Shown here: positions 1 to 54,736 of the stretch, in pieces
How the letters are laid out: every line of letters starts with the position of its first letter
Position numbering within the stretch: the first letter of the stretch is position 1
From: Terriglobia bacterium
GTDB taxonomy: Bacteria; Acidobacteriota; Terriglobia; Terriglobales; Acidobacteriaceae
Assembly: GCA_020072585.1 (NCBI GenBank)
Contig: JAIQGL010000038.1
Coordinates: 1-54,736 of the forward strand
Direction of reading: 5' to 3'
Length of the DNA stretch: 54,736 nucleotides
The notes under the pieces: model-generated
The model's input: the letters and a program-made list of their open reading frames with translations, nothing else
Told to the model about the DNA's origin: nothing
Database searches by the model: none
Program-made: the position numbers and the translations under genes

Positions 1-322
1 GAACGCTCATCGCAGAAATCGATCCCACCCAGCCACGCTCGAACCTCTGCGGTGCACAATCGAGGGCTGCAAAAATATGACCCAAGTGTAAAGGATGTCT
101 CGGAACGCTTTGTAAGGGATGTCGTGGAACTTTACACATTCATGCCTGCGGTACTCTGCTGTAAATTGCCCGGCTTCAGCCCCTGGGGTCTGCTCATGGG
201 TTACGGAAATTCTGAAAGGCCTCATCACCGCATCACTCGCATCGCAAGGGCGAAATAGCACCTTATTCCGCAAATACGTTATGAAACAAAAAGACAGGTA
301 AACTAAAGAGGTTATTCAACAC
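1..322. other. Non-coding stretch before pgpA
   Basis: No convincing gene was found here. Short open frames exist on both strands but show no recognisable family, no good ribosome binding site and no coupling to a neighbour. The only structure noticed is a pair of 19-base direct repeats at 88-130, listed separately. A purine-rich AAAGAGG at about 305-311 precedes the ATG of pgpA at 323 and could be its ribosome binding site, with a rather long spacing. Confidence 0.5.
88..130. repeat. Two 19-bp direct repeats, possible IS end
   Basis: GTAAAGGATGTCTCGGAAC at 88-106 recurs as GTAAGGGATGTCGTGGAAC at 112-130, matching at 16 of 19 positions, with starts 24 bases apart. Arrays of short, closely spaced direct repeats are a feature of the ends of IS21-type elements, so this may be a solo end of a lost insertion sequence. 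No transposase gene is in the window near it, so the assignment is an inference. Confidence 0.35.
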
Positions 323-814
323 ATGACGCCTCCAGCCACCGCTTCCAAATCCCGCGTCTCCTGGCTGATCGCCACCTTCTTTGGTATTGGGCATTTGCAG
401 CCTGGCTCGGGCACGTGGGCTTCCGCCGTCACCATTTTGCTCTGGTGGGCCGCGAGCCGTTGGCTGCCGGCCGGCTGGGAAATTCCTGTGGCCCTGCTGG
501 CTTCAGTGGCAATTACGCTAATCGGTATTCCACCATCTACAGCGGTGGCGCGTAAAAGCGGCATCAAAGACCCGGGGTTTGTAGTGATTGATGAGGTTGC
601 CGGTCAGATGATTGCGTTGATCGGGGTTCCAGTGCATTGGAAATACCTGGTGGCGGGTTTTATACTCTTTCGTAGCTTTGACATTGTGAAGCCGTTCCCT
701 CTTCGCCGTCTGGAGTCGCTGCCGGGAGGGACCGGAATTATGATGGACGACGTTGGAGCAGGGCTGTACGCGCTTGTCCTGTTGCAGATCTGGCTACACT
801 TTATAGCGCGTTAG
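323..814 (+). CDS. pgpA: Phosphatidylglycerophosphatase A
   Basis: This 163-residue membrane protein should dephosphorylate phosphatidylglycerol phosphate to phosphatidylglycerol, the last step to that phospholipid at the inner membrane. The PgpA signature is visible: GIGHLQPGSGTWAS at residues 21-34, DPGFVVIDEVAGQ at 83-95, and the acidic MMDDVGAG at 140-147. Several hydrophobic segments separate these motifs. Length is usual for the family. Phospholipid genes plsY and gpsA lie about 3 kb downstream on the same strand, consistent with a lipid-oriented housekeeping block. The next gene begins 11 bases after the stop, so cotranscription is likely. Confidence 0.93.
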   Translation: MTPPATASKSRVSWLIATFFGIGHLQPGSGTWASAVTILLWWAASRWLPAGWEIPVALLASVAITLIGIPPSTAVARKSGIKDPGFVVIDEVAGQMIALIGVPVHWKYLVAGFILFRSFDIVKPFPLRRLESLPGGTGIMMDDVGAGLYALVLLQIWLHFIAR

Positions 815-825
815 GCCACACTTCC

Positions 826-1881
826 ATGGGTATTACGGAAAGCTTGCTGGGAAAAAAGAACGTGGATGGCAATCCCTACATAGACGCCATTGACCCGGCT
901 GCATCGTTGCCCGGAGGAGAGGTCAGAATCATAGGGCGCGCCCTGAAACCGCCGCAACTGGCGCGGCCGGAGGTATCGTTCAACGGCATGCGTGGCTCCC
1001 TGGTTGTAAGCTCTGAGGATTTTCTGATCGCCCGGGTGCCTTTTGGCGCCCATTCTGGCCAGGTCACCGTCCAGAGCAATGGGCATACCAGCAATGGCCG
1101 CGAACTCAAGATCGCTCTGCCGATTGCCGAGAGCCTGCACCCGGTGGCCAATCCTGCAATCGACCGCGAGGGCAACATCTACGTTACCTATTCCGGTGGA
1201 CGGGGCCAGAAAGCGCCGGTAGCAATCTATAAAATTGACACCAATTACAACCCTCCAAAACCGTTCCTGGCTGACCTGATGAACGCTACCGGCCTGGCCT
1301 TTGATCCGCAGGGGCTTCTCTATGTTTCATCGCGCTATGACGGCACGGTGTATCGCGTGGCCCCGAATGGCACCCTCAGCACGTATGCCGAGGGCATGGG
1401 AGTGGCCACCGGCATCGCTTTTGATAAAGCGGGCAATCTCTATGTGGGCGATCGCAGCGGAACCATCTGGCGGATTGCCCCAGACCGGCAGATCTTTGTT
1501 TTTGCCACCCTGGAGCCGAGCATCGCTGCCTATCATCTGGCTTTTGCTCCGAATGGAACACTCTACGTTACCGGCCCCACCACATCGAGCTTTGATGCTG
1601 TCTACTCCGTTGACCCTCATGGGACCGTCTCGGTCTTTTATCGCGGCCTGGGGCGGCCGCAGGGCCTTGCCTTTGATGTTGAAGGGAACCTCTATGTTGC
1701 CGCTTCTCTGGGTGGCAAACGCGGCATTGTGAAGATCACACCCGAAAAGAGCGCGAGCCTGGTCATCGCCGGACAGGACCTGGTTGGCTTGGCCTTTACA
1801 CGCACTGGTGGCGTGGTCCTGGTCACCAGAAGCTCAGTTTTCCATCTCACCTGGGGCGTACAGGGCCTTCCTCTCATTTAA
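826..1881 (+). CDS. IPT/TIG plus NHL-type beta-propeller protein
   Basis: The 351-residue product has an IPT/TIG-like Ig domain at about residues 19-97, followed by a repeat region to the C-terminus in which units such as GLAFDPQGLLYVSS, GIAFDKAGNLYVGD and GLAFDVEGNLYVAA recur every 40-50 residues. These are typical NHL or SMP-30-like propeller blades. No catalytic residue set can be named and no clear signal peptide is seen at this start. It may bind a ligand or a partner protein. It lies between pgpA and cinA with gaps of 11 and 9 bases, so it is probably cotranscribed with them, which does not by itself reveal a function. Confidence 0.75.
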   Translation: MGITESLLGKKNVDGNPYIDAIDPAASLPGGEVRIIGRALKPPQLARPEVSFNGMRGSLVVSSEDFLIARVPFGAHSGQVTVQSNGHTSNGRELKIALPIAESLHPVANPAIDREGNIYVTYSGGRGQKAPVAIYKIDTNYNPPKPFLADLMNATGLAFDPQGLLYVSSRYDGTVYRVAPNGTLSTYAEGMGVATGIAFDKAGNLYVGDRSGTIWRIAPDRQIFVFATLEPSIAAYHLAFAPNGTLYVTGPTTSSFDAVYSVDPHGTVSVFYRGLGRPQGLAFDVEGNLYVAASLGGKRGIVKITPEKSASLVIAGQDLVGLAFTRTGGVVLVTRSSVFHLTWGVQGLPLI

Positions 1882-1890
1882 ACTGCTCTA

Positions 1891-3138
1891 GTGAACGCTG
1901 AGATTATTGCCATTGGCTCGGAGTTGCTGACACCCTTCCGCCAGGACACGAACTCGCTCTTTCTCACCGCGCAGCTCAACCGGCTTGGCGTGGAGGTAAG
2001 TTTCAAAACCATTGTGGGCGACCGCCTCTCTGACCTGGTGCGCGTGGCCCGCACGGCGCTTTCGCGGGCTGATGTGGTCATCTTCATGGGTGGTCTGGGG
2101 CCGACCGAAGACGACCTTACGCGCGAATGCGTGGCAGAGGTACTGGGCCGGCCGTTACAGCGGCATGCCCGCATCGTGGAAGACCTGCGCGCGCGTTTTG
2201 CCGCCCGTGGCTGGAAGATGGCGGAGAACAATGAACGCCAGGGTGACGTGATCGCCGGCGCCGAGATACTGGACAATAAACGCGGCTCTGCCCCTGGGCA
2301 ATTCCTGCATATTGACGATGAGAACGGCAATGCGATCATTATCCTGCTGCCCGGACCGCCACATGAACTCACTGCCATGTTTGAAGAAAACTGCGTGGAG
2401 CGGCTGCAAAGACTGCTCCCGGCAAAATACATTGCCATACGCGAGCTGAAAATCGGCATGCTCGGCGAATCGATGGTCGATAAGCGTGCGGCGCCCATTT
2501 ACAAGGCCGCTCAGGGAATCGAGACCACCATCCTTGCCGGTAGTCCGGGAGAGGTGCAGCTCCATTTGCGCGCGCAGGCTGACTCCATGGAAGAAGCACA
2601 GAAGAGAGTGGATGCGCTTGCTTCGCTACTGGAAGACGAGTTTGAGGACGCGGTTTTCTCCAGCAAGGGTGAGAGCCTGGCGCAGATCGTCGGCTATTAC
2701 CTGGGTATGCGCGAAGCAACCCTGGCTGTGGCTGAGTCGTGTACCGGGGGATTGCTGGCGGAAACCATCACCTCCATTCCAGGGAGTTCCCGTTATTTCC
2801 TTGGCGGCGCGGTGGTCTATGACAATTCAGTGAAGATAACGCTGGCTGGCGTGCCGCCGTTGTTGATCGCGGAGCATGGCGCGGTCAGCAAACAGGTTGC
2901 CGCGGCGCTGGCTGAGGGAATCCGCGCACAATGCAAATCCACTTTTGGGATCGGCATTACGGGAATAGCCGGCCCGGGCGGTGGATCACAGGAAAAACCG
3001 GTGGGTCTGGTCTTCCACGCCCTGGCGGACGGCAAGGATACAGAAGTGGTGGAGCGTACGTTCCCTGGTGACCGGGACCGAATACGCCATTGGGCCACGC
3101 AGCAAGCCCTGGATATGGTCCGCCGCAAACTGATGTGA
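1891..3138 (+). CDS. cinA: CinA: MoaB-like domain plus NMN amidohydrolase
   Basis: The 415-residue protein has the two-domain CinA layout. The N-terminal molybdopterin-binding-like domain carries IAIGSELLTPFRQDTN near its start and MGGLGPTEDDLTRE at about 65-78. The C-terminal PncC-type domain carries ATLAVAESCTGGLLAE, then GITGIAGPGGG. The family hydrolyses nicotinamide mononucleotide to nicotinate mononucleotide, with an ADP-ribose pyrophosphatase activity in some members; it was first named for competence induction. Translation starts at a GTG at 1891, nine bases after the preceding stop. Full family length. Confidence 0.93.
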   Translation: MNAEIIAIGSELLTPFRQDTNSLFLTAQLNRLGVEVSFKTIVGDRLSDLVRVARTALSRADVVIFMGGLGPTEDDLTRECVAEVLGRPLQRHARIVEDLRARFAARGWKMAENNERQGDVIAGAEILDNKRGSAPGQFLHIDDENGNAIIILLPGPPHELTAMFEENCVERLQRLLPAKYIAIRELKIGMLGESMVDKRAAPIYKAAQGIETTILAGSPGEVQLHLRAQADSMEEAQKRVDALASLLEDEFEDAVFSSKGESLAQIVGYYLGMREATLAVAESCTGGLLAETITSIPGSSRYFLGGAVVYDNSVKITLAGVPPLLIAEHGAVSKQVAAALAEGIRAQCKSTFGIGITGIAGPGGGSQEKPVGLVFHALADGKDTEVVERTFPGDRDRIRHWATQQALDMVRRKLM

Positions 3139-3139
3139 C

Positions 3140-3697
3140 ATGCGACTATTTATTGCATTGGACATTCCCGCAAAGATTCGCGCCCGCCTGACTGAATATA
3201 TGGAACGTGCGCGTAAGCTGGCGCCGGACGCGCGCTGGGCTCGCGTGGAAGGGCTGCACGTAACCCTGAAGTTTGTGGGCACATTCAGCGATGCCCGTCT
3301 TGAGGAAATGAAGGCTGCGCTCACGGCGGTAAAAGCTGCCCGGTTTGAAGTGAAGTTCAAAGGCGTGGGATTTTTTCCGAACCCTAAAGCAGCGCGCGTC
3401 TTCTGGGCGGCGGTAGATGGCGGTGAGCAACTGCCCTGTCTGGCTTTGGCGATCGATGCGGCGCTTGAGGGCCTGGGCATTGCCCGTGAAGAGAAGCCTT
3501 ACCATCCACATTTGACGCTGGCGCGAGCTAGTTCGCGTCCGCTGCGGGAGTTGCAGTCTTTGCTTACGGACCCGCAGCCGCAGTTCGGTACACAGGGGTT
3601 CGGTACAATGACTGCGCGCGAATTCTTCCTGTACCAGAGCCAACCGCAAAAAGGCGGATCGAAATACACGAAACTGGAACGGTTCAGGCTGGAATAG
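3140..3697 (+). CDS. thpR: RNA 2',3'-cyclic phosphodiesterase
   Basis: A 185-residue member of the 2H phosphoesterase superfamily (LigT/ThpR). Both catalytic HxT motifs are present: HVT at residues 40-42 in HVTLKF, and HLT at 124-126 in HPHLTLAR. The enzyme opens 2',3'-cyclic phosphate ends of RNA to 2'-phosphates and can ligate tRNA halves in vitro. The ATG starts two bases after the cinA stop, so the pair is almost certainly cotranscribed and possibly coupled. Confidence 0.9.
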   Translation: MRLFIALDIPAKIRARLTEYMERARKLAPDARWARVEGLHVTLKFVGTFSDARLEEMKAALTAVKAARFEVKFKGVGFFPNPKAARVFWAAVDGGEQLPCLALAIDAALEGLGIAREEKPYHPHLTLARASSRPLRELQSLLTDPQPQFGTQGFGTMTAREFFLYQSQPQKGGSKYTKLERFRLE

Positions 3698-3712
3698 ACA
3701 CGCTGTAAATTC

Positions 3713-4375
3713 ATGGTCGTCCTTTACCTCATTGTCGCTACGGTCGCCTACCTGCTGGGGTCGATTCCATTTGGCTATCTGCTGGTGCGCATTTTTCGCG
3801 GCGAAGACGTCCGCCTGACCGGCAGCGGTAATATCGGCGCAACCAACGTGGCACGCACCGGCGCCAAAGGATTGGGTATCGCCACTCTGGTGCTCGATGC
3901 GCTGAAAGGCGCAGCAACAGTTTTGTTCGCGTATGTTCTGGCTCGCAAGAACCATCTGTGCAGCAATGAAGAGCTTTGCACTCAAGTGCTTCGTCTGATG
4001 GCGACGGCGGCATTAGCGGCGGTACTCGGCCACGTCTTCCCTATCTGGCTACGCTTCAAAGGCGGCAAAGGAGTAGCGACTGCACTGGGCGTGTTCTGCA
4101 TCCTGTTTCCAAAAGCCATTTTGCTGGCGCTGGCAATCTTTATTATCGTGGTGGCCGTCACGCGCTATGTTTCCCTGGGTTCGATCCTGGGGGCAATTGC
4201 ATTTCCCGTGGCCGCTTATTTTCTTCAACAATCGGACTGGCTGTCATTGCTGCTGGCATCCTCGGTTTCACTGATCGTGATTCTCAAGCACCATGAGAAC
4301 ATCAGCAGATTGCTCGCTGGAACGGAACACCGATTTGGCGGCGGCAAAGCGCCCGTAGCGGAGAAACAGCTTTGA
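3713..4375 (+). CDS. plsY: Glycerol-3-phosphate acyltransferase PlsY
   Basis: The 220-residue integral membrane protein transfers acyl groups from acyl phosphate to glycerol 3-phosphate, giving lysophosphatidate. Conserved PlsY motifs are seen: GSIPFGYL near residue 16, the GSGNIGATN loop near residue 37, and FKGGKGVATALG in the middle. Five or so hydrophobic segments are expected. Its stop overlaps the start of gpsA by four bases, which couples the acyltransferase to the enzyme that makes its substrate. Confidence 0.95.
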   Translation: MVVLYLIVATVAYLLGSIPFGYLLVRIFRGEDVRLTGSGNIGATNVARTGAKGLGIATLVLDALKGAATVLFAYVLARKNHLCSNEELCTQVLRLMATAALAAVLGHVFPIWLRFKGGKGVATALGVFCILFPKAILLALAIFIIVVAVTRYVSLGSILGAIAFPVAAYFLQQSDWLSLLLASSVSLIVILKHHENISRLLAGTEHRFGGGKAPVAEKQL

Positions 4376-5391
4376 GCCGCATTGCAGTCATCGGTGCGGG
4401 AGCCTGGGGCACGGCGCTGGCCATGGTTGTCGGCCGCCGCGGCGATCATGAAGTTCGCCTCTGGGCGCTCGAAAAAGAAGTGCTGCAAAGCATTGCCGGT
4501 TCGCGTACCAATGATTTGTTTCTTCCCGGCTTCCCACTGCCACCTACCATTACAGCCACCAACGATTTCAGGCAGGCGCTTTCCGGGGTGGAAATCATCG
4601 TCAGCGTAATGCCGTCACACCACTGCCGGCGGACCTTCGAGCACATGGCACAATGGCTTCAGCCGCACATGCTCTTTGTGAGCGCCACCAAGGGCATTGA
4701 AAATGACACGCTGCTGCGCATGACAGAGGTGATTCAGGAAGTGGTGTCACGCTTGTGCGGGTTTGCGCCGAAAATCGGAGCGATCAGCGGTCCCTCCTTT
4801 GCCCGGGAAGTTGCGGAACGCCACCCCACGGTGGTGACGGTGGCTTCCTCTGATAGCGCTTTGGCCGCGCGGGTGCAAAAAGACTTCAGCGATCCCAGCT
4901 TTCGCATCTACATGAATGATGATTTGACGGGCGTGGAACTGGGCGGCGCTCTCAAGAACGTGATCGCGATTGCGGCCGGCGTGTGCAGCGGCCTGGGGCT
5001 GGGGCACAATTCAGTGGCGGCGCTAATTACCCGGGGATTGGCGGAAATCACTCGCCTGGCCGTGGCGTGTGGCGCCAAGCCACAAACCATGTTTGGACTG
5101 GCCGGTATGGGCGACCTGGTGCTTACCTGCACCGGAGGTCTCTCCAGAAACCGCAGTGTGGGCGAGGCGCTGGGCAAGGGCCAGCCGCTGCAACAGATCA
5201 TCGCCGGCATGCATGGCATGGTGGCCGAAGGCGTTCTTACCACAAATGCCGCTCTCGGTCTGGCGAGGAAATACAAAGTTGAAATGCCTATCACTGAGCA
5301 GATGTACGCCATCCTGCATGACGGCAAATCCGCGCATGATGCCATTCGCGAACTGATGACGCGCCCGGGCAAAGTGGAAGACACGTTCTAA
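4372..5391 (+). CDS. gpsA: Glycerol-3-phosphate dehydrogenase [NAD(P)+]
   Basis: The 339-residue protein reduces dihydroxyacetone phosphate to sn-glycerol 3-phosphate for phospholipid synthesis in the cytoplasm. The dinucleotide-binding motif GAGAWGTALA is at residues 8-17; later motifs include ATKGIEN, GPSFAREV and the catalytic-lysine region GGALKNVIAIAAG. The start is a TTG at 4372 that overlaps the TGA of plsY, a four-base TTGA arrangement. The frame is open from the first residue of the nucleotide-binding fold, which supports this start. Directly supplies PlsY. Confidence 0.95.
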   Translation: MSRIAVIGAGAWGTALAMVVGRRGDHEVRLWALEKEVLQSIAGSRTNDLFLPGFPLPPTITATNDFRQALSGVEIIVSVMPSHHCRRTFEHMAQWLQPHMLFVSATKGIENDTLLRMTEVIQEVVSRLCGFAPKIGAISGPSFAREVAERHPTVVTVASSDSALAARVQKDFSDPSFRIYMNDDLTGVELGGALKNVIAIAAGVCSGLGLGHNSVAALITRGLAEITRLAVACGAKPQTMFGLAGMGDLVLTCTGGLSRNRSVGEALGKGQPLQQIIAGMHGMVAEGVLTTNAALGLARKYKVEMPITEQMYAILHDGKSAHDAIRELMTRPGKVEDTF

Positions 5392-5665
5392 GCCAAAATC
5401 GCCCAGAATTTTTTCTCCCGGCTCTATATCAAATCAACCATTAGGTCGCCACTATATTCCTAGTAGCTTTTTGTTCCATGGCGGCTTGCTACGGGACTTT
5501 TTCCTCAAAACTGGCCCATTTTCTCTGTTTTTGCCGTCGGATTGTCTTAACTGAACCAATACTCCCGCGGGGTTGGAGTACTTCCGTAATCGTCTGGCAA
5601 GCTGCTTTTTTGGTTAGATTTACGGTGAATCCAGCATACAATTTGAGAATTACGTCTCTGGCTTT

Positions 5666-7459
5666 ATGAAACTGCCGCTACCGTCCCGTATACCGATTCT
5701 GTACCTGATTCTCATCGTGTTAATCGCGGTGGGCGTGGTTCCGCTTTATTTCTACGCTACCAAGATGGTGGAGCGAAACCGCGAAACGCTGGGGAGCAAT
5801 GAGAAGCTGTTGCAGAACAATGTGACCACCACGCTGGCACAGTCCATTGCGCAGCGCGAGAGGGACATCAGTTCCACGCTCTCCAGTCTTACCTACTCCA
5901 TAAGGGTAACCAGCGGCGGCAATCTGAGTGGCAAGAACGTTGAATCTGCTGACGTTAAAGCGCTCCTGCAGAATTACATTGGTGATCCGGACTCCATTGT
6001 TCCTTACGCCCGGCTGATCAACACGGAAAACCAGTTCATGATGGCCGTGGGCACGCTTGATCCTGATACCTTCCTGGAAAAAGAGCTCGAGCGCGGTCTT
6101 GCTGCTGCGCATGCCGGACGCGAATACAGCGGAGAACCGCTGGCCATTGGCTCCGGCAAACAGGCCCGCACGGTCATGGTGGTGGGTAAGCCGGTACTGA
6201 ATGACCAGCACGCTTATCTGGGATCGCTGGAACTGGTGATTGATTTGCAATACCTGGTGAAACAACTCCAGGAAGCCAAGGACCAGCAGAACCTTGATAC
6301 TTTTGTTGTCGACCGCTCCGGCCGTCTGGTGGCCTCACCCAGTTCGCGCTACGCCACCGGCCAGGACATGAATTCGAATGATCTGGTAAGAAATTTCGTC
6401 GAACAAAAACGTATTGTGCCGCTTGCTGTGACCATGGATTACACGGTCCAGGAAGGCAAGAACCACATTCCCATGCTGGGCACGTACTTCCCTGTGGCCG
6501 GGCTGGGCTGGGCCGTGGTGGCGCAAAAGACCCAGGAAGAAGCCTACATCGATATTACTGACATGCGCCGCGATGCCATACGCGCAGCGTTGATTGCCAT
6601 CGCTTTCAGCATCTTCGTCGGTATCTGGGCCGCGCGACGGCTTACTATCCCGCTACACGTGCTCACTGAATCCAGCCGTACTATCGCCGGCGGAGACTTT
6701 ACCCACCGCGTTCGACTGAAGAGCCGAACAGAATTCGGCGAACTTGCCCAGACGTTCAATACCATGACGGACGATCTGGAACAGTTTGTCGGTGACCTGA
6801 AGAACGCGGCGCAGGAAAACCGAACGCTGTTCCTGAACTCGATTCAGATGCTGGCCGGAGCCGTCGACGAAAAAGACCCCTATACACGAGGCCATTCTGA
6901 CCGCGTGACCCGCTATTCCGTCCTGATCGCCACCGAAATGGGCCTGAAGGACGAAGAAGTGGACAAGATCCGCATCTCCGCCCAGTTGCATGACGTGGGT
7001 AAGATCGGCATTGAAGATCGCATCCTGAAAAAGCCGGGCGCGCTCACGCCGGAAGAATTTGAAATCATGAAAACGCACACCACCAAAGGCGCGGCAATTC
7101 TGCGTCCGGTGGACGCGCTGCGAGACATGCTGCCGGGCATTGAACTGCACCATGAATCTCTGGATGGACGCGGCTATCCTTATGGCCTGAAAGGCGAGCA
7201 GATTCCCTTGATGCCGCGCATTATCATGGTGGCGGACACCTTTGACGCCATGACCACAAACCGTCCCTATCAGGCGGCCATGGACCCGGAGTATGTGATC
7301 CGCATTATCAATTCTCTGGCCGCAACCAAGTTCGATCCCACAGTTGTAGCGGCGATGACCAAGGTTTTTGAGACTGGCAAGCTGCGCATCCACCGCGCTG
7401 CCACAGTGAGTGGCGAAGAAGCTGCGGCTGCCGCTGTTAGCACTCCGACAGAAGCCTGA
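5666..7459 (+). CDS. Cache-HAMP-HD-GYP sensor, c-di-GMP phosphodiesterase
   Basis: The 597-residue protein has a transmembrane segment at about 10-30, an extracytoplasmic Cache-like sensor region to about 300, a second membrane segment near 305-325, a HAMP linker at about 326-375 and a C-terminal HD-GYP domain. Key HD-GYP residues are present: the pair in HDVGKIGIEDR, then HHESLDGRGYPYG, and the metal-binding DTFDAM. Such proteins hydrolyse cyclic di-GMP in response to an outside ligand. The ligand is not predictable from sequence. It stands alone between gpsA and ftsY, with 274 bases upstream that contain no gene but include TACTCC/GGAGTA arms at 5560-5580. Confidence 0.88.
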   Translation: MKLPLPSRIPILYLILIVLIAVGVVPLYFYATKMVERNRETLGSNEKLLQNNVTTTLAQSIAQRERDISSTLSSLTYSIRVTSGGNLSGKNVESADVKALLQNYIGDPDSIVPYARLINTENQFMMAVGTLDPDTFLEKELERGLAAAHAGREYSGEPLAIGSGKQARTVMVVGKPVLNDQHAYLGSLELVIDLQYLVKQLQEAKDQQNLDTFVVDRSGRLVASPSSRYATGQDMNSNDLVRNFVEQKRIVPLAVTMDYTVQEGKNHIPMLGTYFPVAGLGWAVVAQKTQEEAYIDITDMRRDAIRAALIAIAFSIFVGIWAARRLTIPLHVLTESSRTIAGGDFTHRVRLKSRTEFGELAQTFNTMTDDLEQFVGDLKNAAQENRTLFLNSIQMLAGAVDEKDPYTRGHSDRVTRYSVLIATEMGLKDEEVDKIRISAQLHDVGKIGIEDRILKKPGALTPEEFEIMKTHTTKGAAILRPVDALRDMLPGIELHHESLDGRGYPYGLKGEQIPLMPRIIMVADTFDAMTTNRPYQAAMDPEYVIRIINSLAATKFDPTVVAAMTKVFETGKLRIHRAATVSGEEAAAAAVSTPTEA

Positions 7460-7594
7460 TGCAGGCTTTTGAGCCCTTTTGAAATAAGCTTTTACATCCT
7501 TAGCTGCGCAAATTTTCAAACTTCATAACCAGCACTTCATTCCTCCGTTTTTAACCAACAGACGGGGTTTCTCCGCGCCTTTGCGCTTCCGCAG

Positions 7595-7623
7595 TGAATC
7601 CACCTTTGTATTACCGCTATAAT
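7595..7623 (+). promoter_or_regulatory. Candidate sigma-70 promoter of ftsY
   Basis: A perfect TATAAT lies at 7618-7623, 28 bases before the ftsY ATG. The hexamer 17 bases upstream, TGAATC at 7595-7600, is a poor -35 match. The call rests mainly on the -10 box and on its position in the gap between the two genes. Confidence 0.35.
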
Positions 7624-7651
7624 CAAAGGTTCAACCGGACTTCATAACGCA

Positions 7652-8602
7652 ATGATTCAAACCCTATTCGGAAAACAGGAACCCTCGTTTCTTGACAAGA
7701 TGAAACAGGCGGTCACGCGCACGCGCGAGAACTTGAGCGAGCGCATTGACGAAGTGATGGCCTTAACCAAGGAGATCGACCGCGGCACACTGGACGATCT
7801 GGAAGCCATTCTGATCGGCGCAGACCTGGGGACAAAAACCACGCAGGAAATTCTTGGCAAGCTGCGGGAAAAGGCCGACCGCAAACAGATCAAGGATGTT
7901 GCCGAATTAAAGCGAATTATCAAGGAACAAGTGCTTGCCATCCTGAATGCCACGCCCTCGCGCGTCGGCAAACCCGCAAAAGGCGAACCGGAAGTTGTGA
8001 TGGTGGTTGGAGTGAACGGCACCGGCAAGACCACTACAATCGGCAAACTGGCGCATGCGTTGCGCGGCGAAGGCAAGACTGTCCTGCTCTGTGCCGCGGA
8101 CACCTTCCGCGCTGCCGCCATTGAGCAGCTTGAAATCTGGGGCTCGCGCACCGGCGTGGAGGTCATCAAGACCAAGCCAGGTGGCGATCCCTCCGCGGTC
8201 TTATATGACGCGCTCAGCGCCGCCAAGGCGCGCCACACTGACAGCGTGATTGTTGATACCGCTGGACGCCTCCACACCAAGACCAGCCTGATGGCGGAGC
8301 TGGAAAAGATGAAGCGCACGGCACAGCGAATTATTCCTGGTGCGCCGCATGAGGTCTTGTTGGTAATGGATGCAACTACCGGCCAGAATGGACTGCAGCA
8401 GGCGCGGCTATTCACGGAATCAGCCGGCGTGACTGGGATTGTGCTTACCAAACTCGATGGCACTGCAAAAGGCGGAGTGGTGATAGCAATCTCGCGTGAG
8501 CTCGGGCTTCCGGTGCGCTACGTCGGCGTGGGTGAAAAAGCGGGTGACCTGCTGCCGTTTAACGCTGAGAATTTTGCCGATTCCTTGTTCTCCGCATCCT
8601 AA
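7652..8602 (+). CDS. ftsY: Signal recognition particle receptor FtsY
   Basis: The 316-residue SRP GTPase docks ribosome-SRP complexes to the Sec translocon at the inner membrane. It holds the NG domain only, with a short N-terminal part and no long acidic A domain. The G motifs are clear: GVNGTGKT at residues 120-127, then DTFRAAA, the DTAGR switch, and TKLDGTAKGG for guanine recognition near the C-terminus. Preceded by a perfect TATAAT. ribD starts 25 bases downstream. Confidence 0.96.
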   Translation: MIQTLFGKQEPSFLDKMKQAVTRTRENLSERIDEVMALTKEIDRGTLDDLEAILIGADLGTKTTQEILGKLREKADRKQIKDVAELKRIIKEQVLAILNATPSRVGKPAKGEPEVVMVVGVNGTGKTTTIGKLAHALRGEGKTVLLCAADTFRAAAIEQLEIWGSRTGVEVIKTKPGGDPSAVLYDALSAAKARHTDSVIVDTAGRLHTKTSLMAELEKMKRTAQRIIPGAPHEVLLVMDATTGQNGLQQARLFTESAGVTGIVLTKLDGTAKGGVVIAISRELGLPVRYVGVGEKAGDLLPFNAENFADSLFSAS

Positions 8603-8627
8603 CCCGGACGCACTCTGTTGTTGAACC

Positions 8628-9806
8628 ATGGTATTTTCACCACAAGACGAACTCTTCATGCGCCAAGCCCTGGACCTTGCGCGCCGTGGCACCGGGCTTA
8701 CTTCACCAGGCGCGCGTGTGGGGGCCGTTGTCGTGGATAGCTCAGGCAATATCGCAGGCACGGGTTCCTACACGTTTGACGGCATCAAGCACGCAGAAAT
8801 ATTGGCGCTGGACCAGGCAGGCTCACGCGCGAATGGCAGCACGATCTATCTCAACCTTGAGCCTCACTGCCACCAGGGTCGCACTCCGCCATGTACGGAT
8901 GCGATCATTGCTGCCGGCATCAAGCGGGTAGTCGCAGCCATGGCAGACCCCAATCCCAAAGTTGCAGGCAAAGGTTTTGCCCAGCTGCGGGCAGCGGGAA
9001 TCACGGTTGAAACCGGGTTGTTTGAAACCGAGGCGCGCCGCATCAACGAAGCGTTCGCCCGGTACATACTCACGGGGCTGCCGCTGGTCACGGTAAAATC
9101 CGGTATGACCCTGGACGGCAAAATCGCTCCTCCTCCAGGGGACTCTTTGAACCCTTCAGCGCTGGGCGCAACCAGCGCCACGGGCGGCTGGATCACCAGC
9201 GTGGAGGCGCGCGCCCACGTGCAGGAACTGCGGCATGAGTCCGACGCCATCATGGTCGGTGTCGGCACCATCATTGCCGATGATCCGCTGCTTACGGACC
9301 GCACCGGGCTTCCGCGCCGCCGGCCTCTGCTGCGCGTAGTGCTTGATTCCCGCCTGCGCTGCCCGCTGGAATCGCGCCTGGTCAAAACCGCCAAGGATGA
9401 CGTGCTGATCTTCTGCTCGTTTGCGGAAGAGAACAAACGCCGCATGCTCGAGGAGCGCGGCATCCGTGTGGAGCAGGTCCCGCTCGGCTCCAGCAATGGC
9501 CGTCCTGACCTCACCCGGATCGCCGTGCGCCTGGGTGAACTGGAAATCACCGGCCTGCTCATTGAAGGCGGAGCGCTGGTAAACTGGGCAGCGCTTGCCG
9601 CGGGCATAGTGGACAAGGTTTTTCTGTATTACGCACCCAAAATTCTTGCCGGCGCCGGCTCGGTTCCCTTTGCCGGCGGCGAAGGGTTTCGCCGGCTGAG
9701 CGAGGCGGCACAGGTAAAGAACATCGTCCTGCATCGCTTTGGTGAAGATTTCGCGGTTGAGGGGTATTTGCGTGATCCTTACGCGCCCCTGGAGGCGCAC
9801 ATCTGA
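8628..9806 (+). CDS. ribD: Bifunctional riboflavin deaminase/reductase RibD
   Basis: The 392-residue enzyme carries out two consecutive riboflavin steps: deamination of the pyrimidine intermediate and NADPH-dependent reduction of the ribosyl side chain. The N-terminal deaminase domain has the HAE motif (H55, E57) and GRTPPCT with C89. The reductase domain follows from about residue 150, with VKSGMTLDGKIA at its start. At the second zinc position the usual EPC is replaced: the sequence reads EPHCHQGRTPPC, with His80 where Cys is normal and Cys81 one residue later. The stop overlaps the ribE start by one base (TGATG), so the two are coupled. Confidence 0.95.
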   Translation: MVFSPQDELFMRQALDLARRGTGLTSPGARVGAVVVDSSGNIAGTGSYTFDGIKHAEILALDQAGSRANGSTIYLNLEPHCHQGRTPPCTDAIIAAGIKRVVAAMADPNPKVAGKGFAQLRAAGITVETGLFETEARRINEAFARYILTGLPLVTVKSGMTLDGKIAPPPGDSLNPSALGATSATGGWITSVEARAHVQELRHESDAIMVGVGTIIADDPLLTDRTGLPRRRPLLRVVLDSRLRCPLESRLVKTAKDDVLIFCSFAEENKRRMLEERGIRVEQVPLGSSNGRPDLTRIAVRLGELEITGLLIEGGALVNWAALAAGIVDKVFLYYAPKILAGAGSVPFAGGEGFRRLSEAAQVKNIVLHRFGEDFAVEGYLRDPYAPLEAHI

Positions 9807-10462
9807 TGTTTACGGGGCTCATTCAGGAAACGGGCGAGATCGCCGGCATTGAATGGATGACCGGCCAGAACGGTGGATCGGTCACCCGCATCACCGTTAA
9901 GGCGCAGAATGTCCTTTCTGAATTAAAGACCGGTGACAGCATCGCTGTAAATGGCGTTTGCCTGACCGCGCTTGATATCCGTGAGCAGCAATTTTCTGCT
10001 GATCTGGCGGAGGAAACCCTGCGGCGCACATCTTTGCAGCGGCTGAAAGCAGGATTGCTGGTGAACCTGGAGCTGCCAACGCGTGCTCAAGACCGCATGG
10101 GCGGACACGTAGTGCAAGGCCATGTGGATGGCGTGGGCTCCATCGTCAGCCTGCAAAAGATCAAATATCGCGATGACTGGCGTCTGCTCATCGAACTACC
10201 CTCAGAGATCGCCCGGTATGTTGTTCCCCAGGGATCCATCACGGTGGAAGGCATTAGCCTGACGGTTGCCGCCATCGAAGGCAGCCGACTGGAGATTGCC
10301 ATCATCCCGCATACCTGGCAGTCCACCAACCTGCGCGCGCTGCGGCCGGGCGACCCCGTCAACATTGAAGTGGATGTCCTGGCAAAATATGCCGAGAAAC
10401 TCGCGTGCGGAAATCTTTCCCGCAAACTTGCGGTGGACGATCTGATCAGGCAGGGCTACTAA
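9806..10462 (+). CDS. ribE: Riboflavin synthase alpha subunit
   Basis: The 218-residue protein dismutates two molecules of 6,7-dimethyl-8-ribityllumazine to riboflavin and the pyrimidine precursor. It starts with the diagnostic MFTGLIQETGEI and has the two lumazine-binding repeats, the second beginning at about residue 98 with MGGHVVQGHVDG. Length is standard. Translation is coupled to ribD through a one-base overlap. A strong intrinsic terminator lies nine bases after its stop. Confidence 0.96.
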   Translation: MFTGLIQETGEIAGIEWMTGQNGGSVTRITVKAQNVLSELKTGDSIAVNGVCLTALDIREQQFSADLAEETLRRTSLQRLKAGLLVNLELPTRAQDRMGGHVVQGHVDGVGSIVSLQKIKYRDDWRLLIELPSEIARYVVPQGSITVEGISLTVAAIEGSRLEIAIIPHTWQSTNLRALRPGDPVNIEVDVLAKYAEKLACGNLSRKLAVDDLIRQGY

Positions 10463-10471
10463 CCGGAGCAA

Positions 10472-10510
10472 AAAAGATCAGCACGCCAGATTCGACTGTG
10501 CTGATCTTTT
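10472..10510 (+). terminator. Intrinsic terminator after ribE
   Basis: A perfect 13-base stem, AAAAGATCAGCAC at 10472-10484 and GTGCTGATCTTTT at 10498-10510, encloses a 13-base loop. The right arm ends in four T residues. The hairpin starts nine bases after the ribE stop and should end the ribD-ribE transcript. The symmetric A and T runs mean it could act on either strand. Confidence 0.8.
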
Positions 10511-10570
10511 GCGAAGCGCAAGGAGGGGTCGGTGCGCTTCCAAACTTGTTGCAGGAAAGTAATCCGGCTA

Positions 10571-10666
10571 TCAGGCATTACCGGTGGCCGCTAAAAACAC
10601 ATAAAGCAGTGCCGTCGCGAGTGCCGCCCAGATGCGAAAATCTTTGAACTGTTGTATTTCGCTCAT
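10571..10666 (-). CDS. Possible 31-residue single-pass membrane peptide
   Basis: A small open frame reads from an ATG at 10666. AAAGGA lies about nine bases upstream and the C-terminal half is a hydrophobic helix (FRIWAALATALLYVFLAAT). The N-terminal part is polar with two basic residues. No homologue is recognised. The frame is isolated between the ribE terminator and a non-coding stretch. It could be chance; the combination of ribosome binding site and membrane helix is the only support. Confidence 0.3.
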   Translation of the reverse strand: MSEIQQFKDFRIWAALATALLYVFLAATGNA

Positions 10667-11097
10667 CTCGTCTTGTCCTTTCATCCCAAAATTTGGATGG
10701 GGGAGGACCCACAATCTACTGACCGTGCCGCAGATTGTGGAGAGGCTAAACCGACTGGCAACACTTGAAAACCTACGCTCCAAGTGACGGAAAATCGGCT
10801 ACCAGTGCGATAATGCGCGCTCCCGGCTCTGGAAAAAATTAAAGGGGGATTAAAGTCTCTAATTCGCTGGGCTTTTCAGATGAACCGCTTATCCCATTGT
10901 CAAAAGGGCTTTTACGCAATATCTCGTTTATACTTACACCCCTCATTCTTATTGGTACTCATTTTGTAAATGGCCTGGCTTAGGCTCAACAACAAATGTG
11001 GGACAAAGCATGTATCTGGTTTGGACGAACTACCGCTGGAGCGCTGTTTTACGCGATGATGGCAGGCGCGTGGCGGATAGCAGGTAAGGAGGCTGGA
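10667..11097. other. Intergenic region before the membrane protein
   Basis: No gene is seen here. A promoter-like pair facing right, TTGTCA at 10897-10902 and TATCTC at 10920-10925 with 17 bases between, precedes the next gene. A second -10-like TATACT follows at about 10930. These are weak matches and may be chance. An upstream in-frame ATG at 10996 exists but is less well supported than the start at 11098. Confidence 0.35.
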
Positions 11098-12447
11098 ATG
11101 GGATATTTTGTGGTGGCTAGCGCCACCTTGTTGGCTCTTCTAGTTTTGTTTTGCATCGGTTACTTCGTTAAAGCGAGCCCGGACGCTCCCTCGCATGACG
11201 CCGAGGATATGCCTCTGCCGCTCCGCAGAATTCTGATCGCTTACTTCCTGGTTCTTGGAGCTCTTCTGATCGGACTTCTTATCGACCTTAACATGGTGGA
11301 TTTTCCGGAGACCGCAGTCTCCGTAGACATCACACCGCCGCCGGTAGCATTAAACCCGGCAGCAGCCGCCAACGCCAAATCTGATACCTCTACGGCAAAG
11401 TCGCCTGAAGCCGCCCCATCAGCCCAAAGTAAAGCGCAAGCTCCGGCCTCTGGTTCCGCCGCCCCCGCCGCCGCAAATGACTCGGCAGGAAAAGCATCCG
11501 GCACTCCGGTGGTTCTTCAGGTTATCCCTCGGACTACAGCGGGAAATGCGCCTACGACTTATTTCGCGGTTTTCGGCAGCAACCTGGGAAGTACGACAAT
11601 CCGATTCAATGGGCGTGAGCGGAATACGCTGCACATTAGCTCCACCCTCCTGGAGGCCCAGCCTGAAACAGCGGACATTGTGGGGAGAGGAACCATCACC
11701 GTTGATGTGATTTCCCACCGCGCGAAACCTGATGACGTGGGGACTGTCGAGGGCCAGATATCCAACAGCATCATCGTACCTATTGAGAAACCGATAGCTC
11801 CTCTCAACCTGGGCTACTGGCGTCCTTCCATCACGCGGGAAACCCAGTTACTGCTCATTGTCTTACTGGCGGGCGCTTTAGGCTGCATGGTCCACGCCCT
11901 GAGGTCTATCACGGTTTTCATTGGAAACCGCGCTGCGGTTACCAGTTGGTTCTGGTGGTATATCACCAGGCCTTTGCTGGGAATGGCACTGGCGCTCATC
12001 TTCTATGCCGTGTTGCGGGGCGGCTTCCTGGCGGGCTCGCCAGCCGATGCCAAAGTGGTAAGTCCGTTCGGCGTCCTGGCGATCGGCGCGTTGGTCGGCA
12101 TGTTCACCGAAAAAGCGTCGAATAAACTGGCTGACGTCTTCGGCACACTATTCCAGTCGAAGGCAGACGAGGCCAGTAAGGACAAGCTGAAAAAGGTATC
12201 GATTAAAACAAGCTCGCTACCCGACGGCAAGGTGGGCAGCGTTTACAACCTGCAACTTGAGGCAACGGACGGCAGCACGCCGTACACATGGACGGTTACC
12301 GGACTTCCAGCCGGTCTAACCGTGGATTCAAAAACCGGCATTATCAGTGGAACTCCGACCGGAGCATCAGCTACAAGCTCGGTCAAGATCGTAGTGAAAG
12401 ATACTTCCGGCGATACTGATACAAAGACGCTGCCGCTGGTGACCTAG
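11098..12447 (+). CDS. Multi-pass membrane protein with two Ig-like domains
   Basis: I chose the ATG at 11098 because AAGGAGG lies five bases before it; an in-frame ATG at 10996 would add 34 residues. The 449-residue product has two N-terminal membrane segments, an Ala/Pro-rich linker, an IPT-like domain (around the phrase TTYFAVFGSNLGSTTIRFNG), three further hydrophobic segments, and a C-terminal putative Ig domain of the He_PIG type (GLPAGLTVDSKTGIISGTP). Family and role are unknown. The layout suggests two soluble Ig folds on loops or tails of a membrane anchor. It converges on the hopanoid cluster, leaving 15 bases between stops. Confidence 0.7.
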   Translation: MGYFVVASATLLALLVLFCIGYFVKASPDAPSHDAEDMPLPLRRILIAYFLVLGALLIGLLIDLNMVDFPETAVSVDITPPPVALNPAAAANAKSDTSTAKSPEAAPSAQSKAQAPASGSAAPAAANDSAGKASGTPVVLQVIPRTTAGNAPTTYFAVFGSNLGSTTIRFNGRERNTLHISSTLLEAQPETADIVGRGTITVDVISHRAKPDDVGTVEGQISNSIIVPIEKPIAPLNLGYWRPSITRETQLLLIVLLAGALGCMVHALRSITVFIGNRAAVTSWFWWYITRPLLGMALALIFYAVLRGGFLAGSPADAKVVSPFGVLAIGALVGMFTEKASNKLADVFGTLFQSKADEASKDKLKKVSIKTSSLPDGKVGSVYNLQLEATDGSTPYTWTVTGLPAGLTVDSKTGIISGTPTGASATSSVKIVVKDTSGDTDTKTLPLVT

Positions 12448-12462
12448 GCTGAAATTTACTTA

Positions 12463-13875
12463 TCAGCCTTTACTGGTGCCAAAAAGTTTTGCCAGGCCGG
12501 TTGCGGGCAGGTCTGGCACAACAAATCTGCGCCGCTGGCCCAGGCTTTCCGTTAATGCCTCTGCGGCCAGGTATCCGCTGCGCACAGCGCCTTCCATCGT
12601 CGCCGGCCACCCGGTTGCGGTCCAGTCGCCGGCCAGAAAAACACGCGGCCATTGCGTCCTTGTCTGCGGACGATATTTGTCAAGGCCGGGAAGAATCGCA
12701 TACGTCGCATAGATCTCTTTGATCACAGCGGCTTTGACGACTTTAGCTTCTTTGACCAGGGGAAAGAACTCGGCCAGCTCGCGCGTAGCCAGTTCCAGAA
12801 TTTCTTCACGCGACCTTTGCACCAATGACTTTGACGCACTCACGACCAGCTCAACGTAGCTGCCGGAGCCGGTATTTTCTCTGATCTCATGGAACTTTGA
12901 TTTGTGGAACATCCACTGGATCGTTCGGTCCAGCAGCACCGCGTGCGGCAGCGCCGTAATCTCACGGTCAAACCACAGATGGATTCCTGTAATCGGCGAA
13001 CTTTCAAAGTGCGCCAGCTGCTGCTTGATCGGCTCCGCGGCGGCATCCGCGGGCAGAATACCGCCGGCAGTCTGAAACGGCGCTGCAACAACAACATAAT
13101 CAAACTGCTGCTCACCCGCAGGGCCCATCACACCCACGCTGTTTTCCTTCAGTCCAATCGCTGTCACTGCCGACCGCAACTGTACCTGGCCGCCGCGCGC
13201 GCGAATATACTCAACCGCGCTTCCATATAAATCGGACAGCGGAATGCTTGGCAGCCCCATTCTTCCCGCCGCTGCGGATTTCATGAACGACTCACGAAAG
13301 ACCTGCGCGGCGTAACGCACGGAAATGCGGTCCAGATCTTCATTGAGCGCGCTCACCAGGACGGTTTTCCAGAACCGTTCTATCGCCTGTTTTGTCTGCT
13401 TGTTTCTACGGAGCCAGGAGAGAAAATCTTCGTCAGAGTCGCCGGGCAGGCCGCGGCTCATCTCTGCCATGGCCCGTGCAATGGCCAGCTTGTCCTTCAT
13501 GTTGAGCATTTTCGCGCTCAAAAATGCCGGGACATTGTGCATCGGTGCGGGCAGAAAGGAAGGCGCCATCCGGCTTGCGGCTCCACCCGGTTCAATGAAC
13601 GTAAGCTCGTCAAACCAGCGGATTTTTTCGCTCACTCCCAGGCATTCATAGAAGTGAATGAGGTTGGTGCAGCAACCAAGCAATACGTGTTGACAGTTGT
13701 CCACCACCTCGCCTGTCCCCGGGTGCTCGTAAGAGGACGCTCTGCCACCCACGTACGGCCGCCGCTCGAAAAGGGTGACACGCAGGCCCGCATCAGCGAG
13801 CGCACAGCCTGCGGCCAGGCCGGCAAGCCCGCCGCCGACAATTGCGACGGCTTTTTTTTGTGTATCAACACTCAT
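12463..13875 (-). CDS. hpnE: Hydroxysqualene dehydroxylase HpnE
   Basis: The 470-residue flavoprotein reduces hydroxysqualene to squalene, the last step of the HpnCDE route. The N-terminal FAD motif GGGLAGLAAGCALADAG is at about residues 14-30, followed by the family phrase VGGRASSYEHPGTGEVVDN. The C-terminal flavin motif FLAGDWTATGWPATMEGA is also present. Its start overlaps the hpnD stop by four bases. It is the last gene of the cluster and converges with the membrane-protein gene. Clear member of the amine oxidase/phytoene desaturase superfamily. Confidence 0.93.
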   Translation of the reverse strand: MSVDTQKKAVAIVGGGLAGLAAGCALADAGLRVTLFERRPYVGGRASSYEHPGTGEVVDNCQHVLLGCCTNLIHFYECLGVSEKIRWFDELTFIEPGGAASRMAPSFLPAPMHNVPAFLSAKMLNMKDKLAIARAMAEMSRGLPGDSDEDFLSWLRRNKQTKQAIERFWKTVLVSALNEDLDRISVRYAAQVFRESFMKSAAAGRMGLPSIPLSDLYGSAVEYIRARGGQVQLRSAVTAIGLKENSVGVMGPAGEQQFDYVVVAAPFQTAGGILPADAAAEPIKQQLAHFESSPITGIHLWFDREITALPHAVLLDRTIQWMFHKSKFHEIRENTGSGSYVELVVSASKSLVQRSREEILELATRELAEFFPLVKEAKVVKAAVIKEIYATYAILPGLDKYRPQTRTQWPRVFLAGDWTATGWPATMEGAVRSGYLAAEALTESLGQRRRFVVPDLPATGLAKLFGTSKG

Positions 13876-14768
13876 ACGATGCGGCGCAGGAACCCGCGAG
13901 AAAGGATTTTGAGTTTTTCCCAGGTGGTTAAACGGACGCGCTCGGTGAGTACATCATAATTGCGGCCGGTAATTTTCTGGAGCAGCTGGCTGTAGATTTC
14001 CACCAGGACCCATAATGCCGCGCGGCTGTCTTCTTCAATCAGTTCCATCAGCCATTTGGCCGACTCATAATATTTCCGCGCACGTTCCGCCTCAAACTCC
14101 AGTGCGGGCCGCAACTGCTGCGCCTGCGCCGGATTTGTAAGCAACGCCGGAGAAAAATCGGCAGCGGAAAGATTGGACCGCGCCAGATCTTCTTCGGGTA
14201 TATAAATGCGGCCCATGGACGCATCTTCTTTTATGTCGCGAATGATGTTAGTCAGCTGGAACGCCAGTCCGCAGTCTTCCGCCAAAAATTCCGCCTTGCT
14301 GTCTTCATATCCAAAAATACGGATGCAAACCAGGCCAACCACAGAGGCAACGTAGTAGCAGTAGTGCTTAAGGTCCTCAAAGGTCCGGCAGACCAGCGCG
14401 GGCTGGTCCGGCACGGAAGGAATCTCCAGGTCCAGGCTGGTGCCGTACACCAGCTTTTCAAAAAGTTCAGGCGGAATTTTGAATTTTTGCTGCGCATCGC
14501 CCAGAGCCATCAGCACAGGGTCATCGGTCGATTTGCCGGCAAAGACGGCCTTAGCGGCATCCAGCCATTCGCCCATTTTCTGTCTCTTCTGCTGCGGATC
14601 ACCACCGGGCTCGTCGGAAATATCGTCGGCATGGCGCATAAACGCATACACCGCGCTCAACGCATTGCGCTTTTCTGACGGCAATACCATGAAACCGTAA
14701 TAAAAGTTCTTGGCCGCGCGACGTGAAATACCCCGGCAAACCGCATACGCATGACTGAGCTGGTTCAC
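13872..14768 (-). CDS. hpnD: Presqualene diphosphate synthase HpnD
   Basis: The 298-residue enzyme condenses two farnesyl diphosphates to presqualene diphosphate. Both aspartate-rich motifs of trans-isoprenyl synthases are present: HADDISDE with D48, D49 and D52, and NIIRDIKEDASMGRIY further on. It overlaps hpnC upstream and hpnE downstream by four bases each, so the three squalene genes are translationally coupled in the order C, D, E. Confidence 0.94.
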   Translation of the reverse strand: MNQLSHAYAVCRGISRRAAKNFYYGFMVLPSEKRNALSAVYAFMRHADDISDEPGGDPQQKRQKMGEWLDAAKAVFAGKSTDDPVLMALGDAQQKFKIPPELFEKLVYGTSLDLEIPSVPDQPALVCRTFEDLKHYCYYVASVVGLVCIRIFGYEDSKAEFLAEDCGLAFQLTNIIRDIKEDASMGRIYIPEEDLARSNLSAADFSPALLTNPAQAQQLRPALEFEAERARKYYESAKWLMELIEEDSRAALWVLVEIYSQLLQKITGRNYDVLTERVRLTTWEKLKILSRGFLRRIV

Positions 14769-15697
14769 AGAAGCTTACCCGCCACGGCGCGCGCCAACAG
14801 CAGGAGCTTGCGGGGTTTTGTAATCACAGGGCGTGAGCTGAGGACATCAAAATGCTTGCGTTCAATGGCCCGCAGGATCTCCTGTCCGCCCCGGCTGAAC
14901 AGCTCAAGGTCAATGGCCAGTTCGCGATTGACCAGCTTTATCAGCGGCAGACCGCGCTCAAACCATTCGCGCGCGCGCTCAACTTCAAATTTCATCATGG
15001 CGAGAAACGGCTGTGTCGCCCGGCGCTGCGCAATGTCTTCCCCGGTAACGCCAAAGCGGCGCAGGTCTTCCAGAGGCAGGTAGATGCGGCCCTTACCGTA
15101 GTCGACAAAAACGTCTTGCCAGAAATTTGCCAGTTGCAAGGCGGTGCAGGTGTAGTCAGAAAGTTGCTGCCGCTCGGCATCAGCATAGCCGCAGAGATAG
15201 AGTACCAGATGCCCCACGGGGTTCGCCGAGTAGCGGCAATAGCCAAGCACGTCATTGAAAGTTTCAAAACGTGTGACGGTCTGGTCCTGGCGGAAAGCAA
15301 TCAGCAGGTCAGAAAATTCATGCCTGGGAATGCCGCACTGGGCCACGGTTTCAGCCAGCGCGACAAATACCGGATGCTTCGGCGACCCCGCGTAACAGGC
15401 ATCCAGTTCCGTCTCCCACTGATCCAGCAGTTCCAGCGATTGCTGCGGGTTTCCTACTTCATCACCCAGATCATCGGAGATCCGGCAATAAGCATAAACA
15501 TTATAGAAATGCTGGCGCAGTCGCTTGGGCAGAAACCACGTTGCCACGGAAAAATTTTCGTAATGTGTTTTTGCCAGCCGCTCACAATAAGCACGCGCCT
15601 CATCCAGGGACGGGGCCGTGGCCGGAATGCGGTACGACTCCGGCAGCGCGTTCCATCCCAGCGGCATGGACGAAGTGCTTGTACGCGATACTGACAT
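14765..15697 (-). CDS. hpnC: Hydroxysqualene synthase HpnC
   Basis: The 310-residue enzyme converts presqualene diphosphate to hydroxysqualene. It is a squalene/phytoene-synthase-fold protein with RISDDLGDE as the first metal-binding motif and NFWQDVFVDYGKGRIY as the second. It starts two bases after the stop of the upstream dehydrogenase gene and overlaps hpnD by four bases. Similarity of position and fold to hpnD fits the usual hpnC-hpnD pair. Confidence 0.93.
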   Translation of the reverse strand: MSVSRTSTSSMPLGWNALPESYRIPATAPSLDEARAYCERLAKTHYENFSVATWFLPKRLRQHFYNVYAYCRISDDLGDEVGNPQQSLELLDQWETELDACYAGSPKHPVFVALAETVAQCGIPRHEFSDLLIAFRQDQTVTRFETFNDVLGYCRYSANPVGHLVLYLCGYADAERQQLSDYTCTALQLANFWQDVFVDYGKGRIYLPLEDLRRFGVTGEDIAQRRATQPFLAMMKFEVERAREWFERGLPLIKLVNRELAIDLELFSRGGQEILRAIERKHFDVLSSRPVITKPRKLLLLARAVAGKLL

Positions 15698-15699
15698 GA

Positions 15700-16734
15700 T
15701 CAGTGGCCGGGTATGATGGCCGTTTTAATCTGGCTCCCGCGGTCCAGCATCTGTTGCAGGACCTGCTTCAGTTTGGAGAGCGGCGCCTCACCCGTAACAT
15801 AGTCAGTGCTCTTGACGTTCTTTTCCGCGATCAAGGAGAACGCCTTACGCACGGTCTGTGGCGTGTGGTGGAACGTTGCTTTCAGGGTGATTTCAGAATA
15901 GTGCAGCCGGTTGGTATCCAGTTCAACCTTGGTGCCGCTGGCGCATCCTCCAAAGAAATTGACTACGCCGCCGCGACGCACCATTTCCACGGCCCATTGC
16001 CACGTTTGTGGCCGGCCCACGGCTTCAATCACAATATCGGACCCGCGGCCCTCTGTCACGCCGATGACTCTATCGATCGGATCATTCGTTTTCCCGACCT
16101 GCACAACCTCGTCCGCGCCAAATCTTTTCGCCGCAGTTACCTGCTCGCCCCGCTTGACCACGGCGATCACCTTGCATCCCGTCAGTTTGGCTACCTGTAC
16201 CAGCATGAGACCCAGCGGTCCTGCTCCGATAATGGTGACGGTATCTCCGATGTCCGCGCCTGTTTCCTGCAATCCGCGCAACGCGCAGGCCAGCGGCTCA
16301 GTCATGGCCGCGGCTTCAAAACTCACGTCGTCCGGCAGCGCCAGCATATTGGTCTCAACAATGCGGCGGGGGATCTTGATGTATTCGGCATATGCGCCGT
16401 TGTTGAACAAAAGATCTTCGCAGATGTTTTCCTGGTGCTTCAGGCAATAAAAGCACGACCCACAAGGAGCAGAGTTCAGGGCAACAACCTTCATGCCGCG
16501 GCGGAAATCACGCACGCCGGGGCCAACTTCCTCAATTACGCCGGAAAGCTCATGCCCGAACAGTGCCGGCGGCACAATCATGCGCGCGTGATAACCGCGC
16601 TGATAGACCTTAAGATCGGTTCCGCACGTAAGCGCCACATTCACCTTGACCAGCACTTCGCCGGTCTCCAGCGTTGGAATGGGTACCTTTTCAATCTTGA
16701 TGTCCTCTTTGCCATAGAGGACCGCAGCTGTCAT
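15700..16734 (-). CDS. Zinc-dependent alcohol dehydrogenase (hopanoid cluster)
   Basis: The 344-residue protein belongs to the medium-chain dehydrogenases. Visible are the catalytic zinc ligands in CGTD and GHE, a four-cysteine structural zinc loop (PCGSCFYCLKHQENIC), and the Rossmann motif GAGPLGLMLVQ. The ATG at 16734 is preferred over an in-frame TTG at 16746 because AAAGGA lies just upstream of the ATG. Substrate is unknown. It is paired with the dehydrogenase gene upstream and lies between it and hpnC. The context suggests oxidation or reduction of a hopanoid side chain or its sugar donor; that is inference. Confidence 0.85.
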   Translation of the reverse strand: MTAAVLYGKEDIKIEKVPIPTLETGEVLVKVNVALTCGTDLKVYQRGYHARMIVPPALFGHELSGVIEEVGPGVRDFRRGMKVVALNSAPCGSCFYCLKHQENICEDLLFNNGAYAEYIKIPRRIVETNMLALPDDVSFEAAAMTEPLACALRGLQETGADIGDTVTIIGAGPLGLMLVQVAKLTGCKVIAVVKRGEQVTAAKRFGADEVVQVGKTNDPIDRVIGVTEGRGSDIVIEAVGRPQTWQWAVEMVRRGGVVNFFGGCASGTKVELDTNRLHYSEITLKATFHHTPQTVRKAFSLIAEKNVKSTDYVTGEAPLSKLKQVLQQMLDRGSQIKTAIIPGH

Positions 16735-16742
16735 TTGTCCTT

Positions 16743-17864
16743 TCAACTATTCTTCTCCCACTCTATTCCGGGTTGAATGACCACTTTCATTGAATCGGGG
16801 CCGGGACGCGAGGCCAGCCGCAGCGCTTCCACTGCCTGTGCCAGCGGAAAACGATGCGAAATCAGACGGGCAAAATCGATCTCCCCGCTGAACACAAGGT
16901 CCACGTTTTCCTCCTGCAAATCCACTGACGCGCTGTACGACCCCAGCAACGTCTTTTCATCCACGCAGACTGCAGCCGGGTCAATGGCCACCTCACTTCT
17001 CTGTGTCTGCGCAAACAACATAACTTTTCCGCCAGGCCGGGCTGCGTCAATCGCAGGCCTTATCAAACTGTTGCCCGCCGTAGCCAGTATTACCGCATCC
17101 GCGCCCCGTCCGTCCGTAAGCTCGCGCACTCGCGCCATCGGGTCGGCGACCCCGGCATTCACATTGTCCTGTAATCCGTAGCTCTCACTTATTTTAAGGC
17201 GTTGGGGATATAAATCGGAAGTTACTACGGTCGCACCCGTTCGTTTGGCCAATGCTGCCAAGATGATCCCGATCGGCCCCTGCCCAATGACCAGCACTGT
17301 TTCGTCAGGTTGCAGTTGCAGCGATTCAATGGCTTTCATGCAGGTATTTACGGGCTCGATAAATGAAGCCTGTTCGTAAGACACCTGGTCGGGAATCCTC
17401 ACTACCCCTTTGCGTACGATCCAATCCATCACGCGGATGTACCCTGCAAAGCCGCCGCCGCTGGGCTCAAAACCGGCGGTTGCCCCTACTTTTTTGTACA
17501 CCGGACACTGCGCGAAAACTTTATGCCGGCAGTAATAGCACGTGCCGCAGGGGATATGATGGAACACCATCACGCGGTCACCAATGGCGAAATCGCTGAC
17601 GCCTGCCCCCATCGCTGCCACCTGCCCCGCCATCTCGTGACCAAAAATTCTGGGCGCTGAATGGGACCCGGTCAAAACCTTCTTGAGGTCCGTGCCGCAG
17701 ATACCGCAGGTGTGTATGCGCACCAGCAGTTCGCCAGGGCCAATCTTTGGGACAGGAACAGTCTCCAGACGAACATCATCCTTGCCGTGATAGACCGCTG
17801 CCTGCATCGTCTGGGGTATCAGCAGACGTCCAGCAGCCGATTCTGATTTAGTAGCCGTGTGCAT
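16743..17864 (-). CDS. Second zinc-dependent alcohol dehydrogenase
   Basis: The 373-residue medium-chain dehydrogenase has CGICGTD and FGHEMAG for the catalytic zinc, a structural zinc loop PCGTCYYCRHKVFAQC, and the nucleotide-binding phrase GQGPIGIILA. It is clearly related to, but diverged from, the next gene; the N-terminus is about 20 residues longer. It starts five bases after the hpnG stop and ends eight bases before the ATG of the other dehydrogenase. Adjacent position to hpnG makes a role in processing ribosylhopane attractive but unproven. Confidence 0.85.
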   Translation of the reverse strand: MHTATKSESAAGRLLIPQTMQAAVYHGKDDVRLETVPVPKIGPGELLVRIHTCGICGTDLKKVLTGSHSAPRIFGHEMAGQVAAMGAGVSDFAIGDRVMVFHHIPCGTCYYCRHKVFAQCPVYKKVGATAGFEPSGGGFAGYIRVMDWIVRKGVVRIPDQVSYEQASFIEPVNTCMKAIESLQLQPDETVLVIGQGPIGIILAALAKRTGATVVTSDLYPQRLKISESYGLQDNVNAGVADPMARVRELTDGRGADAVILATAGNSLIRPAIDAARPGGKVMLFAQTQRSEVAIDPAAVCVDEKTLLGSYSASVDLQEENVDLVFSGEIDFARLISHRFPLAQAVEALRLASRPGPDSMKVVIQPGIEWEKNS

Positions 17865-17869
17865 AAAAA

Positions 17870-18616
17870 TTAACGCTTTGCTTCCGAGAACTCTGCTCTA
17901 TTGAGTGTAACAACTTCTCCACTCGGTAAATTCCTAGCCAGGTCTTTTGCCAGCCAGCCACACAGTGCGCGCGTGGCCCGCCGGCTGTTCCGGGCCAGGG
18001 CGGCAACTCTTGTCCATTGCCATGGCCGTAACGCCGCCCATAGCGCAAATTTGCTGGTTGCAAAATTTCCAGCAGCGTCCATGAACTTTCCCATTGGCGG
18101 CATTACGAAATCGGCCTCATCGGAGATGGCTTTTACGCAGCGGAAATCAATGTGCACCTGCTGCGCTAACCTGGCGATGCCCGCTGCTTCCATATCGACT
18201 ACCAGACCATGAAAGCGATGGACCAGATTCTGCTTCGCTTCCACGCCAGCAACTTCGCCAGACGTAACCAATACTCCACCGCTCACATGAGTGCCGTCTG
18301 CGGCGCAACGATATTCTTCGCCGTCGCTTGCATCCACTACTACGCTCGGGGTAAAAACGCTGCCAACCTTCAGACTGCGAATCAGAGCGCCGGCCAACCC
18401 CACGGACATCAGGACTGACGGATGAAACTGCTCCACTGTCGCTTGCGCCGCCAGCGCCGCATTCTGGCACCCGATCCCGGAAACAACAGCGAGCACGCCT
18501 TCTCTCTCAAACACAGTGAACTTTTTCTCGTTTGCGGCTACTACGCTTTTCTTCCACCCGCGTACCAGCGGCGCCAGTTCCCGCTCCATGGCGGCAATGA
18601 TTACGATCTTGCTCAT
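17870..18616 (-). CDS. hpnG: Hopanoid-associated phosphorylase HpnG
   Basis: The 248-residue protein belongs to the nucleoside phosphorylase superfamily, beginning IVIIAAMERELAPLVRGW as in MTA/SAH nucleosidase relatives. In hopanoid synthesis HpnG removes adenine from adenosylhopane to give (phospho)ribosylhopane. The motif GLVVDMEAAGIARLA, which in this fold contacts the ribose, is present. Its start overlaps the hpnA stop by four bases (ATGA). Confidence 0.9.
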   Translation of the reverse strand: MSKIVIIAAMERELAPLVRGWKKSVVAANEKKFTVFEREGVLAVVSGIGCQNAALAAQATVEQFHPSVLMSVGLAGALIRSLKVGSVFTPSVVVDASDGEEYRCAADGTHVSGGVLVTSGEVAGVEAKQNLVHRFHGLVVDMEAAGIARLAQQVHIDFRCVKAISDEADFVMPPMGKFMDAAGNFATSKFALWAALRPWQWTRVAALARNSRRATRALCGWLAKDLARNLPSGEVVTLNRAEFSEAKR

Positions 18617-19632
18617 GCGTTCACCATGGCAACTTGCCCTTCGGCTTCAATGTATCCGTGCGTCTGGAACCAATCGATTGCGCGGCGCAAAGCATTTTCT
18701 ACCGGGAGAACCTTATATCCCAGCTCGTGCTCGGCCTTAGCTGAAGACGCAAACATCTTCTTGCGTCCCATTTTCACAGCGTCAATGGTGGCCCGGGGCT
18801 CCTTGCCCATGATCGTCCCGGTAAAAAACTGGTCGAACACCGCAAACCCCATGGCCACGGCGTGAGGAACTTTCATGGTTGGCGAAGGCAGTCCCGTAAG
18901 ACCAGCCAGCTTATCCAATATCTGTTTCAACGTAAGGTTCTGGCCGCCCAGAATGTACCGCTCGCCCGGACGCGCTTTTTCCATTGCCAGCAGGTGGCCG
19001 CGCGCCACTTCCTTCACATCAGCCAGGTTGAGCCCCGTGTCCACATAGGCAGGAAACTTGCGCTTGAGAAAATCCACCACAATTCTTCCGGTCGGCGTCG
19101 GCTTGATGTCATATTCGCCGATAGGCGTAGTGGGATTCACCACCACGACATTTGCGCCATTTTGTCCGGCTTCCAGCGCAATTTGTTCGGCCATGAATTT
19201 TGACCGCTTGTAGTGCCCTACCATGTCCCTGATTGAAACCGGTGAATCCTCACGGGCAATATGGCCGTCCCGGGTAAATCCCATCGTCGCTACAGAACTG
19301 GTGTAGATCACGCGCCGCACGCCGGTCTCTTGCGCCGCGCGAATAATCGCACGCGTGCCTTCGACATTGGAGCGATACATCTGTTCCGGATCACGTACCC
19401 ACAAGCGGTAGTCGGCGGCCACATGAAACACAAAATCACAGCCTGCCATGGCCTTCTTCAATGACTCCGGATCACGCAGATCCCCTGTGGCGACTTCAGC
19501 CCGCAGGTCAGCGATGTTGTCAGTACGGCTGGTCGAGCGCACAAGCAAACGCAACTCAGCACCCCGCACGGCCAATGCGCGCGCCACATGGCTGCCAACA
19601 AATCCCGTTGCTCCTGTGATGAATGCTTTCAT
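18613..19632 (-). CDS. hpnA: Hopanoid-associated sugar epimerase HpnA
   Basis: The 339-residue extended short-chain dehydrogenase has the NAD-binding motif GATGFVGSHVARAL near the N-terminus and the catalytic YKRSK around residue 147. HpnA is consistently linked to hopanoid loci although its substrate is not settled. Upstream, 164 bases with a large inverted repeat separate it from the 142-residue gene, so this is the largest internal gap of the cluster and a possible second promoter or processing point. Confidence 0.88.
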   Translation of the reverse strand: MKAFITGATGFVGSHVARALAVRGAELRLLVRSTSRTDNIADLRAEVATGDLRDPESLKKAMAGCDFVFHVAADYRLWVRDPEQMYRSNVEGTRAIIRAAQETGVRRVIYTSSVATMGFTRDGHIAREDSPVSIRDMVGHYKRSKFMAEQIALEAGQNGANVVVVNPTTPIGEYDIKPTPTGRIVVDFLKRKFPAYVDTGLNLADVKEVARGHLLAMEKARPGERYILGGQNLTLKQILDKLAGLTGLPSPTMKVPHAVAMGFAVFDQFFTGTIMGKEPRATIDAVKMGRKKMFASSAKAEHELGYKVLPVENALRRAIDWFQTHGYIEAEGQVAMVNA

Positions 19633-19643
19633 TCTCTTTCTTT

Positions 19644-19786
19644 ATCCCGAGCGTAGCGAGGGACCTTTATTAACCACATCGACGGAAAATAAGTTCCTCG
19701 CCCCCATTGCAAATGTCAACGAAAGATTCTTTTTTCTCAACCCAAGCAGCTTTGTGATGACAGGGTTCCCTCGCTCTGCTCGGGAT
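19644..19786. repeat. Long-arm inverted repeat between hpnA and its neighbour
   Basis: The arms at 19644-19665 and 19764-19786 are nearly perfect reverse complements, differing at two or three positions. Each contains CCCGAGC and GCGAGGGA blocks, and about 98 bases lie between them. The unit resembles a mobile palindromic repeat rather than a tight terminator. No coding potential is seen inside. Confidence 0.6.
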
Positions 19787-19796
19787 TACAGAAAAA

Positions 19797-20225
19797 TCAA
19801 TCCAGCGCTTCTGCCTGGATTCCAATATTCTTTTCCCCTGCGGCTTTTTTCTCCCAGTATTTCCTTACCCAGGCGTCAAAACTCTTGCCCGCTGCGGTGT
19901 CGCGTCCGCTGAAGGCAAGCGCCGCAATATCTGAATATGGAACCGAGATTTTCTGGTCTGAGTCTTTGGGGAAAAGCCGGACGGCCGAATCGGCCAGGGT
20001 CTTGCCTGGCCGCCGGTCAAAGATGTAGCCTTCAACCTTACTGCCGTCTTTGCGGGTAATCGTCACGTCACCGCGATAGTCGAAAGCCTTCTCCAGCGCC
20101 TGACGGATCTCCTCTTCGCCCGCCAGTTCCGGCACCCAGCCTTCGAGTTTTTCGTGGGCAAATCCGGGCGCAACTTCCAGCGAATCGGCGTCGTGAATTT
20201 TCTTGCCGTCTGCCGGACCGGTCAT
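19797..20225 (-). CDS. Unknown 142-residue protein, coupled to hpnH
   Basis: The gene overlaps the hpnH stop by four bases and is therefore likely translated with it. The product is soluble, charged and without a signal peptide. A central part reads as a small beta-rich domain ([20 protein letters not shown]) followed by [16 protein letters not shown], which recalls small RNA- or lipid-binding beta barrels, though no family is recognised. The C-terminus is Lys/Glu rich. Position inside the hopanoid operon is the only clue to role. Confidence 0.7.
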
Positions 20226-21349
20226 GCGCTGGTCTCCTCTAGCTGGCTGGATGCTTCCTTGATCTGCACCAGCGGGTCATAACTGTGCACAGGGCGCACA
20301 GTTTCATTCAACAGTTTCAAGGCATGTTCGTCCTTGTGCCGGGTAAAGATTGTGGCCCGCGCGGTGGAGAGAAGGCCGCGCAGCGAACTGAAAGTGTCGT
20401 TAACGGCTGTTGCCTCATAGCCGCTATGCACCATGCAGTTCGCGCATTTGGGATTGCCGGACTCCGTACCATACTCTTCCCACGCCGTGCTCTCCATCAA
20501 CTCCTGGAAGGTGTCGACATACCCATCCTGCAGCAGATAGCAGGGCTTCTGCCAGCCGAAGATGTTGTACGTCGGCATGCCCCACGGCGTGCAGGCGTAT
20601 TGCCGCTCGCCCATCAGGAATTCCAGAAATAGCGGCGACTGGTTGAACTGCCAGGACTTTTTGCGGTTGGAGAGAATCGCGCGGAAGAGTTTCCGCGTAC
20701 GCGCGCGACCGAGAAAATGTTTCTGGTCAGGCGCTTTATCGTAGGAGTACCCGGGCGAGAGCATCATGCCCTCAACGCCGAGCTCCATCATCTGGTCAAA
20801 ATGCTCGCGCACGCTGTTGGGGTCGGCGCCGTCAAACAACGTGGTATTTGTGGTGACGCGGAAACCACGCTTCAGGGCCTCCCTCATGCCTGCAATCGCC
20901 ATATCGTACCCGCCTTCGCGGCAGACGGAGAAATCGTGGTGCTCCTTCTCTCCATCCACGTGGACAGAGAATGTCAGGTACTTGCTCGGCTTGAACAGGT
21001 CGAGCTTCTCTTTCAGCAGTAGCGCGTTGGTGCAGAGATAGATATATTTCTGCCGCGCCACCAGGCCTTCCACGATCTTGCCGATCTGCGAGTGCATCAG
21101 CGGTTCGCCGCCGGGAATTGAAACCATGGGGGCGCCGCACTCATCCACAGCGCGGAAGCACTGCTCCGGCGTGAGCTCTTTCTTCAGGATGTGCGCCGGA
21201 TACTGGATCTTGCCGCAGCCCGCGCATGCCAGGTTGCAGCGAAACAGCGGCTCCAGCATCAGCACCAGCGGATAACGCTTGCGTCCTGCGAGCTTCTGCT
21301 TCACTACGTAGCTCGCGACTGTCCACATCTGTGAAATTGGTACCGGCAA
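20222..21349 (-). CDS. hpnH: Adenosyl-hopene transferase HpnH (radical SAM)
   Basis: HpnH adds the 5'-deoxyadenosyl group of SAM to hopene, giving adenosylhopane. The cluster motif CxxxCxxC is CNLACAGC at residues 38-45 from the start chosen here. [11 protein letters not shown] follows as the SAM-binding GGE motif. I chose a TTG at 21349 (375 residues) because GGGGAG lies upstream and the family usually begins close to this point; an ATG at 21427 would add 26 unconserved-looking residues. A C-terminal cysteine set around [12 protein letters not shown] is typical. Confidence 0.9.
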
Positions 21350-21388
21350 ATCGTGTCTCCCCTGTTTTCTTCTTGTGTTTCTTCTTTT

Positions 21389-21457
21389 CACGGCCGAGGG
21401 CGGCCGTGCTCCAAATTCATGCTCCAACTCTCAACGAACCGCAGGCGTCCTCGCCTG
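21389..21457. repeat. Two short hairpins between shc and hpnH
   Basis: CACGGCC and GGCCGTG at 21389-21408 form a perfect stem around six bases, and GCAGGCG and CGCCTGC form a second stem with a four-base loop at about 21441-21458. Both lie between the shc stop and the preferred hpnH start. They may be REP-like elements or may modulate expression between the two genes. No T run follows, so they are unlikely to be terminators. Confidence 0.5.
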
Positions 21458-21463
21458 CACACG

Positions 21464-23467
21464 TTATCCTCTTGCGTATCCCACGCTTCCCTCTTCATAC
21501 AGTGCGGAAAACTCGCGTGAGTATGTCGATAGTGCAATCAGCGGGAAGTAATCCCGGTACAGGTGATACGCCAGATAAAACACGCGCGGGAAGCCTGTTC
21601 CCGTGTACTGGTCTTCATCCCAGTGTCCATCCGCGCGCTGTGTTTCCAGCAGGTAAAGAATACCGCGCTGCACTGAATCGCTCCGTGTATCGCCCGCCGC
21701 CAGCAATCCCATGATGGCCCATGCTGTTTGTGACGGCGTACTTGGGCCAATGCCGCGCGTAGTGGGGTCATCATAGGAGCCGCAGGTCTCGCCCCAGCCG
21801 CCATCAGAGTTCTGCACCATGCGCAGCCACTCCGCGCCCTGTTGCACGTACGGCTCGTGATGGTCCACGCCGATCGTCTGCAAACCGCGCAGCACCAGCA
21901 TGGTCCCATAGATATAATTCACGCCCCAGCGTCCGAACCACGATCCATCCGGCTCCTGCTCGCTCAGGATGAATTTGATTGCCTTTTTGACCCGCTTATC
22001 GTCCTTGGTAACGCCATAGGCGGCCAGCATTTCCAGCACTCGGCCGGTGATGTCTACAGTGGGCGGATCGAGCATGGCATTGTGGTCAGCAAAAGGAATA
22101 TTCTGGAAGACCATGCGCGTGTTGTCCTTATCAAAGGACGCCCAACCGCCATTCCTGCACTGCATGGCAAAAATCCAGTCAATGGCCCGATTGCAGACAT
22201 CGTGCTGGTAGCGCTCACGCGGGTTCTCAACTTTATCCAGGCCCAGCAGCACCATGGCTGAGTCATCCACGTCAGGATAAAACTCATTGTTGAACTCAAA
22301 GTACCAGCCGCCCGGCTGGACGTTCGGCACCTTCACCGCCCAATCACCCTTGGTGCGAACTTCCTTGCTCAAAATCCAGTCCGCCGCCTTCAGCATCCGC
22401 GGATCGTCTTTCGGCACTCCGCTTTCGCCCAGCGCAAACATTGCGTACGCGGTGTCCCACACGGGAGACATGCACGGCTGCATGCGGAAAGTTAGCTCTG
22501 AGTGATCAGCAATACCGGCCTCGTCAATGCCAAGCTTCTCAAACTCGCTCAGCGCGCGGATCACCTGCGGATCGTCCGTTGAATAGCCCAGGCAGCGCAG
22601 CGCGACGATCGAGTTCAGAATGCCGGGATAAATAGCGCCCAGGCCGTCTGACTTCTCAAACCGCTCCAGCATCCAGCGCTCCGCCTTCTTGATGGCCAGA
22701 TAGCGCAGCGGACGGATATGGAAGCGCTCGCAGAAATGGACCACGCGGTTCAACACCAGAAAGAAGTTGCGCCATGAAATCTTGTTCGCCGTCCACTTCA
22801 GGTGCAGATGGTTGCCGTGCCTGCCGCCGACGAATAGCTCGTCAATGCCCATCTCCGCCGCGACCTTCTTGAAGGGCTTTTTGGCGAAAGCAATCGAGAG
22901 CGGGACCAGGATCGCACGCGACCATGACGAGATTTCATACAGATTGAACCAGAACCAGTTGGGGAAGAGTACGATCTCCGGTGGAATGGCCGGCACAGCT
23001 TCCCAGTCATACTGTCCCAGGAAGCACAGGTAAATCTTGGTAAAGGTGTTGCATTCGGTGGCGCCCCCCAGTTCCAGAATTTTCTTGCGGGCGCACTCCA
23101 GAACAGGATGGTCTGGCTTATACCCCATCAGCTTCAGGGCAAAATAGGCCTTCACAGACGCGCTAATGTTGGACGGTCCACCAGTGTAAATCGGCCAGCC
23201 GCCATCGGCATTCTGGTGCCGGATGATTTCAGGCACCGCGCGCTCCATGCGGCTGCGATTGCCTGTTCCAAGCAGGGTATGAATGGCGATATAGTCAGAC
23301 TCAAGCGTGGTGTCGGCTTCCAGTTCGCCGCACCAGTATCCATCTTCGTGCTGCTGGGCAAACAGGTAGGTCCGCGCTTTTTCAATGCCGTGGCCCACAC
23401 GGCCCAGCATGTCGTCAATTTTCCCAAAGAGCATCTGCGCAGGATGCCGGTCAAACATCTTACTCAT
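21464..23467 (-). CDS. shc: Squalene-hopene cyclase
   Basis: The membrane-associated enzyme cyclises squalene to hopene and hopanol. The 667-residue frame begins at an ATG (MSKMFDRHPAQ) five bases after the ispH stop; a longer frame would start inside ispH. The catalytic DVDD motif is at residues 399-402. Several QW repeats are visible, including QHEDGYWCGELE near the N-terminus, QNSDGGWGET and QRADGHWDEDQYTGTGFP near the C-terminus. It is the core enzyme of the cluster. Confidence 0.96.
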   Translation of the reverse strand: MSKMFDRHPAQMLFGKIDDMLGRVGHGIEKARTYLFAQQHEDGYWCGELEADTTLESDYIAIHTLLGTGNRSRMERAVPEIIRHQNADGGWPIYTGGPSNISASVKAYFALKLMGYKPDHPVLECARKKILELGGATECNTFTKIYLCFLGQYDWEAVPAIPPEIVLFPNWFWFNLYEISSWSRAILVPLSIAFAKKPFKKVAAEMGIDELFVGGRHGNHLHLKWTANKISWRNFFLVLNRVVHFCERFHIRPLRYLAIKKAERWMLERFEKSDGLGAIYPGILNSIVALRCLGYSTDDPQVIRALSEFEKLGIDEAGIADHSELTFRMQPCMSPVWDTAYAMFALGESGVPKDDPRMLKAADWILSKEVRTKGDWAVKVPNVQPGGWYFEFNNEFYPDVDDSAMVLLGLDKVENPRERYQHDVCNRAIDWIFAMQCRNGGWASFDKDNTRMVFQNIPFADHNAMLDPPTVDITGRVLEMLAAYGVTKDDKRVKKAIKFILSEQEPDGSWFGRWGVNYIYGTMLVLRGLQTIGVDHHEPYVQQGAEWLRMVQNSDGGWGETCGSYDDPTTRGIGPSTPSQTAWAIMGLLAAGDTRSDSVQRGILYLLETQRADGHWDEDQYTGTGFPRVFYLAYHLYRDYFPLIALSTYSREFSALYEEGSVGYARG

Positions 23468-23471
23468 GGGC

Positions 23472-24437
23472 TTACTCCGCAGCCGGAGCTGCTGCAATGG
23501 CCTCCACGATTTCCGGCGGCAGGCCAAAGCGAACATTCTCCGGCATGACTTCCACTTCGCGAATTGTGTTAAAGCCTTTTGCTTTCAAAAAGTCGATGGC
23601 CTGCTCCACAAGGATCTCGGGCGCCGAGGCACCCGCCGTGAGTGCCAGGGTTTTGATCCCGGTGAGCCACTCCGACTTGATGTCATCGGCCGTGTCAATC
23701 AGGTAAGAAGGAGTCCCCAGATTGGTGGAAACCTCCACCAACCGGTTGGAATTGGAGCTGTTCTCAGAACCGACCACCAACAGCAGGTCGGCCTGGTGGG
23801 CCACGTCTTTTACGGCGGTCTGGCGGTTCTGCGTGGCGTAGCAGATATCCTGCGCGTGCGGCCCTTCAATCAATGGGAACTTTTTCCGCAAGGCATCGAT
23901 TACGTCTTTGGTCTCGTCCAGGCTGAGCGTGGTCTGAGTGATATACGCAATACGCGTAGGATCAGGCACTTCCAGCGCATCCACTTCACTGGCGCTACCC
24001 ACCACCTGAGTGACCTCAGGGGCTTCGCCCAGAGTACCGATCACCTCATCATGATCGTGGTGCCCAATCAGGATAATGCTGTAGCCGCCTTTGGCGTACT
24101 TCACTGCCTCAACGTGGACCTTGGTCACCAGTGGACAGGTGGCGTCAATCACACGCAGGTCGCGCAGTTTACTGGCTTCGCGCACGCTGGGCGAAACGCC
24201 ATGAGCGCTGTAAATAAGGCGCTGGCCATCCGGCACTTCATAAACTTCGTCAACAAAGATTGCGCCTTTGGCTTTCAGCTCTTCCACGACGTAACGGTTG
24301 TGGACAATCTCTTTGCGCACATAAATCGGAGGCCCAAACGCATCCAGCGCAATACGGACAATATCGATGGCTCGCACCACTCCGGCGCAAAAACCCCGGG
24401 GCTTCAGCAATAGCAAAGTCTTGGCTTCTGGTGTCAT
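23472..24437 (-). CDS. ispH: HMBPP reductase IspH
   Basis: The iron-sulfur enzyme makes isopentenyl and dimethylallyl diphosphate at the end of the methylerythritol phosphate pathway. The three cluster cysteines are in GFCAGV, DATCPLVTK and DICYATQ. Other family motifs are YSAHGVSP and SENSSNSNRL. The start at 24437 (321 residues, MTPEAKTL) is favoured because a TATAAT box overlaps the region of an earlier possible start at 24467. It is the first gene of the hopanoid run and ties precursor supply to squalene and hopanoid formation. Confidence 0.94.
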   Translation of the reverse strand: MTPEAKTLLLLKPRGFCAGVVRAIDIVRIALDAFGPPIYVRKEIVHNRYVVEELKAKGAIFVDEVYEVPDGQRLIYSAHGVSPSVREASKLRDLRVIDATCPLVTKVHVEAVKYAKGGYSIILIGHHDHDEVIGTLGEAPEVTQVVGSASEVDALEVPDPTRIAYITQTTLSLDETKDVIDALRKKFPLIEGPHAQDICYATQNRQTAVKDVAHQADLLLVVGSENSSNSNRLVEVSTNLGTPSYLIDTADDIKSEWLTGIKTLALTAGASAPEILVEQAIDFLKAKGFNTIREVEVMPENVRFGLPPEIVEAIAAAPAAE

Positions 24438-24449
24438 TGTGGTCTGTTG

Positions 24450-24455
24450 ATTATA
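24450..24455 (-). promoter_or_regulatory. -10 box for the hopanoid cluster
   Basis: On the minus strand a perfect TATAAT lies 12 bases before the ispH ATG at 24437. No good -35 hexamer is seen at the expected distance. If used, transcription would begin very near the start codon and leave a short leader. It is the only promoter-like site seen upstream of the whole hopanoid run. Confidence 0.4.
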
Positions 24456-24639
24456 CCTTTTATGCACTTTTCCCTACCCCTAAGGTACCCAAGTGAGAAC
24501 CCTCAGGAATATGCCAACCCATTGAAAGATCGATATTTAGCAGTAATTAGGCAGTATCAGGGGGTGAATGGGGCATGGTTTTTGCCACCGATGGGGAGCC
24601 AGTTTGGCACCAGCTGGCATGGCCGCCGAGAGGCCCTTT

Positions 24640-25125
24640 TTACTTCAGAGGAGCCCATCGGCGGACCGCCAGGGCTATTGGCAAGCCCACAAGCACCGTA
24701 TGGCCGATCGGCCCGGTGAGAATGGAAGCTGCATCGAATCTTGGCGGCCAGCGATGGACCGCGGAAAGCGGCAGCACCGCCAGGGTCATCACCGCCCAGA
24801 CGAATTCACCGTACAACAAACCCGCGATTACCGGATTTTCGGTCAGAAATGAAATCTGCCTGCTCGCAACATAGAAACCTGCGGCCCAGCTGAACGCGAT
24901 AAAGAAGTGGAGCGCCAACCCCAACGCGGCGGTCTTGGCTCCGCCCTGAAAGGCCTTCGGGCCCAGCAACCCTGCCGCTACTGACTGAAAAATCCTCGGC
25001 GGCGCCAGATGGTTCTGGATGCCCCACGCTATGCATGCTTGTGTAATGTCGAATACGCCGCACGCCAGCCCTCCCCAGAAGATGGCAAGGAAGGCATTGG
25101 ATGAAGTTGGGGAGGCTGAAGGCAT
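24640..25125 (-). CDS. Small multi-pass membrane protein, unknown
   Basis: The 161-residue frame starts at an ATG (MPSASPTSS) preceded by GGAG. It has about four hydrophobic segments, including ALHFFIAFSWAAGFYVAS and LLYGEFVWAVMTLAVLPLSAV. I do not recognise the family with certainty; the pattern resembles small YagU/DUF-type inner membrane proteins. It is separated from ispH by about 200 bases with no gene. No functional link to hopanoids can be claimed. Confidence 0.7.
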   Translation of the reverse strand: MPSASPTSSNAFLAIFWGGLACGVFDITQACIAWGIQNHLAPPRIFQSVAAGLLGPKAFQGGAKTAALGLALHFFIAFSWAAGFYVASRQISFLTENPVIAGLLYGEFVWAVMTLAVLPLSAVHRWPPRFDAASILTGPIGHTVLVGLPIALAVRRWAPLK

Positions 25126-25275
25126 GTGGAGGCTCCGTTTGGGGTTCTCTTTTTGATGGTTCTCTTGGCTAAAGACTGATAGACGCGCGAACTGAACAAT
25201 CGTTGCCAAAAAATATCTATCAGATTTATCCGGGTTTTTATCCGGGTTCATCCCGCGCAAATCCGCGGTAAAGAT

Positions 25276-26952
25276 TTATCCATTCGCCTTCAACAACTGC
25301 TCCGCGTGCTGGCGCGAAGTCTCTGTCAGAGTTGCGCCGCTCAACATTCGCGCAATCTCTTCCGTTTGCTCAGGTGGCGTAAGTGCGCGAACAATGGTTC
25401 GCGTTCGCCCGGCCGCCTCGCGCTTCTCAATTAAATAATGATGGTCAGCAAAGGATGCGATCTGCGGCAGATGCGTGATGCAAAGTACCTGGTTCGCCCG
25501 CGCCAGCGACTTCAGCTTCTTTCCCACCGCCTCCGCCGCCCGGCCGCCAATGCCGGTATCGATCTCGTCAAACACCAGCGTCCGCTGTGTTCCGCCCTTG
25601 GTCTTCTTGCCTGCATCGATGGTCGCTTTCAATGCCAGCATCACACGGGAAAGCTCTCCGCCTGAAGCAATCTGCTCCACCGGCTTGAGCGGCTCGCCCG
25701 GATTGGGAGAAATAAGGTAAGCCACGCTGTCGAAGCCGGAGGCCGTCCAGTTCGCCGGCTCGTCCGAACCCGAAACCTCAATCCTGAATTGCGCTTTCAT
25801 GGCCAGCTGGTTGATTTCTGTCTCGACCAACTTTTGCAACTCGCGCGCCGCGCTATAGCGCCGCTTGGAAACCACCTGCGCCGCAGCCAGATAGGCGGCC
25901 GCCGCAGTCGCGAGCTGCTTCTTCAGATCACGCACAACGTCTTCGCGATTTTCCAGTTCGTCAAGCTTGCGCGCAACGTCTTCACCATAGGCAATCACCT
26001 CATCCACGGTGCCGCCATACTTGCGCTTGAGTCTGTCCAGAAGGGCCAACCGGTCTTCCACCTCGGCCAGGCGTTCAGGAGATGCATCAATGCCATCGGC
26101 ATAATCGCGGGCGGTAGCGCTCACGTCCTCAATCGCAGCCCTGGCGGATTCCAGCGACGCCAGCGCTTCCAGAAACTTCGCGTCAAAGCGTGCCAGTTCC
26201 TCTAATTGCTTCCGCGCGGCAGAGAGGTTCGTCAGCGCCGACGAATCATCTTCATATAAGACCTGGTAGGCTGCCGTTGCTGCTCCAAGGAGCTTTTCGG
26301 AGTTGGCCAGGACGCGCTTCTCCGTCTCCAGTTTCTGGTCTTCTCCCGGCTTGAGCCTGGCAGCTTCAATCTCTTTCTTCTGGAAGCTCCACAGGTCAGC
26401 CATGCGCAGCCGGTCTTGCTCATCGCGATCAAGCTGCGCCAGCCGCTCGCGAACTCCAGTCCATGTGGCATATTTTTCCGCCAGATCGCCAAGATCGTGC
26501 CCCGCATATGTATCCAGCAATCCCAGGCGCGCCGTTTCATCAAAGGCCAGGATCGTTTCGTTCTGTGCGTGGATTGACGCCAGCGCCGGCGCCAGCGCCC
26601 GGAGCAATGCCACCGTGGCTGGCTGATTATTGACGAATACCCGCCCCTTGCCACCTACCGCAATCTCACGCTTCACGATGATCTGATTGCCTTCCGGCTC
26701 TATGCCGTTTTCTTCAAGGATTCGTGCCAGCCGTTTTTCCTCAACCTCAAACACGCCGCTCACCACGGACTTTTCCGCGCCGTGACGGATCATCTCCGTG
26801 GAAGCTTTGTCACCTAAAAGCAATGAAAGCGCGTCAATCAGGATGGACTTGCCTGCGCCTGTCTCGCCCGTGAGAAGGTTCAGTCCGGAGGCGAACTCTA
26901 CCGCCAGACTGTCAATCACGGCATAATTTTCAACGCGCAGCTCCAGCAACAC
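25276..26952 (-). CDS. recN: DNA repair ATPase RecN
   Basis: The 558-residue SMC-like protein acts in recombinational repair of double-strand breaks. The Walker A motif GETGAGKS is at residues 29-36, long coiled-coil segments fill the middle, and the C-terminal half has LSRVMLALKA (signature) followed by LVFDEIDTGIGG (Walker B) and CITHLPQIASFADHHYLI. Length is typical. Confidence 0.96.
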   Translation of the reverse strand: MLLELRVENYAVIDSLAVEFASGLNLLTGETGAGKSILIDALSLLLGDKASTEMIRHGAEKSVVSGVFEVEEKRLARILEENGIEPEGNQIIVKREIAVGGKGRVFVNNQPATVALLRALAPALASIHAQNETILAFDETARLGLLDTYAGHDLGDLAEKYATWTGVRERLAQLDRDEQDRLRMADLWSFQKKEIEAARLKPGEDQKLETEKRVLANSEKLLGAATAAYQVLYEDDSSALTNLSAARKQLEELARFDAKFLEALASLESARAAIEDVSATARDYADGIDASPERLAEVEDRLALLDRLKRKYGGTVDEVIAYGEDVARKLDELENREDVVRDLKKQLATAAAAYLAAAQVVSKRRYSAARELQKLVETEINQLAMKAQFRIEVSGSDEPANWTASGFDSVAYLISPNPGEPLKPVEQIASGGELSRVMLALKATIDAGKKTKGGTQRTLVFDEIDTGIGGRAAEAVGKKLKSLARANQVLCITHLPQIASFADHHYLIEKREAAGRTRTIVRALTPPEQTEEIARMLSGATLTETSRQHAEQLLKANG

Positions 26953-26995
26953 CGGTGGAAACCTCAGAAGGAAATTGAGCGCAGTCTAACACGGA

Positions 26996-27544
26996 TCAAG
27001 AGGTCTCGCCTTCTTCCTTTTCAGCCAGTAGCTTCTTTCTGACCTCGGCTTCCAATGCCGGGTTTTTGATGACGGCCGCAATCCAATCTGAGCATGTGTA
27101 CACATAGTCTTCTGCTGGCCAAGCGCAGTTGAGAAAAAACCAGACTGCCTCCTCGATTGACTCTTGCGAGTGTGCAGTTGTGAATACAACATTCCGGTCT
27201 GTCTCATCTGGATTGCGTTGAACTATTGCCTCGTCGAAGGCGTCCTCAACTTTTCTACATTCCGGCCCCCACGCACAAACATAGATGGCCCCTCGATCAA
27301 GCAGCCGCTCCGCGACAGCGCAGATTGAGTGATTACGTATCTCCGTCGCATCCATTGCAATGAGGAGTACGAAATGAGGCCCCGAAGGCGTGATCAGAGT
27401 GGGCAGTTCCTCCAGTGTCTGGGCCATGCAGAGGGAGACTGTCTTCTCTGGAAAATCATCATCGAACTTGTAGTGAGCGATTCTCTCCACCGTTTGGCGT
27501 CCGTTTTGCCGCCCTTTGGTTTTGTCTTCAGCCACGGGAAACAA
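26996..27544 (-). CDS. Hypothetical cytoplasmic protein
   Basis: The frame opens at a TTG at 27544 and would give 182 residues; a GTG at 27535 is an alternative start, and both overlap the stop of the upstream membrane gene. The sequence looks like an alpha/beta protein (HFVLLIAMDATEIRNHSI, then GAIYVCAWGPECRKVEDAFDE, then NVVFTTAHSQESIEEAVWFF). A conserved family seems likely but I cannot name it. Paired with the membrane protein gene that overlaps it, so the two may act together. Confidence 0.6.
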   Translation of the reverse strand: MFPVAEDKTKGRQNGRQTVERIAHYKFDDDFPEKTVSLCMAQTLEELPTLITPSGPHFVLLIAMDATEIRNHSICAVAERLLDRGAIYVCAWGPECRKVEDAFDEAIVQRNPDETDRNVVFTTAHSQESIEEAVWFFLNCAWPAEDYVYTCSDWIAAVIKNPALEAEVRKKLLAEKEEGETS

Positions 27545-27911
27545 GGCCTTGCTTTTTCATCCTCAGCCAGTCACCGATCAACGCGGCAGGAGCGCTTATC
27601 AGCGCCCCAGTTTGCGACCACAATGCACCCTGACCCGGGCGGCCGGCCATGGATACGATTGCTGCCACAGCGATAATTACCGTCAGAAGCATGCCGCAGA
27701 TCATGTCAGAACGGGCGCCAAGAGCGCTGCCAGCAAAGCCGCCGGCAAAAGCCAACACAATGCCAGCAACAACACTGATCACAATGAAATTCAGTGGCGC
27801 TGGTCCATGCGGATCAACCTTTGCCAGATAAAACATCAGGACCGAGCCGCCGGCAAAGATAACGTCGCCCAGGACAACTCCTAAAATCGTCTTGACCGCG
27901 GTTGAGTTCAT
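27528..27911 (-). CDS. Hypothetical four-helix membrane protein
   Basis: The 127-residue product has about four hydrophobic segments: near the N-terminus, then FIVISVVAGIVLAFAGGFAGSA, MLLTVIIAVAAIVSMAG and a shorter one. No catalytic motif is seen. It overlaps the following 182-residue gene by up to 17 bases, suggesting cotranscription. No family is recognised. Confidence 0.6.
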   Translation of the reverse strand: MNSTAVKTILGVVLGDVIFAGGSVLMFYLAKVDPHGPAPLNFIVISVVAGIVLAFAGGFAGSALGARSDMICGMLLTVIIAVAAIVSMAGRPGQGALWSQTGALISAPAALIGDWLRMKKQGLVSRG

Positions 27912-27976
27912 TGTGAAGTCAGATTATAGATGCTGAGGGGCGCAAGTTCCCGCAAGCAGCCTGGGGGTTCCCAACC

Positions 27977-28214
27977 CATGACTACCAGGTGGCCATTCTC
28001 TTGGACGAGCCCCCAACCAGGCTCTATCACCACATGGAGTTGCTGGAAGGAGCCGGGCTCGTGCTTTTGGTGGACACGCGTCGCAAAGCGCGGGACGGTG
28101 GAGAAATACTATTACGCCAGCGCCGCGGAATTTGTAGTAGACCGCAAGTTGCTTGAGCGTAAAGGTGGCGCGCGGCGGGCAACCACCGGATATGAGTCCT
28201 TGTTCCTCCGATGA
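27977..28214 (+). pseudogene. ArsR-type winged-helix regulator remnant, frameshifted
   Basis: Frame one from 27977 reads DYQVAILLDEPPTRLYHHM then ELLEGAGLVLLVDTR, the recognition-helix and wing region of ArsR-like regulators. The match then moves to another frame: AKRGTVEKYYYASAAEFVVD. The simplest explanation is one extra base near 28077-28085. No N-terminal helices are recognisable upstream, so the gene is also truncated. A perfect terminator hairpin follows its end, suggesting it was once a normal plus-strand unit. Confidence 0.7.
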
Positions 28215-28245
28215 CATCCCGCGCTCACGCGCGGGATGTTTGTTC
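28215..28245 (+). terminator. Intrinsic terminator, 10-bp stem
   Basis: CATCCCGCGC at 28215-28224 pairs perfectly with GCGCGGGATG at 28229-28238 around TCAC. T-rich sequence follows on the plus strand. It closes the regulator remnant. It also lies just beyond the stop of the convergent kelch gene, but on that side no T run follows. Confidence 0.75.
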
Positions 28246-28248
28246 GGT

Positions 28249-29688
28249 TTAACGACCGGGAGGCAACATTGTGACTGGTACAGGATTGGAAGGGATACCG
28301 TTTGCCACCACTTGCAAGGTGCCATCGCCTGTTTCAGCGTTGAGCGGTACATCAAACAATGTAGAAACGGGAGTCGTACCGGTAGCCACCCCCATGGTGC
28401 TGTGGTCGTGGGTTCTCATATAGAAGACGTGACCGGTGGCATTCATCGTAATTCGCACTAGAGGATAGTTGGTTGCCGCCTGGGCATCGTCTCCGTACAT
28501 CGCTCCCTGCGAGAGTCCGTTAAACTGCATTCCCGACACACTGTAATTGACCATTCCGAGGTGAAGAGCGGTATCAGACATGGAGGTAATCACGGGCTGC
28601 CATTGCGGGAAGTATGTTCCACTGGATGTGTAGAGCTGCACTTGGTTAGTCTGGTTCGTGAATAGGATTTCACCTGTGGGTAGCACCAGCAATCGTCCGA
28701 CAAAGGACGGGTAAGCGCTGGCTCCGGGTGGATTGGGTACCGCAACGATTCCTCTGCCGTTGAATTCGAAGAATTGCGTACCCGGCTGAAATACTCCAGG
28801 AGAGGCATTGATGAGCACATGCCCGTTGGGGATCAGGGCCGCGGGACCATCGGCAACGTCATACCCGCTGGGGAGGCTTGGCCCGACGGCCCAGCCTTGC
28901 GGGTCAGGATTATAAAGCGCCGTATTGGAATTTCCGCCGAGAGCCAGCACCTCGCCATCGGGCAACAGCACAGCTGGTCCGATCTCGCCGCTGTTGACCA
29001 GAGAGACCGGAGTATTCAATGCGGGAAACCAGCTGCCAAAAGCTGGATCGTAAATCTCTGCGTGACCACTGCTTGTCACGTCAATGGTAAGCACCTTGCC
29101 GTTGGCCAGTAGCGTCCAGCCTTCTTCCACGTTGCTATCGTTCTTGTTGGCGCCTGTGAAGGTCCATGTCAATGTGGACGGATTGAAGAGAAAAGCGGTA
29201 CCGGAGCAACATGGCCCCAGCATGAAGGTTCCATCGGCCAGAACGACACTTGAAGCATCGCCGATCTGCGTTACCCGGGGCGGCGGCGGAACTGAGCTCC
29301 ACGAATTGGAGACCGGGTCATAAAGCGCACCCAGTGTAGACTCTACGATTCCGGAATTGCCGTTATATTCTCCGCCTTCGATTATCACTCGTCCATCCCG
29401 CAGCACGGCAGAAGCATAATAGAGCGGCGCATATCCCGCAGGCATGCTGGCCAACTGGGACCACGTTCCGTTTCGGTAGCTGCCAAAACTGTCAGGCGCG
29501 AGCCGCCACCAGTTTCCAGTGCCAAAACCATTCGTGGTCATCTGTTGCACCATGACCGTGCTGTCGGTCAGCAACAGCGCGGTTCCTGCGGGGAAAGGAG
29601 GTTGATTATTGAGAGGGGCCCAGCTTTGGGCGCCTGCTAAGGTCAAGGCAAACAGCAGGACAAGTCCTGTTCCGAATTTACACGGCAT
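28249..29688 (-). CDS. Secreted kelch / galactose-oxidase-like protein
   Basis: The 479-residue protein starts with a signal peptide (cleavage expected after about AGAQS) and GGAGGAGA is its ribosome binding site. Kelch-type blades follow, with repeats such as VLRDGRVIIEGGEYNG, VLADGTFMLG, LLANGKVLTID and LLPDGEVLALGGN. The C-terminal part has QGAMYGDDAQAATNYPLVRIT, typical of the DUF1929 domain that closes galactose-oxidase-like proteins. Whether the copper centre is intact cannot be judged, so enzyme activity is unknown. It is divergent from the padR-type gene and shares operators with it. Confidence 0.8.
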   Translation of the reverse strand: MPCKFGTGLVLLFALTLAGAQSWAPLNNQPPFPAGTALLLTDSTVMVQQMTTNGFGTGNWWRLAPDSFGSYRNGTWSQLASMPAGYAPLYYASAVLRDGRVIIEGGEYNGNSGIVESTLGALYDPVSNSWSSVPPPPRVTQIGDASSVVLADGTFMLGPCCSGTAFLFNPSTLTWTFTGANKNDSNVEEGWTLLANGKVLTIDVTSSGHAEIYDPAFGSWFPALNTPVSLVNSGEIGPAVLLPDGEVLALGGNSNTALYNPDPQGWAVGPSLPSGYDVADGPAALIPNGHVLINASPGVFQPGTQFFEFNGRGIVAVPNPPGASAYPSFVGRLLVLPTGEILFTNQTNQVQLYTSSGTYFPQWQPVITSMSDTALHLGMVNYSVSGMQFNGLSQGAMYGDDAQAATNYPLVRITMNATGHVFYMRTHDHSTMGVATGTTPVSTLFDVPLNAETGDGTLQVVANGIPSNPVPVTMLPPGR

Positions 29689-29772
29689 CGTTCTCCTCCA
29701 TCTTGTACGGTGATTTGTATGCTGGTGTTACGGCTCGGTTTGAGTTAACTCCTTAATGTGCCTTCTTTACGT

Positions 29773-29813
29773 CTCTCCTAAAATACTTAGGAATATACAA
29801 TTACTCTCCTAAG
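29773..29813. promoter_or_regulatory. Upstream PadR half-sites
   Basis: CTCCTAA at 29775-29781 and its reverse complement-like CTTAGGA at 29786-29792 form one site, and TCTCCTAAG at 29805-29813 is another copy. These are the same words as in the palindrome at 29896-29925. They sit nearer the kelch start than the regulator start, so they may control the kelch gene. Confidence 0.6.
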
Positions 29814-29895
29814 ATGTCAAGGAGAGAAATGCAGGGGATGATGCCGTGCGAATTTACGGCGCAAACCGGGGGTTAACAAAGTCACCGCCTTGACA

Positions 29896-29925
29896 ACTTA
29901 GGAGAGCCACGTTAATCTCCTAAGT
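29896..29925. promoter_or_regulatory. Perfect PadR-type operator palindrome
   Basis: ACTTAGGAGA at 29896-29905 and TCTCCTAAGT at 29916-29925 are exact reverse complements with 10 bases between. The right arm ends 16 bases before the regulator ATG at 29941, so binding should block its promoter or early elongation. PadR family regulators usually repress their own genes through such dyads; the assignment is by family habit and position. Confidence 0.75.
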
Positions 29926-29940
29926 AATTTAGGGGGATGG

Positions 29941-30282
29941 ATGACCGACCAAGCGCAGATTCTTCCCGGTACTCTCGATCTTCTTATTCTGAAGGCAGTT
30001 TCTCTCGGTCCGCTCCATGGCTATGGGGTTCTTCTGCGCATAGGGCAGATCTCCGGGCAGATGCTGTTGATCGAACAGGGAGCGCTCTATCCCGCATTGT
30101 TCCGCCTGGTGCGGCAGGGATTTCTGAAAGCAAGCTGGGGCACGTCAGAGAACAATCGTCGCGCCAAGTTTTACGAACTTACCTCCGCGGGTCGCAAGCG
30201 TCTGCGCGAGGAAGTGAAGGGGTGGAACCGGCTTGCCGAAGCCATTGCTTCTGCGCTTGCCGCTCAACCGGAGGAAACATGA
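29941..30282 (+). CDS. PadR-family transcriptional regulator
   Basis: The 113-residue protein begins ILPGTLDLLILKAVSLGPLHGYGV, the usual PadR N-terminus with a winged helix, and continues with EQGALYPALFRLVRQGF and a short C-terminal helix. AGGGGG is the ribosome binding site. Such regulators in Acidobacteriota are often followed by a permease gene; here a GGAGG and an ATGA-overlapping start remain at its 3' end but no partner gene follows. Operator copies lie upstream. Confidence 0.93.
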   Translation: MTDQAQILPGTLDLLILKAVSLGPLHGYGVLLRIGQISGQMLLIEQGALYPALFRLVRQGFLKASWGTSENNRRAKFYELTSAGRKRLREEVKGWNRLAEAIASALAAQPEET

Positions 30283-30340
30283 ATTTGTGGCCTGCATGCG
30301 CAGCCTTGCCAGCAGGTTGCGCCCTGGTTTTTTGCCAAGG

Positions 30341-31933
30341 CTATGCTGACTTCACCATGATTTCCGCCGCGCGCTCCGCCAGCGCACAGATAGTGCGCGA
30401 AGGATTCACCCCAAGCGGTGTTGGAATAATGGCCCCATCCATTACATAAAGGCCCTTGTAAGCAAAGACCTCTCCGGCGTGGTCCACCACGCCATTCTGG
30501 CTGGTGGTTCCCATGTTGCAACCGCCCAGCGGATGTGGAGTGATGAGCGCATTTTTCCACCACGGCGCGGGCAGTGCGACTCCTCCGGTTTTATTGGAAA
30601 GCTCCACCTGAGTGTTGATCTCTGTCTGGAAAGCCGGGATGGATTTTATTACTTCCCACTTCAGGTCAAGGCGCAGGTTGCCAAAGATCCACAAGGGACG
30701 CTTGAGCCTGCATTCGCCGTTGCCGGCGTCAACACCGTTGGCGAACCAGGGCATGAGGTGAGTAATAGCATCATCTTTCCCCTGCAGCTGGGATTGAAGC
30801 CATGCAATCAGCTGCTGGAATGGATGGTTCTTGATCCCCGCCGCCAGTGAGGCCTGCATGTGCATGTCCAGCACATTGGGAATACCACCGTTCTCTATGA
30901 TGAATGACTGGCCTCCGCGGCTGCGGTCCAGAAAATTGATGCCGCTGCTGATCGTTGGACCCACGCGAGGATAAATATTCCTCTGCGGGTAGAAAGCAGG
31001 CGTTAGAAAATCGCCGTTGCTGCTCCAGTTCTTTCCCAGGAACCTGCTGACGTTGGGCAGGGTCTTGAACTGGTCACGGCAGCGCAACAGAAGTTCCGTG
31101 GATCCCATGGATCCGGCCGCAATAATCACCCGCCCGGCGTCTTCGCTGCCGGGCATGCGCAGCCCGTTTCCCAGACGGTCAAAAGAGACACGATAGCCTG
31201 TACCCTGGGGTTCTATCCTGGTGACCATGTGCAGCGGGCGTATTTCCGCCAGCCCTGTTTGTTCCGCCAGAAACAGATAGTTCACATCCAGAGTGTTCTT
31301 TGCCTTGACCGGACAGCCAAAATCACACCTGCCAAGGTGTACACATGTGCCCTGCTTCGCCCCATGCTTATTCACGTGCTCATAGGAATCAGCTTCCGTG
31401 GGGGGATGGGCCGGATCTAAGTCTAGGTCCTGGCGAAAGCTGACAGCGATGGGAAGCGGCTGGCCAGCAGCCCCGATCTTTGCTGCTGCCTCATTGAGTA
31501 ATTGAACGCGAGGGTTCTCCTGGTTTGTCGGAAGATACTGCAGATCAAGAACGTCCCCTGCGAGCTGGAAATAAGGGCGCAATACCTTCCCGGAGATTTC
31601 CGCGGGCCAAGGATCTTTGAAAACATCGTCCGGAGGGATGATCGACACATTGGCATAGATCAGCGAACCTCCACCTACTCCGGCGCCCACAACCACTGAC
31701 ATGCCCTTGAACATGCGCAGATCAGTCCATCCATTCAACAACTCCGGACGCTCCTGGTCCCAGATCCACGGATCCAGCAAGTCTTCAGGATATTTGGTAA
31801 CGCCGGGACCTGACTTGTTGTCCCATCTGCGACCTCGCTCAAGAATCAGGACCTTTGCGCCGACTTGCGCCAGGCGGCAAGCTGTAATTGCGCCACCAAA
31901 ACCACTGCCAATTACGATCACATCAAAGCTCAT
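30341..31933 (-). CDS. GMC oxidoreductase, cholesterol-oxidase-like
   Basis: The 530-residue flavoprotein has the FAD motif GSGFGGA at residues 9-15, GVGGGSLIYANV about 90 residues on, a cysteine-rich stretch CVHLGRCDFGCPVKAKNTLD, and the C-terminal GMC phrases PHPLGGCNM and GLYVMDGAIIPTPLGVNP. No signal peptide is seen, so it is probably cytoplasmic. Substrate is unknown; relatives act on sterols, alcohols and aldehydes. A paralogue lies 70 bases upstream on the same strand, broken by a frameshift. The 3' end comes close to the padR gene, leaving 58 bases. Confidence 0.88.
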   Translation of the reverse strand: MSFDVIVIGSGFGGAITACRLAQVGAKVLILERGRRWDNKSGPGVTKYPEDLLDPWIWDQERPELLNGWTDLRMFKGMSVVVGAGVGGGSLIYANVSIIPPDDVFKDPWPAEISGKVLRPYFQLAGDVLDLQYLPTNQENPRVQLLNEAAAKIGAAGQPLPIAVSFRQDLDLDPAHPPTEADSYEHVNKHGAKQGTCVHLGRCDFGCPVKAKNTLDVNYLFLAEQTGLAEIRPLHMVTRIEPQGTGYRVSFDRLGNGLRMPGSEDAGRVIIAAGSMGSTELLLRCRDQFKTLPNVSRFLGKNWSSNGDFLTPAFYPQRNIYPRVGPTISSGINFLDRSRGGQSFIIENGGIPNVLDMHMQASLAAGIKNHPFQQLIAWLQSQLQGKDDAITHLMPWFANGVDAGNGECRLKRPLWIFGNLRLDLKWEVIKSIPAFQTEINTQVELSNKTGGVALPAPWWKNALITPHPLGGCNMGTTSQNGVVDHAGEVFAYKGLYVMDGAIIPTPLGVNPSRTICALAERAAEIMVKSA

Positions 31934-32003
31934 ACAGTCTTCCTACTGGATAACGTTGTTGAGTTCCTGGTTCCGGCCTGTGGCCGTTTTAGTTCGCTCC
32001 CGC

Positions 32004-33621
32004 TCAGGCACTCCCTGCTGGAGGCTTGGCAATCATGATCGCCGCAGCGCGTTCCGCCATGGCGGCAATTGTGTGCACCGGATTCAGTCCGATCGGCGTC
32101 GCTACCGTGGACCCATCGATCACGTACAGGTTCTCGTAGCCAAATACCTGCCCTCTGTGGTCCACCACACCTGTCTGCGCGTTATTGCCCATATTGCATC
32201 CGCCAAGCGAATGCGGCGAGACCAAGGTGTCTTTCCACCACGGAAATACCAGGGCGCGGCCGCCGGTCTTCTCTGAGAGTTCTACATGGGTTTTGATCTG
32301 CGCCTCAAAAACCGGCAGGGACTTGGTAATGTCCCAATGCAGATGCAACCGCTTGCGCCCGAAGAAATACCAGGGACGTTTTAGCTGGTATTCACCATTG
32401 CCGGCATCGATTCCATTGGCGAACCAGGGCATAAGGTGCGGCAGGGGATTTTCCTTCTGGACCTCTTTTTGCAGCCATGCAATCAGACGCTGAAAAGGAT
32501 GATGGCTGGCAGCAGGCGCATTCACGGCTTTTGCCGACTCCAGATGTTTGAAAAGGAGATTGGGCATTCCACCATCTTCAATCCCGAACGCCTGCCCATC
32601 ACGGCTGCGGTCACCAAAATCAATAGCGCTGTTGATGTTCGGGCCCACGTATGGATAAAGCATTCTGTCTTTGTAAAAAGCAGTGGTCAGAAGGTCTCCG
32701 TTGCTACTCCAGTTTTTTCCCAGGAACCTGCTGACATTGGGCAGGGTCTTGTACTGGTCACGGCAGCGCAACAGCAACTCGGTGGAACCCATAGAGCCCG
32801 CGGCCAGAATCACGCGGCTTGCGTCTTCACTGCCGCCAATGCGCCGGCCATTCTCAAGCCTGTCAAAGTAAACGCGGTAGCCGGCACCCTGGCTCTCAAT
32901 CCGGTTCACGATGTGGAGCGGACGCAATTCCGCACCTTTTTTCTGCGCAATGAAAAGGTAGTTCACGTCCAGAGTATTCTTGGCCTTGACCGGGCAGCCA
33001 AAATCGCATATTCCGGCGTGAATACATGTGCCTTGTCTGGCGCCATACTTGTTCACATGCTCAACGGAATCTGCTTCCGTGGGAGGGTTCGCAGGATCAA
33101 GTTTCAGGTCTTTGCGGAAAGCAATCGCCTGCGGCACCGTGGCAAAACGGTCTCCCGCTCCGATTTTTTCCGCTCCCTCTTTGATCAGGCGGACGCGTGG
33201 GTTCCACTGGCCGGGCGGCAGTACCTGAAGTTCCAGCATGTCCGCGACCTTGTTGTAGTAAGGCTGCAACTCGGCTTTGGTGATCTCCTGTGGCCACGGG
33301 GCAGTAAAAATACTGGCTGGAGCTTCACGGAATATGCTGGCATAGATCAATGAGCCGCCGCCCACGCCCGCTCCCGCAACAATGGTCATGGTGCCGAAGT
33401 TCCTGACATCGGTCCATCCGTTGAAAAGCTCAGGACAATTCTGGTCCCAGATCCAGGGGTCGGTAACGCGCTGCGGATAAGCCGTGACGCCGGGGCCGGC
33501 CTTGGGCTCCCAGCGCCTGCCACGCTCCAGAAATGAGTACCTTCATCCCTGCTTCCGCCAGGCGGCACCCAGTAATTGCGCCGCCAAAGCCGCTGCCGAT
33601 GACGATCACATCAAATCCCAT
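32004..33621 (-). pseudogene. Second GMC oxidoreductase, frameshifted
   Basis: An ATG at 33621 with GGAGG upstream opens a frame with GSGFGGAITGCRLAEAG. After KVLI the frame fails; the correct continuation LERGRRWEPKAGPGV appears one base further on. Position 33531-33533 reads AAA on the plus strand where AA would restore it. Downstream all GMC features are intact through to 32004, including GVGGGSLIYAS, a cysteine-rich loop and PHSLGGCNM. The total length is 1618 bases, one more than a multiple of three. It is either a genuine one-base mutation or a base-call error in a homopolymer; everything else looks functional. Confidence 0.8.
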
Positions 33622-34185
33622 AAGGTCCTCCATGGCGTTGCAAGAATCTCAGGTTTTTTTAGATAACGATGCGTGGCCCTGCGAAAAATAGATTTAGCTG
33701 CTTGCGCCTACCTTGGCGGGAAACGTACATAAAACGCGGGCTATCAACTTGCAGTCTTAAGCTAAAGCGTTCTACGCACTAAACAAATAGAAGGGCCCAA
33801 AAACTATGGCGCTTCTATCTTCATAAAATTTGTCAGGAGCGATTTCCAGATAGTACTACCGCTTTGGGCCTCTGAAACAACAAAAAATAGAGTTTGCCCT
33901 GGGAAACGAAGGTAACAAGATCAGAAGAAAAACGATGGCGGAGAGTAGCGGACGATTTCAGAACTTTTGCATTGCTAAGTCCTTCAAATCCAACGGAGGG
34001 CATTTTAGCGAGCATGTGAACTGTCGTATCCGACGGCTTCCTGCATTTCAGAATCGGACCAGCCTTCTGCGCCGATAGCTTCCGTGTAGCCGTAATCCAG
34101 AGTCGTGCATTGCAAGCATCTAATGCATGATTGCCGCCAAGCTAGCAAGGCCACGAAACCGATCCTTTTTCTGTCAGGGGAGTCT
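33622..34185. other. Intergenic stretch with a dispersed-repeat-like segment
   Basis: No gene was recognised; short frames have no family features. Bases about 33910-33990 resemble 40505-40580 (shared TGGCGGAGAG, flanking A-rich part, and a GCATT-CTAAG-like block downstream), suggesting a degraded repeat. Promoters for the leftward GMC gene should lie here but no good sigma-70 pair stands out. Confidence 0.4.
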
Positions 34186-34587
34186 TCAGCGTGCAGTGTT
34201 CTGTCGCCGTCGCTGCTCACTTGCTTTCATGATTTCGCTCATGTCCGCCGCTGGCCGTATCTCGAAAATGCTGCCGTACTTCAGGGCCGGGTGCTGCGCC
34301 ATGAGCTGCTGAGCATGATTCATGTCCCGCGCCTCAAGGACGAGAATGCCGCCGAGTTGTTCCTTGGTCTCCGCAAAGGGACCGTCCGTCGTTGCGACCT
34401 TGCCGTTCTTCCAGTACAGGGTCAAGGCGGTTTCCGGAGGCTGAAGCGCTTCTCCACCAGCCCAATGCCCGTTGGCGCGAAGATGGTCATCATACTCAAA
34501 GCATGTGTCGAACATGGCGCGTTGCTCGTCCTCGGTCATGGCTTCATGTTTGCCTTTGTCGTAGTATCCCAAACAGATGTATTTCAT
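34186..34587 (-). CDS. YCII/DGPF-domain protein
   Basis: The 133-residue protein starts at MKYICLGYYD with GAGGAG upstream; a longer frame is possible but less likely. It contains TTDGPFAETKEQLGG, the hallmark of the DGPF (YCII-related) family. Function of the family is unknown, but members are consistently encoded next to ECF42 sigma factors. It is the last gene of the operon. Confidence 0.88.
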   Translation of the reverse strand: MKYICLGYYDKGKHEAMTEDEQRAMFDTCFEYDDHLRANGHWAGGEALQPPETALTLYWKNGKVATTDGPFAETKEQLGGILVLEARDMNHAQQLMAQHPALKYGSIFEIRPAADMSEIMKASEQRRRQNTAR

Positions 34588-34652
34588 TGTTCTTCTCCTC
34601 TTTTTTCTGCCTTGTGTGGGAGCCAACAGCACAGCGGTCGCAGATTGTTCTG

Positions 34653-35207
34653 TCACTGTTTCAGGTAACGAAGCGCAACAGATCCTGATTTAAAAGTCTT
34701 TGACTCAACAAGTTTTAATTGCAATTTCTCCGGCAGGCTGACACCCTCCAGCAACCGTCTCCCTTCCCCTGCAATGATTGGCCCAACCACAAAACGATAT
34801 TCATCTACCAGGCCAAGCTCTATGAGTTGTGAAGGAATATCAACACCACCGACTAAAATATTTTTACCTTGTTCCTGTTTCAATTTGAGTATTTCGTCGC
34901 GCATATTCGAACGAACGATTCTCGTGCTCTTGTCTTCAGCGCTGTTCAAGGATCGCGAGAAAACAATTTTGTTGAGGGCGACAAATGCTTTAGCAAATTC
35001 GGTTTCTGCTTTTGTCTCAGACTGGTTTTTGAGGACTTCAGGCCAATAGGGAACCATCAATTGATAGGTTTTACGCCCAAAGACCTGCAGGTCAGCCTCT
35101 CGCGTGAGGTTAGTAAAATATTCAAGTTGTTCTTCATCGACAAATTGTTTGGTGTGGTCGACACAGCCATCCAGCGTAATGTTGATTGCGAAGATCAGCT
35201 TTCTCAT
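34653..35207 (-). CDS. Dihydrofolate reductase-fold protein (RibD C-terminal type)
   Basis: The 184-residue protein has the RibD C-terminal / DHFR-like fold, with INITLDGCVDH near the start, FGRKTYQLMVPYWPEV in the first third, and GGVDIPSQLIELGLVDEYRF later. It may be a small NADPH-dependent reductase; substrate unknown. GGAGA precedes its ATG. It lies in the middle of the YCII operon with 25 bases to the upstream gene, so it is likely regulated with it. Confidence 0.85.
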   Translation of the reverse strand: MRKLIFAINITLDGCVDHTKQFVDEEQLEYFTNLTREADLQVFGRKTYQLMVPYWPEVLKNQSETKAETEFAKAFVALNKIVFSRSLNSAEDKSTRIVRSNMRDEILKLKQEQGKNILVGGVDIPSQLIELGLVDEYRFVVGPIIAGEGRRLLEGVSLPEKLQLKLVESKTFKSGSVALRYLKQ

Positions 35208-35232
35208 TGCGAGTCTCCGTGGCTAGGTGATT

Positions 35233-35586
35233 TTATTTCGGCCGGATTCTCAAGAACGCTCGCACCTCGACAGGAACCCGGCAGGCGACGACGGCTTTGC
35301 GTGCCCACGCGAGCGCCTCATCCATGTCAGCGGCTTCGAGTATCCAGAAGCCGCCCACGTGCTCCTTGGTCTCAAGGTACGGCCCGTCGGTGATGATCAC
35401 CTCTCCACCAGGCTGCTTCCGCAATGATTTCGCCTTGGCTGCCGGTTCCAGGCCGCCAGCAAAGAACCTGGCGCCGGCGGCATCCATCTCTTGGTTGAGC
35501 GCGCCAATATCGCGAATCATCGCTTCGCCTTCCAGAGACGGGTCGTAGTTGTCGGGGTGTTGAATTGCTACCAGATATTGCGGCAT
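35233..35586 (-). CDS. YCII/DGPF-domain protein
   Basis: The 117-residue protein shares MPQYLVA and ITDGPYLETKEHVGGFWILEAADMDEA with the upstream paralogue, indicating a tandem duplication. Family and context as for the other YCII genes; it has no separate promoter visible in the 39-base gap. Confidence 0.9.
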   Translation of the reverse strand: MPQYLVAIQHPDNYDPSLEGEAMIRDIGALNQEMDAAGARFFAGGLEPAAKAKSLRKQPGGEVIITDGPYLETKEHVGGFWILEAADMDEALAWARKAVVACRVPVEVRAFLRIRPK

Positions 35587-35625
35587 GTCTTCTCCTCTGT
35601 TCGTTCAAGTCCGCCGCTGGAGTTG

Positions 35626-35970
35626 CTAGTCGCTTGGCATGAAAAAGATTTCTCGCACCTCGACCTGCCCCCGGGTGGCGTCGACGCCTTTGCGCGCCCA
35701 TGCCACCGCCTCGTCCATGTCAGCGCATTCCAATATATAAAGACCGCCGATGTGTTCCTTGGTCTCAAGGTACGGCCCATCTGTGATGACGGCTTTGCCA
35801 TCGGTCTTCGCCCGCAGCGACTTTGCGGCCCCAAGGCCGCAAGCCATTTTCAGGACACCGGCGGCCTCCATCTCTTTGTTGAACGCGTGGATCTTGCGGC
35901 CCGTTGCTTCGTCCACTTGGGACGGGTCGAAGTCGTCGGGGATGTAACCAGCAACCAAATATTGCGGCAT
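35626..35970 (-). CDS. YCII/DGPF-domain protein, first of operon
   Basis: The 114-residue protein begins MPQYLVAGYIPDDFDPS and contains TDGPYLETKEHIGG. AGGAGA lies before the ATG at 35970; a longer frame reaching the promoter region is unlikely to be used. It is about 70 bases downstream of an ECF42-type promoter and should be its first target. Confidence 0.9.
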   Translation of the reverse strand: MPQYLVAGYIPDDFDPSQVDEATGRKIHAFNKEMEAAGVLKMACGLGAAKSLRAKTDGKAVITDGPYLETKEHIGGLYILECADMDEAVAWARKGVDATRGQVEVREIFFMPSD

Positions 35971-36048
35971 GTCTTCTCCTGTAAAGGTCTTCGAGTCAGC
36001 AGCACAGCCTTGTGCGCTGGGTCTTTCATATCGACCGTTCACCTATAG

Positions 36049-36073
36049 TCGTCGCCCAGGGAAAAAATCGACA
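36049..36073 (-). promoter_or_regulatory. ECF42-type promoter of the YCII operon
   Basis: Read on the minus strand, TGTCGA (36073-36068) is followed after 16 bases by CGA(C) (36051 leftwards). The ECF42 group is reported to use TGTCGA near -35 and CGA near -10. The site lies just after the truncated sigma-gene tail and before the YCII operon. The same arrangement recurs at 38889-38913. Confidence 0.75.
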
Positions 36074-36094
36074 GCCGAGGCAAACTTTTTTATT

Positions 36095-36267
36095 TCAATT
36101 CCCCGAGTTTTCTTTCAATTCCTCGAGCCGCGCGAGAAAACGGCGCTCCGGTTCCTGCCGATCTTTGCCAGTTAAAACCAGGGCGAGCGCCTTCTCATAG
36201 GAAGCACGGGCCTCCGGAATCCGCCCTAATCTGCGGCATAGGTCCGCACGTGCAGAGTGCGCGAGGG
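36095..36267 (-). pseudogene. 3' tail of an ECF42 sigma gene
   Basis: The minus strand reads HSARADLCRRLGRIPEARAS then YEKALALV and, after an insertion relative to the full gene, RRFLARLEELKENSGN and stop. This matches the last 50 or so residues of the sigma factor at 38929-40224 and also the bases after the stop, including the promoter. Homology begins abruptly at 36267, 21 bases from the end of the permease gene. It is the remains of a paralogous or displaced sigma gene. Confidence 0.85.
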
Positions 36268-36287
36268 GACCCCGGGCCGCGGCGATC

Positions 36288-38765
36288 TCACTCCGACCGC
36301 AGCGCCTGCGTCACATCTACGCGTGATGCGCGCACCGCCGGCAGCATGGAGGCGACGATGGCAACGATCATCAAGACCAGGGCCGAGGCCACAACCGGCA
36401 AAGCGCCGGGCATCTTGAGATCTCCAAAGTATCCGGCTCCTATCCGCGCCAGGGCGAACCCCAGCGCCGCTCCGGCGAAGACGCCGAGGATGGCCATGAG
36501 CGCGCCTTGGGCGATCACATCCTGCAGGATTTGCTGCGGCTGCGATCCCAGCGCCAGCCGGATGCCGAACTCCCGTGTGCGCGCGCTGACCGAGAATGCC
36601 AGAACGCCGGCGACGCCGATCACAGCGATCGCCAGAGCCACTGCGGCGAATACGCCAAACACCACGGAGTTCAGGCGATCCGGAGTCAGCACTTCGGTGC
36701 GGACATCCTTCAGCGTTGATGGGTTCTCGACCGGCTGATCAGTGGAGAGCTCGCGGATGATGCGCGTGGCGGGAGAAACCAGAGCGTAGGGGTCCTGGCT
36801 TGTGTGGATGAAAAGGTCGGCGCCAAACATGGGGCCGTCTTCAAACGTGTTATAGACGGTGACTGTAGGCCGGGGAATGATGTGCTCGTCGTCAATATCC
36901 GCAACCACTCCAATAATCCGGTGCGGCCCCTTGATCCGGATCTTTTCCACATCGCTTCCAGGAAGAAACTCCAGCACCGGGTCCGACCAGTAGATATGGT
37001 GGCCCATGGCATCGCCTTTGGGATACATGCTTTGGGCGAGCGACTGGCTCACCATGACGACCGGCTCTGAGCTTTTCGTATCACGGGCATCGAAATCGCG
37101 TCCCGCAAGAATGGGAACGCCCAGGGCGGCGAAGAACCCCGGAGAGATGGTGCGCCAACGGGCGCGGGGATCGTCTTTGCCAGCCTGATGGGGATGGCCG
37201 TCCCCAGCGAACTGCAGGCTGAAACTCTGGCCGTCGCGCCAGGGAATGACGTTGGCGAAGGCGGTCGAGTTGACGCCGGGAAGGGCGTTGATGCGCCGCA
37301 TGGATTCCTTGTAGAACTCAATGACCTGTTCCGGCGTTTTTCCATAGGACATCGCGGGGACACTGATGGAGAGAACATGCTCCGTGTCCAGGCCGGTCTG
37401 CGCGCGGCGCAGGGCCATGAGCGTCGTAATCAGGCTGCTGGCTCCGGTGAGCAGCACGAAAGACAGAGCGATCTGCGTCACCGCGAAGATGCGCTGGCGG
37501 CGGGATGTGCTGCCGGTCATGCGTGAGCCACCGGTGGCCAGGCTCAGCCCCTGAGCGCTGTCCCCTGAGGGCAGATGCGGGACGAATGCCAGAACCACGG
37601 AGGCGATGATGGCCAGTCCCGCTCCGACCCACAACATGCTGGTATCCACGGTCAGGTCCAGGGCGCGCACCGAGAAGCGAGAGGCGTAGCGCGCCAGAAT
37701 TGCGACCAGCGGTTGCGCGCTGATCACGCCCAGCGCGGCTCCAATTCCGCAGACGATCAGGCCTTCGGCCAGCAGCATCCGGCGCAATGCGCCCCGGCTT
37801 GCGCCCAGCGCGGTGCGGATCGCAAGTTCGTTTTGCCGGCGGACGGTCCGCGCCAGAATCAGGTTGGCGACATTGCTACAGGCGATGATGAACAGCAACC
37901 CCGACGCCGCCAGCAGCACCAACAGAATGGTGCGGGCGCCGGACGTGACTTCATCGCGAAATGGGGTGACCGCAATCTGGAAGTTCGCCTGTTTCGAATA
38001 GGCTTCGGGATACTTCTGGGTCATGGCCGAGTAGGCCGTGCGCAATTCCGCCCGGGCCTGTTCGATCGTGGCTCCGGGGCCCAGCCGCCCGAACATTTCG
38101 GTCATGCGATGCACGCGTCCCGTCACCATGGTTGCGGAAAGATGATGCGGGCTGATCACCACGTTGCCGATGATCTCCGTATCCTGCGGATACGGCACAC
38201 AGGGTTCAAGCACGCCGATGATGGTCGCCGTCCGGTCGCCAATGCTGCCCAGGCGGATTTGTTTCCCGATGACGCTGCGATCGCGATTGAGGGCGCTGTT
38301 CCAGTAACGATACGTGAGGACCACGACGCCGGCGGCGTTCGGACCATCATCTTGCGGTCCAATCAGGCGTCCCAGCACGGGATGAAGGCCCATCACGTCG
38401 AAAAACGTTCCGTTGACGATGCCACCCCGAATGGTGCGCGGTTCGCCCAGGCCTACCATGGTGAAACCCATCGCGGAGAAGTCGCCGAACGCACCTACGC
38501 TTTTGACGCTGGACTTCAGGTCTTCGATTTCGGGCACGGAAAACGTGGTGTTGTCGGTGTCAATTCCCGGCGCGCTCTGGCGGACATAGATCAGCCTGGC
38601 TTCGTCCCGGTTCACCAGAGGTTTGAGCAGAATGCCGCGCACCAACGAGAAGATCGCAGCATTGGCGCCGATGGCCAGCGCCAAGGTAAGGACCACGGCA
38701 ACGGCCAGGCCGGGAGTCCGAAACAACGAATAAACCGCAACTTTGAGATCGCGAACGAATGCCAT
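36288..38765 (-). CDS. ADOP-type MacB/FtsX permease
   Basis: The 825-residue protein has the Acidobacterial duplicated orphan permease layout: an N-terminal helix with FRTPGLAVAVVLTLALAIGANAA, a large periplasmic MacB-like core, an FtsX domain (around ARTILLVLLAASGLLFIIACSNVANLILAR), and a second core plus FtsX domain ending RASRVDVTQALRSE. These permeases lack their own ATPase and their substrates are unknown. Usually a PadR gene is adjacent; here it is instead preceded by an ECF42-type promoter and a hairpin, next to a sigma gene. Confidence 0.9.
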   Translation of the reverse strand: MAFVRDLKVAVYSLFRTPGLAVAVVLTLALAIGANAAIFSLVRGILLKPLVNRDEARLIYVRQSAPGIDTDNTTFSVPEIEDLKSSVKSVGAFGDFSAMGFTMVGLGEPRTIRGGIVNGTFFDVMGLHPVLGRLIGPQDDGPNAAGVVVLTYRYWNSALNRDRSVIGKQIRLGSIGDRTATIIGVLEPCVPYPQDTEIIGNVVISPHHLSATMVTGRVHRMTEMFGRLGPGATIEQARAELRTAYSAMTQKYPEAYSKQANFQIAVTPFRDEVTSGARTILLVLLAASGLLFIIACSNVANLILARTVRRQNELAIRTALGASRGALRRMLLAEGLIVCGIGAALGVISAQPLVAILARYASRFSVRALDLTVDTSMLWVGAGLAIIASVVLAFVPHLPSGDSAQGLSLATGGSRMTGSTSRRQRIFAVTQIALSFVLLTGASSLITTLMALRRAQTGLDTEHVLSISVPAMSYGKTPEQVIEFYKESMRRINALPGVNSTAFANVIPWRDGQSFSLQFAGDGHPHQAGKDDPRARWRTISPGFFAALGVPILAGRDFDARDTKSSEPVVMVSQSLAQSMYPKGDAMGHHIYWSDPVLEFLPGSDVEKIRIKGPHRIIGVVADIDDEHIIPRPTVTVYNTFEDGPMFGADLFIHTSQDPYALVSPATRIIRELSTDQPVENPSTLKDVRTEVLTPDRLNSVVFGVFAAVALAIAVIGVAGVLAFSVSARTREFGIRLALGSQPQQILQDVIAQGALMAILGVFAGAALGFALARIGAGYFGDLKMPGALPVVASALVLMIVAIVASMLPAVRASRVDVTQALRSE

Positions 38766-38841
38766 GTTCGGTTAGACCTCCATCCAAAAAAGTATGCTAC
38801 CACCCTGGCCGCGAATGGCGAACGCTCGAGTGCTGCAGGGG

Positions 38842-38867
38842 AAAATCGGGGACCTGTCCCCGGTTTT
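38842..38867 (-). terminator. Leader hairpin between promoter and permease gene
   Basis: AAAATCGGGGAC at 38842-38853 and GTCCCCGGTTTT at 38856-38867 pair over 12 positions with one G-T mismatch and a two-base loop. On the minus strand the stem ends in ATTTT. It lies in the 5' leader, about 40 bases after the promoter and 75 before the start codon. It could attenuate transcription, or be a common REP-like word; both are possible. Confidence 0.5.
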
Positions 38868-38888
38868 CCTGGGTCGTTCATCCTATAG

Positions 38889-38913
38889 TCGTCGCGGAGA
38901 GAAAAAATCGACA
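38889..38913 (-). promoter_or_regulatory. ECF42-type promoter upstream of the permease
   Basis: On the minus strand TGTCGA (38913-38908), a 16-base spacer and CGAC (ending at about 38888) are identical in layout to the promoter at 36049-36073; the flanking CTATAGG(A/G)TGAACG is also shared. It begins 16 bases after the sigma gene stop and faces the permease, about 120 bases from its start. Confidence 0.7.
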
Positions 38914-38928
38914 GCCGAGGCGAACTTT

Positions 38929-40224
38929 TTATTTCAATTCCTCGAGGCGCCTAGCCAGAAAACGGCGGTCCGATGCCTGGGGCGCCAGGGCCAGCGCCTT
39001 CTCGTACGAAGCACGGGCCTCCGGAAGCCGCCCTAATCTGCGGCACAGTTCCGCACGGGCAGAGTGCGCGAGGTGATAGTGGGAAAGCTGCTCGCGCGCC
39101 AGCAAGTCATCGATGAGACGAAGCCCCTGCTCCGGACCTTCGCACTCGGCAATGGCCACGGCGCGATTCAGTTCCACAACCGGGGATGGCAGAATGCGAA
39201 GCAATCGGTCATAAAGCAGCATAATCTCGCGCCAGTCCGTGGATGCCACGGAGGAACTCCCGGCGTGAACGGCCGCAATGGCCGCCTGCAGAGTGTAGGC
39301 GCCGAAACGGCGCGATTGAAGAGAGGCTTCAGTAAGCGCGAGGCCTTCGGCGATCTGGTCTTTGTTCCATAAGGAGCGGTCCTGCTGCTCCAGCAGGATC
39401 AAATCTCCCTCGGGTGAGATTCTGGCGGCCCGGCGCGACTCCTGCAGCAGCATAAGCCCCAGCAGGCCCATCACCTCAGGTTCCTGAATCCGGCCAAGCT
39501 GGAGCAGGTCTTTATTAAGTAAATCGAGCAGAAGCCTGCTCAGGCGGATTGCCTCGCGGCTGAGTTCGGCGCCCGTTGTTTCGGCCGAATACCCTTCGTT
39601 GAAGATCAGATACACGACCTGGAGGACAGCTCCCAACCGGGCCGGTAATTCCTGCGACGCTGGCACCTGGTAAGGAATTGCCTTATCGCGGATGACAGCC
39701 TTCGCGCGCACGATGCGTTGGGCGAGCGTTGCCGGCGTAACCAGAAATGCCCGGGCAATCTCCTCCGTGGTCAGGCCGCAGACTTCGCGCAGGGTGAGCG
39801 CAACCTGTCCTTCCGGAGGCAGCGCGGGATGGCAGCACGTAAAGATCAGACGGAGGCGATCGTCTTCGATCTCCTCGTCTTCGATCTCCTCGACACCGGG
39901 GGAAACTTCGTTGATGCGCGCTTCATTCATGTGCGCTTCGGTGTAGAGCGCAAGATCTCTCTGTGTTGCGTCGAACTGCGCGCGCCGGCGCATCCCATCG
40001 ATGGCCTTGAAGCGTGCCGTTGAAATCAGCCAGGGGCGCGGCTTGTCCGGAATACCAGTCTGGGGCCAGGACTCCAGAGCAGCGGCGAATGCCTCATGCA
40101 TGGCCTCTTCAGCCAGATCCAGATCTCCGAGGAGGCGCACGAGCGTCGCCAGGACCCGGCCCGATTCCGATCGGTAAAGAGCCTCAATGGTCCTGCGGAG
40201 TTGTTCGGGCACAGGCGGCAGCAT
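38929..40224 (-). CDS. ECF42-like RNA polymerase sigma factor
   Basis: The 431-residue protein has a sigma region 2 (GDLDLAEEAMHEAFAAALESWPQTGIPDKPRPWL) at about 33-66, a region 4 (GLTTEEIARAFLVTPATLAQRIVRAKAVIR) near 150-178, and a long C-terminal extension with a TPR-like part ending EARASYEKALALA. This DUF6596-like extension marks the ECF42 group, which is linked with DGPF/YCII genes as here. The extension is thought to control activity in place of an anti-sigma factor. A TGTCGA lies at 40252-40257 upstream but lacks the -10 CGA at the right distance, so autoregulation is uncertain. Confidence 0.9.
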   Translation of the reverse strand: MLPPVPEQLRRTIEALYRSESGRVLATLVRLLGDLDLAEEAMHEAFAAALESWPQTGIPDKPRPWLISTARFKAIDGMRRRAQFDATQRDLALYTEAHMNEARINEVSPGVEEIEDEEIEDDRLRLIFTCCHPALPPEGQVALTLREVCGLTTEEIARAFLVTPATLAQRIVRAKAVIRDKAIPYQVPASQELPARLGAVLQVVYLIFNEGYSAETTGAELSREAIRLSRLLLDLLNKDLLQLGRIQEPEVMGLLGLMLLQESRRAARISPEGDLILLEQQDRSLWNKDQIAEGLALTEASLQSRRFGAYTLQAAIAAVHAGSSSVASTDWREIMLLYDRLLRILPSPVVELNRAVAIAECEGPEQGLRLIDDLLAREQLSHYHLAHSARAELCRRLGRLPEARASYEKALALAPQASDRRFLARRLEELK

Positions 40225-41583
40225 CTACGCCAAACTAGCAAACGGAGCGGCTCGACACAACTGCGCTCGGGCTTCCCCTACCCACAATTCAGTCGCCCGC
40301 CTCTGCGCTGATCGAGGGTTTGCAAAGGGACAACAGCATAGGTCCCGCGTAAACGCCCTTATCACTATCAACTCCCGTACCGTCAGTGACTCGGAAGTTA
40401 TTCGCCCTAGTGCCGTTTGCAGTGAGTTTTCGAACTTTTCCTGAGCAGCAGAAAGCAAGCAACTTACGATCTGATCTCCTGAAAAACCAGCAAAGGGTGC
40501 GCTCGTAACCCTGTGAATCAAAAGAGAAAAATTCTGGCGGAGAGAGTGGGATTCTCTAAAGCTGCACATTCTAAGGCCAGCATTATCAACAGACAACCAT
40601 TAACCGTAGTCCTGACCGACATTTATCTTTTATCACATCTGTAACACGAGCCACAAATTCAACTCTGATTCGCCATCGTGACCTGGTTTACGGTATGGAT
40701 GGTATGGATATTTGCGATCAATAAGCTCTTACAGTGGGCAACCCCGGGGATTCATGCAAGCCGGACAGCTGCAATAACCCAGCGGCCACACTCTGCCGTT
40801 CCAGGCGTCTGCCTCATTGTCACAGCCCCCCAACAGCAACTTTTGCCCATGCTCCATCGAAGACCACGATAATTTGCAGACCGATTGCTCTATACCGGGA
40901 TGGTGACTCTGAACGCGCGCCTCTGCCGTAACAGAACCAGCCACAGGCTTGAGATCCACCCATCTTCATTAGCTGAGGCGCGCCCCCCAACCTTCTACAA
41001 GGATATGAGGCGTAGAAGAATCGAGACCGGGTGCAAGAGAGCCTTTGAAGCATGCTGCAGAGATTTTTTGTCACTTGTACTGTTAAGGCTGTATTTTCCG
41101 ATGCGGTCCAATTGTATGACAATATCTCCGATCGTCGAGTGATCTCCTTTCCAACGGCGGCAGGGTTTCGCTTTGTCCGGCGAGACCCGCTACCCTTGGT
41201 GCCGCATAGGAAAGGCTCGCAATGAAAAGGTCTGAGTCACACGCGCCGTTCTCATCCGAGTGCGCCGATTTCCATTGCTAAGAGTCAAATCAGGACAACA
41301 GAAGGGCGTCAAACGGGATGAGAACCACACCGAGGAGTAAGTAAACCCGGCAATGGGCAAATGAAGCTGTTTCTTAGTATGTCTGTGTGCGGTCTCGACT
41401 CGTTCCGGTAACCCACATGTCGACCGAGCATTCACCGTTGTTACTGCCGCAAACACACTGCTCAAGCAGACGAGAGATGGAGAAATAACCAAGAGCAACC
41501 CGCTGAGTAAGACCGTTCATCAGGGTAAGAGGTAATAGGCAAAGAAGCGCTTGTTTGGGTTGATTGCCGGGAGGCGCCACGAT
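40225..41583. other. Long intergenic stretch without a recognisable gene
   Basis: Over 1.3 kb no frame shows family motifs, a good ribosome binding site or coupling. Small minus-strand frames are low in confidence. The stretch contains a tRNA-Ser-like 3' end at 40535-40554 and marks the change from the G+C-rich left part to the more A+T-rich accessory right part of the window. It probably holds decayed sequence. Confidence 0.5.
40535..40554 (-). repeat. tRNA-Ser 3'-end-like 20-mer, possible att remnant
   Basis: On the minus strand these bases read GAATCCCACTCTCTCCGCCA, which matches the T-arm and acceptor end of bacterial tRNA-Ser genes. No complete tRNA is present around it. Such partial copies arise when an integrative element recombines into a tRNA gene. 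A weaker relative (TGGCGGAGAG) lies at 33935-33944. Confidence 0.45.
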
Positions 41584-42138
41584 ATGCGATTGTCGATCAG
41601 GGCTGCTCGTCGTCCTATTTCTTTGATCATAATCGCCCTTGGAGCGATGCTGACCTCAACGGGTCGAGCTGTTTGCCAAGATGTTAACGTGCATATCTCT
41701 CCACGCGACACGCAAGCGAACAGGAATCCGTCAGCCCAAGGGTCAGGCAATCACTTCAAGCCTTTTCGCGAGGACGTCGATCTAATCTTGGTGCCTGCAA
41801 CGGTGACCGATTCAATGGATCGGCTGGTTACCGGCCTGGATAAAGATAACTTTGCGATCTATCAGGACAAGGCGAAGGAGAGCGTCCAGGCTCTCTGGAG
41901 TGAAGATAGCCCGGTGTCAGTCGGAATCATTTTTGACATTAGCGGGAGCATGAATGACAAGGTCCTTCAAGCCCGCCAAGCAGTCACTGAATTCCTGAAG
42001 ATCGCTAATCCTCAAGATGAGTTCTTTTTGATCACCTTCTCTGACCGTCCGCAACTCGTATCCAGATTCAGCCGCAAAATTGAGAGGATCGAAGACAAGC
42101 TCATTTTGACCCTGTCCCTAGTGAAAACGCCGTTCTGA
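41584..42138 (+). pseudogene. VWFA-related secreted protein, truncated by IS
   Basis: An ATG at 41584 with GGGAG upstream opens a signal peptide (ISLIIIALGAMLTSTGRAVCQ) and then a von Willebrand A domain with the metal-binding DISGSM and LILVPATVTDSMDRLVTGL. The family, common in Acidobacteriota, is normally over 300 residues; here the domain is cut after about 175 and the last residues come from the insertion sequence that starts at 42113. Bases after the insertion do not clearly continue the domain, so more sequence may have been lost. Confidence 0.8.
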
Positions 42139-43399
42139 TTGAATCAGTTGAATTTAATGACGGTCGCTTGTAATCTTCCTTCTTCCCATGTTCGACATTT
42201 TCTTCCTCTTGCTTTCGTCTCTGCGAAGCTGTCTGAGTACCCGTGCGGCCTTGCAAGCTGAGATCCTGGCGCTGCGCCATCAGGCTCTTGTTCTGCAGCG
42301 CGCCACACGCGGCCGTCGTCTTCGCTTCAAAGTGGCAGATCGAGTGTTTTGGGTCTGGTTATCTCATCTATGGAAGAACTGGCGGCTGCCTCTGAGGATC
42401 ATAAGGCCAGAGACCGTCATTGCTTGGAATCGCAAAGGATTCCGACTGTACTGGACTTGGAAGAGTCGAGCACGGAATGGCCGCCCACCGATCACTCGCG
42501 ACGTATGCACTCTGATCCGAAAGATGAGCCTGGCCAATCCTCGCTGGGGCGCACCGAGAATTCATGGTGAACTGCTTAAGCTCGGCATTGACATCGGCGA
42601 AACCACGGTGGCCAAGTATATGGTCCGTCCCCGTAGGCCGTCCTCGCAAACATGGAAGACATTTTCTGAACAACCACATGCAGGACTTGGTCTCAACAGA
42701 CTTCTTCGTTGTTCCAACAGCAACATTCCGGCTGCTGTTCGTTTTTATTGTGCTCTCGCATGAGCGCCGGCGAGTCTTGCATTTTGCCGTGACAGCTCAC
42801 CCAACCGCTGAGTGGACAGCGCAACAACTCATTGACGCTTTCCCTTGGGACACCACGCCTCAGTATTTGCTTCGTGACCGAGACGGAAGCTATGGAAGAG
42901 CGTTTGAACAAACGACTAGAGCGATGGAGATTCAAGAAGTCCTCACGGCTCCGCGCTCGCCTTGGCAGAATGCCTACATCGAGAGATTGATTGGTTCTAT
43001 CCGTCGCGATTGTCTCGATCATGTGCTCGTCTTCGATGAGCGCGGTCTCCGGCGCATTCTGAAATCTTACTTTGATTATTACGAGAGATCACGAACTCAC
43101 CTGGGCTTGGAAAAGGATGCTCCCATCCCTCGCACCGTCCAACTGCCTTCGCTTGGAAGAGTGATCGAAATACCGCAGGTCGGGGGCTTACACCATCGCT
43201 ACGAGCGACGGGCTGCGTAAGAAGCCCTGATCAATGGCCGCAACCGGGATACGATCCCGCACTCGTTCGGCTCCGAGCATCCGCAGAGCGATCATGTTTC
43301 ATTGTGGCGCGCGAATCACTCAAACTCGGATTAAACTTGTGTTCCAATTTTGGGCGTCTCATAGCCAAATCGGCCCGGATGGAGTTTTCGATAGGGACA
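42113..43399 (+). mobile_element. IS481-like insertion sequence
   Basis: Terminal inverted repeats TGTCCCTAGTGAAAACGCC (42113-42131) and, at the right end in reverse complement, TGTCCCTATCGAAAACTCC (43399-43381) match at 16 of 19 positions. ACCC flanks both ends (42109-42112 and 43400-43403), a possible four-base target duplication. The element is 1287 bases long with one transposase gene and ends with TGT, as in IS481-type elements. Insertion is within the VWFA gene. Confidence 0.85.
42188..43220 (+). pseudogene. Integrase-core transposase, frameshifted
   Basis: The first frame gives an N-terminal part with GRPPITRDVCTLIRKMSLAN and the HTH-like WGAPRIHGELLKLGIDI, then breaks at KTF. The rest continues in the next frame as LNNHMQDLVSTDFFVV. 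TTTT at 42662-42665 would be TTT in an intact gene. The DDE residues lie in STDFF, LLRDRDGSYG and YIERLIGSIRRD. Since the shift is well inside the catalytic core and not at a typical slip motif, the gene is probably inactive, unless the extra T is a sequencing error. Confidence 0.8.
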
Positions 43400-43475
43400 A
43401 CCCCCTTTGCGGTTTTCGGCAATAGTATTCTCTGATTGTGACTTAGGATAATTTCACGGATAATAGGAGATAGAT

Positions 43476-44390
43476 ATGAACGTTATCGTGTTTTGCCTGA
43501 TCTATGGAATTGGAACCAGGTGTCTTCTGGTCGGACTGCAATCATCATTACATGCAGGGGTAGGTCACTTTGGCTCGGAATGGATCTCTTCGCCAAGAAC
43601 GATGGTGGCTCTAGGGCAGTCGGCCGCCGATGCATATGCGTCCGCGCTCCAGGAACCTGACGCCGTCAATAAATCCATTTTGCTGGAACGCTTTCTGGTC
43701 CAGCATCCTGATAGCGCCCTTGTGCCAGATGCTATGGAGCAGACGCTGGTAGCTTACCGCAGCTTAAACAGGGAACAACTCAGTGAAGCGGAAAGACGAC
43801 GCCCATCCCCAATAAACGAACTCAATCTTCCCTCCCTTGTTGTCGCAGTATTCTTAGATCGGAGAATGGTCGCCGCCATGCCGCCCGCCGATCCACAATG
43901 GAAGGCCGCTTGTCAGCGAGCCGATGTGGCAATCCGTTCCCTCTCCCAATGGCCGAAGCCAACCGGTATTTCTGCAGATCAATACCTGCGATTGCGTAAC
44001 AAGGCGGAAGGTATTTTTTATGGAATGGCTGGCTTTTGCGCATTTCAAACGGGGAAGCATATGGAAGCCCGATCCCATCTTTTGCAATCACTGAAAGTTG
44101 ATCCAAATAATATCGCCAATATGGGTTATCTGGCAATGGCCGACCTGGAAACGGACCCTATTGACGTCACGGGTTTCTGGTATGCCGCAAAAGAGGAAAC
44201 ACTTGTTCGAATCCAGTATGGCGTCGATGCTGCCGGCGATGCTTATCCGTATGGCGAATACAAATATATTCAGTATCACGGCAGCCGCGCAGGCTGGGGC
44301 GAGCTTGTAGCGCAAGCTGCCACACAGACAGCACCTCCGCCGGGGTTTACTGTAACCCGCGGAGGTGAACATAAGGACACACCGAAGTAG
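43476..44390 (+). CDS. Secreted protein with TPR-like region, unknown
   Basis: The 304-residue frame follows TAGGAGA. It begins with a hydrophobic stretch that may be a signal peptide or anchor (VIVFCLIYGIGTRCLLVGL). A helical region with TPR-like pattern lies in the second half (GFCAFQTGKHMEARSHLLQS, then LKVDPNNIANMGYLAMADLE). No known family is recognised. It is convergent with the RHS gene, with 233 bases between, and could be unrelated to it. Confidence 0.65.
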   Translation: MNVIVFCLIYGIGTRCLLVGLQSSLHAGVGHFGSEWISSPRTMVALGQSAADAYASALQEPDAVNKSILLERFLVQHPDSALVPDAMEQTLVAYRSLNREQLSEAERRRPSPINELNLPSLVVAVFLDRRMVAAMPPADPQWKAACQRADVAIRSLSQWPKPTGISADQYLRLRNKAEGIFYGMAGFCAFQTGKHMEARSHLLQSLKVDPNNIANMGYLAMADLETDPIDVTGFWYAAKEETLVRIQYGVDAAGDAYPYGEYKYIQYHGSRAGWGELVAQAATQTAPPPGFTVTRGGEHKDTPK

Positions 44391-44623
44391 TTTGTATCTC
44401 CATTTCTCGTACGGAATATATTTAGTCTCCGCAAGCGCGCATACAATGAAAGCGAAACTGTTTCCACACCGGCTGCGATTTCTCTGACTTCGGACCGCAG
44501 CCTCCGAATCAAGGCGGGACTAAGTTAACTTTCGGTACAGCACAAAAAAACCATACAGTATATCTTCCGGTGCTCTTGTTCCGATCAGCAAGGATGCCAG
44601 GGACCCCCGGCAAAGCTGGTCAT

Positions 44624-47600
44624 TCAAGTGGACGTTTGGCCGCCTCCGCCCGACCCAACGAGTGACCATAGCAAGTCCTGGAATAAGAGTGGGCCGCGCA
44701 GATCATCAACCAGATCGATGTGGTCGACGTCCACTGGCAAAGGATCAAACTTCTGTGTCCGGAGGATGCACCAGACATGCAGGGCGAGCCCCTGCTGCGC
44801 TGAAAAACTGAAGGTACTATTAGGTCCAGAACCAGAGTGAAAGAGATCCGCGCTCGATTGGCTGCCTTGGCCCAGAAATCCCCTACCCGAATCCTGAGGA
44901 TCAGCGTGGCTAAAACCGAGCATGCCGTGACCAGCCATTTCGTGTGCGATGATTCGGCCGTAAACAACACCTTGTCCGACTGCCGGGCTTGAAAAGCCAC
45001 TCCAGCCGGTATGGTAGCCATCCGTTGAAGCACCAACCGTGTTTATCCTGCTCTGGTAGATTTCAGATACTGTGCGAGCAAAAAGGCCAGTCCCTGGAGC
45101 AGTGTTGCCGAAGGTGAACTGACCCGTTACCGCTGGATTCTGGGGATCGATATCCAGTGTAAAATCTCCAGGCCCGCTCGTCGTAATGTTCACGTGAATA
45201 TCGGCTCCCCCGGTTCCGAAAATTCGATTCAGTTCCTTGGTCAGCGACTTCAATTGACCGGCGGAAAGCTGACCGCCCTTGACCAGAGCATTCATGTTGC
45301 ATGGAGCCAGCCCCAAAGGATCGGTTATGTTGATGGGGTCATTGCTCGCGTATGCATAGCGATTCAACGATCGGGGGTCCGCGATCGTTCCCCCGAGAGC
45401 ATCCGGGGAATTGAATCGGCACAGCCTGTTGATATAGAAGCGGGCCATTGCATAATCATTGCCCGACTCCGGATCATTCTCATAGTTTGTAAAGCGACGC
45501 TTGGTCGTGGTGTTCGACGAGTACCATAACTCGCCGAATGGGAAGTGCCCCTGCTGACCGGCGGTGTTGCCGGCAGAATCTGTAATCATTCTTGGAGAAA
45601 GATGGTCGCGCAGGTGGTATTTGGTGCCGCTCGCGTCGAGTGAGGCCAGCAAGCCGGCCGGCGAGTAGACAAACTCGCGCGAAGGAGCATTCGCGGGTGC
45701 ACCGTTATCGTATTCCGCAATAGGTTCGTTACCGGAGAAGATATAAACCGTGGAAGAAGTGGGAGTTGTGCAATTGGGTTGACATTTTCGAACGCGCACG
45801 CCGCCGGCATCTGATACATAGTTTGTAGTAACACCGGCAGAGGCGCTTGAAATCACGTGGCTTTCACCGTCGTAAACAAGGGCGTTCAGGCCATCATTGG
45901 TCGTGTTGCCGCTGGCATCGTAAGACAGCCCTGTAGCCCAATTCGTTCCGGGAATCATCGCTATTTGATTGGATGGCACCAACGCGTTGGGAGAAGTATC
46001 GGATTGCGGCGTTTCATTGGTCCGATTGCCATAGGGATCATACCCGAAGGCCAAGTCCCACTTTGGATAACTCGTTGAGCCTGCCGTGTAAGCCTGTTTT
46101 AAGCGCCCAAGAACATCATAGAGATACGTAGCGCTACGCCCGGGCTCGACATTATCAGAAATGCTTGTAATTTGACCGTTGTTGGCGCCATTTTGAATGT
46201 AACCATAGCTCAAGCTGAAGATAGGCTGCGAATTGCGGGCATATTGGATTGACTTCAACTGAAGCAGACCGTCTGTTGAAAATCCATATCCGGCTGTGGT
46301 TCCGTTACCGTAGGTAAAGCCGGTCAACTGCTGCGCCGTACCGTAAGTGAAACTGCTGGCGTAAGTCGCCGCGCCATCAGAAATGCCTGCGAGCCGTCCA
46401 ATTGCATCATACGCAGGACGTACCTGCCGCCCGGAAGGATATTGAATCTGCGTGATCTCTCCTGAGAGATTGTATTGATATTGTATCGTGAAGGGATTTC
46501 CATTGTTAGTGCCGTTAACAATCTTACTCCGCTGGGTCATCTGGCCAAGTTGGTCATAGGAGTACGTTTCAGACCCGGACGAATCAACTTCCTTCGTAAT
46601 CTGTCCCATTGCAAATGCCGCAGTGCCTCCCTGATCATAAAAGAAACAGGTATTCGCAGTGGGGGTCGGGCCACCTGCAGGGTCACAGACATTCTGCATG
46701 GCTACTACGCCGCTTCCATTCGGGACCGTGTAACTCTTGCCTGTCAAACGATGGAGTCCATCATAGGTATATTGGGTTACCACATTTCGGGCATCCGTTT
46801 TCTGCGTAACCTGATTCACGTCGTTATACTGCATGCTAACCGTACCGGACTCCGGCGTTACGTGGCTGGTCATGCGGCCCAGTGCATCATAGCTGGCGGA
46901 ACGCACTTGCGAACCTTGCACTATGCTCGTGACCTGATCCATGGTATTGTACGCATAGGTCGTAACAAGGGCTGTGTTGAACGATGTGCTGGAGCCGCCG
47001 GCGAAGTTGGTTGCCGGGCTGGTAAATGAAGGTGTTCCAAACAGGTTGGAGTTGTCATGACTGGTCGCGAGCGAATGCACTACCGCATTCGTCGGCCCGA
47101 CCGTTTTCCAAGTCAAAGCAATGGTGTTGCCATTGGCTGTGGCCGTAACCGGCGATGCCGATACATTCAACGCCTGAACGAGGGCTGTGGCCACCTCAGC
47201 AGATGAAATGTTTTGTTGCTGCGTGGCGCATCCAGAGCTTGCGCTAGGCCCAAAACATGCGGTTCCTGTAAATCCTCCCACTGTCAACGACACAGTCCCG
47301 GAATCTGGTACAAGAGTGGTCGCGATATTGGACAGATCCTGATTTGCCCAGCTTATTGTGCTGTTGTAATACATATGGTTGATGTGCTGCGTACTGCCCT
47401 GGTAATACAGATGAACGCTATTGCCTGCCGATAAACCTGTGCTGGTCAAAACCGTGCCAACCGCTGTCGCGGGAACTCCGAGGACATTCATCATGTCATT
47501 GTCTATCCACGATCCGCTGTTGCAGCAGAACGTTTCGTGAATGTGCTGGCTGGCATCCAGGAAATAAAGGCGCACATATCCGTCATTGCTGACCAACCCG

Positions 47601-50600
47601 GTTAAGGGCGTTACAGCGGCCGGTTGGTGCGATGTCGTAGTAGTGCCATTGATTGTGATTGCGGTCAGATCAAGATTTTGCCAGCTCAAACTTGTGGTAT
47701 TCCAGGTGAGAGCGTAGATATGCTGGTTCGAGCCAAGATAGTAGGCGTGCATGCCTCCGCCCGAAGCTCCGGGACTTCCGGCAGGAGCTCCCGGATCAAG
47801 AGAGATTGTTGTACCGGCGGCCGCAAGCGTATTGCCGGTGATGGCAGTAAGATCCTGGTTCTGCCATGTGGCATTGCCAACTGAAAGCTCGCAAATGATC
47901 CCGGCGCCACCGCGGCCGCAGACGTCAGGCCGCCCGTCGCCATTGATATCAGCAAACATCATCGTGGATCCATATTGCGGTTGATTCCAGCCAGCGGCAT
48001 CCGTAAAACTTCCTTCCCATTGACGTACTGGACCAAACGACCCGTTGCCGTTATTGAGGCCACAAATCACGCCGCCCGAGGAGCGACCGCAGATGTCAGG
48101 TTTACCATCTCCATTTACGTCCGCCAGTCTTATCGAGCCGTAGTAGTAAGAACCGGCATTCCACCCTTGCAGATCAGAAAAATCCGATGTAGCCAGATAT
48201 GCCTGGCCAAAGCCACTGCCCGTAGATAAGGCGCACACGATACCGGTGGAAGCCCTACCACAGACATCGGCTTTGCCATCACCGTTAATGTCAGCGAGCA
48301 TAATAGTTGTTCCATATTGAGACTGATTCCAGCTTTGCGCATCAGTAAAACTGCTATTGCCCCACAAGACTGGTGCGCTAAACGATCCATTGCCCGTGTT
48401 TAGCGCGCACGAGATCCCCGCACTTCCCCGTCCGCAAAGATCAAGGCTGCCGTCACCATTCACGTCTCCCAGCCTCAATGAGCCGTAGTAATAGTCAGCG
48501 GCGCCCCATCCCTGGGCATCGGTGAAAATTGGACTGGCTATATAGGCACCAAAATTCGTCCCCGAGGAAGGCTCACATAGTACATCGCCACTCCCGCGGC
48601 CACAGAGATCAGCCTTGCCGCCCCCGTTGACATCGCCCAGCAACAAGGTGGTTGTGTACTGTGCTAGGTTCCAACTAAATGCATCTGTCATGTTGGATTC
48701 CCACTGCGTCACGGCACTAAACGTGCCGCTTCCATTGTTGAGGCCGCAGATCACGCCAAAAGAACTGCGTCCGCAGACGTCGGCCTTCCCATCCCCGTTC
48801 ACATCTCCAAGCCGAATCGAGGGATAATAGCCAGCCAGGTTCCATGATTGCGCGTCTGCGAAATCGGAGGTCGCAAGGAACGGCGCGCCAAAACTCCCCC
48901 CATTGTTTCTTAGCAATTGGTAAACATGTTGATTCGTTCCTAAATAAAACAGCCGTGTAGTCCCATCCGGCATCAAAGCAACGCTGAGTTTGGTGCTGGA
49001 GGCGGCCAAAGTATTGCCAGTGGCAGCCGTCAGGTCCTGGTTTTGCCACGTCGAAGTGGAATTGCTGATGAAGAGGCAATAAACATGCTGGTTCGTGCCG
49101 ACGTAATAAAGATGAACGGGCTCTCCGGCTGCCCCTGAATCACTGGCCAAGGCGCTCCCCGCTGCCGCCAACGTGTTGCCGGTAATCGCGGTAATGTCCT
49201 GGACGCCCCACGTGGGGACGGAAAACAGTTGATAAATGTGCTGGTCTGGTCCTTCAAAGAAGATATGGATACTGCCGTCTGACAGCGCAACGCTAGTCAG
49301 AGAGCTGTTTGTTGCGACTGCGGTACTTCCGGTGATGTAGCTGATATCCTGAACCTGCCACGAATTTGTGCTGGTCCACGACAAATGTGAGATATGTTGG
49401 TTGGTATCAATATAAAAAACATGGCTTGAACCATCCGGCAGGCTAACCACACTGGTCAGCGGGCTCCCAGTTTTTGCCGTAGCAGAAATTCCGGCGCTAG
49501 TATTTGCAACATTGAGAACCCCATTAATCAGGACGCTGGCACTCGCGCTGGTCCCGCCTGTCGCTGTAGTATCCGGTTGGTCAACTTCGATAAGACGGCC
49601 AAGAGCGTCCGATTTATCTTTGATCTGTTTACCGGTGGGGTCGGTGAATATTGCCGTTTGTAAGGAATAGTCGTAGGTCGAGAGTTGCCCATCGGGTAAG
49701 ATCGTCTTTTTGACGCGTCCTAACGCGTCAAACTGGCTCGTGGTAAAAAAATCGGGCGATCCCACATAGGGATTGCTCCGGCCGGAAAGCCGCCCCAATT
49801 CATCATATCGATTTTGGCTCGTTGTAACCGCATTCCCATTGCCATCCAGAAGAGTGCTCGTAGTAACTCGACCTAGCGTATCCACGGCTGTTACCTGTTG
49901 CACGGCATGTGTGGCGTCAATGGGGGTTGTGACGGTTGTGGTCCGGTTCACCGAGTCGTAATTATAAGAAATTTGTGCGAGATCGGGACGAGTGATTGTG
50001 CTGATCCGGCCCAGATCATCGTAGGAATACTGAGTGGTCTGTCCGGTTATGTCTGTAGTTGAGATCGGCCTAAAAGCGCCATCATAGACATAGCTGTTGC
50101 TGAGTTGCGGCCATCCCGGCGGTCCGCTGGTGATAGTGTCTGGAAATGAATAATTCGTTGCACTTGAAAAAGTATTGCTGGTCTCCTGAATTCCGTTAAG
50201 TTTCGTTAGAAGCACATTTCCAAACACATCATAGGTCATGCCACGCGTGACAGGGTTGGCCGGCGTTGCGGGATCTTTGTACGTGAGCATTGACGTGAGA
50301 TTGCCACGATATACAAAACCACAGCCGTAAAGGTTATCGTCGTGCTGGGATATTCCGGTCGGACAGGATGTGAGGGAGCCATTTTCGTCATAATTAAAGT
50401 CAACGCGATTTCGCACGTTTCCGCCCCCGTCCTTTACCTGAATCTCGGATGGCAAGGCAATAAGATTACGGGTGATGTAATTGCTGCTGTTGAGGTAGCT
50501 GTAGACAATCGATTTGATGAGAGGTCCGTGGCCGCCAACCCCAAAGTCATAGTAACTGATGTTTTGCAGAATTCCGTTGGAATCGTATGTTGTATCGGTT

Positions 50601-51928
50601 TCCGCACGGGTCGAACCGTCTTCCAAAATGTTTACGACGGTTGCCGGAGTACCATTGGCCGCCCACGTTGTATTAACGGTTCGCAGCAATGCTCCGGAAG
50701 CAGTCCCTTGATACACTTTTCGGGTGGTCTCGTGCCCATTGGCATCAAAGGCGTAAACAATGCTATTACCCGATGTATCATACGAGAGTTTGGGAAATGT
50801 GGCTGTGCTCTGATTGCCCGCGCGACTAAATGTCCACACTTGTGAACTTGTCCCATCATTGACCAAGCGTGTAAGACCGATAGTGCTTCCATCGGAACAA
50901 CTGATGCCGTCGTTCGGGCCAATATAGCCGTATTGGTATGAACCACCGTCTAGCAGGGTGATTGTCTTTAGTCGTCCAGTAAAGAAGCCAGGATTGCCGG
51001 GCGTATCTTCATAGATGAATGAGAAGCTGGTTCCATCGGGAAGAGCGATAGATGCGGGCACAGTCGCCGTGCCTGAATATTCGACAATCCCAGGGCAGCC
51101 GAAATTTGTACGCACGGGAATAGACTGCAGATTGACTGTAGCGATTATACTGCCGTTTGCATCAGTGTAACTGATAGCTGAAGCGCTTTTCGTGACAGTA
51201 ATAGCCGGTTGACCCGTACTGTCTGTCCATGTACTCACTGTTGAGCTTGGCGTGTTCTGGCTGATGAGATTGCCATTCCTATCCTCCAGAGACCCGCTGA
51301 TATATTGCGTACCGTCAGGCCCAGTCACCACCCCGGTGCGTCCGTTGGAATCGGTATTCATACTAATGAAATAGCCGCTGGAATCCGGAGCATAGGAAGT
51401 GAAGCTATTTCCCGGCTGCGTTGGCTGCCTGACAACCTGACTATTTACACAGCTGTCAGTAAGATCCACATTGGGAAATGGATGTACAGAGCCCTGGACA
51501 TCCGAGAATGCGAAGCCGTACATATGCAGTAGAGGTATGTTTACTTGAATCCCGAATGAGAGTGTAACGAGACACGTCCCGATCGTCGGATAAAAAAAAG
51601 AAGTGTTGCCTGTTGGACTGGGGGCCTGCCAGCCCCATGTCGGATTGCCATTAATATCCACCACCGGCATCCAGGCTGTCGTATTGCCTGAACTGGTCGG
51701 TTTCCACATCTGGGAATCGTTGATTTCTGAAAAAAAGAAGCTGCTTCCCCGGCCGGACAACGAAGAAATAGGAATAGCTAAGTGTACATTTAAATTTTGA
51801 TTGTTAACCAGATCATACGATGTCCCTCGGGTAAAGGACCCAAATGGAGGAATTCCGGTGCCGCTATTTTGTCCAAAGGCGAGTATGCCCCCAAAAAGCG
51901 TCGCACATATCAAAAGCTTTCGCCTCAC
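44624..51928 (-). CDS. Large RHS/YD-repeat protein with lectin and FG-GAP repeats
   Basis: The 2434-residue secreted protein has a signal peptide, an N-terminal region to about 420, and YD repeats to about 800. Next come four lectin-like repeats with the motif FY(I/L)(D/G)TNQH, a block of six FG-GAP-like repeats (LGDVNGDGKADVCGR, residues about 1015-1350, each with a Cys pair), and three more lectin-like repeats to about 1540. YD repeats resume at 1655, leading to the RHS core (FYINRLCRFNSPDALGG to DPLGLAPC, about 2080-2212). The variable C-terminus of about 220 residues contains HEMAGHGMLGFSH, an HExxxH zincin-like motif. Polymorphic toxins use such tips; no immunity gene is obvious next to it. 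Confidence 0.88.
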   Translation of the reverse strand: MRRKLLICATLFGGILAFGQNSGTGIPPFGSFTRGTSYDLVNNQNLNVHLAIPISSLSGRGSSFFFSEINDSQMWKPTSSGNTTAWMPVVDINGNPTWGWQAPSPTGNTSFFYPTIGTCLVTLSFGIQVNIPLLHMYGFAFSDVQGSVHPFPNVDLTDSCVNSQVVRQPTQPGNSFTSYAPDSSGYFISMNTDSNGRTGVVTGPDGTQYISGSLEDRNGNLISQNTPSSTVSTWTDSTGQPAITVTKSASAISYTDANGSIIATVNLQSIPVRTNFGCPGIVEYSGTATVPASIALPDGTSFSFIYEDTPGNPGFFTGRLKTITLLDGGSYQYGYIGPNDGISCSDGSTIGLTRLVNDGTSSQVWTFSRAGNQSTATFPKLSYDTSGNSIVYAFDANGHETTRKVYQGTASGALLRTVNTTWAANGTPATVVNILEDGSTRAETDTTYDSNGILQNISYYDFGVGGHGPLIKSIVYSYLNSSNYITRNLIALPSEIQVKDGGGNVRNRVDFNYDENGSLTSCPTGISQHDDNLYGCGFVYRGNLTSMLTYKDPATPANPVTRGMTYDVFGNVLLTKLNGIQETSNTFSSATNYSFPDTITSGPPGWPQLSNSYVYDGAFRPISTTDITGQTTQYSYDDLGRISTITRPDLAQISYNYDSVNRTTTVTTPIDATHAVQQVTAVDTLGRVTTSTLLDGNGNAVTTSQNRYDELGRLSGRSNPYVGSPDFFTTSQFDALGRVKKTILPDGQLSTYDYSLQTAIFTDPTGKQIKDKSDALGRLIEVDQPDTTATGGTSASASVLINGVLNVANTSAGISATAKTGSPLTSVVSLPDGSSHVFYIDTNQHISHLSWTSTNSWQVQDISYITGSTAVATNSSLTSVALSDGSIHIFFEGPDQHIYQLFSVPTWGVQDITAITGNTLAAAGSALASDSGAAGEPVHLYYVGTNQHVYCLFISNSTSTWQNQDLTAATGNTLAASSTKLSVALMPDGTTRLFYLGTNQHVYQLLRNNGGSFGAPFLATSDFADAQSWNLAGYYPSIRLGDVNGDGKADVCGRSSFGVICGLNNGSGTFSAVTQWESNMTDAFSWNLAQYTTTLLLGDVNGGGKADLCGRGSGDVLCEPSSGTNFGAYIASPIFTDAQGWGAADYYYGSLRLGDVNGDGSLDLCGRGSAGISCALNTGNGSFSAPVLWGNSSFTDAQSWNQSQYGTTIMLADINGDGKADVCGRASTGIVCALSTGSGFGQAYLATSDFSDLQGWNAGSYYYGSIRLADVNGDGKPDICGRSSGGVICGLNNGNGSFGPVRQWEGSFTDAAGWNQPQYGSTMMFADINGDGRPDVCGRGGAGIICELSVGNATWQNQDLTAITGNTLAAAGTTISLDPGAPAGSPGASGGGMHAYYLGSNQHIYALTWNTTSLSWQNLDLTAITINGTTTTSHQPAAVTPLTGLVSNDGYVRLYFLDASQHIHETFCCNSGSWIDNDMMNVLGVPATAVGTVLTSTGLSAGNSVHLYYQGSTQHINHMYYNSTISWANQDLSNIATTLVPDSGTVSLTVGGFTGTACFGPSASSGCATQQQNISSAEVATALVQALNVSASPVTATANGNTIALTWKTVGPTNAVVHSLATSHDNSNLFGTPSFTSPATNFAGGSSTSFNTALVTTYAYNTMDQVTSIVQGSQVRSASYDALGRMTSHVTPESGTVSMQYNDVNQVTQKTDARNVVTQYTYDGLHRLTGKSYTVPNGSGVVAMQNVCDPAGGPTPTANTCFFYDQGGTAAFAMGQITKEVDSSGSETYSYDQLGQMTQRSKIVNGTNNGNPFTIQYQYNLSGEITQIQYPSGRQVRPAYDAIGRLAGISDGAATYASSFTYGTAQQLTGFTYGNGTTAGYGFSTDGLLQLKSIQYARNSQPIFSLSYGYIQNGANNGQITSISDNVEPGRSATYLYDVLGRLKQAYTAGSTSYPKWDLAFGYDPYGNRTNETPQSDTSPNALVPSNQIAMIPGTNWATGLSYDASGNTTNDGLNALVYDGESHVISSASAGVTTNYVSDAGGVRVRKCQPNCTTPTSSTVYIFSGNEPIAEYDNGAPANAPSREFVYSPAGLLASLDASGTKYHLRDHLSPRMITDSAGNTAGQQGHFPFGELWYSSNTTTKRRFTNYENDPESGNDYAMARFYINRLCRFNSPDALGGTIADPRSLNRYAYASNDPINITDPLGLAPCNMNALVKGGQLSAGQLKSLTKELNRIFGTGGADIHVNITTSGPGDFTLDIDPQNPAVTGQFTFGNTAPGTGLFARTVSEIYQSRINTVGASTDGYHTGWSGFSSPAVGQGVVYGRIIAHEMAGHGMLGFSHADPQDSGRGFLGQGSQSSADLFHSGSGPNSTFSFSAQQGLALHVWCILRTQKFDPLPVDVDHIDLVDDLRGPLLFQDLLWSLVGSGGGGQTST

Positions 51929-52755
51929 TTTGCCCTCCGCTCTACACTAAAATCAGCATCTGTCAGGCCGACGCCCAGAGCAATGTTGTCGATTGTGATT
52001 GAAATCCAAGGAATGCCGTTAAAGCTTTCCTCAATATGACCTGGGTACTTTATACCGCTTTGCTGCCGCCAAGATGAAAATGTAATCAATAATTTCACCG
52101 CCGCGGCGGCGCCACGTCCGTCTCTTCTCTCATAGGCCGCCTGTATAGGCAGTCCGGTAACCGCGTCACACCACAATTCTTTCACTGTAAGTGGCTTTAG
52201 TTCTTCTAAACCAGGTTTAGACTTAAACGTATTCCAGAGTCGAATATGCTGAACAGCGGTGCCGGACAAGACTTCGTCGCCGATATATTCGGAAGCTATA
52301 TCTGGTTCTTTGTTTAAAGATTCTAACCACGCCAGGGGGAACTCCACACACTGACCACTTGCGGCAGCTTCTATTGACGCAATTTTTGTTTTACCTCGAG
52401 ATATCTCATTCATTTCGCCTTTCGAGAAGATTTTTGAGCTGGTTTCGCCCTCAAACCGTAAATACTGGGCGCATTGCTCTGTTCCCCTCGTCACGATCCA
52501 TATACGTCCCTTGCGCTGCCGTGCCCCTTCGACCAACAAGACACTTCCATCCGCCCGCGAATCGTCAGGCGCTTTCGTGCCCATTCCCGCAATAGCTCGG
52601 TTTAAAACTGCTTGTGCTTTAGATTCTCGGCCTTCATCCTGCTTGGCAATCACACATACAGGCACTGTAAGCATTAACAGCCACGATAATTGCCCGCTAA
52701 TCGTTTTCGCGCGGAACACAATAGTTGCCCCCTCTTCAGGAATGCAATTTTCCAA
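51925..52755 (-). CDS. Exported protein coupled to the RHS gene, unknown
   Basis: The 276-residue protein has a membrane/signal segment at about residues 22-37 (LSWLLMLTVPVCVIA) after a polar start; a later start would give a standard signal peptide. The rest is soluble and periplasmic-like, resembling LolA-like barrel proteins in rhythm, with AVLNRAIAGMGT then WIVTRGTEQCAQYLRFEG and a C-terminal ITFSSWRQQSGIKYPGHI. Its stop overlaps the RHS start by four bases (ATGA), so the two are made together. It may assist export or assembly of the RHS protein; that is inference. Confidence 0.65.
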   Translation of the reverse strand: MENCIPEEGATIVFRAKTISGQLSWLLMLTVPVCVIAKQDEGRESKAQAVLNRAIAGMGTKAPDDSRADGSVLLVEGARQRKGRIWIVTRGTEQCAQYLRFEGETSSKIFSKGEMNEISRGKTKIASIEAAASGQCVEFPLAWLESLNKEPDIASEYIGDEVLSGTAVQHIRLWNTFKSKPGLEELKPLTVKELWCDAVTGLPIQAAYERRDGRGAAAAVKLLITFSSWRQQSGIKYPGHIEESFNGIPWISITIDNIALGVGLTDADFSVERRAK

Positions 52756-53053
52756 GGTGTTTTCGAGATCGCTTAGAGCCTAAGTAGCATTTGGAACAAG
52801 TAAAAAATTGTTTCTATATTAAGATTTTGATCTAATACTTCTCGAACAATATATACCCGAAGCCAAGGAGATAGCAGCCACTATATTGGAGCGTGCAATT
52901 TCGATAGTCCCGGTGCCACCGCTGACCCGCGTGGGCGGGGTGAAGCCATGACAGTCAATGAGGCCCAAGCGATATATCGCACGTACTGGGCGGGCTTGCG
53001 TCGATCGAAGACCAGCGGGTAATTGACCAAGGTGCGCTCGACGAATAAGAATA

Positions 53054-53860
53054 TCAAAATCTCGTGCTTTCAAATCGCGTGCCTTCCGTTTGAGACTCAC
53101 AGGGACTTCTACAGAGATCCCCAACCCTTTCCAGTTGTGCTTCCATCAAGTGTTCCACCGCGGGGATCACATCAAACATCAGTGGAACCCCATTGGTCGT
53201 TGCACCTGAGGGAACTGAGACAACCAACTGGGTAGCTGATGCGGAGCTAATCGTCGCGCTTGTCCCGTTAAACGCCACGGCATCCTGTGCTGTGTTGGAG
53301 CTAAAATTTGATCCAGAGATCGTGACGCTCGTCCCAACCGGCCCTGACTTTGGACTCAATGTGAAGAATGCAAACTGACTCGCTGAGTACCTTGTAATTG
53401 CGAGGATATTTCCTACTGCGTCGTACGAATACTTTACCGAGTCGCCAGTAGCCGCGACTGCGCCCACGAGCCGCCCGAGTTCGTCGTAGCTATACGTTAC
53501 AGGTCCAGCAAACACGTTCGGAGGCAGAACTGTAAAAGCAAAAGCGTTGCTTTGCGCACTGCCTCCAGTTGTCACTACCACGTTGCCGTTGCCCGTCGGC
53601 GCACCCGAATCCACAGTGGCGGTGATCCGGATGTCACTCCACGTACCTACCGTAGCTGCGGCGCCGCCAATCGAAACCGAGCCGGTTCGTTGACTAGTGC
53701 CGAATGACGAGACAGTGATCGTCACAAGCGTTCCAGCTGAGCCTGGGGCGGGCGATATCTGGGTAATTTGCGGAGTTTGAGACCAAACGAAACGAGGGCT
53801 TAGAAGCACAAACAGGAGCAGCGACAAGACTGCGGCTGATCTAGCAAACATGGAATTCAT
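53054..53860 (-). CDS. IPT - RHS repeat - IPT protein, probably truncated
   Basis: The 268-residue protein has a signal peptide (AAVLSLLLFVLLSPRFVWS), an IPT/TIG domain at about 30-110 (ISPAPGSAGTLVTITVSSFG), two YD repeats (YSYDELGRLVGAVAATGD and YSYDAVGNILAITR) near 120-155, and a second IPT domain (LSPKSGPVGTSVTISGSNF) to about 235. The last 30 residues look unlike the rest and the gene then stops, as if cut by a rearrangement. The bases between it and the next gene (52756-53053) show no clear gene. It resembles the N-terminal module of longer RHS proteins. Confidence 0.75.
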   Translation of the reverse strand: MNSMFARSAAVLSLLLFVLLSPRFVWSQTPQITQISPAPGSAGTLVTITVSSFGTSQRTGSVSIGGAAATVGTWSDIRITATVDSGAPTGNGNVVVTTGGSAQSNAFAFTVLPPNVFAGPVTYSYDELGRLVGAVAATGDSVKYSYDAVGNILAITRYSASQFAFFTLSPKSGPVGTSVTISGSNFSSNTAQDAVAFNGTSATISSASATQLVVSVPSGATTNGVPLMFDVIPAVEHLMEAQLERVGDLCRSPCESQTEGTRFESTRF

Positions 53861-54197
53861 CCCAATCTTTGAAACCGTTTTTTTAGAATTGGAGGCATCA
53901 GCGCCTGCAGGAGAGTGCGTATCCTCGTAACGCCAAGAGTCAACATCGCCAGCCTAGCAAATCTCATCAGCCCTTTCCTAAACGCATCCATTCTGCGAAT
54001 GCCAATCAACGCAGTCTGATTTTCTTGCTACACGACAGGGCACAATACGCCATGTGCTCGTCACAAATGAGCGCGAGCTTCCTTAGGAAATCAGAGGAAT
54101 TTCCCTGGGGGTGTTGATTGCCTTGTTTTATACACTATCCATCGAGAGCCTTACAATTAACTAGTTTGACAATAGGTGCTCGCGTAGATTTGGAGAG
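53861..54197. other. Divergent intergenic region
   Basis: No gene is seen. On the minus strand TTGTAA (54156-54151) and TATAAA (54132-54127) are 18 bases apart and could be a sigma-70 promoter for the IPT/RHS gene, about 270 bases from its start. On the plus strand TTGACA at 54165-54170 precedes the zinc-finger gene but lacks a good -10. Both are weak. Confidence 0.35.
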
Positions 54198-54597
54198 ATG
54201 TTGGTACGGAAATATTCAAAACACCGTGGCGGCTGTCACATCGCTGAATGCGGACAACAATCATTTGATCTGAGATTGTGCAGGAGACACTGGTCGCTTT
54301 TCAAACGAGGCCGCATCACTCTCCAAGGCAACTTACGGCCGCTCACCTGCCGTAAATGCCGTGGCAAGTTTTTCTATCCCAAGGCCGGATGACGAGAACT
54401 GTGTGATACATGTAAACCAAAGCCGCCGCGAAGAACTCAGATGACGCGCCGGCAAATAAAAAAGCAGGCAGACCGCCGTCGCGGTGAAATTCTCAAGCTT
54501 CGAAAACAGGGATTGAGCATGGGGGTAATTGGGAAACTGTGTGGGGTGACCGATGAGCGCATCCGACAAATTCTCCAGGCTAATCGAGTTACGGTCA
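54198..54597 (+). pseudogene. Zinc-ribbon/HTH protein broken by TGA and by an IS
   Basis: One frame from 54198 reads a Zn-finger-like CHIAECGQQ...LCRRHW, then CRKCRGKFFYPKAG, TGA at 54390-54392, and in the same frame RELCDTCKPKPP and a helix-turn-helix (GLSMGVIGKLCGVTDERIRQIL). The two CxxC pairs on either side of the TGA make one four-cysteine ribbon, so the stop is a mutation or recoded codon. The C-terminal end runs into an insertion sequence at 54598. An in-frame ATG at 54441 could still give the HTH part alone. Confidence 0.65.
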
Positions 54598-54736
54598 TGA
54601 CCTGCTCCCCCAGAAATAGTCCAGACTGAATGAGACTTCTCCATTAAGATGGCCCGCCAGGGCGGAGGAGGAGAAGTGAGAAAGAGTCGATTCAACGAAG
54701 AACAGATCATCGGCATTCTGAAGGAATCAGAGGCCG
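54598..54736 (+). mobile_element. IS3-type element, left end, cut by window
   Basis: The element seems to begin at TGACCTGCTCCCC (54598), an end sequence common in IS3-family elements. It interrupts the HTH frame just after ILQANRVTV. Its first gene starts at 54676. The right end lies beyond the window. Confidence 0.6.
54676..54736 (+). CDS. IS3-family transposase OrfA, partial
   Basis: From a GTG at 54676 after a GGAGGAGGAG run, the frame reads RKSRFNEEQIIGILKESEA, the N-terminal helix of IS3-type OrfA DNA-binding proteins. Only about 20 residues fall in the window. The catalytic OrfB should follow outside. Confidence 0.8.
   Translation, partial: MRKSRFNEEQIIGILKESEA

Follow-up and report, generated by a model that had tools for sequence, protein, structure and literature searches.

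Why does a gene for an ADOP-family permease, a duplicated MacB/FtsX-like protein, stand between the gene of an ECF42-type sigma factor and a YCII operon, behind a promoter-like site of its own? The question arises in a stretch of 54,736 nt from a Terriglobia bacterium (hereafter the window, meaning this DNA at its full length), whose named relatives place its source in the Acidobacteriota. To our knowledge, ECF42 is a widespread sigma group of the stress type whose signal and purpose are not established and whose described targets are small soluble proteins, and we know of no function for the ADOP genes that Acidobacteria carry by the dozen. The first-pass annotation of the window proposed that this permease has been recruited into an ECF42 regulon, and we examine here the locus itself, its counterparts in 399 genomes of the class, and the explanations that compete with that proposal.

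Organization of the Locus

The genes concerned lie on the minus strand in the order sigma gene, promoter, ADOP, sigma tail, promoter, YCII, YCII, RibD_C and YCII. The sigma factor gene (38929–40224; 431 aa) encodes both ECF42 sigma domains above the Pfam cut-off, Sigma70_r2 (PF04542) and Sigma70_r4_2 (PF08281), together with a C-terminal extension in which DUF6596 (residues 196–301) and TPR_2 (385–416) are also above cut-off; an excerpt of PMC8999054 defines ECF42 by a C-terminal extension of about 200 residues with TPR. Three YCII genes, the ECF42 neighbour, are found downstream of it, and the assignment to ECF42 is made here by Pfam domains, YCII neighbours and promoter form. No anti-sigma gene appeared among the genes given to Pfam, the region upstream of 40224 having been viewed as an ORF list only. 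Relatives of the sigma protein, 39–87% identical, occur in 202 of the 399 class genomes (E ≤ 1e-60); the window’s genome holds three ECF42 paralogues, the two full-length ones outside this locus being 51 and 46% identical to the protein described here.

The permease gene (36288–38765, minus strand; 825 aa) encodes a full-length ADOP, scoring 685.5 bits against the TIGR03434 cut-off of 622.3, with residues 4–825 aligned to profile positions 2–803 of 803; together with the Pfam domains MacB_PCD and FtsX, this bears out its earlier identification as a MacB/FtsX permease. The nearest solved relatives are MacB structures (E 3.7e-12). Neither for the ADOP nor for the five other operon proteins compared with Pfam was an ATPase domain detected. 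A gene 55–74% identical to it occurs in 85 of the 399 class genomes (E ≤ 1e-280). We considered whether it had recently been duplicated from some other ADOP in its own genome and rejected this, the next best of that genome’s 34 ADOP matches (E ≤ 1e-50) being just 32% identical.

Between the permease and the YCII genes lies a headless remnant of an ECF42 sigma gene (36113–36268, minus strand), comprising the last ~47 codons (query residues 384–431; 83% identity, E 2e-12). The operon beyond it encodes, on the same strand, a YCII-domain protein of 113 aa (35626–35967; PF03795, E 2.4e-16), a second of 117 aa (35233–35586; PF03795, E 4.1e-11), a RibD_C/dihydrofolate-reductase-like protein of 184 aa (34653–35207; PF01872, E 2.1e-18) and a third YCII-domain protein of 133 aa (34186–34587; PF03795, E 2.5e-19). 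Rfam families gave zero matches in 35500–40700. A PadR gene lies on the plus strand at 29941–30282, 8 kb from the permease.

It had also been stated that ADOP genes are usually paired with PadR, and this was not borne out in a small sample: PadR accompanies two of 19 other ADOPs, and none stands within 1.5 kb upstream of any of the 95 subfamily genes having enough sequence. The position directly upstream of the window’s permease is taken by the sigma tail and the promoter. The idea that ECF42 has replaced PadR is weakened, since PadR is also rare before the other ADOPs of this sample.

Two Promoter-Like Sites Within One Repeat

Two minus-strand TGTCGA-N16-CGAC sites had been reported, and both are present. 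The putative promoter before the permease (38913–38888) has the form TGTCGA-N16-CGACTATAGG and reads TGTCGATTTTTTCTCTCCGCGACGACTATAGG from 38913; the putative promoter before the YCII operon (36073–36048) has the same form and reads TGTCGATTTTTTCCCTGGGCGACGACTATAGG from 36073, and in both CGAC is followed by TATAGG. The latter faces the YCII operon beside an ECF42-like sigma gene, as had been noted, and Pfam confirms the sigma and YCII genes. The downstream string said to be common to both sites is indeed shared, with the correction that the difference is a 1-nt indel (CTATAGG-TGAACG against CTATAGGATGAACG) and not an A/G change. In the leader between the first site and the permease, the palindrome CGGGGACAGGTCCCCG (38847–38862, minus strand; a single exact copy genome-wide) is predicted to form a hairpin, and is absent from the list of terminator-like elements.

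The sigma factor’s putative target promoter starts about 15 bp past its own stop codon. Both sites come after a sigma-gene 3′ end, one intact and one headless, and an imperfect direct repeat (36036–36269 against 38875–39076) contains both sites and the sigma gene 3′ end. Since both lie within this sigma-tail repeat, they are homologous, derived from one ancestral site, and do not count as independent matches. They are almost letter-for-letter like the promoters directly behind close sigma relatives: against a position weight matrix (PWM) built from 21 distinct sigma-adjacent promoters of relatives, each scores 33.4, inside the training range of 23.1–34.1.

Could such matches have arisen by chance? 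Little can be drawn from the short form TGTCGA-N16-CGA, because 11 of 100 shuffles also reach the two matches seen in the window (shuffle mean 0.46), and across the window’s genome TGTCGA-N15..17-CGAC and -CGTC show no excess: they number 26 and 30, and their reversed controls 55 and 56. Against a chance origin stands the extended consensus TGTCGAWT-N14/15-CGACTAT, which has just two matches in the whole 6.9-Mb genome, each of them in this locus (reversed control, 0), and 73 in the class, in 51 of 399 genomes, against one site for the reversed control. On the strength of the extended scan we reject a chance origin of the two sites; random matching to a short motif is largely refuted by it and scarcely credible.

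All 73 extended sites were followed downstream, the first gene being the one within about 420 bp. It was a YCII gene at 58 sites, an ADOP at four (the window and genomes G295, G406 and G322), RibD_C-like at one, and at ten it matched none of the window’s proteins; among these ten, Pfam identified one RibD_C and two BNR/sortilin-like genes. Within 4.5 kb on the same strand, the window’s ADOP subfamily was met at 17 of the 73 sites, in 13 of the 51 genomes, and an unrelated ADOP (27% identical) lies downstream at two more (G363 and G286).

Recurrence Among ADOP Homologues

The converse comparison starts from the permease: 98 other subfamily ADOP matches from the 399 class genomes were fetched with up to 7 kb per side. 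Within 300 bp upstream, TGTCGA-N15..17-CG(A/T)C was found before 18 of the 98, with one on the opposite strand, against 0.32 expected from the motif density in the rest of the fetched loci. Absence of the second site from relatives had been named beforehand as one outcome that would refute the proposal, which survived this test. Looser patterns gave 13 against 0.66 expected for CGA alone, and 19 against 1.0 for CG(A/T). The sites vary in spacing and −10 form (N16 CGACTATA, N17 CGACGT, N17 CGTCGT). A PWM score of at least 9 was reached by 12 of 97 homologues (0.4 expected), a weak test in which only G295 and G406 score as high as the training promoters; no other ADOP site exceeds 14.7, and most of them are therefore looser, mainly N17 forms. 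No CGAC or CGTC site lies within 1 kb upstream of any of the 33 ADOP paralogues of the window’s genome, nor was such a promoter site seen before 19 other ADOPs in the fetched loci.

Besides the promoter, gene order points the same way. Ten of the 98 ADOPs lie on the same strand downstream of ECF42 sigma and/or YCII genes: a whole sigma gene adjoins the ADOP in G295, G168, G031 and G113, sigma fragments only in G223, G177, G219 and G142, and YCII only in G327 and G304. G295 carries the single ADOP among the 18 promoter-bearing ones that is also linked. Neither sign was found for 71 of the 98 homologues, two of these being short of upstream sequence, and three of the five nearest permease relatives (G398, G286, G014) belong to those with neither promoter nor linkage. 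On a FastTree phylogeny of 99 ADOPs, 28 of 97 rows carry the promoter or the linkage, a distribution that needs at least 17 changes, so that the association is scattered on the tree. The comparison shows that the subfamily recurs in several separate sub-lineages, either in ECF42/YCII clusters or alone behind what appear from sequence to be ECF42-type promoters.

At the level of whole genomes, an ECF42 sigma gene (E ≤ 1e-60) is present in 72 of the 85 genomes with this ADOP and in 130 of the 314 others, a comparison confounded by ancestry; counted by genus, with genus codes entered by hand, the figures are 28 of 31 against 45 of 104. Every one of the 27 genomes whose ADOP is associated has the sigma gene; of the 57 whose ADOP is not, 44 have it.

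Sigma Tails as Carriers of the Promoter

Among 40 fetched sigma loci, 21 distinct promoter sites begin no more than 60 bp past the stop codon of the sigma gene, so any copied sigma 3′ end brings the promoter along there. An HMM of the sigma tail recognizes headless tails before extended sites in the window (80.2) and in G344 (47.6), G142 (44.5), G177 and G219 (37.8 each) and G223 (18.7), the best control scoring 3.0; G245 (72.4) and G108 (31.5) match the HMM in part, and a whole sigma gene is possible there. At the DNA level, with simple shuffles, the sequence leading up to the solo ADOP site in G406 resembles the 3′ end of its own genome’s sigma gene (0/500 shuffles), and the same likeness holds for the second site of G031 (0/500) and for the ADOP and YCII sites of G295 (0/500 each, the YCII match being just 18 nt). 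No such likeness was seen upstream of the ADOP site in G322 or in G343, or upstream of a second site in G168.

How the window’s two tails came about is less simple than the repeat suggests. In DNA, the remnant and the intact sigma tail are mutually nearest (87%; none of eight relatives exceeds 84%); at the protein level, the tails of eight relatives score above the window’s own sigma tail against the remnant, which weakens the derivation of the second site as a simple recent tandem copy of the first. The arrangement may stem from duplication inside the lineage or from a fusion that joined two ECF42 units, and we attribute the present gene order to one or other of these events acting on sigma-tail/promoter units, as each site trails a sigma 3′ end. 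A wider proposal is that ECF42 regulons grow through duplicated sigma 3′ ends, which would act as portable promoter cassettes capturing new genes, here a permease, with the headless tails as records of the events; we advance it tentatively, at slightly less than even odds.

Proposed Explanation and Alternatives

We give a probability of roughly three in four to the explanation that the ADOP permease belongs to the regulon of the ECF42 factor whose gene lies directly before it. Recruitment is supported more broadly than was proposed, by the promoters before 18 of 98 homologues, the 10 of 98 linked genes and the 17 of 73 sites of the promoter scan, and with these reservations: the permease-side site is a homologous copy within the sigma-tail repeat and did not arise independently, and the link is facultative, with neither sign in 71 of 98 homologues. 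The best reading of these sequence comparisons is an ECF42-ADOP link that is recurrent yet facultative and has probably spread in part by sigma-tail copies carrying the promoter. The sigma factor, when its TPR extension allows, would direct RNA polymerase to both sites, and most likely two transcripts would follow, one of the permease from 38913 and one of the YCII and RibD_C proteins from 36073. Within one joint response, the YCII and reductase-like proteins might alter a small molecule that does harm, and the permease, being MacB-like, might move that molecule or sense stress at the membrane; an ATPase, if needed, could be supplied from elsewhere.

The permease might instead owe its promoter to position: an ADOP would have landed by accident between the sigma gene and its YCII operon, with the promoter copy coming along and playing no part in its expression. 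Membership of the permease-side site in the imperfect sigma-tail repeat agrees with this, as does the arrangement of most close sigma relatives fetched, which is sigma, promoter and YCII without an ADOP (one stands within 6 kb downstream in only five of the 40 sigma loci), and so does the lack of such a site in three of the five nearest ADOPs. We nevertheless consider it unlikely, given that the subfamily stands behind such promoters or in clusters in 26 of 84 other ADOP genomes, in separate sub-lineages (counting CG(A/T)C sites or linkage), that most promoter cases have no neighbouring sigma gene, and that the scan from the promoter meets the ADOP in 13 genomes. The sites might also be genuine and be read by a different ECF factor, or transcripts might be halted at the hairpin in the leader, so that ECF42 would not control the permease. 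The variable spacing and −10 forms, the three ECF42 paralogues of the window’s genome and the hairpin predicted in the permease leader leave room for this; we judge it quite improbable, the window’s sites being nearly identical to the promoters behind close sigma relatives and the hairpin not being among the listed terminator-like elements.

Regulon membership, if correct, would matter in several respects. A recurrent membrane-permease target hints at an envelope or transport side of the ECF42 response, and supplies a gene whose deletion might produce a phenotype. The regulatory tie to a defined sigma factor makes one ADOP subfamily testable, and the copies of sigma tail and promoter suggest a concrete route by which a sigma factor may gain targets.

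Comparison With Known Systems

Both the sigma group and the permease family that meet in this locus are known, and their link appears undescribed: in open-licence PubMed Central text we found no paper that connects ECF sigma factors, ECF42 or others, with permeases of the ADOP/FtsX kind. The promoters mapped for Sinorhizobium meliloti RpoE10, an ECF42 member, are given in Table 1, the part of PMC6180224 drawn on here, as TGTCGG-N17-CGTC, so that the N17 CG(A/T)C sites before solo ADOPs fit ECF42. The window’s sites likewise have the ECF42 target-promoter form, TGTCG(A/G) and CG(A/T)C about 16–17 apart before the target.

The window’s permease is a full TIGR03434 member, like those of the PadR-ADOP pairs of Acidobacteria (TIGR03433/TIGR03434), and its subfamily departs from them in that the 1.5 kb upstream lacks PadR in all 95 genes with enough sequence and, in some, there is an ECF42-type promoter instead. 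Its C-terminal half aligns with solved MacB, LolC and YtrF, as expected of the FtsX-fold permeases of the MacB, LolCDE and YtrF type; unlike these, the ADOP has no ATPase domain and joins two permease halves in one chain. As far as the excerpts on ECF42 systems describe them (S. meliloti RpoE10, P. putida ECF-10, S. venezuelae Sven_0747 and others), the window’s system shares with them sigma regions 2 and 4, the TPR extension, the YCII neighbour, the −35 TGTCG(A/G) and the −10 CG(A/T)C. The targets described in those excerpts are YCII-type, small glyoxalase-like or hypothetical proteins, whereas here a permease would be a target too.

Other Genes Behind ECF42-Type Sites

Apart from ADOP genes, the extended form of the putative ECF42-type promoter (TGTCGAWT-N14/15-CGACTAT) is followed in two of the compared genomes by a gene for a BNR/sortilin-like repeat protein, which is in both cases the first gene behind the site: at 49-1239 on the minus strand of locus L347 (genome G067), and at 1379-2563 on the plus strand of locus L358 (genome G324). 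These two genomes belong to different families, and the encoded repeat proteins are possible additional members of the ECF42 regulon.

ADOPs of a different subfamily, 27% identical to that of the window, are also found downstream of an ECF42-type site and YCII genes in G363 (locus L293) and G286 (locus L386), with an intervening PadR gene in the latter arrangement.

Possibly Damaged Genes in Related Loci

In another genome of the class (G379, contig C160; locus L299), the ADOP of the ECF42 cluster aligns as three overlapping pieces, a pattern that suggests frame damage. In a Blastocatellia MAG, two extra sigma-like pieces (L042:8183-8961) lie approximately 1 kb behind the intact ECF42 gene, looking as if they were a decaying tandem copy.

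Other Genes in the Window

Judging by eye from the ORF list, ORFs resembling an integrase-type transposase occupy two overlapping frames at 42188-43220 (plus strand). The second member of an adjoining pair of GMC-type oxidoreductase genes (32004-33620, minus strand) seems, again by eye, to have its N-terminal part in a different frame. An acidobacterial PadR gene (29941-30282, plus strand; TIGR03433, 133.9 bits) is located some 8 kb from the ADOP gene, on the opposite strand.
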